Below the pieces are notes generated by a model. The model searched no databases, was not told the DNA's origin, and saw only the letters and a program-made list of their open reading frames with translations. From the NCBI GenBank assembly GCA_026874595.1, contig CM049307.1, positions 25,766,362 through 25,830,361 of the forward strand: a stretch of DNA of 64,000 nt. Reading direction: 5' to 3'. This DNA is from Sipunculus nudus (taxonomy: Eukaryota > Annelida > Sipuncula > Golfingiida > Sipunculidae). The number at the start of each line of letters is the position of its first letter. The first letter of the stretch is position 1. The position numbers and the translations under genes were made by a program. Of the stretch, positions 1-64,000 are shown piece after piece.

Positions 1-964
1 CGATGAGGAAAAACAAACAGCGCTCACGCCACCTGATAGCCATAAAATAAACTTAAAAAAACAAGGTTTTTCAATCTCTTCTGGGTGTTTTTTCTTTCAT
101 GTTTTTTCTCTTTATTTTTATAATTGTCGCGTGTGCTAGACTAAGATCTTGCTTCTGGTCAACCGGTCTTGTTATAGTAAACAGACAAAGGTGCACTGTG
201 TTTTCTCACACACAGAACCATAATAACGTATACAAAACCGGTAAACAGGAGATAGTAAACCCGTGTATCGGCATTGATTTGCTGAACAACTTTCGTATTC
301 AGCCAAAATGATTTAATAACGTGAGACAAAACACATATAATTACAAAAGAATATGAACACTGAGTGTCAATATAGAGGTGTCTGTAATACAGAGATGCCC
401 GTAAGGAGAGGTTTCTGATTCATATATTATGAACGAAGTGCTTGATCCTTTCAGTTGAACTTCGTGCCGTTTACTGTGCGTTATGTCATAAATCTTGTTC
501 TTATACAGATCAATTTTGGAATATAAGAAACCTACCCAACATATATCCATTCTCAATTACTTATAATCAGGCTATTTGTTAGCTGTACCTCTTGTCCGGA
601 CCCTTCCTTCTCCAAAAGGTAGTTTCAATTTGGCAAAGGCAATATTTTTTCTTTTTAATATTATGACAGGCTCACTATTATAACATCATACACTGCTAAC
701 AGAATTTAATTACCTATTTAAAAATGAAAGTTCTGTATATGACTGGCAGACAACGATTTGATAAATTTCATTTTCTTGAAATATTTCCGAAACCTAGACA
801 CAAAGAAACAATGATAAATCGAATAGCATTTAAATTTAAAGTATAAATAAATAAATAAATAAATACATAAGTAAACATTTATATATTTTTTTCCTTTTCA
901 ACGGTGTTCCGACGGTTTGCAAGGTGAAGATGTTGTGTGGTTAGGGTACGAACACGCATTATTT

Positions 965-1007
<43 letters not shown>

Positions 1008-1066
1008 CTTATACATATATCATTGGCCTTTTGTGTATTCGATGAATCAGATGCGTAAGATTAATT

Positions 1067-1294
1067 ATGTCGTACGTACGAGATAATATGTCGTACGTAC
1101 GAGATAGTATGTCGTTCGTACGAGATAGTATGTCGTACGTACGAGAAAATATGTCGTACGTACGAGATATTATGTCGTACGTACGAAATGATATGTCAAC
1201 GTACGAGATACTATGTCGTACGTAAGAGAAAGTATGTCGTACGTACGAGATAGTATGTCCTACGTACGAGATAGTATGTCGTACTTACGAGATA
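1067..1294. repeat. 21-bp tandem array with palindromic core
   Basis: About eleven head-to-tail copies of a 21-bp unit, atgtcgtacgtacgagatag plus one base. Each unit holds the self-complementary core cgtacgtacg; some units carry single substitutions and one is shortened (gtcaacgtacgag). The array stops about 25 bp before the acceptor-like ttattaccag that precedes the vigilin fragment. No function can be inferred. Confidence 0.9.
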
Positions 1295-1319
1295 AATAAT
1301 TTATTATTCTTATTACCAG

Positions 1320-1570
1320 GTGGCAGCAATACGCTTCCGTACGTATCAACGTTCCCTACCATCTGTACAGCGGGATGAAATCACAGTCGCTGGCGAAAAG
1401 GATGGCGTGCATCAGGCAGTGGCTGCCATAAATAAAATCTACGAAGAAAAGAAACGTAAATGCCAGACCCTCTCTGTGGGGGTCCGTAAGACAAGCACAA
1501 GCACGGGATCGGACCTAGCCATGACAACCCGATTCAGCAGGCTATGATAATTGGGCTGGTTAGCCTACTA
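1320..1570 (+). pseudogene. HDLBP-like: Vigilin-like KH-domain fragment 1
   Basis: Translation from 1320 gives EITVAGEKDGVHQAVAAINK followed by IYEEKKRKC, a signature of vigilin (HDLBP), a multi-KH RNA-binding protein. A pyrimidine-rich acceptor (tattaccag) lies immediately upstream, so this looks like an exon with retained intron sequence rather than a processed copy. Around 1492 the frame slips: the vigilin motif continues in another frame as KHKHGIGPS, where vigilin has a KH GxxG approach. It then fades into the SINE region. The rest of the gene is absent, so this is a relic. Confidence 0.75.
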
Positions 1571-1586
1571 GATCGTGATAAAAGTT

Positions 1587-1712
1587 GTTACGAAGACAAA
1601 TTTTTCAGAGGAAAATACTAGGCCGATCCGGGATTCGAACCCATGTCGGTGGCGCACATGTCCGGCGTTCTGACCGCTTCGCTAGACCAGTTCGGTCCGC
1701 TTTTATGTCACC
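1587..1712 (-). mobile_element. tRNA-derived SINE, copy 1
   Basis: Read on the minus strand, the head has a pol III A-box-like tagcgaagcggt followed by a B box ggttcgaatcc, at tRNA-like spacing. The minus-strand 3' part reads into aaatttgtcttcgtaac. It is nearly identical to 1841-1986, which establishes it as a repeat unit. Degenerate cloverleaf pairing argues for a SINE, not a functional tRNA. Confidence 0.75.
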
Positions 1713-1840
1713 TCGTAACCCTACCCCTCTTAAGAGCGTTCTGCTATAAGAACAAGACTAATTATTCCAGGAGTCACACTTTGGTGAGCTTCATCTCTCT
1801 GCCACAAAGTTTACCGTCACGTAGGACGAGCCCCCATTTT

Positions 1841-1986
1841 GTTACGAAGACAAATTTTTCAGGGGAAAATACTGGGCCGATCCGGGATTCGAACTCATGT
1901 CGGTGGCGCACACGTCCGGCGTTCCAACCGCTTCGCTACAAAAGCAAGCTTCACTAGCGAGACAGTTTGGTCCGCTTTTATGTCAC
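1841..1986 (-). mobile_element. tRNA-derived SINE, copy 2
   Basis: Same family and orientation as 1587-1712, with the same B box and flanks (gttacgaagac ... cttttatgtcacc). It carries an extra ~20 bp between the A-box side and the distal end (tacaaaagcaagcttcacta). The two copies are about 130 bp apart and probably reflect a local duplication or nested insertion. Confidence 0.72.
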
Positions 1987-3534
1987 CCAATCTATATATT
2001 AATAGCGTAAGGCGATTTTTGTAATTTTCCGTATCTCCTCCGATACCACCGTACGGATTGCCCTGATTTTCGACATGCATATGGTCCGAGTTTGTTCGAA
2101 GAGATTCCACCCATTTTTATTTGCAATATTTGCGTATTACGTGTAAAATTAATAATTTTAATATTTGCTCCCCCGCGGGTGCCTCTTTTCTTTGTGTCTT
2201 TGGGCCCGGTAACACTATAGCCAAAGAGTGTGTGATGGCGGGACAGAGTTTTAACTCCGGGGGCCCTATCCGGGGTTTTCGTACATTCGCGGCCACCGGC
2301 CCGTAATTATCCCCCTTGGTGATCCCTTCTCAAAAGAAAACCGCCGCGCGGGGACAGGGTCTATTGTGAACAAGGAGATCTCAAGAGGAGAATGTTCAAC
2401 AGGGGGAACTTTGAAAGAATCATAATTACCCGAATGGTATTTCAGGGGCGGAGAAAGGTTAGAGGGAGGGGAGAGGGCTTTAATCAGATAGGGATCCAGA
2501 AAATCGGGAAGGGTTGGGGGGGGGGGGGGGTTCGGGTTGGGGGTGGTGGGAGGTGGAGTTGATGATTAGGCCTACATTGATCCCCCCCCCCTTTTGCTAA
2601 AACGTGGGGGAGGGAATTGATATATATCCCCTTACCCCTTTATTGTCGCCACCGGCAATATGTATCACCACTGCGACAAATTTCCCGTCATAAAAACAGC
2701 GGTATTTTACTAACCAAATTCACGTCATCTGAGAGCGTTATATCAGCCTTCCAAACGTTTACTAATGATGTCTGCAACCAAGTTGATATCATTTGATAGC
2801 ACTACATCACTCCAGTCACTCCCTTGACTACGCTCCTGTAGAGAATGCATTGATTGTCTCGCTGGAAACATTGGTTCAGGAGGGGTCTTTGGGAATGCGT
2901 GATATTAAAAAAAATATACAACCATTAAATATACTTCATACTACAATGCTTCCGCGAACTTCTGCGCAGCAGGATTGCCCGACCATGTGAGTGCTCAGGT
3001 TTTGTGCGTAATAAAGGGAATGCAATTATCGAGAAAACGTCTCAGCGCTACTGTACTATACCATGCAAGATAACGGGTTTCTTTGCTGGCGGATTTACGG
3101 GCTCGGAGGGCAACTTTGAATAGCGATGTTCAACATAATATATTTTTATATAAAACTTATTTCATTTATCATATAAACATCTCCGTAAATTTCTCCGGCT
3201 AATATCTTGGCTTCAGTAAGATTTTTACGCATAACACCCTACATAGAATGGATCTGTTTGTTAATATATAGATAACACCGTACGGATAGCCGTGATTTTC
3301 GATATCAATATGACATTCTACCATTCGTACCGGAACGTATTCGTCCAAGTCATCCAGACTCAGACACAAGGTCAACTCAAGGACAGAACACTTACACCAA
3401 ATGTCGTCTTCGAAAAGATCTTATAAGGGTAACATTGTCCAACCAAGACATTCAACTATGAAAGACTATTTGACATCAGAACTAACTGCTCGCCCGAAAC
3501 CGTGCGTAGCACGGGTAATTGCTAGTAACAAAGT

Positions 3535-4055
3535 AATATCGAGAAATGTATCGCAATGTTCTTCCATCATGTTGCATTCATATTGTGTTAAACAGCCCAT
3601 TATCTTAATATTATGCTACGAATGAAGAATTAACACAGGAGAATACATGTGAACTCACAACCCAAATTGAAACTCCATCTCTATGTTAACGAGTCATTTC
3701 CTGTATCGCGTTCAAGTTGGCTGCGTCCAGTAACCCGTGTGAGCCATGCCTGTTTCATGTGGTCAGAAATTCAACACACATGTGGAGGGTTTTACCAATA
3801 TGCTGAGCTGAAACGGAACCTTTCTCGCTCATGTTTGGTGTTGTTATAGAAAGTATACTAACATGCTAACGATTAGCCTGGTTTATGTCAATTGACAGTG
3901 TACCTGTAGGCCATGAGCCTACATACATGAGCCTACATAAAAAAATGACGAAAATATATGAATTCTCATGGGGCCTTCTTCAGACGTAGATGTAAAGGTA
4001 CCTGACAACCAGTAATCTTTTCGTAATGTCAGAGGGCCGACATGACGCTAGATTG
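3535..4055 (+). repeat. Dispersed repeat, also at 55160-55605
   Basis: This stretch aligns with 55160-55605. Shared landmarks are ttgcattcata, tgagctcacaacccaaa (here tgaactc), gtcatttcctgtat, gcgtcc-gtaacccgtg, ctcgctcatg, atgctaacgatt and the end tgtcagaggg...atgacgctag. The distant copy interrupts a P-element relic, so the family is mobile or was mobilised. In this copy the end abuts the vigilin fragment directly. No coding frame of note. Confidence 0.7.
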
Positions 4056-4437
4056 GACCCAAATGGTTCCAACTTGAGCGAGATCCAGGGAGCGACAGGC
4101 GTGTCAGTTGAGATGCCGCCACTAGACAGTAACTCCGAAACCATCACCCTGCGTAGAGAACCGGACAAGATTGGTCCAGCACTAATCATGGTGTACGCTA
4201 AGGCTAACAGCGTGGTCATCCAGGAGGTCAAGGCCCCAGCGTGGCTCCATCAATTCATCATCGAACGCAACGGTTCCACCATCCGACAGATCACCTAGGA
4301 CCTGCCCAAGGTGCATGTTGAATTCACTGATAACGAAGACAAGATCACCATTAAAGGCCCTCTGAGGAAGTTGGACAGACCCAGAGAGCTCTGGATGAAA
4401 TCACAAAGGACCTGCTGTCAAGAATGGACATGTGGAA
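4048..4437 (+). pseudogene. HDLBP-like: Vigilin-like KH-domain fragment 2
   Basis: The translation shows two consecutive vigilin KH segments: TGVSVEMPPLDSNSETITLR, then APAWLHQFIIERNGSTIRQI and DLPKVHVEFTDNEDKITIKG. Three lesions are visible: an extra base near 4060 (gga ccc aaa t gg), an in-frame TAG at 4297-4299, and a frame slip near 4365, after which EEVGQTQRALDEITKDLL continues the family pattern. Its first residues overlap the end of fragment 1, so the two may come from different vigilin copies. The left edge coincides with a dispersed repeat. Confidence 0.8.
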
Positions 4438-4539
4438 TAGAATGTGGATAAAAAAAACACCCCAGATTTTTGTCATTGGGAAGGCAGGGCTGCTGGCTAC
4501 GCGTATCGTATACATATTACATTTAACATGCAGACTGGC

Positions 4540-4844
4540 CCAGTCCATGAAATAGTTATGACTTAATTGTGGCTTCTTACAGAGAAATCAAACGTCCCCG
4601 CGTTGTATCGCAGTTAGTATCGATACCGCCTTCATGCGGCAACTCATATAACTAATTTACCAATATCTGACCCTCTCTCTCATTTAGACTGGCACAGTCC
4701 ATGAAATAGTTATGGCTTAATTGTTGCTTCTAACAGAGAAATTAAACGTCCCCGCGTTGTATCGCGCTTAGTATCGGTACCCCATCTTGCGGCAACTAAT
4801 ATAACTAATTTACCACTATCTGACCCTACTATTTCATGGACTGG
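4540..4844. repeat. Two ~154-bp tandem units bounded by inverted repeats
   Basis: The unit starting ccagtccatgaaatag (4540-4555) is repeated from 4695, and the block closes with the inverted match ctatttcatggactgg (4829-4844). Both units contain cgtccccgcgttgtatcgc. The 16-bp terminal inverted repeat plus internal duplication resembles a small non-autonomous DNA element. No target-site duplication was established. Confidence 0.6.
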
Positions 4845-5118
4845 TAATCTGGGTCGGTTCCCGGACGGTCAGCACCACACATCAACGCCTCGCTGAACTA
4901 GGGTCTTTTCCAGTGACGTCAGCAGATGTCTTTCCTAGAATCTTTTTCAAAACCAACATGGTTCATTCAGTTATCGCCTATTCCGGGCTTCCAATTGGCA
5001 ACTAATATTCCCATTTAATTTTTCTTAATATTTTTAGGCCGGCGAGACTTTAAAACACTATAACCCTCAGCCTCAAAGTTAACGTTTATCGAACCACCAC
5101 TCATGACAGTGGGCCTAA

Positions 5119-5198
5119 CAAACTCTGGTTCAGCCAATCAGCGCGAGATATTCATGTGCAAACTCTGGTTCAGCCAATCAGCGCGAGATATTCATGTG
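5119..5198. repeat. 40-bp tandem duplication unique to copy A
   Basis: A 40-bp unit beginning caaactctggttcagccaat occurs twice back to back here, without a visible mismatch, and only once at the matching place in copy B (34674-34713). It arose after the segmental duplication, or one unit was lost in B. Confidence 0.85.
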
Positions 5199-5309
5199 CA
5201 CACGCAACGAGCGCAGTCAAAATGTACCTTCTGACTGAAACGACCATGATTCGCGAGTCGCAATTTGACAGTAAATACAAGAGTTCAGAAAAATGCTGTC
5301 AGCTGCTCT

Positions 5310-5420
5310 TCAGAAGCGAATCCAGGGGGTCCGGACCCCCCCCCCCCTTTTCCCTGACCCGGAGACCTGTTTTTCGGTTTGTCATTAGTCCTCCTGTGTT
5401 GGACCCCTCCTCTGTCATCT
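5310..5420. repeat. G/C-tract element, shortened copy
   Basis: The sequence gaatccagggggtccggacc followed by a long C run and cctgacccggag is a member of the family seen more fully at 34819-35014 and 37208-37406. Relative to copy B an internal stretch and the right end (ggatccgccc) are missing. Confidence 0.5.
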
Positions 5421-8054
5421 CGGCAGAGGGAAATTTAATGGACCTATCGGTAGAAAATTGTTGCGATAGTGTCTACAATATGCACTTACATTTAGCCCAT
5501 GGACCGTTATATTCGTTCAGCAGAGATATATCAAAGGACACAAAGGTCCATGTGTGCAATACCTGATTACTTAATACATTATTTCAGTGCGTGTGTAACC
5601 AAGCGGGTCGAGCTGTGGGACTGCTGTTGGCGTTCTAATAGCAACGATGCCACTCACATCAGGCGTAACGGCCTGATACGGGGGAATCGTCAGGTCCTCA
5701 AAGAGCCTTATTGTAGAGATCATAACCTGGTCCAGGATGCACGGGCGACAAACTTACAAGTCTCTGAGGTGATGCATACTATTTTTATTGTAACTATAGA
5801 GCAGAGGGGGCAGCCCATGCTTAGGGGCTGGCCCCCGGTACAAACTGACTCTGAACGCATCGCATCTATCCCAGCAAGATTCATAAAACACAGAGTTACG
5901 AATCAGAGATTTTCCTGATGTGTCACCATGCATAGATACATTTAAGGAAAGGTCTGCACAGGAGCTGAATGAAAGTGCAATTAGACTGAATAGAGTTGCC
6001 ATGTAATCAAGGCTAAGCAATTACAGTCATTATGTATATACCCGGCAACTCAGATCTGACACTTGAATACACAAAAGTCCCAATTTACTTAAACACCTGC
6101 ACCTTACATATTATATAATCATGTTGAAATACAGAGAGTGAGAATTGCAGTTAAATATACTGACCCTTAGTACATTACATTGTGACGCCTTAATATGCAA
6201 ATTTCATGGATTCGCCAAACGGACTTCACATGGCTTTAGTGATAAGACCTGGCACTGAGTTAAGTCTATTGGTACATAGAATCACGTTTTATTTTATTAG
6301 TAAACGCAAATACTAAAGCCCAGGCAGGGCTAAGTTCACATTCTGACATGTGTAGCATGTACGTAGCATTATAGTAATAGAAATCGGCTGTAAAATCATA
6401 TTGGAAGATAAAAAAAAGACCTATGATCGATTATAAATCGATTATTTAATGTACATTCTATATTGCCATGGCATGTGCTGTACAGAATTATACCTGAAAT
6501 ATTGACCGAGTACATTCATTCTAACCTGTACATCACGCTGAAAAGTCAAGGTAATGGCCGGATTGTTGACACTTATTCCTTACAGGAGATAAAGACCTAT
6601 TTCTTATATCACTGACGGAATAAGAATATTTTATCGGGATAATATGACTTCTTTGAATATGCATATACAAAATCATTTGTGATCGATTATGTAAAAATGC
6701 AATTGGTTCAAACAATTATAAAAGAAAAATAAAAGAAAACTAAACCAATCATCGATATAATCGGCACACAATTTCTTTTGTATACATGGGTTCCTAGGGT
6801 GGAACAACATGGACCAAAATTGTTGAAAGTCCAAATATATTATCTTATAGATGTTAATAGCTGTGGCTGGCTCTAGCCAATAATTTATGGAAAGTAGTAT
6901 AAAAAAAACTTATGTGTGTTAAGCATAATCTCAGCCAAATTGACCGCAAAAGGAGAAATTTTCGCTTCAGTGCTCACAAGCTAAACTATGTCAAAAAGAG
7001 ATACACGTTGTGTAAGTATATCGGAATTTAGTTGTTAAGCCATTCAAAAGAGGCCAAAAACCTTATTTTTTTCATGTATTTTAATAGTGATGTGTGATGG
7101 TAGCTTCATATAGATGTAGTGCTGTCCCCTAGTTGGAAAAACTGTACTACAACTTTCTTGATTAGCTTGAAGTTTAGTAGAGGCCCTGCAATCGCCCCTT
7201 TAAAGGTAAAGGGAAATATCTCAGATTTAGATGAAGAAAAGGGAAACGACCCCCCTTAGGACCCACTTTGTATCATTCCCGACAATACAAACCAGAAAAC
7301 GTGCATTTCCGAGGCGTGGCTCTCGGACGAGATGCGTCACAAAAGTCTCTCAATTAGAATACAGATTTGTCACATTGACCACAGGTCAGAGTTTTAAACA
7401 AGTTTAATGCATGAGAAGTGACAGCCTACATGCATGTACATATTTATATTACCAAGCATACCTGAACTGTATGAAAATATTGTTCAGATTGAATTCTCAG
7501 GTTAAGGTGATTTCATGGATTAACTGATGAATTAATTAATCAATAGAAAAGGTTCAAACCATTTTGTAACAATTTTGTTGCCTGGCTGTCGTATGGTTAC
7601 CGTTTCAACGTACAAGATCCAAAATATACAAACAAGCTAAACCACTATGATATATGCTCAAGGTAGATAGACGTGATTTAAGCTATTATGATTCTGGTAA
7701 AATTGTCCGAGCTTGTGCGAGCGCCCGAATTAATCATGGTATTCGAAGTTAACACTGCCTCAGACGTACGATCGAAATGTACAAAAATATTTATTATATC
7801 TCGCGAGAGATCATAAAGTCATGTAAGCAACAGATCTCCTACATGAAGAAAAAATATCTTGGAAAAGAGTTTGCCTGCTTAACTCATTTACACATAATGA
7901 ATTTGACTTATTTTTTTAAATGTCTAAGGCTGAATTAAAGTAAAGCTGCCAAAGCTGAAAAGCTAAATTGAAGTATATCTTTCTCCATTTATCTCTGATG
8001 TATAGATATACTTAGAGCACTCCTGAACATACTTTCAATCTTTTTAAACGACAA

Positions 8055-9706
8055 TTAGTCCATCAGGTGGGCTATCATCATCTCTCTCAGTTTCCTGCGA
8101 AATATTTTTCCGGATGGTGCCCTTGGGAAATCCTTTAATGGCACGACCCATTTCGGCATCATGGTGTTCCAAGGGGCCCTGCTAATAAACCGCTCAGCTA
8201 ACCAATCAAGAACTTCATCAGAAGTCATGGTGGAATCTTCAATATGACGCATGCGCAAATCTCTTCCCCGCGTCTTTCGTCCGGAACACCAATGACTTGT
8301 ACCTGTTTAACTTTTGTATGTTTCAAAATGATCTCCTCCAGGTAACTCGGGCATATTTTATTGCCTTCACGATTTATAATATCAGCCTTTCTGTTGATAA
8401 TCTTGATTTGTCCATCTATATTCATTAAGGCAATATCATCAGTAGAATACCAGCCATCGTCTGTCAAGGATTGCACCGCGCCGTCCTCGCGTAGATACCC
8501 TCGTGACAGAAATGGCGTCCGGACAAGCAGTTCGCCTTTTTCCCCGACGGGAACTACGTCACCGCTATCATTTATTATTTTAACTTCGCAGTATTGACAC
8601 GCTGGTCCGATGAAGCCCTCTTCTACATTTGTGTTGGTTGTGAAGGCAATATTGCCTGTTTCTGTGGTGCCGTAAATATTGATCAAACGCAAGCCAGGCA
8701 ACACTCGACTGAGTACTTTCGCGTTGGATTCGTTCAAGATCTGTCCAGAGAACAGGCACACCCTTAAATACTTCAATGTGATGTGTAGTCTGACAGGATT
8801 CTGAATGATGTCGAAGATTGAACTCCCAAACAGCTGAGCAACCGTGCAGCCCTCCTTTTCTATGACGTCACAGATAGCAACACCTGGATCAGACACTGGT
8901 AGCTGCGCTAACACGGACTTCAAACCCGACACCAGCATTAATCCCACCCCGCAGATGTAAGAAAAAATATGACCAATGAATGTATTGCAATAATGCACGT
9001 CTTTATTGGTCAAAGTTGTCACGTTAGCCAAGATGGCCGCATTGTTTATCAGGTTTAGGTGATTTATGATAACTCCTTTGGGACGTCCTGTACTTCCAGT
9101 TGTATAAAACACTGCGGCATCCCAGTCTGCATTAATGTCACTTTCTCTTTCTGACACTTCAACCTTTTCACCAACAGTTATTCCACCCAACAGTTCGTTC
9201 TTAAACATAACCCTGTTGTGGGTTTTCTTGAGGACTACGTGTGCCCCATATATAACAACGAACATACTTCTTGGGAGCTGTGATAAGATTTCATCTATTT
9301 CAGTTGTGCCTACGTAACCATGCTGAAACATCACACCCTTGCATTTAGACGAGATTACGGAACCCACTAAGTCCTGCATGTTCCGGAGTCCAAATGGAGG
9401 AAAGGCTGCAACGGCGCCAGTCCTCATAATTGCAAGTGAGAGAAGGAGAAAATCTATGCTGTTCTCTCCCACAAGAGCAATCCTGTCCCCTCTCTCAAGA
9501 TCCGGGGCTTCTCTCAGAAGTCCTGTTGCTACATTCAGCGACTCGTGATAAAGGTCAGAAAAGGTCACAGCCTTTCTTTGAATACCGCCAGAAATCACCA
9601 CTGCTGCCTCTTTGTCAGGGTTGTCTCTGTACCTCTGGTTAAGAAGATCGGGGATGGTGGTTCGTATCGGTGGGTCAGGAGGTGCACTGAAACTGGAACT
9701 TTTCAT
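8055..9706 (-). pseudogene. Acyl-CoA synthetase copy A, broken by a one-base deletion
   Basis: Paralogue of the gene at 38212-39864 and in the same orientation. The main frame (8225-9706, 493 codons) contains YTTGSTGRPKG, YGTTETG, GWYSTDD and the hinge motif. It then runs into VILKIPP and stops, because one base present in copy B (38400) is missing between 8242 and 8243. The remaining C-terminal part, including PSGKIFRRKL with the catalytic-type lysine, continues in another frame at 8055-8258. Roughly 37 of about 550 residues differ between the copies by eye, scattered along the protein. Truncation before the C-terminal subdomain should abolish thioester-forming activity. A sequencing error is the alternative explanation. 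Confidence 0.85.
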
Positions 9707-9815
9707 TATGCCGCTTTAGTTGCTCAAACTCCAACATTGAGAATCTAAAATACATTGAAATTTAACATAAGCAGTAGCTTGACACTTTACAACAATGTTA
9801 AGAAACAGCTTACAT

Positions 9816-10985
9816 GGGGAACGAGGCATGTATCTTGATGAGCCTCCACAACGATACTAGTTTTTAAGGATCGCCTTTCAATGGATATGGCAATACATTT
9901 AGCATAATAATAATAATAATAATTATTATTATAACAGCTGTAAATGGGATTGGGAATGTTACAAACATTCATGAGCCCTTGGCAATTTAACTACTGACAA
10001 TTTATTCGAGAGAATGAATTCTGTGGATTCAGAATTGTTCGTTAGTTTTTTATTTTCTTGGAATTCGTGGGTAACCTTTATCCACGAAATTAAAAACCCA
10101 ACGATCATTAGGTTTATTATAGAATTTTTGATTTTCCATCATTGAATTATCGTGTTGACCCGCTTTCAACGTCCATTCTAGCAATGCTACTGATAAATTA
10201 AACGCGTAGAAAACGATATTGAGCCCATCAATTAAAAAGAAATAGTCATATTGTGAGGAAAGATATTCAGTTCCATCTGGGGGAACAAACAAACCAAGAT
10301 TTCATCAGTGTCGGACTTTCAAGTGACAGTTTAAAAGTGCGTCTGCACCCACACTGGTATATGTGGACTTGCTCTCTCTCTCTCTCTCTTTCTGTCTCTC
10401 TCATATTATCTCGATAAAAGTCGTATATAAATGTCATTTTTGCCCTGCTAGTCTTATTAGATTGTTCGTTTGAAAGAATATCATGTTTAAATAAAATAAA
10501 CAACCGTGCGGCAGAGTTAATCTTGGTATCCCTCGGCTTGGTGATGTGTCATGGTCAGCTGTGCACAATTATATGAAAATGGGGCTAGTCTAACAGTTGT
10601 CTCGTGCACGGCCAAGTCGGTCAGCTTGGAGGTTCCATCTGAACGAACGACATACCAAGAAGTTTTAATTCTTTTAATTAATTAATAGAATAGAGATATT
10701 GACTTCCGTTGGTTTTAATTATTCATAAAATCGCAACCAGTATGTCAGTTCATCGGAGGATTTGTTCACACAAGCGCAGACCACATCGGACCAAGAAATT
10801 TGCCCAGCGTCGCTTCATGAGGTGTCAAGATAAGCGGGAAAGTTGAGCACAATAGCTGATAACCGCCGGGACAATACGACTGGGCAGTAAAATTCTGGGG
10901 ACAGCTTGGCGGACTGTTTTTGATGTTAGAGTAGACACTCCTTTTATTATCCCCAATAAATTCAGATAAGTCAGCCGATATATTT
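9816..10985. other. 1.17-kb segment present in copy A only
   Basis: In copy B the sequence runs directly from cagcttaca to the equivalent of 10990 (gtgtcactgagcctatcgc). The A-only DNA contains a taa-type microsatellite (9905-9932), a ct microsatellite (10371-10392) and sequence of the type cgtgggtaac...tccacgaaat, similar in style to 11110-11190. I find no gene. Insertion in A and deletion in B are both possible. Confidence 0.65.
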
Positions 10986-11687
10986 GTCACTTGTGTTACT
11001 GAGCCTATCGCTTGTACCGGGACCGCTTGTTTTTCTTAACAAACTTAGGAAAACACTGACCTTTGCTTTTTCAGTTCTGTTTATATATTAATTTTGATAT
11101 TATACCTGACTACGAACGATTAATCCACGAAAGTTTTAAACCAACGAATAGTGTTTTAGGTCAAAACCATTAAATTTTAAACCCACGATATTTTCTGAAT
11201 GTACAGTAATTCTGAGATTGGTCTCAAAATATCAAGATTACCAGAAGACCATCATCATCATCATTATGAATCGTTCACCTGTAAGTCTAACTGCAAGTGT
11301 GGTGAAATAAAATTCTACATATCTCAAGTGTTAAACACACTTTTCAAGTGTTTAAGCCCCTTTCACACATTCACGGATAGCATCACGGATCATCCCGGAT
11401 CATCCCGGATCATCGTACCGGGATCATCCATGTTGACTCCGTCATCACCGTCATTCCTTGCCATGAGAATAAGTAAATAAAACGAATTCCCATTAGACGC
11501 AACTTTAGACGCTTTATTAGACGCAACTAACTGTGGAACTTAACTGACGGATTTGAATTACTGAAAGGTAAAGCTAGAGAAGACTTGTGGTCATAAAATT
11601 AATCATATAATTTGCTGCAAGATGGCCTTAACCGGCCATCACTTGGGTGATTCTTGCGTACAGGACTCTCGAGGATCTGGTAATGCA

Positions 11688-11691
<4 letters not shown>

Positions 11692-11728
<37 letters not shown>
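11692..11728. repeat. (TA)n microsatellite
   Basis: Uninterrupted dinucleotide run, at the same place in the duplicated block as the longer run at 40603-40682. Confidence 0.95.
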
Positions 11729-11731
<3 letters not shown>

Positions 11732-12193
11732 AGAGAAGAAATTTCTTTCCACAATTCTCTCGGGGTTGGCTCCAATGGAGGACTCGCACTTGATCAGGAA
11801 TTCATTTTAGAACTGATTAGCGATTCATATTTAAAGTAATATAAAGGCTTCATTACAAATGGTACAACCTGGCTGACTCGTTTGCATAAATATTGCTATT
11901 AACTGATTATGCGTGTATTTAATCCTGAGGCCCGATATCAAGTTTTACGCAGAATAAAAATCAGTCCGTGTTGTTAAATGAAGTTTTAATCGAATTACTT
12001 TTGTTGTACTAACAGCTTGAAGCCAATTAGTATTAAATAGAACCATGAGTCTTGAGAAGAATATAATGAGCGGACATTATCTCTGTATACTTTCTGTATT
12101 CTACTATTTTTGGAGGATTTTTGCGTGATCCTAAAATGCTTTTTCCGCTCTAAACGTTGCCGTTGAGCGAGACTCCCTAGGCAGATACATTCT

Positions 12194-13002
12194 GGCAACA
12201 GGACAACTACCCCCCGGACAATTACCCCCGGACAATTACCCCCCAGGACAATTACCCCCTCGGACAACTACCCCCGAGACAACTACCCCCTGGACAATTA
12301 CCCCGGTACAATTACCCCCCGGACAACTACCCCCTGGACAATTACCCCCATGGTATAAATTACACATTTAAAGTACACATTGTACATTTAAAAAATCCTG
12401 TGTTGCTAATGAGTAGCACAGAATGCCAAAGAAATAAATAGAATTAATTGCAAACAAAAAATAAAAAAGAAATCTCTTTAGATAATAATATCATGCTATT
12501 ACTTATTATAATATTACTTATAGAGACTGGTAAGAATGGATCAGAATGAATGGTATTCCATATTTAAATGGAATTATATTGTAAGCTTGCGGGTGGTTAT
12601 ATGCACCATATGTTAAAGGGGCCCAATCACCTATAAAGCATGATGTATTAAAACGAAAAATAGCTTCTTCCCCTTTAAAATATATTAGTACCTGCCAACA
12701 AATTGCCCTGAAACCGTTTGCTTACTCCTGTAAAAGAATGTTAAAAACAGTGGACCGGGCACGATCGCTGGTGTAAACATAAACACAGCGTGTAGAAGTC
12801 TGTGCATTGCTGACCCACAACACCTGCAAATCAGGGGACGCTCTAACAGAATTGGTCCCCTAAGTGTAATACATTTTCCTGCTGGCTGAAACATCGGTGT
12901 TACGGCTCATAATCGGACCTCCGGGGGTAATTGTCCAGGGGGTAATTGTCGGGGGGTAATTGTCCGGGGGGTAATTGTCTGGGGGGTAGTTGTCCTAGAG
13001 CC
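12194..13002. mobile_element. 809-bp TIR element with minisatellite-bearing ends
   Basis: The element begins ggcaacaggacaactacccc and ends with the inverted match ggggtagttgtcctagagcc. It is flanked by the 9-bp direct repeat atacattct (12185-12193 and 13003-13011). Copy B has the empty site (41145-41165), so insertion after the segmental duplication is directly visible. Just inside each end lie inverted arrays of a 14-15-bp unit (ggacaattaccccc, about eleven copies on the left; gggggtaattgtcc, about five on the right). The interior has no transposase. A 9-bp duplication and GG/CC ends suggest a non-autonomous Mutator-like (MULE) element; that assignment is inference. Confidence 0.85.
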
Positions 13003-14455
13003 ATACATTCTCACAAGGACACTGTCTCTGGAGTACTTTCAGGCTCTTATCAACATTCGACAGGTTAATATCTGATTCTCCAAGTGTCTTAAACCCGGTC
13101 ATGGAGGCTGCCATTTGCTTACATACTAAAACCCGGTTGTTACAGGTGGCATGCATAATTATGGGCATAAGTACATAACATACATATACCTTGCTGACTG
13201 CCACAGTATATAGCAAAACTGTTCAACTTCAGCTTGTGCAGCTCTTGGTACCACACGGTTTTAATCAACTTTGCTGAGCCAATTTCATAATTGTTCTTAT
13301 TAGTCCAGTCGCCACTGGACTCAACCTTGTTTTATGGTCTTAAGTTTTTTTCTTTGTGGATTTTGTTTGTCCACATATCAGGTGTAAAAAATATGTTGGT
13401 TGGCCCGCTCTCAGCCTTGGGCAAGTTTTGCTAATTAGCATAAAACAAAATGGCCGCCACAATAATGCGAAAATAGCAAAAATGCCATAATTACCTTTAC
13501 ATTTGACATAGAGAGTAATCTAATACACGCATTCTGGGGTATTATGACCCAGAGAAATAATTTTTTGTATTGTTTTAGTCATAATGACCACCATTTTCAA
13601 TGTAGCTGTTCTCCCATTTAAAAAAAAATGTGAATATACTGAACACATGATTTGGTTAGTACGTATGTTCCAGACCATTCTGCAGATCGAGGGTAATAAA
13701 TTAAACTAATTAAACGGCCAAGTATAGATTGAAATGAGATGATCAAACGTTCTGGAAAACAGGTGTTATATATTATAAAAAAAATATGCTTTCTTGTTTC
13801 CTATGTACGACCTTCATAATGAAACAATATGCGCGAAACCGCCGTTTTCCACACAGTTTTTAACTTCCCCCCATGTGTCACGACGAGGATTGATATTTAC
13901 AACTTAGGCGAGATTTCACTTAGTTGGAGGGGGATTATGTGAGCATAATTTGGGTCCATTGAAATCAATATGGTACCTTTACGGATATTCATCTATATTC
14001 GTTGCAAATGTAACAGTTGTTTGTTTTGTATATAATATTAAAGGGACATGCATAACAAAAGATTATGTTATTTTTGTAGACTGTATTATGAAGGCAATCA
14101 TATGAACGGAAAAAGCTGTCACATGCATGGAAAACTGACTGGTCTCTCAAAAATATTTATATTAGAATATAGCGGGGGTCAAAAATCATTACAGACAGCT
14201 TTGTCATACTTGAAGTCTCTCCCCCCCACCCTTCTTCATGACTTTCATGCAGTCTTTACATATTTTGTAAAGGTGCCATATTGATTTCAATGGGCCCAAA
14301 TTATGCTCACATCATCCCCTCCAGTAAGTAAAACCTGCTGCCGGACTATATATAAAACGTTTTAAGTTTCAAAGATAAACAGGACGAAAGGGAAGGGGCC
14401 GACAACAAGGCGAGCAGCGTCTAATGTAGCAATATACACCTGTCCATTATATATA

Positions 14456-14744
14456 TAAGTATATCGGAATTCAGTTGTTAAGCCATTCAAAAGAGGCCAA
14501 AAACCTTATTTTTTCATGTATTTTAATATTGATGTGTGATGGTAGCTTCAGATAGATGTAGTGCTGTCCCCTAGTTGGAAAAACTGTACTACACCTTTCT
14601 TCATTAGCTTGTAGTTTAGTAGAGGGCCCTGTGATCGCCCCTTTAAAGCTTAAGGGAAATATCTCAGATTTAGATGAAAATAAGGGAAACGACCCTCCTT
14701 AGGACCCACTTTGCATCATTCCCGACAATACAAAACCAGAAAAC

Positions 14745-14745
<1 letters not shown>
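14456..14745. repeat. Internal repeat of 7012-7308 within copy A
   Basis: From aagtatatcggaattcagtt to ccagaaaacgtgcat this repeats 7012-7308, and the equivalent in copy B is at 36965-37462. It is followed by a (TA)n run and then by 14790-15010, a second version of 12055-13085 without the 809-bp element. Copy A has thus been rearranged internally by local duplication. Confidence 0.75.
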
Positions 14746-14794
<49 letters not shown>

Positions 14795-15559
14795 ATATAA
14801 TGAGCGGATATTATCTTGGTATTATCTCTGTATTCTACTATTATTTAAGGATTTTTGCATGGTCCTAAAATGCTTTTTCCGCTCTAAATAAACGTTGCCG
14901 TTGAGAGAGACTCCCTAGGCAGATATATTCTCACCTGGACACTGTCTCTGGAGTACTTTGGAGCTCTTATCGACATCCGACAGGTTATTATCTGATTCTC
15001 CGAGTGTATATATAAAACGTTTTAAGTTTCAAAGATAATCAGGACGAAAGGGAAGGGGCCGACAACCAGACGAGCAGCGTTTAAAGTAACAATATACACC
15101 TGTCCATAGTATTCTGGAGGAGAGATTTTGAATCACACCTGATTTCAACCACTGGATAAATAAAACGTTTTGATGACATGAATGGGTTTAAATCTCATTA
15201 AGGGTATTTATGAAGTATTCTGAAGGAGCACGTTTAGAAACTATAAACAAACACTTCCCAATCCGGTTTACTGGGCAAGTTCGCTCGAGGAGCCGCCCTT
15301 GCGATGGATACTCCTTTCTTATGCCCTTGTCCACCGAACTTATATACAATATATGTGGTTTATACATTAACTATTATTTATATTCAAGTAAGGTGGGATT
15401 TTGACCGGAGGGCTTTAAGTCCGTAGGGGGGCTGGAGGGCTACCAAGGTTTTGAGTAGACACGATCACTGGCGGATGGATGACATTTTTAAGAAATATCG
15501 GGTTTTTTAATACCACTAACGAACAGGCAAATGTGTAGTAAAAAAGTGAAACAATTCAT

Positions 15560-16333
15560 GTTATAAAAATTTAAATATTTTAGGAATCGTTATAAAGATC
15601 GTTGCCTTTGACACATTCAGGTGTTCGCTAAGCTGTCGGCCATTGTAGAAAAATCGTCTTTTATAGATTACATATAAAGCAGATAAATGCACAGTAATTC
15701 TCCATTTTTTAGGTGAAACAAAGAAATACGTGTTAAAGTCAATCGGACTCCTTTAGGAATCGTATTTAACCTTTCACAACATTTGACAAGACCGACTTCT
15801 GGGGCTAAGGGGTTAAGCGCAGGACTCGAAGCTGGAAGATAGGTTGGTTGGTGTGCAGTGGACCTGAGAGAACATGCAGAAAGAGCTCTCTCAGATTATG
15901 GCAAATTTTTCAAGATAAAAGACAGGTACTGTAATATATTATGCACTGCTGGAAATATAAAGTTATCATAAACACATTGGGAAATTATTTTGACAAAATT
16001 CTGCATAATTACTTAATTATTTTGCAAAATATAAAATTCAAAGAAATCAATAGCCTGGATTAACAGGTTCCATTTGGTGAGTGCCTGAACACACCTTTGA
16101 CCCAAGTACATGAGCACCTAATGAAAAGTGCTCGTACATGTGCCTGTACAGAGTACGGGTGCACTCAGGCACATGCCAAATTACAAAGAAAAAACACCAG
16201 CCAACTATTTCACAGGGTACATTATTGGGACAGCAAAGTCTTACATATTAATATGTTATGAACATTTCTTTTTCTTGGGCATGCCTGTTGTTTTTAATTA
16301 TTACATGATGATGTTATTGTAAATGTGTTTGAT
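15560..16333. other. Unannotated stretch left of the LINE
   Basis: AT-rich DNA between the end of the duplicated block and the LINE. A loose fold-back (gtgcctga at 16081 and tcaggcac at 16165) is present. I see no gene, and no target-site duplication for the LINE. Confidence 0.5.
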
Positions 16334-17130
16334 ATGGCAGAGGAAGAAGATAAAAAAGATTAAGGTCAGAGTCATCAAGCACATCATCAGAGTCTTTAGA
16401 TATTTCTTTTAAGAAAATAAAGTGTTCTTTGTCAGAATCCTTTTCAGAAAAGGACGAAATGTCTGAAACCCCCATTAGTGAAAAGGGTTTAAAGGACATG
16501 TTAGAGGTCCTTAAACTGGAGATAACAAATGAATTCAAAACTCAGCTTAATTTCTGTATGGAAAAAAAATGGAGCTAGAGTTTTTGAATTGGAGAGAAGA
16601 CATGAGGCATTAGGAACAGGAAAGTGTTAACTTGAAAAAAGATTGCGAGCAAATGAAATGTTTAGCCCAGCAGGCACGTGAAAAGGCAATCAATAATGAA
16701 CAGTATTCCCGGAGATCAAATCTAAAAATAACAGGTGTACCAGAAAATGGAAAAGAAGAAAATTGTAAGGAAACTGTATACAGACTGGTTAGAAATAAGT
16801 TGAATATGAACTTAGCATTAGATGCAATAGATGTAGCTCACAGGGTCGGAAAGAGACAGCAAGATAATGCAAGGCTAGTTTAGTGAGATTTCACAAAACT
16901 GATGACCGGATGGCAGGGAGAGGAAGAATCTGAAAGGAACAGGGATCTTAATACTGGATGACATGTGTAAAGAACTGATTGAACTTTTTAACAGAGTTTG
17001 GAAAAATGAAAAAGTACAGACTGCTTGGACATGGAACGGAAAGATCTTAATTTGCACAAAGCAAGGATGACCCGAAGAAAATAATAAATGTTCAGTACGG
17101 TGATAATTTAAATCATCTGTTTCAAAGACA
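16334..17130 (+). pseudogene. LINE ORF1 (nucleic-acid-binding protein) remnant
   Basis: The N-terminal part is acidic and serine-rich (SESSSTSSESLDISF, in a shifted frame after the first nine codons), followed by a probable coiled coil (LKDMLEVLKLEITNEFKTQL). The central region has YSRRSNLKITGVPEN and DVAHRVGK, motifs typical of the L1 ORF1 RRM-like (Transposase_22) domain that packages element RNA. There are at least three frame disruptions (near 16360, 16577 and 16880). Confidence 0.75.
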
Positions 17131-17464
17131 ATAATGCATTGATAATGTTCAAACAGTATATTAAGTATTACATATAAGGTCATATACAGTAAATAATCAG
17201 GAAATGCAACAGCCATTTATATGGAATAAAATATTATTAATATATATGTAATGAATGTGTTTCAAATCGACCGTGCAGGCAGGCCCAGAAATTTGAATAA
17301 ATTTTTTTTTCTTTAATGTCAATCTTTCATTTCATCAAAACATACTATGAGCGTACTTAATGTGGTGTTCAATGTATTATGAGTTTTGAAATCATTTTGT
17401 ATAAATTTGTTGAACTAATGGACATAAGGAATGATAGAAAAACCGTAAAATGTGAAAAACATCA

Positions 17465-20149
17465 ATGGAAGTACCTGGTAAAGCGGATTATTGTAATATA
17501 ATTTCATTAAATGTGAGAGGAACGAGAAACTATAAGAAAAGAAGAAAATTTTTTAATTGGTTTTACAAGCAAGGATGTCCTAATGGGGTCGGTTTTATTC
17601 TAGAGACACACAGTGCCTTAGACAATGTCAACTCCTGGTCCAAGCAGTTGAGAGGACATGTATATTTTTCACATGGTACGAATCACAGTAGAGATGTTAT
17701 TGTATTAATCGGGTGAAATAATAATATCAATAATAGTTTCGAATCATGAATGTGAAAAATATTTACATAATATAGATTTTCCGAAGTTACCAGAGGAACA
17801 AATTTTAGTTTGTGAAGGTCTTATATCATTTAATGGAGCATTCCGAGCGGTGAAAACAATGTCTTCAAATAAATCTCCAGGGAATGATGTATTGAGTAAA
17901 GAATTTTATGAATGTTTCTTTCCTGATTTAGGAAAGGATTTAGTAGATTGTTTGAATAATAATTATGACACAGGTCAATTAAACCCCAAGTCAAAAGCAA
18001 GCAATAATAACCTTAATAGAGAAACCTGGGAAAAATTCAAGATTTTTTTATTCATGGCGTCCCATAAGTTTAATAAATGTTGACTGTAAAATACTGAGTA
18101 CGGTACTAGTTTCTAGATTAAAAAAAGTCCTTCCGACAATAATATCTCAAGAACAAAGTGCTTTCATACAAGGAAGTTTCATTGGAGAACCTATACGATT
18201 ATTAACTGATATAATGTTTTATTGTAGACAAAACAATTACCAGGAATAATGTTTGCTGCTGATTTTGCTTCTGCTTTTGTCAGTATTGATCATACATTTA
18301 TGTTCAATGTTCTGAAACAGTATGGATTTGGTAAGCAGTTTATAATATGGATTAAAGTAATGTACAACAAACTAGAAAGTGCAGTGATTAATAACGGTGT
18401 TACTACAAGATATTTTCCTTTAGAAAGAAGTACCCGGCAAGGAGACCCCATGGCATGCTACTTATTTTTACTGGTTATAGAGAAACTGGCACAAAAAGTT
18501 CGTTCTAATGTTAAAATCACGGGGATTAAATTATTCAATATAGAACAATAATTATCTATGTTTCAGATGACTCAACATTTTTCTTGCTTGATATTAATTC
18601 TTTTAATGAATTAATAAATGTATTAAATTCATTTTCAAGAATTTCCTCTCTCAAAGTAAATTATGAAAAGTCAGAAGCTGCTTGGCTTGGTAGGCATAAA
18701 ACTAGACGAGACAAGCCAATCGATTGTAAATGGATAAACTTGATGGTTAATACTATACGGATATTGGGTATTCACTTCTCTTACGATGCAGCTTTACTAA
18801 GCTCAAAGATAAAATGTGTAAACTACTGAATATGTGGCGAAGTCGTTCATTGACTGTATATGGTAGAATTGAAGTTGTTCGGACACTTATTATCTCATCT
18901 ATTCTATATGCAACTAACATATGCGGGCCACCTGAACATTTTTGTTTAAAATATACAGTCTACAGTCAACAGTTTTATTTGGAACGATAAAAAAGCAAAA
19001 ATAAAATATAAAACAGCAGTAGGTCCATATAATAAAGGTGGCCTTAAATTGCCAGATGTAAAAACAATTCTAAAGGTTCAACCAATTTCATGGGTTAAAC
19101 GATTAAGTACAGGTGAAAGAAAACCGTGGACGCAGATGGTAATCAAACATTTAGAAAAGAATGGAGGTGTATCATATACAAGATCAAATTTCAGTGTGGA
19201 TGCAATACCACAGTCCTTACCAAACTTCTATAAAAACTGCTCATTGACCTTGGCAGAACTGTTTAAAAGTAAACCTACTAATGAAAACGAAGTGTAACAT
19301 CAAACAATATGGAACAATACTTTATTCAAAGTGAATAATAAAACATTTTTTTTTTATAAAAATATTTCATTAAAAAGCATTAATTATGTTAAAGATTTTA
19401 TAAATCATGATGGTTCCTTTAAAAATGACAATGCTTTTAAATCTTGAAAATTAACACCTCTGGATATGTTACAACGTAAATTAGTTATTGCCCCAGTAGG
19501 TAAAGAGTTGCAGAGACTCGATTGTGTCAATGAAATAGAATTTCCTGATGATTATGAGACTACGGTACTGATTAACAATACACCATATTTAATTAATCAG
19601 ATGACTAGCAAAGTTATATATAAGAAATTGATTGATGATATGTTTAAGTATAGAAAAATGTTGGATACTGGTATTAAAAATACTGAATCAGAAAGAGATC
19701 AGCAATTTTCTGCAATACATCTTATCTCAATTGATAGGTATATGAGGGAGTTTCAGTACAAAATAATGAATAATTAACTGCAAGTGAAAAGTATCTTGTT
19801 TAAATGGAAATTGTCTGATGGTAATAGGTGTGATCATTGTTTCATGTATACAGAGACACCTAATCATCTGTTTTATCATTGCATGGTTGCAAAGAATTTT
19901 TATTTTAGAATCTCTGAATGGCTCCAAAGTAGTAACATAAATATCCCAACAATGTCAGAAAGTAAAATTATGTTCAGAATATTACCAGAAAATAATGAAA
20001 ATTCTCTAGAAAATACAATCATTTTGTTGTACAAATTGACATTGTATATAGAAAAAGGTTGTAAGAGCATGAATACCTTATTCTTAAAATTTAAATCTAG
20101 AGTTAAATCCCTTCAGAAAAAAGAATATCTTATAGCAGAAGAAAAATAA
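17465..20149 (+). pseudogene. LINE ORF2 (endonuclease + reverse transcriptase) remnant
   Basis: The APE-type endonuclease start is CNIISLNVRGTRNYKKRRKF, then truncated. RT pieces: MSSNKSPGNDVLSKEFYECF (17859), SRLKKVLPTIISQEQSAF (18112), FAADFASAFVSIDHTF (18252; the usual AFD reads AFV), STRQGDPMACYLF, and YVSDDSTFFL (18553-18584) where the active-site box is normally YADD-type. The C-terminal motif CDHCFMYTETPNHLFYHC (19828-19881) is typical of this clade. Fragments lie in several frames, so no active polymerase is made. Confidence 0.85.
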
Positions 20150-20568
20150 AAGTTAAAACTCCATTTACAGAAATGGAGCCTACTATTGCATCTCGTAATG
20201 TGAAATTACCTCATGATGTAAATATTATAAACGAATAGGTTAGGTTTAAGTATTCCTCTCTCATAACAATATGTTATAATATGAAGTAGACGTTGCTGTC
20301 TTCATAAATATTATCCTGTTATGTCCTGTATCAATGTTGTCTGTTGTAATAATGTTTTGTCATAGTTAGCTTTATGTTTGTATTGTGTTATATATTTCTG
20401 TCTTAAATGTAACCGGAGTTGAGGCAGGTATTATTTTTAAATAATCATAACTGTAAAATAAGAATAAGTTTCAATAGGTTAATCTGGACAGAATGAGATT
20501 CTATGTTTGTATGAATTGATGTTCGATATATCGTTTGTTGTATAAAAAAAGAAGAAAAAAGAAAAAAA

Positions 20569-20775
20569 GGGGAGATCGTGGGTTCGAATCTTATCCGAGG
20601 CGGTGAGGGTTTTTTTTTTGCGACTTTGGGGGATTCCTCGGTGTAATGACCCAGAAATAGGGATGATTAAACACCCAGGATCCGCAGGTGCGGTAGACAC
20701 GGGGCCTGAGGGACACCTGGAAAAAAAAATAAAAATGACAGGAAGCGAGTGATACCGCCCTGTCAAGTAGTCACG
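20569..20775 (+). mobile_element. tRNA-like SINE fragment (plus strand)
   Basis: Directly after the LINE A-rich tail, gtgggttcgaatcttatccg gives a B-box-like tRNA 3' half. It is followed by a body ending in an A-rich tract (ggaaaaaaaaataaaaatga). No A box is visible upstream, as the 5' half would lie inside the LINE tail, so it is truncated. Confidence 0.5.
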
Positions 20776-20889
20776 AACCGAAACATAACATTTTGCAGGT
20801 GTACATACTTAGGTTAAATAGAGAGAAGTTTGAATGGCCCTGCTGGTCCATCTCATTGAAATTAAGAACAAGAATACACAGAAAAAGTC

Positions 20890-20961
20890 GGATCACCCCG
20901 TAATGGAATCGAAGCCATGACCCTCCGATTGCCGGCCGTAGGCTCTACCACTGAGATCCCC
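20890..20961 (-). mobile_element. tRNA-like sequence, probably a SINE head
   Basis: On the minus strand it reads ggggatctcagtggtagagc (A box), a mid-section, then ggcttcgattcc (B box), over about 72 bases, so tRNA-sized. Acceptor-stem pairing is imperfect and I could not place an anticodon loop with confidence. A SINE head is more likely than a tRNA gene. Confidence 0.5.
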
Positions 20962-21189
20962 AACTTCCTCTGTGTAACATCACATTTTCTCTCTCTATAA
21001 TATTTGATGTACACCATTAAATGTCATTAGTGTATCACTGCTGCATGCAAAGTGCTGTGTCGACACATGTAGTATTTACAATACCAGTCACAGGGGTGAT
21101 GTCACTTCACTGGTTCCTATGAAAGTGTACTGATCAATTTTCATTTACATCGTTATAGATATTAATATTTATTATAAATAAATCTATAT

Positions 21190-23430
21190 TTACTAATAAA
21201 ACATCATTAAAAGAACAATGTGAGACATGTTGACAATATGTCCTTGCATAGGGAACTAATTAAGATAATGGAGGTGGCACCATCATTCATGCAAGTTAGC
21301 TGAAGTACATTAAGATGCATGAGCACACTAAATTTTAGGACAATCCATTCACCCATTCCTGAGGAATCTCGCAATTTGTGTGTATCTTGCATTATTTCTA
21401 GTGTGCTCAATCATGCCGCATAATTAGGAAAATATAAGATATGGACACCTATAATTTCAAGGAGACTTTTTATGAACCTCCCTGATGTCAAATTAGAAGA
21501 TTCTAGGTCCAGTGGTTATGATTTGTGCCCTGCCTTTGTTTTAAACTTTTAATTGTTTTGAGGGCACTTTTGAGCACCTTTGCTCAAACAGTATGGTAAA
21601 AAGAGACCTTATTTCATTCGGGACTTTTCATGGACCTTCAGGGATGTTAAGTTGAAAGCTTCTAGGTTCAGTCAATATGATTGGTGTCCTGTTAACAGAT
21701 GACTGCATCTTTAAAATTCTTAAAAAATAAAAAAAAATCGTAAAAAAATATGACATAAATAAAGAAGCCACCACCAGTCTGTAAAAACTGATGAAACACT
21801 TCTTGATCAATATCCATGCAAAGACTTATGGTGATACTTGAGCTTTTGTATCAATCGTTCCATTACTCTTGGGGGTATTTTGAAGCCCCATAGCTCTGAG
21901 ATTTTGGGAAACAGAGACCTTATTTCAGGTTTCCAAGGAGATTTTTTTTCATAGATATCTCTTGATGTCAAGTAAGAAACTTCTAGGTCCAGCGGTCATG
22001 AATTTTGCCCTGTTAACAGATGACAGCATCTTTAAAGGTTAAAAAAAACCCCCTAAAACCTCGAAAAAAAACAGGTGGGGCCACCAGTCCACAGAAACTG
22101 ATGAAACGCTCCATGATTATTATATGTGCAAAGAATCATTGTGATCAATGCATTTGTTGTTCAGATATTTGAGCTTTTGTGTGAAATTTTTCATTTTCCT
22201 GGGGGTAATTCGAATCCCCATAGCTGGAAGAATATAGAAAACAGAGACCTTATTTCAGGTTTCCAAGAAGATTTTTCATCGACATCTCTCGATGTCAAGG
22301 AAGAAGATTCTAGGTCCAGCGGTTCTGATTTGTGCCCTGATAACAGATCACAGCTTTTTAAAGGTCTGAAAAATAGAAAAAAATCAATAAAAAATCGAAA
22401 AAAAAACCCAGGTGGGGCCACCAGTTCACAGAAACTGATTAAACAATCTATGATCAATATCAATGCATTAGTTGTTCTGATACTTTAACTTTTGTATGAA
22501 ATTTTCGATTATTCTGGGGGTACTTTGGAGCCAAATAGCTGGAAGAATATGGGTAACAGAGACCTAATTTCAGGGTTCCAAGGAGATTTTTTTTTTCACC
22601 GATATCTCTTGATGTCAAGTAAGAAGATTTTAGGTCCAGCGGTTATGATTTGTGCCCTGTAAACGTATGACAGCATCTTTAAAGGTCTCAAAAAGAGATT
22701 AAAAAAATTATAAAAATTCGAAAAAATACAGGTGGGGATAACAGTCTCCAGAAACCATGCAAAGAATCATGGTGATCAATGCATAAGTTGTTCAGATATT
22801 TGAGCTTTTGTATGAAATATGTCATTATTCTGTTGGGGGGGGGGGGGGGGGGGGTAGTTCGGAGCCCCATAGCTGAAAGAATATGGATAACAGAGAACTT
22901 ATTTCAGGTTTTCAAGGAGATAATTTTCATGGACATCTCTTGATGTCAAGTAAGAAGATTCTAGGTCCAGTGGTTTTGATTTGTGCCATGTGAGGAAATT
23001 TTCCATAATTCTCGGGGGTTCTTTGGAGCCCCATAGCTGGAAGAATATAGATAACAGAGACCTGATTTCAGGTTTCCAAGGAGATTTTTCATGGACATCT
23101 CTTGATGTCAAGGAAAAAGATTCTAGGTCCAGCGGTGATTTGTGATTTGTGCCCTTTTCACGGATGACAGCATCTTTAAAGGCCTCAAAAAGAGATTAAA
23201 AAAATAATAAAAATTCGAAAAAATACAGGTGGGGCCAACAGTTTACAGAAACTGATGAAACACTCCGTGATCAAAATCAATGCTTAGAATCATGGTGATC
23301 AATGTCTTAGTTGTTCAGATATTTGAGCTTTTGTATGAAATGTTCCATTAGCAAAGGGTAATTTGGATCCCCATAGCTGGAAGAATATGGATAACAGAGA
23401 CCTTACTTCATGTTTCCAAGGAGATTTTTA
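21190..23430 (+). repeat. HINE-like element: tandem array of ~320-340-bp monomers, forward
   Basis: About six monomers. Each contains, in order: a gacagcatctttaaagg motif, an A-rich stretch with cgaaaaa, ggtggggccaccagtc, cagaaactgatgaaacac, gatcaatgcattagttgttc, tattctggggg (expanded to a long G run at 22834-22853), gccccatagctggaagaata, acagagacc and gatgtcaagtaagaagattc. The gacagcatc landmarks lie about 320 bp apart. The leading 21190-21430 is the unique head also seen at 29230-29430 and 51590-51770. Reading frames through it are incidental. Confidence 0.85.
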
Positions 23431-23995
23431 AACACCTTTATTTTGCGATTTTTAATATTTTTTTTCTCTCTTCTTTTTTTGAGACCTTTAAAGATGCTTT
23501 GATCTGTTAACAGGGGACTAATCATAACTGCTGGACCTATAATCTTCTTCCTTCACATCCAGAGAGATCCATGATAAAATTTCCTCGGAAACCTGAAATT
23601 AGGTCTCTCTAACCAATATCCTTCAAGCGTTGGGGCGCGGAAGTACCCCCCCCCCCCCGGCCCAGAATAATGGAAATTTCATACAAAAGCTCAAGTATCT
23701 GACCAACTAATGATTCCTTCCACGGATACTGTTCATGGAGTGTTTCATCAGTTTCTGTGGACTGTTGGCCCCACCGGTATTTTTGTTTCGAATTTTTTAT
23801 GATTTTTTTTCTCTAATTTGTAGACCTTTAAAGATGTTGTCGTCTGTTAACAGGGCACAAATCAAAACCGCTGGATCTAGTTTCTTCTTACTTGACATCA
23901 AGAAAGCTCCATGGAAATTCTCCTTGAAATCCTGAAATTAGGTGTCTGTTACCCATATTCTTTCAGCTATGGGGCTCCGAATAACCCCCTAGAAT
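23431..23995 (-). repeat. HINE-like monomers, reverse orientation
   Basis: The same monomer family as the neighbouring array on the opposite strand (for example gacctttaaagatgttgtcg and gtgtttcatcagtttctgtg), so 21190-23995 forms a large fold-back. Such inverted arrays could extrude or be transcribed into long double-stranded RNA. Confidence 0.82.
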
Positions 23996-24294
23996 AATGG
24001 ATTAATAATGTGACTTAAATAAAGCTAGACCGCGAATGCCGCAGTTTCCCCGCATTTGTTCTATTTATATACTACTAAAAAGTGAGGTTGCCCGATTTGT
24101 AACAGAGTGCTGTCGGTCAGCTGTTGGCATTTGGGCGTCTAAAACTAGTAAAAGTCGGAGAATCAACGCGCGAGCCGGAGAATACATCGACAATTTTCGT
24201 AGTTATAGTAAGTTTTGACGGATGTTTTAATGCAATGTTAGTTCAAAAATAACATTTCAATTGCATTTTAACGCCACAACATAATACTATAATA

Positions 24295-25481
24295 CAGTGG
24301 TGAGCCGATTAATCGATTGATGACTGGTCTTTTTTCCAAAATTAATTCATCGATTGCATTTTTGCCAAACTAAAACTGTGTCAGATTTACGACCAGATTT
24401 CCAGGCCCAAGCGCTAATGCGACACCGCTAATGGGACCACAGCCTACAGAAGTACTAAAACAACATTTGTCACGAGTCAATGACTGCGCCTTGTCACAGG
24501 TGCCTTAACGAAAGATCAAAGAGGATGGAAAGGTTTCCCGACCCGTGTGTTAATCTGTTCCCGCATATCTTCCTGACTCGGTGTCCGCGCTGAGACTCGT
24601 TGAGGCGTAAGTTATAGATCAAAGAGGGCATGATTACTTAATGAGCCGGTCTGCCAGTCTAACTGCCCTTGGGTCTTGGGCTAGCGATGCTAATTGCCCC
24701 TCAGTGATCACCTGTATTACAGCTGGGGTAAGAGCTTGATATTTCTACACGTCACATATTGTTCGATCCGCATTTGTCAAATCATCGACCCAGATAATCC
24801 TAAATGTGCTCATTCCATACTCACACTGAGTATTGAGCAGTAAGTAAAATGTATATTTAAAGCTTGCATTTAGACAAATCCCACACATTGTCTTGCCTTG
24901 TCAGATAGATCGCTGTCAGTTTATTTCTCTACTGCTTCAGTGTGCGTTTAAATTGCTTGCTGTTGTGCGACCATGCCTCGGAAAGAGCTCTTCTTGAAGG
25001 AGAAAGTGGCGTTAATCAAGGCGGCATCACCGGACGCAGTCAGCGCCAACTGGCTCAGCAATTTAGCGTCGGTAAAATTCAAGTGTATACATTATATACT
25101 CAAGCGGAAGGCTAAGTATATGACAGCCGGGTATAATGCTCAATATGTATTCAGTAGGTTGTCTTCGTATTGCCTCTAGTGTAATTATGTTTTAATCATT
25201 AGTCACTACGTTTGTGTACATGTATATTAATTTTTATCATGAATAAATTTATAAAACAGTTTTATTTTCTTTTTAGCTACACACAGAAAAATAAAGGTCA
25301 ACCGCTAAGTAAAATATTTGGTTATAATTCATATTTAAGATATCAATAGATACACACTGATACACATTAAACATCGGCGTGTTATATGCGACCAAGGTAA
25401 GAGTTTCACTAATACGACCACCCCAAAATAACGACAACTTTGCTCGGTCCCCAGGGTGGTCAAAATCGTTGGGTTCCACTG
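24295..25481 (+). mobile_element. pogo/Tigger-like DNA transposon relic
   Basis: The right end, gggttccactg followed by ta (25471-25483), is the inverse of a Tigger-type terminus. Adjacent inner sequence reads, on the minus strand, as gaccaccctggggaccgagc. The left end may be cagtgg at 24295, also preceded by ta, but only six bases match, so that boundary is weak. Between them lies an N-terminal transposase fragment. Size is about 1.2 kb with the catalytic domain missing. Confidence 0.62.
24973..25170 (+). pseudogene. Pogo/Tigger transposase N-terminus (psq-type HTH)
   Basis: It starts MPRKELFLKEKVALIKAA, then in another frame GITGRSQRQLAQQFSVGKIQ, then back to ILKRKAKYM. Together these are a psq/CENP-B-type helix-turn-helix that binds transposon ends. 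Two frameshifts, and absence of any DDE domain downstream, make it a fragment. Confidence 0.78.
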
Positions 25482-26836
25482 TATATCTAGAAGTATCATT
25501 TTTTTCAACTATGTGACAGTGATATGTGTATGAAATTATCATTGAAATGTACGAACACCTGTCAATTTTAAAACAAGGAATCAAGTGGAGATTAGCTTAA
25601 GTACAATAATAAAAGTTTATTTATTAACTGAAATAAAATGCTCCCCCCAAAGAAAAAGAAAAATTTTCAAATGAGCATAAGCTTAATCGGATAAGTATAC
25701 ATGTATATTGTATACTCACCTTGTAAAACATGAATATTTTGGCCTAAAACCATTAATTATGCAATGATGGTAAAATATATGTGCCTAAGAATTATTTGAA
25801 ATATACATTAGACCAAGCAAAAATGTGTTAATGTTATTAATGAGAGAGAGAGAGAGAGAGAGAGATAGGGGGGGGGGGGGGGAGCATTTATCAATGATTA
25901 TATAGGAAAAAGAGTTGATTCAACGAAGATGGACAGATGAAGCTTGTCCCTTTATGTCACATACTGCTGAGGCAAGAATATAATATGTTTCAATTATATC
26001 CATTTTTTTTTACACTGATTTTTTTCTCATTTATTAAATCCTTATATATTTGCTATAAAACTAATGGGCAAGTCCACAGGTGCAAGGGCCCAATGGCATG
26101 GGGGGGGGGGGGGGTTGTTAATGGTTAGGGTTACAACACCTCTGAATATAAACACAGGCGGTGAAATTTAAGGCAACAGTGCTTACAGGAGTGAAAGATT
26201 ATTTAAAATTGTAACATATTTAAAAACAAATAAAAAAGTGGAAAAAAACAAAGCCAATCACTTTATTTCATATTATGCTGAGGCAGGGAAATATTTAATG
26301 CTTATTTGCAGGAGATCATCATTCTTTTCATTACATCAATTTTTTATTCAAAGTTTATAAATATTATACATTTGCAATGTATCATATATATCTGAAGATA
26401 TAAGTTGATTTACAATTCTTAATGGCATCATCATTTATCTCAAATTTTGTCCAAAAACAACACGTTATATATTCACATGTATATATTTTTCACCACAGAT
26501 AATATATATGTTTTATAAATTTGCAAAACAATAAATATCTAAAAAATTAACTTGATTCAGAATTTAAATTTTTAAATTGCACCTTCACTTGTTTATAATT
26601 TGCTTCATATATTATCAAATTGCGCTTCCTGATGGGTTCAATTTTATTCTAATTTGTCAAAATTATTTAAAAAGGAATTAAATTATTTAGGATAATACCT
26701 AACCATAACATGGTATTAAGGATTACTCCTTGAATTAGAAAAGTGAAAACAGCTTTACATTTAAGGAAGTAATTCAAACGATAATGTGTTTCACATTACA
26801 TTTGGTGCGCGGGGGGGGGGGGGGGGGTTATGAAAA
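25482..26836. other. AT-rich stretch, no gene seen
   Basis: Contains an (AG)n run (25843-25864) next to a G run, a second G run (26099-26114) and a third (26812-26827). The rest is AT-rich without supportable coding potential. Confidence 0.6.
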
Positions 26837-27220
26837 TTAATGCACATTGTTACAGCAGGGGATCTCCCCAGTTACCCATTACGAATCAGGTAAGCAGAGA
26901 GAGATGCACTGAATGACCTCCAGTGACCAAAGTGGGCTGCATGACAATGCAAATGTGATACAATTTAGGAGCCACCAAAAATTTCAATAACTAGCCTAAT
27001 TTTGGTGCTTTATTTTCAAATTTCAGATTTAATGCACATTGTTACAGCAGGGGATCTCCCCAGTTACCCATTTCGAATCAGGTAAGCAGAGAGAGATGCA
27101 CTGAATGACCTCCAGTGACCAAAGTGGGCTGCATGACAATGCAATTGTGATACAATTTAGGAGCCACCAAAAATTTCAATAACTAGTCTAATTTTGGTGC
27201 TTTATTTTCAAATTTCAGAT
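26837..27220. repeat. 192-bp tandem duplication
   Basis: The unit starting ttaatgcacattgttacagc occurs at 26837 and again at 27029. I see only a handful of differences (cattac/catttc, aaatgtg/aattgtg, agcct/agtct). The period is 192 bp. No open frame or RNA gene is recognised inside. Confidence 0.88.
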
Positions 27221-28079
27221 TTTAACAGATAAAGTCCTTATGAGTACATGCTGTGAATATTATATCGTCTGTACTTACAGGAAAACAAGTTGGGCAAAAT
27301 TTAAATAATTATATTTATGCTAACAACTTGATAAATTTGCAAAATTCAGATCTTATTTTGGTTATACAATTGAATCCTGAATAAATTCAGTTATATCCCT
27401 GATAAAAAGTCTCCAGCTTCAGCAGTTCTTATGTTAAGTGAGTAAATATCTTTCCTGATTTTTTTACAAAGTGCATTTGGTCATACTTATTTAATTTTTC
27501 GTTTCTCAGACCCGCGCTCCAGAGTTAAGGCAATTTGGAAAATATATGTAACTGTGTCCCTGTCGTTATTTTATTACCGCCGTTATAAAATGTTTCCCTT
27601 GGTCGTAATATAAATCCCCTATAAGTGTAAACTTGCAGTCTCCTCGTACAAAATGCGACATACACGGCCGAATCTGTCATTTTTTAGTCACAGAATCTGA
27701 CATGGTTACTGAAACACTTCCCCGGTCTTCTCAGGACCATCTAAAATCTGTGGAGATGCAGAGATTCGTCGGTTATCTTCCTGAAGTGAAACCATTCAAA
27801 TATTTTCCCTCTCATTTTCACCCTTCATCACTATCTAACCCGATATCAGTTTGATATATTACCGTCTTTATTCAAATTTAGCGATTCCTCTAATTTGTCG
27901 ACCCCAGACATTTTGAAAGCATAGTTTAAAAATGATTCTTATTTCGTGACTGCCGACGATGTTTACTGCAGACGATATTTAGGTGAAACGCCTAGGTCTA
28001 TCTCTCGCAGGCGCCGCAGTTTGTATCTGACTTTAGCATTATTATTACATGACATGATATCATGGAGCATCCTTATCAA
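27221..28079. other. Unannotated stretch
   Basis: The section 27600-28020 is less AT-rich than its surroundings and contains a short frame (27633-27854) without recognisable domain. I cannot support a gene here. Confidence 0.4.
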
Positions 28080-29475
28080 ACTTGAGCTTGTTTTAAGCAT
28101 TTTTTAAGCCCCCAGAATAATGGATATACAAAAATTCAAGTATCTGAACAACTAATGCATTGATCACCATGACTCGTTGCATGGATATTGATCATGGAGT
28201 GTTTCATCAGTTTCTGGGGACTGATGGCCCCATCTGTACTTTTTAAATCGAGTTTTTACGATTTTTTCTCTATTTTTGAGACCTTTAAAGATGCTGTCAT
28301 CTGTTAACAGGGCACAAATCATAACCGCTGGACTTAGAATCTTCTTACTTCACATCCAGAGATGTCAATGAAAAATGTTCTGGGAAACCTGAAATTAGGT
28401 CTTTGTTACCCATATTCTTCGAGTTATGGGGCTCCAAAGTACCACCAGAATAATGGAAAATTTCATACAAAAGCTCAAGTATCTGAACAACTAATGCATT
28501 GATCATCATTCTCAAGAAGTGTTTAATCAGTTTCTGCAGACTGATGGCGCCAACTGCTTTTTATCGATTTTTTACGATTTTTTTTCTCTATTTTTAGAAC
28601 TGTTAAGCTGTAGTCATCTGTTTACAGGGCACAAATCGTAACCGCAGGACCTAGAATCTTCCATTTTGACATGCAAGGAGGCCAATTAAAAGTCTCTTAG
28701 GAAACCTAAAATTAGGTCTCTGTTTCCCAAAATCTCTGAGCTATGGGGCTTCGAAATACCCCCAGAGTAATGGAAAAATTGATACAAAAGCTGAAGTATC
28801 TGAAAAACTAACGCATTGATCACAGAATTTCTCTGCATGGAGATGGATCAAGGAGTGTTTCATCAGTTTCTACCGACTGGTGGTGCCACCTGTATTTTTT
28901 CGTTATTTTTTTTACGATTTCGTTAGACCTTTAAAGATGCAGTCATCTGTTAACACGGGACAAATCATATTGACTGGACCTAGAATCTTTCAACTTGACA
29001 TCCTGGAAGGTCCATGAAAAGTCTCCAACGAAATTAGGTCTCTCTTAGCAATCATATTTGAGCTATGGTGCTCAAAAGTGCTCTAAAAAATTAAAAGATT
29101 AAAACAAAAGCAGGACACAAATCATTACTATTGGACCAAGAATCTTCTAATTTGACATCCAGGGAAGTCCATAAAAAGTCTCCTTGCAAACTTGAAATTA
29201 TAAGTGTCTCTAACTCATATTTTCCAAATTATGCGGCGTGTTTGAGCACCCCAGAAATAATGCAAGATTCACACAGGTTGCAAGATTCCTCAGGAATGGG
29301 TGAATGGATGGTCCCAAAATTTGGTATGTTTATGCATGTTTATGAACTGAAGCTAACGTGCATGAATGATGGTGCCACCTCCATTATCTTAATTAGTTCC
29401 CTATGCAAGGACATATTGTCATATGTCAGTCGGCTGAGCGTCATGACCCATGGGTCACTTGTTTTCATATGTGTT
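28080..29475 (-). repeat. HINE-like tandem-core element, reverse orientation
   Basis: Four monomers of the ~330-bp family on the minus strand. The head region (29230-29430) is at the right, ending in gctgagcgtcatgacccatgggtcacttg (29432-29461 region), the terminal palindrome of the family. The distal hairpin end is missing at 28080, so this copy is truncated. Confidence 0.83.
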
Positions 29476-31190
29476 TTCCCATATAATTTAAGCAGAACAC
29501 ATTTTTTAAAATATTTTGAATTACTTCAATTACAAAAGGAACTTAAAAAAAATAACATTTAAAAAAGAAATATCAAACTTTAAATATTATTAATAAAAAA
29601 TCCTTTTTAATACTTTTACAGTTCAGCTATCAGTAATGTCACATGATAACTGACTACCATCACTCGATGTGGACTAAATTTTCCCTGTTGTCTGAAACTG
29701 GAATTTATCCTAAACACAAACCATAACATACTTTTAAGAATTACTAGAATCCTCAGCATGAATTACTCCAAACCAAACTTTAAAAAAAAATATTAATAAT
29801 ATTAAATAATTAAATCAGCATTTTGATTTTTTTTATATAGGGAACTTAATTTGAAACTTCCTAGTAATGTAGGTATAAAAATTCAAAGAAACTGAAACCC
29901 TAATGTAAAAAGATGTTCCTTTTCGAAATATGGTCATGATGTTACAAATCTAAATAATTACAAGTCCAATGTAGTCAATAACCTTAAAAAATGATATATA
30001 GAGTAAAAAAGCAACATGGCAGCCTGTATGCACATCTGCGAAAAAAAGCATTTACATATACTTCTTTATAATATCAGTTACGGTGACATTGTAACTTGTA
30101 TATAAGAAAAAAAAAAATATTATGATTTAAAATTAACATGGCAATCTTTAACACTAACAGTAATCTCAAGTAATAGATGGACCATGTGAAAATGTAGCAT
30201 TATTTATTCATATAAAGAGCATGACGTGATAATTCATGGTCATATGGCATAGTTAGCAAGTAATCCATAGCTCACCTTAGCAATTTATTCGTGTCTTGCA
30301 GGGCCTCCGACTTCGGACTCCGGACATCCCGGAATACAAACCAGCGTCCTTGAGACAAGACTGGTACCCCGATCTATCATGGCCTTCAGCAAACTTTTGA
30401 CAACTTCTCTGAGCAAACGATACGCTTATTTTTTTTCATACATAATACTGGAGTTGAAACCAATCCTGCAGGAGTACCTAAGATGGCGTTGTACGCCCGT
30501 CTCTATGATTGGCCTAGAGCAGCGGTGCCATAACAGAGCGGGTTACCAGTCTACCTTGAGACTTTGACATAACCGTACTCAAGTAAAAACTTATATTGTT
30601 TCCTCTGTGAAAATAAGGTTTATAGAACGTAGAAACTATAAAATTATGAACTTTTTTATTCGAAACTTTAAACTACATGCCGAAATATCCCCGCCTGACA
30701 GTCCCTCCCAGCAGACGAGATGACTACAACGCACTCTTTCTTTTCACTACGCGGGCCCACACGCAGCGTGACGTCAAAGAGACAGCGGATTACGCTACAA
30801 GAAATAGTTCATTTGTGGTAAGCATATATGTCGTCAGACTGTGTTCGAGATGTATTCATAAATTTAAATCATTAAAATTGCACAGTATAAATAAACGGTC
30901 AAGAAATAAACCTGACATTTTGAAGATTAGTTAAGTGTTTCCTGAAAATATGAGATATATCAAAAACCTGATATTGAATTAAAGTTGTTATTATTAAGAT
31001 AAAAAATATAAATTTCATTTAAAATAAAAATAAAAATAATTAAGAAATAAATTATCTTATTAATATTTTATTGAATGTTATATATCTGATCATTTATTAT
31101 TAATAATATATATTTTTTAATACTATGAATATTATTATTTTCATTTTATCATTAGGCCTTTTATCACAATATTTATTTATCAAAATTAAC
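29476..31190. other. AT-rich stretch with two weak exon-like islands
   Basis: Mostly AT-rich. The island 30301-30560 follows an acceptor-like gtgtcttgcag and is GC-richer. The island 30677-30816 starts with ATG (MPKYPRLTVPPSRRDDYNAL) and runs into a donor-like gtggtaagc. Neither shows a domain I recognise, and I do not call a gene. Confidence 0.3.
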
Positions 31191-32214
31191 TAGTGACCCA
31201 GGGGTCATGACGCTCAGCTGACTAGGAAAACATTCACAAAGGGAATTTTATCAATGCCAAATTTATTTAGGTGGTATCCCTATTCATCTTAAGCATAGCT
31301 CAGAGGATTTGGGTAACAGAGACCAAATTTCAGGTTTCCGAGCAGATTTTTCATAGACCTCCATGGATGTCAATTTTGAAAATTCTAGGTACATTGGTTA
31401 CAGGTTGTGCCTTTTAAACAGATGACCACATTTTTGAAGGTCTATATAAAAGAGAGAAACAAAATGGTTAAAAATTTGAAAAAAAAATCCATAAGGCGCA
31501 ACCAGTCCTCAGGAACTTATGAAAGACTCCGTGATTAATAAGCAGGCAAAGAATCATGGTTATATATGCATTAGTTGTTCAGATAATGGAGCTTTTTATC
31601 ACATTTTTAATTATTTTGGGGGTATTTCTAAGCCCAATAGCTTGGAGGATTTGGATAACAGAGACCTAATATCAGGTTTCGCATGAGACTTTCCATGGAT
31701 CTCCCTGAATGTCAGCTAAGAAAATTCTAGGGCAAGTCGTTACGATTTTATGTCCGGATAACAGATGACCGCATCTTTTAAGGTTTCAATAATAGAGAAA
31801 AAAAATTGTAAAAAAAATTAAAAAATACAGGTAGCCCCACCAGTCTGCAGAAACTGATGACACAATCCATGATCAATATCTGTGCAAAGAATCATGTTAA
31901 TCAATGCATTAGTTGTTCAGATACTTGAGCTTTTGTATCAAATTTTCCATTATTCTGGGGGGGGGGGGGGGGAGGGGGGAGTTCGGAACTGCATAGCTCG
32001 AAGAATATGGGTAACAGTAACAGAGACCTAATTCCAGGTTTTGAAGGAGATTTTCCAGATACCTTCCTGGATGTCAAGGTAGAAGATTCCAGGTCCAGCG
32101 GTAACGATTTGTGCCCTGTTAACGGACAGACGGCCGGATGGCCGGACGGCCGGACAGCCGACGGACAAAGGGTTTTCGCTTTAGCTCAGATGAGTTACAG
32201 TCAGCTGAGCTAAA
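31191..32214 (+). mobile_element. Complete HINE/Helentron-like element
   Basis: It starts at the family terminus (agtgaccc...gtcatgacgctcagctgac), has about two to three monomers, then gttaacggacagacggccgg. It ends in a near-perfect hairpin: tagctcagatga (32182-32193), 7-nt loop, tcagctgagcta (32201-32212). A terminal 3' hairpin plus tandem internal core is the architecture of Helentron-associated (HINE/DINE-1-like) non-autonomous elements. No Rep/helicase is encoded. Confidence 0.72.
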
Positions 32215-33860
32215 AATGATTATAAAATCATCAATAATATAATAATGTCATTATATCATGATATCATTATGTAATATAATTAATAATTGTAATTTAAATG
32301 ATAATTATAATAAAAATGATAATATTCATAGTATTTAAAAATTAGAATATTTAAAAAAAATGAATGATATAAATTAGAAATAAATTATTTAATAAATACT
32401 ATATAAAATTTTATTTATCTGATTATCTTTATATCAATAATCTAATTTTCAAATACTATTTATATTATATTTATTATAATTATCATTATTATTACAATAT
32501 TTAGTTATCAATTTTAAAATTGATTATAAATTCATCAATCAATAAAAATGACATTATATTAAGTTATCATTATAAAATACAAATAATTGTTGTTATTAAA
32601 TTATAATTATAATGAAAACAATAATAAGAATAGTATTTAAAAAATAGAATATTTTCAAAATATTCAATAATATAAATTAGAAATAATTTTTTTATTAATA
32701 TTTTATGAAAAATTTATTTATCTGATTATTTTATTATTAATATTAAATATTATTTTATATAAAATGATAGGTTTTTTAATGGAAACTATAGCTTTACTAC
32801 ATGCTTTGAAAATTGACAAAAAAATACTCCGCGTTACCAAAGTTTCCTATATGTGACTATAGACTGCTGCAGTTAATTGAGATTTAAGGTATTGAAAATT
32901 GACTTTGATATTCATCATGTTGCCATAGTTTCCTTTATGTTACTATAGGGTCCTTTTCTTAGCTGTGTTTTTACTAGAGGCATTGAAAATTGACTATAAT
33001 ATATAGTACACATATTACTTATTAATTTCCTATATTTTACTTAACCCTTATTGGTTACTATAGATGTATAATTAAGAGGGTGGTCAGCTTCAATTCATTG
33101 ACATTACTCACTGACAGTTGGTCTGTACGCCTAAATTACGGCAATAGTGTAAATAGTGACGTATTGCCATTCATTGCAAATTGCATGTAATTTGCAGCCA
33201 TTTTGGACCCCACCTTTCATTTGTCAGTCACATTACTACTCAGCAGCACTTCAGATATATCCCTTTAAAGCAAAAGTTCTTAAAAAGGATAACTGGATTT
33301 TGTTGCATGTCGTTTTTAGATTTTACTTTTTGTTGAATATAGTACCCTTATATCATGAACCTCTCCTAATGGGCATCTTTGGGTATTACAGAACCTCTAT
33401 AAGTGTCTGTTAAGTGTTTATACAGGTGACCAGAGGAAAGATCTTGGTCGCGCACATGCGACAATTATTAAAAAGAAAAGAAACATGAAAGAAGGAACAC
33501 CTAGAGAAGCTTGAAAACCCTTGAATTGTGAATTTATGCTGTACCACCATCAGGTGGCGGTAACGCTGTGTTTGTCTCGTTTCTATACGATTGGTCTCGT
33601 TTCTAAATTTTATTTCCATTTCAAATTTGCTATATAAGCATAAAATTACCCAGCAAGTACCAAAAACTAATTATGTCCCTTGCAAATGTCGGGATATTTT
33701 ATCTGGTCAAACAAGAACCTCTGATAGACATTACATGTTTTACTAATGACATTATTAGTATCCACCGGCTGAGCCATTCGAACACATCGCTGATATTATA
33801 TCCCAAGGCTTTCAGTCTTTTCACACACACACACACACACACACAAACACATATATATAT

Positions 33861-33901
<41 letters not shown>

Positions 33902-34046
33902 CCTATTTAATTTTTACAAACCAGGTATTTTGAGTATACATGAAATACAATTTAGTCTCCTTAAACTATTACGGTATCTTTCAATTTTTCGTTCTTCGTA
34001 TGCTTTCTCCTGTATACAAGTGGAAAAAACCTGCCCCGGGCGCTAT
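32215..34046. other. Very AT-rich stretch with microsatellites
   Basis: The region 32215-32760 is almost wholly A/T with low complexity. A (CA)n run (33822-33848) and a (GA)n run (33862-33900) sit side by side. I find no gene. Confidence 0.6.
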
Positions 34047-34818
34047 CAATGAGGAAAAACAAACAGCGCTCACGCAACCTGGTGGCCGTTAAATAAACTT
34101 CACAAATCAAGGTTTTTCAATCTTTTCTGGGTGTTTTTTCTTTCATGTTTCTTCTCTTTTTTATATAAATGTCGCGTGTGCTAGACTAACTGCTTCTAGT
34201 CAACCGGTCTTGTTATAGTAAACAGCGAGGATGCAATGTGTTTACTCACACACAGAACCATAATAACGTATACAAAACCGGTAAACAGGAAATATTAAGC
34301 CCGTGTATCGGCACTGATTTGCTGAACAACTTTCGTATTCAGCCAAAATGATTTAATAACGTGATACAAAACAATATTATTACAAAAGAATATGAACACT
34401 GAGTGTCAATATAGAGGAGTCTGTAATACAGAGATGCTCGTAAGGAGAGGTTCCTGATTCATATATTATGAACGAAGTGCTTGACCCCATCAGTTGAACT
34501 TCGTGCCGTTTACAGTATGGCGAGTGACACTGTGCGTTGTGTCATAAATCTAGTTCTTAATATTTTTAGGCCGTCCTTATGTTGAGTTCGGGGAGACTTT
34601 AAAACACTATAACCCTCAGCCTCAAAGTTAACGTTTATCGAACCACCACTCTTGAAAGTAGGCCTAACAAACTCTGGTTCAGCCAATCTGCGCGAGATAT
34701 TCATGTGTACACGCGACGAGCGCAGTAAAAAATGTACCTTCTGACTGAAACGATCATGATTCGCGAGTCGCAATTTGACAGTTAATACACGAGTTCAGAC
34801 AAATGCTGCCAGCTGCTC

Positions 34819-35014
34819 TTCAGAAGCAGATCCAGGGAGTCCGGACCCCCCCTTTTTTTTCAGCCGAGTCAACCTTTTTTTAAGGGTTTCAGACCCATTT
34901 TTACGGGCTTGACCCCCCCCCCCCCCTTTTCCTGACCCTGGGACCTTTTTTTTAGGTTTGTCATTAGTCCTCCTGTGTTGGACCCCTCCTTTTCTTAAAT
35001 CCTGGATCCGCCCT
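34819..35014. mobile_element. G/C-tract MITE-like element
   Basis: Bounded by agcagatccaggg at the left and cctggatccgccc at the right, an imperfect inverted pair, with poly-C and ggaccccc tracts inside. Relatives are at 5310-5420, 37208-37406 and possibly 53837-53880 (gcgcggatccaggatt). No coding capacity. Confidence 0.6.
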
Positions 35015-35034
35015 TTGCTCTTGTCATCTCGTTA

Positions 35035-35371
35035 GGCCAAGAAAATTAAAGGTACGGTTCTCAGGCACCGCCAGCATCAATTTTAAACCCCCCGCATCAA
35101 AAATTTTTATTTTGATTTTCAATAAAAACTTTCCAATTTTGAGCTGCTGCCGCTCCGACATTTCTTTCAAGAAGATAAAACCATACAATTTCCTTTGTTT
35201 TGTAGTGTTTTTACTTATTTAGCAAAATAAAACTTATTTTCATGCTTTTCCCTTATCATTTGACATTCTTATCGAAACATACCAAAAAATTTAAAATAAA
35301 AAAAAAGCGCCCGCCCGCATTGATTTCTGAAAATAATTGCCTGAGAACCATACCTTTTTTTTATTTTGGCC
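35035..35371. mobile_element. 337-bp Harbinger-like MITE
   Basis: Ends ggccaagaaaattaaaggta and taccttttttttattttggcc form inverted repeats that continue through cggttctcaggca / tgcctgagaacca (about 35 bp). It is flanked by tta on both sides (35032-35034 and 35372-35374). Copy A has an empty site (ctcg-gca-gaggg near 5425). A 3-bp TTA target duplication is characteristic of PIF/Harbinger. There is no transposase, so it is non-autonomous. Confidence 0.82.
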
Positions 35372-37207
35372 TTAGAGGGAATTTTACTGGACCTATCGGT
35401 AGAAAATTGTTGCGATAGTGTCTACAATATGCACTTACATTTAGCCCATGGACCGTAATATTCGATCAGCAGAGATATATCAAAGTGCACAAAGGTCCAT
35501 GTGTGGAATACCTGATTACTTAATACATGATTTCAGTGCGTGTGTAACCAAGCGGGTCGAGCTGTGGGACTGCTGTTGGCGTTCTAATAGCAACGATGCC
35601 ACTCACATGAGGCGTGACGGCCTGATATGCAAATACGGGGGAATCGTCAGGTCCTCAAAGAGCCTTATTGTAGAGATCATAACCTGGTCCAGGATGCACG
35701 GGCAACATACTTACAAGTCTCTGAGTTGATGGATACTATTCTTTAAGATAACTATAGAGCAGAGGGGGCAGCCCATGCTTAGGGGCTGGCCCCCGGTTAC
35801 AAACTGATTCTCAACACATCGCATCTATCCCAGCAAGATTCATAAAACACAGAGTTACCAATCAGAGATTTTCCTGATGTGTCACCATGCATAGATACAT
35901 TTAAGGAAAGGTCTGCACAGGAGTTGAATGAAAAGCAATTAGAATGAATAGAGTTTCCATGAAATCAAGGCTAAGCAATTACAGTCATTATGTATATACC
36001 CGGCAACTCAGATCTGACACTTGAATACACAAAAGTCCCAATTTACTTAAACACCTGCACCTTACATATAATATAATCATGTTGAAATACAGAGAGTGAG
36101 AGTGGCAGTTAAATATACTGGCCCTTAGAACATTACATTGTGACGCCTTAATATGCAAATTTCATGGATTCACCAAACGGACTTTTCAGGGCTTTAGTGA
36201 TAAGACCTGGCACTTAGTTAAGTCTATTGTTACATAGAATCACGTTTTATTTTGAGCATTTTATTAGTAAACGCAAATACTAAACCCCAGGCAGGGCTAA
36301 GTTCACATTCTGACATGTGTAGCATGTACGTAGCATTATAGTAATAGAAATCGGCTGTAAAATCGTATTCGAAGATAAAAAACGACCGATGATCGATTAT
36401 AAATCGAATATTTTATGTACCATCTATATTGCCATGACATGTGCTGTACAGAATTATACCTGAAAGATTGACCGAGTACATTCATTCTAACCTGTACATC
36501 ACGCTGAAAAGTCAAGGTAATGACCGGGTTGTTGACACTTATTCCTTACAGGAGATTAAGTTCTATTTCTTATACCACTGACGGAATAAGAATATTTTGT
36601 CGGGATAATTTGACTTCTTTGTATGTGCATACAAAATCATTTGTGATCGATTATGTAAAAATGCAATTGATTCAAACAATTATAAAAGAAAACTAAACCA
36701 ATCATCGATATAATCAGACACAATTACTTTTGTATACATGGGTTCCTAGGGTGGAACAACATCGACCAAAATTGTTGAAAGTCCAAATATGTTATCTTAT
36801 AGATGTTAATAGCTGTGGCTGGCTCTAGCCAATAATTTATGGAAAGTGGTATTAAAAAAATCTTATGTGTGTTAAGCATAATCTCAGCCAAATTCACCGC
36901 AAAAGGAGAAATTTTGGCTTCAGTGCTCACAAGCCAAAACTATGTCAAAAAGAGATACACGTTGTGTAAGTATATCGGAATTCAGGAGTTAAGCCATTCA
37001 AAAGAGGCCAAAAACCTTATTTTTTCGTGTATTTTAATACTGATGTGTGATGGTTGCTTCAGATAGATGAAGTGCTGTCCCCTAGTTGGAAAAACTGTAC
37101 TACAACTTTCTTGACTTGCTTGACGTTTAGTAGAGGGCCCTGCAATCGCCCCTTTAAAGCTAAAGGGAAACATCTCAGATTTAGATGAAAATAAGGGAAA
37201 CGACCAG

Positions 37208-37406
37208 GGGCGGAGCCAGGATTTGGGAAAAGGGGGGGGGGGGTCCATCCCAGGAGGACTAATGAAACCCTAAAAAAAGGTCCCAAGATCTGGGAAAGGT
37301 GGGGTCCAGGCCGCAAAATTTTGTCTGAAGCCCTTAAAAAAGTTGTTTTTGATGAAAAAGATGGGGGTCCGGACCCCCTGGATCCCCCCCCCCCCGGATC
37401 CGCTTC
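37208..37406. mobile_element. ~200-bp G-rich element inserted only in copy B
   Basis: It interrupts the duplicated block: copy A reads aacgacc-ccccttagg at 7240 and 14690, whereas here aggggcggagccaggatttg ... ggatccgcttctg intervenes. The ends are imperfect inverted repeats (ggggcggagccagg / ccggatccgcttct). It is related to 34819-35014. Confidence 0.7.
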
Positions 37407-38211
37407 TGCCTCCTAAGAACCCACTTTGCATCATTCCCGACAATACAAAACCAGAAAGCGTGCATTTCCGAGGCGTGGCCCTCGGATGAGATGCGTCACA
37501 AAGGTCTCAATTAGAATATAGATTTGTCACATTGACCACAGGTCAGAGTTTTAAATAAGTTTAATGCATGAGGAGTGACAGCCTACATGCATGTACATAT
37601 TTATATTACCAAGCATACCTAAACTGTATGAAAATATCGTTCAGATTGAATTCTCAGGTTAAGGGGATTTCATGGATTAACTCATGAATAAATTAATCAA
37701 TAGAAAAGGTTCAAACCATTTTGAAACAACCGTTGTTGCCTGGCTGTCGTATGGTTACCGTTTCAACGGTCAGGATCCAAAATATACACACAAGCCAAAC
37801 CACTATGATATATGCTCAAAGTTGATAGACTTTATTTAAGCTATTATGATTTTGATAAAATTGTCCGAGCTTGTGCGAGCGCCCGAATTAATCATGGTAT
37901 TCGAAGTTAACACTGCCTCAGGCGTGCGATCGAGATATACAAAAATATTTATTATATCTCGCGAGAGCTCATAAAGTCATGTAACCAACAGATCTCCTAC
38001 ATGAAGAAAAAATATCTTGAAAAAGAGTTTGCCTGCTTAACTTTTTACACATAATGAATTTGACTTATTTTTTTAAATATCTAAGGCTGAATTAAAGTAA
38101 AGCTGCCAAAGCTGAAAAGCTAAATTGAAGTATATCTTTCTCCATTTATCTCTGATGTATAGATATACTTACAGCACTCCTGAACATACTTTCAATCTTT
38201 TTAAACGACAA

Positions 38212-39864
38212 TTAGTCCATCAGGTGGGCTATCATCATCTCTCTCAGTTTTCTGCGAGATACTTTTCCTGATGGTGCCCTTGGGAAATCCTCTAATGGCA
38301 CAACCCATTTCGGCATCATGGTGTTCCAAGGGGCCCTGCTAATAAACCGCTCAGCTAACCAATCAAGAACTTCATCAGAAGTCATGGTGGAATCTTCAAG
38401 TATGACGCATGCGCAAATCTCTTCCCCGAGTCTTTCGTCCGGAACACCAATGACTTGTACCTGTTTAACTTTTGGATGTTTCAAAATGATCTCCTCCAGG
38501 TAACTCGGGCATATTTTATTGCCTTCACGATTTATAATATCAGCCTTTCTGTTGATAATCTTGATTTGTCCATCTATATTCCTTAAGGCAATATCATCAG
38601 TAGAATACCAGCCATCGTCTGTCAAGGATTGCACCGCGCCGTCCTCGCGTAGATACCCTCGTGACAGAAATGGCGTCCGGACAAGCAGTTTGCCTTTTTC
38701 CCCGACGGGAACTACGTCACCGCTATCATTTATTATTTTAACTTCGCAGTATTGACACGCTGGTCCGATGAAGCCCTCTTCTACATTCGTGTTGGTTGTT
38801 AAGGCAATACTGCCTGTTTCTGTGGTGCCGTACACATTGATCAATCGCAGGCCAGGCAACACTCGACTGAGTACTTTCGCGTTGGATTCGTTCAAGAACT
38901 GTCCAGAGAACAGGCACACCCTTAAAGACTTCGATTTGATGTGTGCTCTGACAGTGTTCTGAAGAATGTCGTAGATTGAACTCCCAAATAGCAGAGCAAC
39001 CGTGCAGCCCTCCTTTTCTATAACGTCACAGATAGCAACACCTGGATCAGACACTGGTAGCTGCGCTAACACGATCTTCAAACCCGACACCAACATTATT
39101 CCCACCCCGCAGACGTAAGAAAGAACATGGCCAATGAATGTATTGCAATAATGCACATCTTTATTGGTCGAAGTTGTCACGTTAGCCAAGATGGCCGCAT
39201 TGTTTATCAGGTATAGGTGATTTATGATAACTCCTTTGGGACGTCCTGTACTTCCAGTTGTATAAAACACTGCGGCATCCCAGTCTGCATTTATGTCACT
39301 TTCTCTTTCTGACACTTCAACCTTTTCACCAACAGTTATTCCACCCAACAGATCGTTCTTAAACAAAACCCTGTTGTGGGTTTTCTTGAGGATTACGTCT
39401 GCCCCATATATAACAACGAACATACTTCTTGGGAGCTGTGATAAGATTTCATCTATTTCACTTGTGCTTACGTAACCATGCTGAAACATCACACCCTTGC
39501 ATTTAGACGAGGTTACGGAACCCACTAAGTCCTGCATGTTTCGGAGTCCAAATGGAGGAAAAGCTGCAACGGCGCCAGTCCTCATAATTGCAAGTGAGAG
39601 AAGGAGCAAATCTATGCTGTTCTCTCCCACAAGAGCAATCCTGTCCCCTCTCTCAAGATCCGGGGCTTCTCTCAGAAGTCCTGTTGCAACATTCAGCGAC
39701 TCGTGATAAAGGTCAGAAAAGGTCACAGCCTTTCTTTGAATACCGCCAGAAATCACCACTGCTGCCTCTTTGTCAGGGTTGTCTCGGTACCTCTGGTTAA
39801 GAAGATTCGGGATGGTAGTTCGTATCGGTGGGACAGGAGGTGCATTGAAACTGGAACTTTTCAT
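38212..39864 (-). CDS. Acyl-CoA synthetase / AMP-binding enzyme (ACSF2-like), intact copy B
   Basis: Single uninterrupted 550-codon frame. Expected role from the ANL superfamily: ATP-dependent activation of a carboxylic acid to acyl-AMP, then transfer to CoA. Core motifs appear in the normal order: P-loop YTTGSTGRPKG at residues 201-211, YGTTETG at 345-351, GWYSTDD at 418-424 (TDD where TGD is usual), hinge region NRKADIINREGNKICP at 438-453, and PSGKVSRRKL near residue 535 with the C-terminal lysine. Length fits medium-chain/ACSF2-type enzymes. No signal peptide or membrane segment is obvious, and the specific substrate cannot be read from sequence. There is no intron, and no poly-A tract follows the stop, so a retrocopy is neither shown nor excluded. 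Residue 392 is Lys in GEKGKL, where copy A keeps the family-typical GEKGEL. The start is the first Met of a frame whose paralogue begins identically. Confidence 0.88.
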   Translation of the reverse strand: MKSSSFNAPPVPPIRTTIPNLLNQRYRDNPDKEAAVVISGGIQRKAVTFSDLYHESLNVATGLLREAPDLERGDRIALVGENSIDLLLLSLAIMRTGAVAAFPPFGLRNMQDLVGSVTSSKCKGVMFQHGYVSTSEIDEILSQLPRSMFVVIYGADVILKKTHNRVLFKNDLLGGITVGEKVEVSERESDINADWDAAVFYTTGSTGRPKGVIINHLYLINNAAILANVTTSTNKDVHYCNTFIGHVLSYVCGVGIMLVSGLKIVLAQLPVSDPGVAICDVIEKEGCTVALLFGSSIYDILQNTVRAHIKSKSLRVCLFSGQFLNESNAKVLSRVLPGLRLINVYGTTETGSIALTTNTNVEEGFIGPACQYCEVKIINDSGDVVPVGEKGKLLVRTPFLSRGYLREDGAVQSLTDDGWYSTDDIALRNIDGQIKIINRKADIINREGNKICPSYLEEIILKHPKVKQVQVIGVPDERLGEEICACVILEDSTMTSDEVLDWLAERFISRAPWNTMMPKWVVPLEDFPRAPSGKVSRRKLREMMIAHLMD

Positions 39865-40601
39865 TATGCCGCTTTAGTTGCTCAAACTCCAACACTGAGA
39901 AACTAAAATACATTGAAAATTAACATAAGCAGTAGCTTGACACTTTACAACAATGTTAAGAAACAGCTTACAGCTTGTGTCACTGAGCCTATCGCTTGTA
40001 CCGGGACTGCTTGTTTTTTTTAACAAACTTAGGAAAACACTGATCTTTGGCTTTTTTTCGGTTCTGTTTATATATTAATTTTGATACTATACCTGACTAG
40101 GAATGATTAATCCACGAACGTTTTAAACCAACGAATAGTGTTTCAGGTCAAAACTATTAAATTTTAAACCCACGATATTTTCTGAATCCACAGTAATTGT
40201 GAAATCGGTCTAAGAATATCAAGATTACCAGAAGACCATCATCATCATCATTATGAATCGTTCACCTGTAAGTCTAACTGCAAGTGTGGTGAAATAAAAC
40301 TCTACATATCTCAAGTGTTAAACAAACTTTTCAAGTATTAAACACATTTTCATATTAAAACTTGACCTGCCAAACCGTTGGTAATTATCCATGCCATTAG
40401 AATGCCTATTAGACGCAACTTTAGATGCTTTATTAGACGCAAAGAACTAACTCTGGAACTTAAGTGACGGATTTGAATTACTGAAAGGTAAAGTTAGAGA
40501 AGACTTGTCGTCATAAAATTAATCATATAATTAGATGGCCTTATCTGGCCTTCACTTGGGTGATTCTTGCGTACAGGACTCTCGAGGATCTGGTAATGCA
40601 G

Positions 40602-40602
<1 letters not shown>

Positions 40603-40682
<80 letters not shown>
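40603..40682. repeat. (TA)n microsatellite, expanded in copy B
   Basis: About 80 bp of TA repeats, twice the length at the matching site in copy A. Other TA/AT runs lie at 967-1006, 14751-14788, 43316-43343, 44058-44116, 53129-53190, 58597-58641, 59209-59249 and 63058-63100. Confidence 0.95.
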
Positions 40683-40686
<4 letters not shown>

Positions 40687-41775
40687 AGTGAAGAAATTTC
40701 TTTCAACTATTCTCTCGGGCGTGGCTCAAATGGAGGACTCGCACTTGATCAGGAATTCATTTTTAGAACTGATTAGCGATTTCTATTTTAAGTAATTAAC
40801 AAAGACCATTACAAATGGTACAAACTGGCTGAATCGTTTGCATAAATATTGCTATTAACTGATTATGCATGTATTGTTCCTGAGGCCCGATATCAAGTTT
40901 TACGCAGAATAAAAATCAGTCCGTTTGGTAAATGAAGTTTTAATCGAATTACCTTTGTTGTTTTACTAACAGCTTGTAGCCAATCAGTATTAAATAGAAC
41001 CATGAGTCTTGAGGAAATAATGAGAAGAATATAATGAGCGGATATTATCTTGGTATACTCTCTGTATTCTACTATTATTTGATTTTTGCGTGGTCCTAAA
41101 ATGGTTTTTCCGCTCTAAACGTTGCCATTGAGCGAGACTCCCTAGGCAGATAGATTCTCACCTGGACACTGTCTTTGGAGTACTTTCGAGCTCTAATCGA
41201 CATCCGACAGGTTAATATCTGTTTCTCCCGTGTATATATAAAACGTTTCAAGTTTCAAAGATAAACAGGACGAAAGGGAAGGGGCCGACAACCAGTCGAG
41301 CAGCATCTAATGTAGCAATATACACCCGTCCATTGTATTTTGGAGGAGAGATTTTGAATCACACCTGATTTCAACCACTGGATAAATAAAACGTTTTGAT
41401 GACATGAATGGATTTTAATCTCATAAAGGGTATTTATGAAGTATTCTAAAGGAGCACGTTTAGAAACTATAAAACAAACACTTTCCAATTCAGTTTACTG
41501 GGCAAGTTCGCTTGTGGAGCCGCCCTAGCGATGGATACTCCTTTCTTATGCCCTTGTCCACCTGATTTATATAAAATATATATGGTTTATGCATGCACTA
41601 TTATTTATATTCAAGTTAGGTGGGCTTTTGACCGGAGGGCTTTTAGTCCGTAGGGGGCCTACTCCGGTTTTAAGTAGACACGATTTCTGGCGGAAGGTTG
41701 ACATTTTTAAGAAATATCGGGTATTTTTAATACCACTAATGAAAAGGAAAATGTGTAGTAAAAAAGAAAACAATG

Positions 41776-43147
41776 TCCACAGAAACTGATGAAACACTTC
41801 ATGATCAAAATTTATACAATGAATCATGGTGATAAATGCATTAGTTGTTTAGACACTTGAGCTTTTGTACGAAATTTTCCATTATTCTGGGGGGTAGTTC
41901 GGAGCCCCATAGCTGGAAGAATATGGATAACAGAGACCTAATTTCATGTTTTCAAGGAGAATTTTCATGGACATCTGTGGATGTCAAGTAGGAGGATTCT
42001 AGGCCCAGAGGTTATATTTATGCCTTGTTAAAAGATGACAGCATCTTCAAAGGTTTCAAAAATAGGGAAAAAAACCCTTAAAAAGTCGAAAAAATACAGT
42101 TGGCGCCACCAGTCAACAGAAACTGATGAAGCACTTTATGATCCATATCCATGCAAAAATCATGGTGATCAATGCATTAGTTGTTCAGATACTTGAGCTT
42201 TTGTATTAAATTTTCCATTATTCTGGGGGGTACTTCGGAGACCCATAGTTGGAAGAATATGGGCAACAGAGACATTTTTTTAGGTTTCCAAGGAGACTTT
42301 CCATTGAGCTCTCTGGATGTTAAGTTGAAAGATTCTAGGTCGAGCGGTTACGATTTGTGCCCTGTCAACAGATGACAGCATCTCTAAAGGTCTCAAAAAT
42401 AGTAAAAAAAAATCGTAAAAAATAGAAAAAATATAGGTGGAACCACCAGTCCACAGAAACTGATGAAACACTCCATGATCAATATCCATGCAAAGAATCA
42501 TTATGATCAATGCATTAGTTGTTCAGATACTGGAGCTTTTGTATGAAATATTCCTTTATTCTGGGGGCTAGTTCGGAGCCTCATCGCTGGAAGAACATGA
42601 CTAACAGAGACCTAATTTCAGATTTTCAGGGAGAATTTTCATGGACTTTTACTGGATGTCAAGTAAGAAGATTCTGGGTCCAGAGGTTATATTTGTGCCC
42701 TGTTAACAGATGACAGCATCCTTAAAGGTCTCGAAAATAGAGAAAAAAATCTTTAAAAATATCGAGAAAATACAGGTGGCGCCACGAGTCCACAGAAACT
42801 GATGGAGCACTTCATGATCAATATCCATGCAAAGAATAATGGTGATCAATGCACTCGTTGTTCAGATACTTGAGCATTTTGTATGAAATTTTCCATTATT
42901 CTGGGGGGGGGGGGGGGAGGGGTACTTCGGAGCCCCATCGCTGGAAGAATATGGATAACAAAGACCTGATTTCAGGTTTTTAAGGAGAATTTTTATGGAC
43001 CTCCCTGGATGTCAGGTAAGAAGATTCTAGATCCAACCGTTACTATTTGTGCCCTGTTAACGGACAGACGAGCAGACGGCCGGACGGTCCACGTACAAAG
43101 AGTGATTGCTAAAGCTCAGATGACTTACAGTCAGCTGAGCTAAAAAT
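41776..43147 (+). mobile_element. HINE-like tandem-core element, forward, head missing
   Basis: Four monomers, with landmarks gacagcatc at 42037, 42373 and 42712 (period about 336-339). Then comes gttaacggacagacgagcag and the terminal hairpin aagctcagatga / tcagctgagcta ending at 43142. The left end abuts the edge of duplicated block B, so the element's insertion or recombination defines that boundary. A G run (42902-42919) is another expansion of the tattctggggg motif. Confidence 0.82.
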
Positions 43148-43814
43148 TCCGAAACAGATAATTTAGGACCAACAGAATTACCTGGTTAACCACACGCAAG
43201 CCATCCGATAGCAGTTCATTGTATCATTGTGAGGGCTGGAACCTTGAATATTATCACCCCTTTTATTTGATTAGCCCGCTAAAATGAATAATATGATATT
43301 CAATTAAACGGGATATATATATATATAATATATATATATATATTTTTGTTTATTGGTGTTGGATTTTGGAGTGTAAACCTATAGACTGAGGGTTCGCCAC
43401 ATAGTTTCTGTGCCCCTTTTTCATTCATGAACCAAATTTTCAAGGTCAGTTCAATCGAAATATGACTTCTAGGTAAAGATTGCTAAATTATATGTTAAAT
43501 AAAAATTTCCAATACATTAAAGGGACATTATCAGGAACTATCAGTTAAGTCATGCTTTATATAAAAGTTTTCAAGCAAAATCATCCCATCATGCGGTCTC
43601 AGTACCTACCATTAAGTTGTTTAACACCATGTCATGGTATTGCGTTGTGACCTAAATAATAACTAGGCCGCAAAAACTGCATCTTCCCGCATACGACGTG
43701 CCGTCACTTCACGAAAACAGAGACGCGTGCAGCTGTTATGTTTAAGTGTAAGATAATAATACAATAGATCTGATAATTGGCCTGGGCCTTACCCTGTTCC
43801 TTGGTTCAGTCTGA
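43148..43814. other. Unannotated stretch with a short shared motif
   Basis: The segment 43651-43700 (gtgacctaaataataactag ... cttcccgcat) resembles 24010-24056 (gtgacttaaataaagctaga ... tccccgcat). This suggests a small dispersed repeat or shared transposon end. Nothing else is recognised. Confidence 0.4.
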
Positions 43815-43988
43815 ATTAAGAGATCCATGACGTCAACCAGCTCCTGCCAAGAGTTACTGCCAAGAGTTTCCCATCCAGCCTTTTTGGATGCAATTGGAGC
43901 GAAGCGTGAAATGCTTGCAAGAGATGGTCTGCACCTGAGCCGAAAGGGGGTGAAACAGCTGGCAAGAGACATCAGCAAGTTTGTCAAG
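43815..43988 (+). CDS. C-terminal exon of an SGNH-hydrolase-like protein
   Basis: The plus-strand frame reads HPAFLDAIGAKREMLARDGL then HLSRKGVKQLARDISKFVK, the terminal block of SGNH/GDSL-like hydrolases (the DGxH box holds the catalytic Asp and His). The frame is open from 43815 and ends in a donor, aag|gtatga at 43989. Joining to the acceptor tattacag at 44129 keeps the frame and leads into the 19-residue repeat region. The N-terminal catalytic parts (GDS, GxND) are not visible upstream, so the gene is partial here or they lie in unrecognised exons. Confidence 0.55.
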
Positions 43989-44056
43989 GTATGAAATGTT
44001 AACAGTATAAAAATCCCATTTTCATTGTAATGATATCTGCTTATATTACATTAATG

Positions 44057-44118
<62 letters not shown>

Positions 44119-44129
44119 GTATATTACAG

Positions 44130-46090
44130 TATATTACAGTAATGTCTTCCCGACAACTTACTGCTAAGCTTTTACCAAAGCAGTCAGCAGCTGCTACCAG
44201 AACAGCATCAAGTTTGACTGCTAAGCTTTAACCAAAGCAGTCACCAGCTACCACCAGGACAGCACCAAGCGTGACTGCTAAGTTTATACCAAAGCAGTTA
44301 CCAGCTCCTACCAGGACAGCACCAATTTTGACTGCTAAACTTTTACCAAAGCAGTCACTAGCTACTACTAGGACAGCACAAAGGGTGACTGCTAAGTTTA
44401 TACCAAAACAGTCACCAGCTACTACCAAGACAGCACCAAGCGTGACTGCTAAGTTCATACCAAAGCAGTCACCAGCTATTACCAGGACAGCACCAAGCGT
44501 GACTGCTAAGTTTATACCAAAGCAGTCACCAGCTACTACCAAGACAGCACCAAGCGTGACTGCTCAGTTTATACCAAAGCAGTCACCAGCTACCACCAGG
44601 ACAGCACAAAGGGTGACTGCTAAGTTTATACCAAAGCAGTCACCTGCTACTACCAAGACAGCACCAAGCGTGACTGCTAAGTTTATACCAAAGCAGTCAC
44701 CAGCTACTAGCAGGACAGCACCAATTTTGACTGCTAAACTTTTACCAAAGCAGTCACTAGCTACTACCAGGACAGCACAAAGGGTGACTGCTTAGTTTAT
44801 ACCAAAGCAGTCACCAGCTACTACCAAGACAGCACAAAGGGTGACTGCTACGTTTATACCAAAGCAGTCACCAGCTACTACCAAGACAGCACCAAGCGTG
44901 ACTGCTAAGTTTATACCAAAGCAGTCACCAGCTACCACCAGGACAGCACAAAGGGTGACTGCTAAGTTTATACCAAAGCAGTCACCAGCTACTACCAAGA
45001 CAGCACCAAGCGTGACTGCTAAGTTTATACCAAAGCAGTCACCAGCTACCACCAGGACAGCACCAAGTGTGACTGCTAAGCTTTCGCCGAAGCAGTCACC
45101 AGCTATTACCAAGACAGCACCAAGCGTGACTGCTAAGTTTATACCAAAGCAGTCACCAGCTACCACCAGGACAGCACCAAGTGTGACTGCTACGCTTTCA
45201 CCAAAGCAGTCACCAGCTACTACCAAGAAAGCACAAAGGGTGACTGCTAAGTTTATACCAAAGCAGTCACCAGCTACCACCAGGACAGCACAAGTGTGAC
45301 TGCTAAGCTTTCACCAAAGCAGTCACCAGCTACTACCAAGACAGCACCAAGCGTGACTGCTAAGTTTATACCAAAGCAGTCACCAGCTACCACCAGGACC
45401 GCACCAAGTTTGACTGCTAAGCTTTCACCAAAGCAGTCACCAGCCAATACCAAGACAGCACCAAGCGTGACTGCTAAGTTTATACCAAAGCAGTCATCAG
45501 CTACCACCAGGACAGCACCAAGCGTGACTGCTAAGCTTTCACCAAAGCAGTCACCAGCTACTACCAGGACAGCACCGAGTGTGACTGCTAAGCTTTTACC
45601 AAAGCAGTCACCAGCTACCACCAGGACAGCACCAAGCGTGACTGCTAGGTTTTTACCAAAGCAGTCACCAGCTACTACCAAGACAGCACCAAGCGTGACT
45701 GCTAAGTTTATACCAAAGCTGTCACCAGCTACCACCAGGACAGCACCAAGTGTGACTGCTAATCTTTCACCAAAGCAGTCACCAGCTACTACTTAGACAG
45801 CACCAAGCGTGACTGCTAAGCTTTCACCAAAGCAGTCACCAGCTACTACCAGGACAGCACCAATTTTGACTGCTAAACTTTTACCAAAGCAGTCACTGGC
45901 TACTACCAGGACAGCACAAAGGGTGACTGCTTAGCTTTTACCAAAGCAGTCACCAGCTACCAACAGGACAGCACCAAGCGTGACTGCTATGTTTTTACCA
46001 AAGCGGTCACCAGCTGCTACCAGAACAGCACAGAATGTTACTGCTAAGCTTTACCAAAGCAGTCACCAGCTACTACCAAGGCAGAACAGA
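44130..46090 (+). pseudogene. 57-bp coding minisatellite (19-residue repeats)
   Basis: About 34 copies of a 57-bp unit translating as VTAKFIPKQSPATTRTAPS. Units alternate between a gtttatacc and an agctttcacc version, giving a 114-bp higher-order period in part of the array. The frame in phase with the SGNH exon starts YITVMSSRQLTAKLLPKQ. It is broken by TAA at 44229, TAG at 44793, a one-base loss near 45290 and TAG at 45794. The repeat is basic and Thr/Pro/Ser-rich, like an extended low-complexity tail. The antisense strand is also open for long stretches (44228-44542, 44792-45280, 45274-45735) with repeats of VLVVAGDCFGINLAVTLGA. Confidence 0.75.
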
Positions 46091-46249
46091 ATGGTTCTAA
46101 AAGCCATTTACTAGGTGGAGGACCGGACAGTTATGTGTTGGCCCATTATTCCGTACATATTCTGACTTAAATGTTTGTTTTACTGCTTGTTGTGATACCA
46201 ATCATCATCCAATAAAATAAAAACGTAGAACGGAGAAAAACCCTGACCC

Positions 46250-48362
46250 TGAGAAGGTTGAGTCACATCAATACAGTACTATCACATTCACGTGTAAGCA
46301 TGCTGGCAGTATCAAACCTCGGGAAACTGGCGCTCGACCGACTCAGTCCTACCTGGCTTGTAATTGTCTAGTTTCAGTAAATGTTAATCTTCAAAAAACT
46401 TCAGGTATGTTTAAAGTCACTAAAATAATGGACCAGCATAATCATCCAAATACTTAAAATATGTATCCAGATCAGCGCAAGTTGAACTCAAATCAAATAG
46501 ATTTAGTTAATGACATGATTAATTATGAAGAAGGGACCGGACAATTACAAAATTTTATAAAGGATAAAATTGGAAAATCTGTGTTGGCCGAAGATATACA
46601 CAACATCAGGCTAAACAAGAGAAAACAGACGTCAGGGGATAAAACTAAAGAGCAATTATTAATTGATAAAATAACTTCCATTAGCAACAATGATTCAGAG
46701 TGTAAATTACATATAGATAGTGATAAGGAAGGAACATTGAGTGTTTTAATGATCCAGTCAGGGCCCATGAAAGAGTTCTATAATAAATATCCGGAAGTAC
46801 TTTTTGTAGACGGTAAATGTAGAGGCTTATTCATTATATACAATATTATGTCAAGATAACAATGGTAGGGGAAAACCTGTTGATTATTTATTTGTGAGAG
46901 ATGAAGCGAAGCAAACATTTACACAGGCTAACCAAATCTATCCCAAATATAACTCAGAACTTTTGGATTAAGCAAAAATAATAATAATAGATAAAGATTT
47001 GACGAAAATGGCAGTCCTTCGAAAATTCTTTTCCAAAGCAAAACTTTTGTTATGTACATTCCATGTTTTGAAATATCTGAAACAAGTGGTTAGTGATTTA
47101 GTTATTTCAAAACAGATTAAAACTGAAATAATGACTCTAGAACAAATACTAGTCTATGCAAAATCAGCCGCTCAATTTGATGATTTCTTGCCGCAGCTTA
47201 ACATGAGAGCACCAGAAGATTTTGTAAATTATTTCCAGCAAAATTGGGTTAATTGTAAGCATATATGGGCACATTATTTAAGAAGGGATTTAGAAACGCT
47301 TGGTTATAACACAAACAACCGCATAGAAAGCCATAATAAAAAATTTAAAATGTTCATTAAATCGCATTTTCATTTAGATGAAGCAGTTCAGGGACTTATA
47401 AGTTGCATAAAGTCAATGGAAAACTATGTTGATAAAGTGAATTTGATGCCATTAAAACGTGTTTAGATACAAGAAAAGTAGACCATTTACATATAGAAAT
47501 AGCTCGTGTGCACCAAACAGGCAATTCTTTTCATGAATCAGGAATTGGATTAATTGCAACAACATAAAGGATCAGTAAATAAAATAGATAATGAATTTAA
47601 GGTAACAGATAAAAGCAATCTTACTTGCAAGGTTTATGAAGCTGCCAATCTCTGCACTTGTAGATTTTGGTGCCAATATCGATTACCTTGTCAGCATATT
47701 TTCAAAGTAATGAGACAAAATAACATGACAGAACTCATTCCAAAACTTATACCAGAGAGAGGGCGAAAACACAATTCTAACCTAGAAACATATCATAAAT
47801 AAGACCCGCCAATTTTTAATTCAGAGTTTGAAAATTTTAACGAAATCAAAAAACCCAATAAAAAGAGAAAATTCTTAGGGCAAAATGAAAAATTTTCAAA
47901 GCATTAAAAAAATAACTAAAGACATAGCTTCATTCTAATCAACATGTGGTGAAAAAGATTTAGCCTCAAAATTAAAAACATTAGAAACACTTTTGCATGA
48001 TTTGCAACTGAATAAAAATGTTTTTACGACTTAAGAGAAACCGAAAGAAGTGTACAGATCAGAAACTATAAAAAATCATGGGGATACCTTGACAGATATG
48101 GATCATAACTGCTTATCTTCACCGATGAAGTGTGAATTAAATGAGGAATATATAGACGAACTTCCAGACTGAACATACAATAACAGACAGTGAAGGAATA
48201 TCCCAAGACCAGTTAGAAAACATTAAAATACTTCAAGCAGGCCTTGTTCAAAATACATGCATCGATGAACTTCGTGATACTTTAACCCTTTAAAATATAA
48301 AAAAAAGCGAAGGGGTCGTCCGAAAGGAACTAAAAATCTTTTACAGTATTTTCATGGAAGGA
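46250..48362 (+). pseudogene. MULE-type transposase with SWIM zinc finger and AT-hook (ZSWIM-like), decayed
   Basis: Order of pieces: an N-terminal FAR1/WRKY-like zinc finger (CKHAG ... ACNCLVSVN ... DQHNHPN, 46295-46455), YPDQRKLNSNQIDLVND, first Asp motif VLFVDGK (about 46798), second Asp motif IIIDKDLTKMAVL (46980), CTFHVLKYL, and Glu motif NNRIESHNKKFKMF (about 47320). The SWIM finger is CTCRFWCQYRLPCQHIF (47656-47706), and an AT-hook KRRGRPKGTKN is at 48305-48337. MULE transposases cut and paste DNA with a DDE triad. At least four stops or frameshifts (46456, 46857, 46969, 47464) disable it. Confidence 0.83.
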
Positions 48363-48652
48363 TGTAAGATGTAATCCAAATAAAAAAACAGATGCACATA
48401 TTAATGCAGCTCTTTTGAAAGAAAAAAAAAAAAACGGTATCCACACTTTTACAGATGTCACTATTATTGTATGCAGTCTTACATGTGTATGTGCAGCGCT
48501 AGCATTGGCCGTTGCTATGGCGGCATAGCCCGGCCCACGCGTGGGGTATGACGTGTAAACAAAGGTCATGCTAGTCTGGGGCTTTCTCGCCTGGCCGTAC
48601 ATGTGTAAACCCTGATATGTAGAAACACAGCGTTCGTTGTTCTAGATATTTC

Positions 48653-49288
48653 CTGTAACGTGTGTACCATTGGGTTCTTTGGATAGTTCGAGAAATGAAA
48701 AGTTCTCGGCTTGAGGTGAAAAGTTATAAATAAGGGGCTGTGTTTTAGCGCCGGGGAGAGGAGAGAAAAATTCCAGCGGACACAGAAGAGTGTGTATCAG
48801 TTTGTGGACCTTTTACGATAGTTGCGGCAGTTATAGATTTACTTCTAAATTTGTGACGAATCTTATATTGTCTTCAGTTTGCTTTCGGGATTACAACAAA
48901 TTAATTTTGTGATTGAACTGGACTGTTATTCTGTGAGAAGATTTATGTGAACTGTTCATCTGGATTATATGCTTTAACGGACTTTTTTGTCGCTGTAACA
49001 GTGGTGGTATCCAGGTACTGTACACTTTATTTATATACTTGTATTGATTTACTGTTGTACTGTTGTTATACTGTGTAATTGTATTGATTTAGTGTATTGT
49101 AATGTTAAGATTGTTTTAAGAATAAATTATAATTATTTGTAAACAAACAACCACTGACTTCTTTATATATTTTCCCCTAGACATTTCACGCTGCCTAGTG
49201 TTACAGAATCTGATTTTTTATCTCCATTACAAAATTTATGTTTGTCACGACTACCTGATCTGTTGATATTAGGTTCCGTAACCTAAAA
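48653..49288 (+). mobile_element. LTR of a retroelement (Gypsy-like), 5' type
   Basis: It starts tgtaacgtgtg and contains a TATA box (tataaataagg at 48725) and a polyadenylation signal aataaat (49121). It is followed by a primer-binding site. An internal gttaca at 49199-49204 mirrors the tgtaac start, so the true 3' edge may be there or just before the primer site; I could not decide. No second LTR and no gag/pol are found downstream, so the element is truncated. Confidence 0.55.
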
Positions 49289-49307
49289 TTGTGGGCTCGT
49301 CCGGGAG
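49289..49307 (+). other. tRNA-Pro-type primer-binding site
   Basis: The sequence tgtgggctcgtccgggag matches, with one mismatch, the complement of the 3' end of tRNA-Pro (usual tgggggctcgtccggga), the classical minus-strand primer site of many LTR retroelements. It sits where expected, just after the LTR. Confidence 0.65.
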
Positions 49308-49310
49308 GCT

Positions 49311-51589
49311 TAATAGTTTTGAAAATTTATTAGGCCTTGCCCTAGACACATTGTTTACAATACATTGTTTACAAGATTACATATTGTTTACATAACATAT
49401 TGTTTACATCTCCGGTTGTGAATGAGATTAACATGAAATAAATATACATCATGTTATAACTTATATCAGCTATTTTATAGCAGTCACCACATTACACTGT
49501 ACCCAAACAGGGATTTGATCAGCCAGTGGTGAATGTCAATTACAATTAGACGGCACATGGAGTTAAAATTATAGATAAGGGGTCCACCTTAGGAGTTGTT
49601 CAGTTGTAGCTAGGTCAATTGAGTCCTTAGAGAACCAGCTTTAGCCAAACGGTGTCTATAACAAAATTAAAGGTAATCAATCCCTTGCTTCACTCCTAGC
49701 CATAAATGAAATACTGTGGTTGGCTTCATTTTCGTGAGTCTGAAATTTCGCGATTTATCCATTTTGAATGCTTCGCGAGGGGTTCATTTTCGCGATTTGA
49801 CCATAACCTATGTAAAATCTTTGGTAAAACCATAACTGTGTGTATTAAAAATGAAAATAAGTAATGAGTTTGTAATATTCTATTCAAATAACAATGGGCC
49901 CGGACACACAGCACAGGTAGTTTAGTTCAAATTTAAGGGAATGATTTCCCAATACTTGCATGGATGTGATTTATAATAAAATATCTCACTGTTATAACCT
50001 AATCACGTACAAGAATTTGTTACACTAAACAGAAGGCCATACTCAATTGACCCATTATTCCAAAGAGTTTCATTCCAGCGATTATTTCGCATTCGCGAAT
50101 ATCGCTAAATTTAAACCCTCATGAACAAAAAAACAACCACAATATGTCAGACCGGATACAAGTACAGTGTTTTGGTACCTATACCGCATAAGGCCAGGTA
50201 ACTATGTACATAGTAAAGACCAGCTTCAACTGCAAGGACAATTGTTAAAAATCTAGGTTTAAAATTAAAGATGTGGGTTCATATAGTGTCCATAAACCTT
50301 GTGTTCATTGATAATAAATTATTCATATATATTAAGTGGGTATTCTCATGTCTATAGATTTGCTGTTGATGTGATTGTTATTGTGGAACTTGGCCTCAGC
50401 TATCATATAAACTTTAATAGCATACTTTTATGGATAAAGTGGGCAGTAATATAGGAGTATATATGACACACCACATAACCATTACCTAACGTTATGGTTA
50501 TGTGGTGTGTCATATTTACATCAAAATAAAATTTAGATGTAAACAATTCTTCTTAATTGAGTAAAACGTATAAGAACTGACAGCATGGAACTAACTGTAA
50601 GAATCTTAATATTTTCAGCTCTTCCCTCATACTTTTTTAAATTAAACAAAGCAAAAATAATGAAAAACAGCAGAGGGTTAGATGTATTACAAAAAATTTA
50701 TGTCCTAATATATGTTTCTCTATCATGTGGGTATTAATAATTTTAGCTTTGTTTTCTTTAAGACGAATTGACATTTATGTTACAAGCTGACTACATTAAA
50801 CACAGACCGCAAACAAGCTTTTAAATTCATGATATTCAATGGGTTAAATCTGCCAGTGCTGAAATAATTAAAACTTTTTAAATCTTTTCTTGTTAATTAA
50901 ATACACAAATATAAAGATATATTTATTGTATTTCCTGGCCACATGAGTATTTTCCAGGGTGGGACTTCCCGGTAATATCCAGAAGGGAGCACTTCCCAGG
51001 GCAACCCTTGTTGCAAGTAAATCAAATTTGTGATAAAAACCTGTTACCAGTGTCAACATATAGCATTGTGCAATTAACAGGTTTCCAAAGAATTCTCCGC
51101 GACGCAAGCAATGGGTCCAAGCGATAAACAGAATTGACATAAAAAATACCATTAAGAAGTTGTGAGAGCCGAAACAAACTGATTATGTTTGCTCACAGCT
51201 TTCCCGTCCTCACACTTTAAATTATCAAGACATGCTAAACACCGAAGACTCAAGAAGGATGCTATTCCAATCTGGATGACATGGAAGAGCAAAGAAAAGG
51301 TGAGCAAGGAAACATTCTTTCAAGGATTATAACACAATTGATTTTTAAAGACATTAGAAACCTAGACATAATGAAGTTTTATAAATAAACCAGACAATGG
51401 TTGACCTGCTTGGTAATTTTTTCAGAGAAAGGAAATATTATTTTAAAATTGTTTTAAACTGTCACATTCCGGTTTGTCAGTTCCTACAGCAGAGAGTCTA
51501 CATGTGTTAAATGTCAGACTTGACCGGTGAGTCACGATACTCAGCCGTCTGACATCGTGACAGAACGTCCATACACAATAATAATGAAG
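49311..51589. other. Unannotated AT-rich stretch
   Basis: Contains four short repeats of attgtttaca (49350-49410), a cgcgatt-rich patch (49745-49800) and the perfect hairpin reported separately. No gene supported. Confidence 0.5.
50461..50515. repeat. Perfect 22-bp inverted repeat (hairpin), 11-nt loop
   Basis: The arm atatgacacaccacataacc plus at (50461-50482) is exactly complementary to 50494-50515 around the loop tacctaacgtt. It lies in otherwise unique-looking AT-rich DNA. It could be a small fold-back element, or give a miRNA-like or siRNA precursor; no target or conservation can be judged here. Confidence 0.9.
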
Positions 51590-52226
51590 ATAATGTAGGT
51601 GGTATCATCATTCATCAAGACCCATAAGCACCCCAATTCAATAACGAGCCAGCTATTCCTGAGCAATCTGGCAATTTGTGTGTATATTGCTTTATTACTG
51701 GGGTGCTCAAACATGCCATAATTTGGAGAATATAGGTCACAGGGACCAGATTTCTGGACTCCGAGGAAAACTTTTTGGAAACTCTCAAAATACTGAGGTT
51801 CATGATAATTACCTTTATAAGTACGATTTGTACCTTGTTAACAGATCAAGTGTTCTAAAAAATACAGGTAAAAATTTGTAAAAAATCAAGATGATGCAAG
51901 TGGCGCCACCATTCCTGCCCAGTAGCTAAGGTTCATTAAGACCCATAACACATCAAATTTGATGAAAATCCCTCTAACCATTGCTGAGGCAATTTGTGTG
52001 TATTTTAACATTATTTCTAGGATACTCAAACACCCCCCGTAACTTGGAGAATATAGGTCACAATTACCTTATTTCAGGTTTCCAAGGATAATGGACCTCC
52101 CTGTATGTCAAGTAAGAAAATTATTGGTCCAATGGCTATTATTTGTGTCCTGATAACGGACAGACAGACGGACGACGGTCAACGAGTGATCACTATAGCT
52201 CAGGTGAATTTCAGTCAGCTGAGGTA
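51590..52226 (+). mobile_element. HINE-like element, forward, about one monomer
   Basis: Head sequence (gataatgtaggtggtatcat ...) as at 21240 and 29400, a diverged monomer, gataacggacagacagacgg, and the terminal hairpin tagctcaggtga / tcagctgaggta (52196-52226). A member of the same family with few monomers. Confidence 0.72.
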
Positions 52227-52307
52227 AAAACTTGTTACATTTCAAGAAACACGTGTTTACATTTCACATGACACATGAGCATGAAAATCTCTTCAATACA
52301 CAATTTG

Positions 52308-52560
52308 TAGCTCAGCTGACTATAAGTCATCTGAGCTATAGTCATGGTCTTTTGTCCGTCGTCCGGCCGTTAACAGGGCAGGTTTTGAAACTGTTGGACC
52401 TACGAATCCAAAATTTTGCATTCCTCAGTTAGATGTCCTCAAAATCTCCTTCCATATGCAAATACATAAAAGAACAATTACAGTAGGAATAAGCATATTT
52501 TGCATTTGCTTAAATTTGTCGAACTTCAACTGAGCGCCATGACCCATGGGTCCCTTGTTC
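52308..52560 (-). mobile_element. Minimal HINE-like element, both ends present
   Basis: 253 bp on the minus strand. The hairpin end is tagctcagctga / tcatctgagcta at 52308-52338, with cgtccgtcgtccggccgtta next to it. The other end is actgagcgccatgacccatgggtcccttgttc, closing at 52560. There is no tandem core, so this shows what the family needs at its ends. Confidence 0.75.
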
Positions 52561-53126
52561 AGATTTTATAATAATTATCCTTAAAATAATCATTAATTAT
52601 TATTGATGTCAATACATGAATACTGATATAAATTTCTGAATTTCATTAGGACACAAGGAGAATGTCGAAGACTAGTCGGAGAGCGCATCTTTATTAGATC
52701 CTCACACTATACAAGGGCCTGAAACATCATACAGAGCACACCGAACAGACCATCAGTATGTCTTATTCCCAACAGTAATGAAAAGGAAATTCGATGATAC
52801 GAGGAAGGAGCTGGAGAACACAAAACAAGAGCTGCAAAATGCCAAGGGAAGGGAAAAAAGAGCTAAAACATCACTCAGAGTACTTTTGTATAAAATGAAA
52901 GAGGCACGTGCTCTGTCGGAGGAGGCCAACAGCATGCTTGAGGAATTTAAAGCATATTCTTTTAAGCTATTAATTCAGCTTTGTGTCATTCAATATTACT
53001 AATGAAAAAAAAAGTTTTATTAGTGATAAGTCAGTTGGTTTGCTCTCTGAATAATTATACAAGCACACTTAGGAAATTCATACCTAAGCTCAGACCTACC
53101 ACATGTACAATTTGTTGGCTTAAGAA

Positions 53127-53187
<61 letters not shown>

Positions 53188-53437
53188 ATTTGCCACATGT
53201 AGTCCTATATATCAGTTGATATTGTGATTAGGTATATATAGGTCTATAGAAAAGATTAAGGTTAATCAAATAATCGTTCAATAGAATTAAACCCATTTCT
53301 CATTAAGAAAAAAATTACAACCAACTCATACACTATTAATTATAAAAGAAAACTATCTGATGGTATTGTAAAAGCTACTGAAGCTGCTATTATTTTTTTA
53401 AGTTTACTTTTTTTGTTTCTGATCAGATATCCCAATC

Positions 53438-53574
53438 GACTTATTTGCATAGCCTGCACAAGAATATTCTCGAGACCAGAAGCAGTTCGCTTCAACTCTT
53501 TATTTCTACGGCCCAAAGGCATACCTATTCTTAAGGGAGAAAATGAACCTGCCACATCTATCAACACTTAGAAG
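53438..53574 (+). pseudogene. P-element transposase exon before the intron
   Basis: It encodes EYSRDQKQFASTLYFYGPKA, then YLFLREKMNLPHLSTLRR, the block usually followed by Trp in THAP9/P transposases. Splicing at gaag|gttcgt (53575) to ttttcag|gtgg (54178) restores R-R-W-I in frame. This supports a genuine intron and shows the copy arrived as DNA, not as a processed transcript. Confidence 0.8.
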
Positions 53575-54177
53575 GTTCGTAAATACATAAATTTTACCTC
53601 TAATTTTATTGATTTTCTTTTTATGGTTTGTGAAGTATATTATCCTAAAGGTGCCTTTCTATATATATAGAACTCAAACTAATATTTTAGCACTGACCCC
53701 TTACTCTAGAAAAGTTGATTTGTTGCTGGTGCCACATGCAGTACGCTCAAAATGTGGTGTCTTTCAAAAAGATGAAAGATAGATGTTGTAAGACAGCATG
53801 TTCAGGTTTAACCTAGGTGACTGGACCAAACCTTGCAGGCGCGGATCCAGGATTTTTTGCAGGGAGGGGTCAACGGGTGTCATGCATAAAAATTGTCTAA
53901 CCTATTGATACGCGTTGATATGCCTTGGTAAAAAAAATTCACATGTATAGAAAGGCATCCATAACAACAATTTTTTTTAAGAAGTTGACTTATTTTTACA
54001 CGCCCGTCATATGACGTGAGTATTATGGTATACCCACCGTCCGTCCGTCTGTCCGTTAACTTTTAGCGTCGCCGCAATAACTTACCGGGGCTTTGATGGA
54101 TTTTCGTGAAACTCACCATTAGTACTTATCAACACTTATCAAAACTAAATTTTTATTTACAATTTGTTGCTTTTCAG

Positions 54178-54900
54178 GTGGATTGGAAACTTTTCATCTC
54201 GACCTGGCATGTCAAATCAAGTTCTAGAAATGATACAAACTAAAAGGGAACAGAATCCCAATAATTATGCACAATGTAGTATTATGATTGATGTCATGTC
54301 AATAAAAGAAACATGTTGACGGGATCCAAAACCTAAAGAAACGGAAGGGCATGTTGACTTTGGCATAGGATGTCTTGAAATTGAAGCCCGAGAGGTATTA
54401 GTTATTCTTGGTGTAGGGCTGAAAGGGTACTGGAAAGTTCATATTGAATAATGTTTAATACATGGGAATTTAGCAGATGTGCAATCACATCTTGTCTTAT
54501 CTGTTCTCTGCAGCCTTAATGATAGTTGTTAAGAGATGTGTTGCCCTGGTGATGGATGGGCATCCTATGTAAAGATGAGATGATGGCTGCTGTTCTTGGC
54601 TACAGTGTAAATCCTGATCCCATAAATAATTCATTGCAAGTTTATGTTTTCTTTGATGCATGTCACATGTTAAAAAATTTAAGAAATGCATTTTGTGCTC
54701 TACAAGAGGTATAAGAACCATCATTTGGTGCTGCAAGGTGGAATGATATAGCCAGGTTGGAGAAGCTGCAGCAGTCCAAGGGTTTCAGGGCAGCCATCAA
54801 ATTAACAACCAAGCACGCTCAGTTCAAGAAACAGAAAATGAATGTTAAACTAGCAGCTCAGACAATGAGTGCATCTGTTGCAAAAGCGCTTGAATAGGCA
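54178..54900 (+). pseudogene. P-element transposase catalytic region remnant
   Basis: It contains the first acidic motif (CSIMIDVMSIK), a stop where the family has Trp (TGA after KETC, 54317), VDFGIGCLEIEAREVLVILG, VALVMDGHP, FFDACHMLKNLRN, and WNDIARLEKLQQSKGFRAAI leading into KLTTKHAQFKKQKMNVKL. Motifs sit in at least three frames. P transposase normally excises DNA using RNaseH-like acidic residues and GTP; this copy cannot be translated intact. Confidence 0.8.
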
Positions 54901-55159
54901 AGCCTCAGAAATTGCCAAGGGTTTGATAACTGTCAGGGATCTGTCCAGTTCATAATTAGTTGATCATTTATTTGATGTGTTTAACAACAGGACTGCCTCA
55001 TGTTAAGTTTTAAAGGTGCATTAACAGCCAACAGGTTACAGTACATAGAGTTTTTTTCTTCTTGAGATGAAGACAGTTTTCTTAAACCTTAAAGATTTTG
55101 CTGTATGTCTTGTAGCCGTGACAACCCGACACAGTAGGCAATCGGATAATTTGGCTGGA

Positions 55160-55605
55160 AAGCCTACTCGTGATACAAAAAAATATCGTGGCATGTATCG
55201 CAGTGGTCTTGCATCAGGTTGCATTCATATCGTGGTGAACGGCCCATAATCTCAATACTATACTTATAATGATAAATTAACACAATAGTATACATGTGAG
55301 CTCACAACCCAAACTGAAACACCGTCTCCATTGACACGGGTCATTTCCTGTATTTTCTGCAAGCTGACTGCGTCCTGTAACCCGTGCGAGCCATGCTTGT
55401 GTTAATGCGGTCATAAATTCAACAAACATGCCATGGGGTTTACAAATGTACTGAGTTAAAACGGATTTTTTCTCGCTCATGCTTAGTATTATTAGAAAGT
55501 ACACAAATAATGCTAACGATTGGTCTGGTTTTATTGATTGAAAGTGTACCTGCAGGTACAGGTCGTTATTTAGGTCGTAAATGTCAGAGGGTCTATATGA
55601 CGCTA
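55160..55605 (+). repeat. Dispersed repeat inserted in the P-element relic
   Basis: Partner of 3535-4055. It splits the transposase between FDVFNNRTAS (about 54990) and KRKLAVLGF (55606), so it inserted after the P element. Both copies end at atgacgctag. Confidence 0.7.
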
Positions 55606-56110
55606 GGTAAACGAAAGCTTGCTGTCTTAGGATTTGCATTCAATATTGATAGTTTGCTTAATTTAGCAAAAGAGTTGTTGTTTGGTCCTAATCCTGTTTT
55701 CAACTTTTTAATTACATATAAACTATCACAGGACCATCTTGAGCTATTGTTTTCATCCATCAGAAGGTATGGAGGCTGAATTAATAATCCTTCTACGTTA
55801 CAGTTTTCAAGTGCTTACCGTGCATTACTTAGTCATTCAGGTGTTAGTATTTCTGGTACTGTCAAAACTAGTTGCATTGTTCAGGATCCCACATGTGTTC
55901 TTAATGTTGAGGAAGTAGAAAAATTGTACATCTGGTCTTATCCTAACCTTCAGCGATGCTCTTGGTGACCATGCATATATTCCTAATGTCACTCGGTTGA
56001 GTGCTTTTGTAGAAGGCACTATTGCATATATTAGTGGATGGTAGTCCGTTGCAGCAAAAATTTCCTGTCAAATTTGTTCACAGGCCCTTGTGCAAAAGTC
56101 AGGAGGACCA
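55606..56110 (+). pseudogene. P-element transposase C-terminal region remnant
   Basis: The frame from 55606 reads KRKLAVLGFAFNIDSLLNLA, FGPNPVFNFLITYKLSQDHL, ELLFSSIRRYGG, then a stop at 55777 where the family has a residue, followed by NNPSTLQFSSAYRALLSHSG. A later frame gives VEGTIAYISGW. This matches the THAP9 C-terminal conserved region. Confidence 0.78.
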
Positions 56111-56640
56111 CCTAGTGGTCAGTTTCGTTTGCTTCAGCTTTAAAAAAATGGGGGGGGGGGGGGATGATGTAGTTAAAGTTTTCGATCACTGTGGACGTGT
56201 TCTGAGGTCCTCTGTTAATATTAAACATGCTAAGAATGCACAGTGGGAGAAAATGACATTAGTCAAACTTATGACCGGTTTGCCATCTGGACTGTTCTAA
56301 TCCTTACATGACCATCTTCTGGAAACTGCAAAGGGCCTTGATACTTATTGTTTTTCATTGATAAGTTTATTATGTGAAAAATTCCTTTCCTTAAGGAAAA
56401 GCTAATATAACACATTTGACATTAGCGGGAATTTTTTGCAGAAAGGCACTTACCAAAACAATCCTTTTTAAAAATCATTTACAGATCAAAAACTTATTAG
56501 TGAACAGACAAAAGGCTTTCCTAAATGTGGATCATACGATGGTACATGCCATAGGTGGGTTTACTTAATTCCTGCGGTGCCAGTCGTCATATGATCAAAT
56601 TATGATGACATGACCTTAGTCTTTTAAATATGTAGGTCTA

Positions 56641-57342
56641 TTGAATGCCTATTATTACAGGAAGTACAGCAGGACTGAAAGGAATCCGAATGTCAACTTG
56701 CACGACAAGGCCCCTTAGCACTATACCCAGTTATGCTTCTCAGCTGTAATATAGCATATACAACTTCATCCTCTATAGCACAAGGGAAAAAACAAAGGAA
56801 TCTTGACCGTCTTCCATCCTTCATATACATTGCGCCAAATTGAGTTAGATTGCTCCCCTTTTATATCAAGCCATATTAACATGTGGTGTGCCAATTATAA
56901 TTTAAAAGACTAAATCAATGTTTGGTGGTTTTCTTTCATAATATATCAAATGAATTGCATTTTTGTATAATTAATTAAAAACGATAACATATCCACATGC
57001 AAAGAATCTGATCTTGTCAGAAATATACAAACAGCATCAAAACGGAAAGGTAATTAACAGCATCAATATGGATTCTTGTGCAGAAAACAACCATGCGACG
57101 GCAAATTGACCATGGATATAGGTGGACTAATGGTATCATTATGAGTACCTTACTACAGGTCAGACTACTTATTGGGGTCAATATTTTAGACAGTACCAGT
57201 ATAAAACATATTTCAAGATATTATAGAAAGTACATAAAATAATCTATCATCGGTCGTTTTTATTTTTATTTTTTTTATTATTTAAACACCAATTCCTATC
57301 ACTACTCTTAAATGATTCCAGGCTGAACCCTAGTCTCGACCA
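56641..57342. other. Unannotated stretch
   Basis: AT-rich DNA right of the P relic. The segment from 56640 may still contain its 3' end, but no inverted terminal repeat matching the left side was found. Confidence 0.4.
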
Positions 57343-57718
57343 GGACTAAAGAGACCAGGCTTTACTTCATTCAACGTCAGGTCCCATGAGATGAAGAGGT
57401 AACCCCTACCTATATCTCGTCCTACATATTTCAAAGTTTTAATTACTGTTACTTTTAATATTAGCCTTATAAAAATTATTGTTCTGCCCTGGTAACGGAC
57501 GACTGAACGGAAAGCCAACAAGCCTAACAAGGACTAAAGAGACCAGGCTTTACTTCATTCAACGTCAGGTCCCATGAGATGAAGAGGTAACCCCTACCTA
57601 TATCTCGTCCTACATATTTCAAAGTTTTAATTACTGTTACTTTTAATATTAGCCTTATAAAAATTATTGTTCTGCCCTGGTAACGGACGACTGAACGGAA
57701 AGCCAACAAGCCTAACAG
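57343..57718. repeat. 188-bp tandem duplication, apparently identical units
   Basis: The unit starting ggactaaagagaccaggctt lies at 57343-57530 and again at 57531-57718, with no difference seen by eye until the last base. It includes taacggacgactgaacgg, and is followed by cattagctcagcatg, reminiscent of the HINE hairpin flank. It is either very recent or an assembly artefact. Confidence 0.9.
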
Positions 57719-58595
57719 TAACAAGTACTTCTCGCATTAGCTCAGCATGAAAAAAAGTCTTCCAAATTGTCACATGTCAGTGAGAACTACTGCTTACGTG
57801 ACATCGGGATATCTCAGATTTCACTTCATTAAATCATTAAAAGTTCTGCATGATTTGTCGGTTTGTTAAATGTCAAACAGTTGGTCCCCGCATGACCCTT
57901 ATTTGTTTAAATATTGGTTTTGCCACCACCGGAAATGACAGGCGATTTGCCATGGCGGCAAACAATGAATCCTATAGGATGCGCGGTCTACGGCTTGTTT
58001 TTGCTGTCCGAACACGTACCTGTTCCTGTTCGCCAAAATTGATGGAAACAAGAACATGTAACAACAACGCATTGTCCGCATGTGTGCGCCTTAAAAATGC
58101 CAGTCATAACTTTTCAACAATGTATGTCATTTAATTTCATTATTTTCATCAAATTTATGAGATGCATTTTAATAATGACAAATTAACGGTATATCATACA
58201 ATGAAATTAAAATGAACAATCCGAGTGTAGTTAGGCACTTCTTTCCTTGCCGCCATTGTTGCCAGCCGTTACCTTATGCCTGCGCCCCCTGGTGGTGTAA
58301 CCAACCCCGGGAGTTGGTTATGATTTTCCTGAACAACGAACAGGAACATGTTCGTGTTCGTGGGCTAAAACGGTCTTTTTTCATGAACAGAGGTATGAAC
58401 AGGAACTTGTTCATGGAACGAAAACACGCCCCTAGTTATAAATAGGTCTACGCATAACACAGTCCACGTGTCTCTGTTTACCATATTATGGCCTCGTGAC
58501 CAGAGGTCCTATTTTGCTTATGCGCGACAGATCCCATACAAGAACTATTCCATGTACACACACACACACTTACACACAAATACACACACATATGC

Positions 58596-58643
<48 letters not shown>

Positions 58644-58799
58644 TAGGCGGCGAAACCGGGGGAGGCACGGGGGGGCCACACCCCCCCCCCCCCCCCCAAT
58701 AAAATTGTTTGGCGGGCTGAGCCCCCAACAAAATGATGGGTATAAAAACATACACTATTTTATTTTTGAGTATTTGCGATGTCACACATATATATTTTT

Positions 58800-58834
<35 letters not shown>

Positions 58835-59205
58835 CATATATATCTTCATATATATACATATATATCTTCCTCCTCTCGGGCGCTTCGCGCCCCAAATACT
58901 TGGAGTACTATATAAACAGGGCCGCAGCCTCCGGAACTGAGGTGCCAAAACAATATATTGCAAAGTTGATATTCTGTATGAAAATGCATCCATTGCAAAT
59001 AACAATCTCTTTACAAGGAGTTACAGTTTCACTAATTAAGCATTGCCAAATAAATGACAGCAAAAATGCACCAAAAGCAGAAGTATACATACAGTTTTTC
59101 AAAATTTTCCACACCGTGGGAGGGGGACACCCCCTCCCACACCCTCCCCTGTCAGGGATTCCCCTCGTATCTGCTTACTGCCCCCAATAATATAAATATA
59201 TAGAT

Positions 59206-59249
<44 letters not shown>

Positions 59250-59299
59250 TGGTCTACTATTGCTCCCCCCCCAATGAAAATTTGGTTTCGCCGCAAAGG

Positions 59300-59333
<34 letters not shown>

Positions 59334-59622
59334 TGCTCTGTTGTTTCACCCAACTAATAGGCGGCTTTCATACGTTGACACAGGTGCATGTTTCGAGATG
59401 TTTTGGGTCGAATTGTTGTCGAATTAGGCTTAAGAAACACAAGTGAAGGTTTATAATCAAGACAAAGTTTCCAAGTTGGCTTTCATCGTTTTTTTTATAA
59501 ATTGTTAAGTATTTTTTGCCCAAACCCCTTAATAACAATAGCCTATTGTGTATATGATGGAGGGAGCAATTAAGCTTTAAATATACTTTTTTTTAGATAA
59601 TAAACTCAGAGGAACCAGCAGG
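57719..59622. other. Microsatellite-rich stretch
   Basis: Includes repeated gaacaggaacatgttcg-type words (58015-58060 and 58340-58420), (CA)n at 58556-58585 and 58799-58820, (TA)n at 58597-58641 and 59209-59249, and a G/C-tract element near 58645-58700. Long frames here translate microsatellites and are not genes. Confidence 0.6.
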
Positions 59623-59732
59623 CTGTAGTCAGCACAAGGAGAGATTTATTTTTTTTTCCATTTGTACTCAATATCTGTGACGTAGCCCATTATGTGTGCT
59701 ACGTCATCGTTCTTCTCAGTGCGACGTCCGTT

Positions 59733-59907
59733 ATGGAGGATCCATGTGAAAAGAAGCCAGAACAATCCAATGAATTTGACGGTGTTATAAAGGCCACCGA
59801 AAATTTAACGTTGCAGAATAAACAGACTAATAGTCGGTTGGACACTGTCCTTGATATTTTGTGCGAACGTGGCATAGATCTTGCAGGATTAACAGCACAG
59901 ACCAGAT
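59733..59907 (+). pseudogene. Ngaro gag-like N-terminal fragment
   Basis: It starts MEDPCEKKPEQSNEFDGVIK and continues to LDILCERGIDLAGLTAQTR before a stop. The ATG lies just after A1, as expected for the first ORF of the element. It is probably an N-terminal coiled segment of the structural protein. The frame ends near the presumed deletion junction (about 59890-59907). Confidence 0.55.
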
Positions 59908-60358
59908 AACATTTGAGTCTGACGGGTCGATGTCTATTGTATTCCATGGGATCAAAAACGACACAAGTAGGTCAGTTTTCAGGGTGATAGTACAACCGTC
60001 TAAGATACCCCTGCTGAACCCAGTTAAAACGTTAGCTGATTATTTAGCCCGAACTGCTGCTTTCAGGAAGGTTGGGGGTTCCCCTGTTTTCATTTCATTA
60101 AAGGCACCATACGATGGCCTGTCTGCTGCCTCTATTGCTGGTATTCTTGACGACTCCATTGTCCGAGCTGGACTGTCGCGAGACCTGTTTTCCGCGAAGT
60201 CCTTCCGGCCATCGGGGGCCACCCTAGCCGTCAGTCAGAAACATGATCCCAAAACAGTCATGAAAGTGGGTCGGTGGAAGACTGATAGTGTCTTCTACGA
60301 ACATTATGTACACAGTAGAACTCCTGGATCCTTCACTGACGACATTTTGAATACTTAA
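59905..60358 (+). pseudogene. Tyrosine recombinase C-terminal catalytic part
   Basis: The frame is open to TAA at 60356-60358. Conserved parts: SIVFHGIKNDTSR (beta-sheet side), PVFISLKAPYDGLSAASIAG, the box-II region AKSFRPSGATLAV with its Arg, KVGRWKTDSVFYEHYVHS with the presumptive Tyr nucleophile. The first catalytic Arg region would lie upstream and is removed by the deletion, so recombination activity is unlikely. The open frame actually begins within gag at 59861 in a different phase. Confidence 0.8.
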
Positions 60359-60745
60359 GATGTACGTACGCATAATCATATCTGTACTTTTCTTTCTCAC
60401 TATTAATGGCATTGTAATTTGTTTAATAAATTTCATTATTATTATTATCAGTCTCCTTGTTGCTGACGTAGGTTTCCCACAAACTGTTGTCAGCACAAGG
60501 AGAGTTTATTTTTTTTCCAGTTGTACTCAATTATCTGTGACGTAGCACATTATGTGTGCTACGTCATCGTTCTTCTTAGTGCGAATTTTTTAAATGTTCT
60601 CTTGATAAGTAGTCATATCATCATGATATGGATGTTTGTATGTTGACACGTCGTACTATGAGGAACAAGGCATTGTAATTTGTTTAATAAATTTCATTAT
60701 TATTATTATCAGTCTCCTTGTTGCTGACGTAGGTTTCCCACAAAC

Positions 60746-61795
60746 CAATTTTAGGTTATTTACAGATATAATTAAATCGAATAAATAAAAAGGATATGAA
60801 CTTTCATGACAAGTGGCAAGCAGGACCGAAGGGCATCACATTTATTAGACGCATACAATTATGATCCTCTAAAACTATTAAGTTTCGATGTGTCAGTCTT
60901 TTCAGGCAGAAGTCTAGGTATATATAATGTTAAAGGCAGGGTTCAACAATCGAGCAGAAAACACCACTTGCCTGAGGACAAGTAAAAAATAAAATCTTTA
61001 TAAATACCTCACATAAAACCGGAGGTCCTTGAAATTTAGTTTGCTATTTATTTATTGATATTCTAGGTAATTTAATTACCAATTCACCAGGTATTCTCAT
61101 TCGTGTGAAATCGCTTTATGAAATCTAATCATGGGAAGATCCAAACTGTTATTAGATGCATGCTCATGAGAAATCCAAATGATTGGGTGGTGATTATATG
61201 CCATCGTTGGTAAATAATAATAAAATCCATGAAAACCCTTTTTTTCTTTTTTAATCAAAATATTATTCACAATGGATTCAAAGGCAAAAATTATATTATT
61301 GTATTGAAATTTTAAAAATAATTCGGGCGAGTCCCATTCATTTTATTCAACAAGGGCTTGTCGTCTTAAAAAAGTTGCTCTTTTTAATATCGGTAAAGGA
61401 GGTCAATTTTCCAACTAGTTCTTTACATCTATGTATGAAAGAAACTGATTGAATAAAGCTATTCCTTTATAAATAAAATAAAGCATACTTGCGTTTATAT
61501 AATATAATATACAATAATATAATATATTATATTATATATAGTCCTATATATGTATATTCATTTGTGTGAATGTTAAAAAAAAAGGGCCTTGTTTAATAGT
61601 CCGAAATGTGCTCCAACGCACCACCCCGTGCAGAGACCACGCTACGCCCCTGTGGATGGACATTACGATCCAAGGGCTGAATATAAAATCATTGTAGATC
61701 CTGTCGCAACAAATCGGTACGATAGGTCCAGGGTTCTCTGCATGCTAAAATGACACGCAAGTGCCAGCCCGTGTATTCTGTCCAAGAGAAAATGC
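60746..61795. other. Unannotated AT-rich stretch
   Basis: AT-rich DNA with a TA-rich patch at 61496-61545. No gene or repeat of known family recognised. Confidence 0.5.
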
Positions 61796-62085
61796 AAGGC
61801 GCAATGTTTTGCCAGCGTGAACATGTAGGCCTAATTTTTTATTGGCCCAGTCAGACGGGGCATTTCCTGAAAGAGAGGTGTTGTTGGCCGTGCATACACA
61901 AGGTACGACCCGCTGTGTTTATATTAACGCCTGTCATCGCGTCTGGTCCATTTTTTTATATCTCGTACAGGAGTAAGCCTTTGGTTTCAGGGCAATATTT
62001 TGGCGGGTATTAATTTAATTCAAAGAGAAGACTATATTTCGTGTTAATTCAACATGCCTTATAGCTGATTGGGTCCTTTCAAGGC
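61796..62085 (+). repeat. Diverged relative of the 809-bp element interior
   Basis: Matches the reverse complement of about 12600-12895. Shared words include cgctgtgtttat, ggtcca, acaggagtaagc, ggtttcagggcaat and tgattgggtcc. Similarity is partial and the minisatellite ends are absent. It indicates an older member of the same transposon family or of its parent. Confidence 0.65.
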
Positions 62086-62204
62086 AGTTAAATGTCAATG
62101 GTATTTTAGCAAGACAAAGTATAAAAAGCCCATTGTGATTTTTGGTCACTGTAATCCTCCCCTCGTTCCCAGCGTTCTCACGGTTTGAATGAGGCTACAA
62201 TGAT

Positions 62205-62245
62205 GATGACGTCACAATACTTTGTTACGTCACAGAATATCTTTT
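62205..62245. promoter_or_regulatory. CRE-like promoter motifs
   Basis: A tgacgtca octamer (about 62208-62215) and a ttacgtcaca half-site (about 62225) lie 35-70 bp upstream of the candidate first exon at 62279. They are possible CREB/ATF sites. There is no TATA box close by. Confidence 0.35.
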
Positions 62246-62278
62246 CCATGTCTCTTCGATTAGAAATACCTATTCACG

Positions 62279-62481
62279 ATGAAGGCTATTTTGAAAGCGT
62301 TTCAGCAGTTTCCCGTGATAGGCCGCGGGCAGGAGGGGGCTGCTCGGTGGGAAAATGAAATCAACCCGTTTAAACGTGACATCATGCGAAATGCTAACCA
62401 CTTCCTCGAGGATTCTAACTCAACTCTGGATGACATGATACATGCGGTGCGAGAGGTAGGACACCTGTCGTACGCAGGTAA
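62279..62481 (+). CDS. Candidate first coding exon, unrecognised protein
   Basis: It starts MKAILKAFQQFPVIGRGQEG, continues NPFKRDIMRNANHFLEDSNS and TLDDMIHAVREVGHLSYAG, and ends at a donor-like gcag|gtaata. Codon use is less AT-biased than its surroundings, there are no repeats inside, and CRE-like motifs lie upstream. No domain is recognised. The following exon is not identified, so the gene would extend to the right. Confidence 0.45.
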
Positions 62482-63056
62482 TACAACTCTTTCACACGTT
62501 CTTTGTGTATACTCCACTTTTCATACCTGGTTTTAAAGTAATTCATTTAATCTAGAACCAAAAAGCAGCCCCACAGACTCGAGAGAAGAAAATACTTAAT
62601 TGTCGGTGACATAGCGAATTGAAATGTCAACCATATCTATTACTTTAAACAAACAGTGTTATTTCTAAAATAACTTTTTGACTTGCTGTCTTATGAACAT
62701 TTATGATGTCTTCAAAGTGGAATAGTGTTATTGGCCTTCAGTTTTCGGGACTTAAATGCCTGTGACATCACAGTGACCTTTGTGTGTTTGACCGAAAATA
62801 TAATGTCGAGATGCACACGAGTGTTCGGACAATGTGGGATAAACAATCTTAGAACTAATACCATATAAAAAAACACTCCCTAAAAATCAGCCGAAAATGT
62901 GTACCTTGATGCAGGGTTTAGGTATTTGCAGATTCTTTTTGATTTTTTTTTGGAAAATTAGAGTGTTAAGGTATATGATTGTTAAGAGCAGGAGCGTCGT
63001 GTGTTTGTCCGACATAGTATTCAAAGATAAATTCCCATTAGCCAACATCGGTTGCA

Positions 63057-63057
<1 letters not shown>

Positions 63058-63100
<43 letters not shown>
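63058..63100. repeat. (TA)n microsatellite
   Basis: Uninterrupted TA run in the stretch between the two candidate exons. The rest of 62482-63580 is AT-rich with no supportable gene. Confidence 0.95.
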
Positions 63101-63102
<2 letters not shown>

Positions 63103-63580
63103 CAGTATGCTCTACTCATGTTAAACAGAACCAAATAAATATATTTTATCGATGAGACAAATTAATTTGCTCATCACAAACCTAACATACTTTTCGTAAG
63201 AGAGCGGTTTAAATATCAGTCTGTGGTCCGTGGTTACATTACTTATTGTTCCATTAATGTAGTTTTTATGACATATTATGACATCGAATGACTCATTGAG
63301 TACTGTATATATCACTTTTTAAATTATTCAAAGGGTTGAATTCCAGAATAAAACAAATATAAACTAAAGATATTCCCTTAAACCTTACATAAAACTAGGC
63401 CAGACGAATCAGAGTTAAGTAAATGACATTTTGCAACTGGGGACCTTACCCACGGTAAATTTATATGTACGCAGAGAAAGCCAGAAGTCACATGAATTCT
63501 ACAAGTAATGGCAAATGAATAGCAATGAACGTGTCAAACACATTGTGTTCTAAATTTAGAACAAATATTTTTTTACTTAC

Positions 63581-63826
63581 TTGCCTACATAAGTTGCCTC
63601 GGAGTTGGTGATTGATTAAGTTTCGTTTCACCATGAGTTGCCAAAATGTTTTCTTAACTATATTTATGGATACCTCATAGTAATTGTAAATGTTCCCTCT
63701 GACGGGGTCAAGGTCGGGGATGTTATGCATTACAGTCTCATGGGTCTTAGTTCCGTTAGCATACTGTAGTATATTTTTTAAGAGAACACGAATTGTGTCT
63801 TTGTCCGTAAAAAGCGTCATTAACAT
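63581..63826 (-). CDS. Candidate coding exon, unrecognised protein
   Basis: The minus-strand frame starts MLMTLFTDKDTIRVLLKNIL and includes THETVMHNIPDLDPVRGNIY and FWQLMVKRNLINHQLRGNLC. It ends at a perfect donor, caa|gtaagt (63575-63580). The amino-acid composition is normal and no repeats are inside. No acceptor was found upstream, so it may be a first exon with the ATG at 63824-63826. Function unknown. Confidence 0.35.
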
Positions 63827-64000
63827 CCCGTAGGTTAAGGTTAAATCAATAAAAAAAAATTTACTTTATTGAACGCCTGATAGTCGCATTCCGTAAGATA
63901 TTGATTAGATATTGAGAATCTTATAATTTTCGCCATACACCTTGTTGGCCCATACGTCAGACGGAATAAACTTATTCTGTAGACTAGCCTCTGTTCCAGC

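Follow-up and report, generated by a model that had tools for sequence, protein, structure and literature searches.

The window analysed here is a 64,000-nucleotide stretch of the Sipunculus nudus genome, and a short retrotransposon copy near its right end raises the question of whether such a copy belongs to a non-autonomous class propagated by its relatives, as the preliminary description proposed, or has decayed on its own. Our answer is that it is very probably a single decayed copy from a low-copy, PAT-like family of tyrosine-recombinase retrotransposons, with a private internal deletion and no spread in evidence. Its order of parts, A1-internal-B1-A2-B2, is complete, as had been described. 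The A1 repeat (59623..59724, + strand) forms the left end, which aligns with CTGTAG in most other copies, and it matches A2 (60484..60584, +) at 93% over 103 columns, with 4 substitutions in 100 aligned sites and 3 gaps, so that the split direct repeats are not all perfect, contrary to what had been stated. Within A1, the sequence and its self inverted match place the inverted arms GACGTAGC-N11-GCTACGTC at 59679..59705 (no strand), and A2 holds a second copy of them at 60539-60565. B1 (60408..60483, +) and B2 (60669..60744, +), the latter being the right end of the element, each contain AATAAA (60425-60430 and 60686-60691), and an 84-bp spacer (60585..60668, +), conserved in the longer copies and in most solo units, separates A2 from B2. 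The B repeats are indeed identical over the 77 nt first reported, but the true repeat length is 76 nt: B stops at CACAAA in most other copies, where A2 or the flank begins with the following base, and the 77th matching base of the window copy (a C) is flank and coincidental. The self-matches of B (E = 4.8e-35) and A (E = 4.0e-36) are not due to chance. Between A1 and B1 lie the start of a first open frame (59733..59909, +), gag by position only, the deletion junction (59893..59894, +), 5 codons beyond which that frame stops, and the C-terminal part of a tyrosine recombinase frame (59894..60358, +), which corresponds to about residues 468-621 of the 621-codon frame of the full-length copy L014 and is open up to its stop.

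A search of the genome (1.43 Gb in 153 contigs) with the element gave at least 47 matches, 40 of 77 candidates having been scored. Ten copies (L009-L018) have both ends, measure 4136-4209 bp and are bounded as A1 ... B1-A2-spacer-B2; two of them, L010 and L011, belong to a single segmental duplication (98.6% over 5.4 kb including flanks) and are not independent. The full-length copies carry a first frame of about 300 codons, which occupies the gag position, a pol of 636 codons and a recombinase of 621 codons. All three are open at full length in L013 and L014, where pol (905-2812) and the recombinase frame (1951-3813) overlap, and L017 has full-length pol and recombinase with a shorter first frame of 266 codons. 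The pol of L014 matches Pfam RVT_1 at 7.3e-27, and its RNase H match is weak and below cut-off (0.03-0.04). For the full-length recombinase frame we found matches to XerA_Arch at residues 308-459 (8.9e-7; 28.7 bits, far below the model cut-off of 220 bits), to a PHROG integrase at residues 401-609 (2.6e-4) and, below cut-off, to Pfam Phage_integrase at residues 512-609 (0.0043), and a PDB sequence search gave a single match, at 0.23.

Set against these matches, the recombinase remnant of the window copy, about 154 residues without stops, keeps the Phage_integrase region, retains the PHROG integrase region in part and has lost the XerA region. It has what we take to be the FRPSGA, GRWK and Y region, and lacks the LRPSD arginine region, presumably that of the first catalytic arginine. 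The gag start is likewise free of stops, and the two window-copy frames matched no family in Pfam. This copy had been described as a tyrosine-recombinase retrotransposon with split direct repeats that derives from a longer one by internal deletion and has lost RT, RNase H and the recombinase N-terminus; this was sound, and the full-length relatives with RT that the description called for do exist in the genome. Of the "gag start", the position stands, but no Pfam family matched the full-length first frame above cut-off. As the cis parts A1, B1-A2 and B2 are all kept and the recombinase is reduced to its last ~154 residues, the window copy could move only with help. Among 17 relatives (L060-L076), 14 have a downstream direct-repeat pair 239-286 bp apart, a count that stands without a shuffled control; L065 and L067 show other direct-repeat patterns, the pair of L075 is just 30 bp, and no downstream pair was found in L076. 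No related loci were found in viral contigs.

On the left, the last bases that the window copy shares with the full-length copies are AAC, after which the latter run on as gcctg; on the right, the match resumes at AGCACAG, which in the full-length copies is preceded by ttttt. The junction, expected near 59890-59907, falls at 59893/59894, with 0 bases of microhomology and 0 inserted bases. On L014 numbering the copy consists of bases 1-270 and 3352-4196, bases 271-3351 (~3.08 kb) being missing, and its two halves lie 3013-3085 bp apart in L009-L018 (n = 10) and in L020, a copy with an inverted interior. A T-rich run closes the missing segment immediately 5' of an AG and superficially resembles a 3' splice site, and we considered that the segment could be an intron and the window copy the product of a spliced transcript. 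However, the segment starts with gcctg and ends with ttttt, no GT-AG pair fits its boundaries, the AG is retained in the window copy, and its coding content comprises RT, RNase H, the methyltransferase and a large part of the recombinase, so that we rejected this origin as having a negligible probability.

What became of the junction elsewhere bears directly on propagation. A 120-bp query across it gave 31 candidates in the genome, all 31 scored, in a search that skips very common words and could miss a copy: one, the window copy itself, spans the junction, and the others match a single half, the right one in 18 cases and the left one in 12. The preliminary description had held beforehand that a junction shared with no other copy would mean a one-off decayed element, and with the junction found at 1 of 31 places, and thus private, a propagating non-autonomous derivative is refuted in this assembly.

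The identical B repeats had also led to the copy being called young. Summed over A and B, it carries 4 substitutions in 176 sites (2.3%), and of the 12 further copies measured, four (L012, L013, L014 and L017) show no substitution, five are at 1.1-1.7% and three at 4.0-5.6%. Its private substitutions amount to 20 (7 in 271 plus 13 in 851 sites), more than in nine of the ten full-length copies, which have 2-8 each except for L018 with 35, all these counts being rough because close relatives mask each other's private changes. Judged by such substitutions, the window copy is intermediate to old for its family rather than young, and B identity alone misleads. The identity of B1 and B2 and the stop-free remnants are nevertheless features that a younger copy would also show, and they count against the reading as a decayed copy.

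The right flank (60745..61445, +) is a piece of another interspersed repeat with at least 61 matches in the genome (query 60746-61445; 40 of 72 candidates scored), which is probably the host of the insertion, with the element nested in it; given so many matches, paralogous empty sites probably exist. The longer genome matches of this repeat (60746-61445; 40 of 72 candidates scored) are 76-90% identical. Elsewhere in the window there are two paralogous AMP-binding (acyl-CoA ligase-like) genes at 8228-9706 (-) and 38215-39864 (-), the former matching just part of the C-terminal domain model. A tandem array with a 57-bp period and 33 register positions in one family occupies 44039-46047 and beyond, and has open frames on both strands. 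Fragments of a ZSWIM1/3-like protein at 46461-47466 are presumably a transposase remnant.

For elements with split direct repeats, the accepted model is that reverse transcription gives a circle, which the recombinase integrates at the B-A junction. In the window copy, as in L014 and L009, the B1/A2 junction (60453..60502, no strand) consists of the inverted arms CTCCTTGTTGCTGAC and GTCAGCACAAGGAG flanking a 21-nt core, which makes it the likely recombinase site, and closing the element ends, B2 to A1, would recreate such a B-A junction. We propose that reverse transcription would have yielded a DNA circle and that the recombinase would have inserted it by crossover at this palindromic junction, without target duplication. 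None was seen by eye when 22 left and 25 right ends were compared, the comparison that also sets the ends of the element, and together with the B-A junction this agrees with integration of a circle. Of 25 left flanks, 22 have a purine at target position -2 (background 0.497, P 7e-5), an excess noticed post hoc and uncorrected, from a count that dropped L011 as the segmental duplicate of L010 and excluded the copies lacking a clear left end (L020, L021, L023-L026, L036-L039 and L044-L046); it may reflect a weak target preference. The window copy would then have lost, or have been born without, the ~3.08 kb in a private event without microhomology, and we lean slightly towards a deletion that followed the insertion.

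A deletion that preceded the insertion would have arisen in an RNA or cDNA intermediate or in a master copy, full-length relatives then supplying the recombinase that inserted the shortened element. There are copies in which all frames are open, the window copy has both ends and the B1-A2 junction, and other derivatives also keep both ends, namely L022 (1556 bp), L027 (369 bp) and, less cleanly, L037. Nonetheless, we consider such mobilisation in trans unlikely, because neither the window junction (1/31) nor the L022 junction (1/30) has a second copy, and because the window junction lacks microhomology while the L022 and L027 junctions overlap by 10 and 5-7 bp, respectively. Template switching commonly relies on some microhomology.

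The single decayed copy that we favour has company among the other rearranged members of the family. In L022, base 145 is joined to 2766 with the 10-bp overlap, and a query for this junction was spanned at 1 of 30 places; in L027, base 233 is joined to 4058 with the overlap of 5-7 bp. L019 has two internal deletions, and L023, whose left end is not established, lacks approximately bases 2122-2693. In L037 (C14:8657500-8662400), positions 1436-4249 run from A1 directly to B1, then to A2, ~2.4 kb of other sequence and a partial spacer-B2, and from this arrangement we read it as split repeats without genes, interrupted by an insertion that lies within the spacer or ahead of it. The break points of L019, L022, L023, L027 and L037 are all different. 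In L020 (C14:2351905-2357168), the interior (86-3863), which is 99.66% identical to L014, is inverted between the A and spacer-B2 ends, possibly because inverted sites recombined or served for template switching. L038 and L039 (C10, ~474 kb apart) form a 6.8 kb duplicate with 99.85% identity and the same truncated spacer-B2 end.

Solo A-spacer-B units, mostly of ~262 bp, are numerous, and eight were first fetched (L028-L035). Because there are so many and two of them (L034 and L041) pair in a tree of tails, they might be taken for an active short sub-family, a transposing lineage of their own as has been asked of SIRE. The tree comprised 27 tails over ~262 sites (11 solos and 16 tails of longer copies; L035, L044 and L045, partial or ill-defined, were excluded) and carries no support test. 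In it the solos do not form one clade, those other than L034 and L041 falling among the longer copies or near the root, and none of the 11 is nearer to another solo than to its nearest longer copy, with five ties (L030, L032, L040, L042 and L043). This scatter is expected if each solo arose when A1 recombined with A2, the origin that PMC8547959 suggests for solo AB repeats in Cafeteria, and from their placement the solos look like scattered recombination remnants. A propagating solo lineage is thus not supported by the tail tree, and we regard it as very improbable. A bolder idea is that circles without genes are inserted in trans by the family's recombinase: L022, L027, L037 and the window copy would each have been deleted before insertion, and some solos would be mini-circles excised between the two B-A junctions and inserted again, not remnants of homologous recombination. 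We think this improbable, though less so than a solo lineage; if it were true, short products would be a regular by-product of split direct repeats that founds no lineage.

Compared with known systems, the family differs from Ngaro, to which the copy had been assigned. Ngaro elements of zebrafish, Xenopus and Cafeteria share with it the A1-ORFs-B1-A2-B2 order, RT/RNase H and a tyrosine recombinase, but in the sections of PMC3266345, PMC4157794 and PMC9210276 that characterise them they are methyltransferase-free, whereas a Dam-like methyltransferase domain is present in the pol of the full-length copies. We therefore file the family under PAT-like rather than Ngaro, on the presence of this domain. 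According to the descriptions in PMC4157794 and PMC3266345, PAT-like elements (the echinoderm-form Pat1 and Toc3) likewise carry RT, RNase H, a methyltransferase and a recombinase, all in the same orientation; the family has all of these, RNase H weakly, and the split direct repeats A1 ... B1-A2-B2 are present in the window copy and in the ten full-length ones. By contrast, the Pat1 gag has a zinc finger, a feature of that subgroup, and a loose C-x-C-x-H/C pattern was absent from the gag region in 11 of 11 copies, matching elsewhere only; PAT elements lacking a gag zinc finger were found only outside Metazoa in PMC4157794, unlike the present family, whose host is an animal. The terminal repeats are direct and split, not inverted as in DIRS1-like elements. 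The pol and recombinase frames of Ngaro usually do not overlap in the account of PMC3266345, and overlapping frames are reported for Xenopus Ngaro-like elements in that of PMC9210276.

The methyltransferase domain, whose function is called unknown in the passage of PMC3266345 that mentions it, has a fold match to PCIF1/CAPAM, and a literature search on this link found no mention of PCIF1. Neither the methyltransferase region nor the gag frame matched NCBIfam, and a PDB sequence search with the former gave 17 matches up to E 10, of which none is named as a methyltransferase and the best (0.0076) is Pol gamma B over the RNase H-like start. A first structure model of the region, built on 8 near-identical alignment rows, had a pLDDT of 38 and was discarded. 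The fold match is a testable hint on the role of this domain.

The claim of a new class of mobile element falls away, and a better-described PAT-like family takes its place, of which one genome holds full-length, deleted, inverted and solo copies and in which a private junction has been measured. The window copy adds another decayed member to an element type already known, and the view that deleted forms are rarely described has to be qualified, as solo AB repeats and several ORF1-deleted variants of Cafeteria Ngaro (in the account of PMC8547959) and SIRE (in that of PMC6681497) were already on record. Cafeteria Ngaro type 2b resembles the present family in having internally deleted copies and scattered solo AB units, but as presented in PMC8547959 it comprises several copies with ~2-kb deletions over ORF1. 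By contrast, the deletion of the window copy is private, and it has taken away RT and RNase H, most of the first frame and a large part of the recombinase. The solos L028-L034 have the architecture of SIRE, which in Trypanosoma cruzi corresponds to the A2-B2 portion of VIPER, the window copy itself not being a solo. The origin and mobility of SIRE are left open in the pertinent part of PMC6681497, while the solos here look like recombination remnants, and the present set of copies can be used to ask, as is open for SIRE, whether it is host recombination or the recombinase of the element that generates solo AB units.
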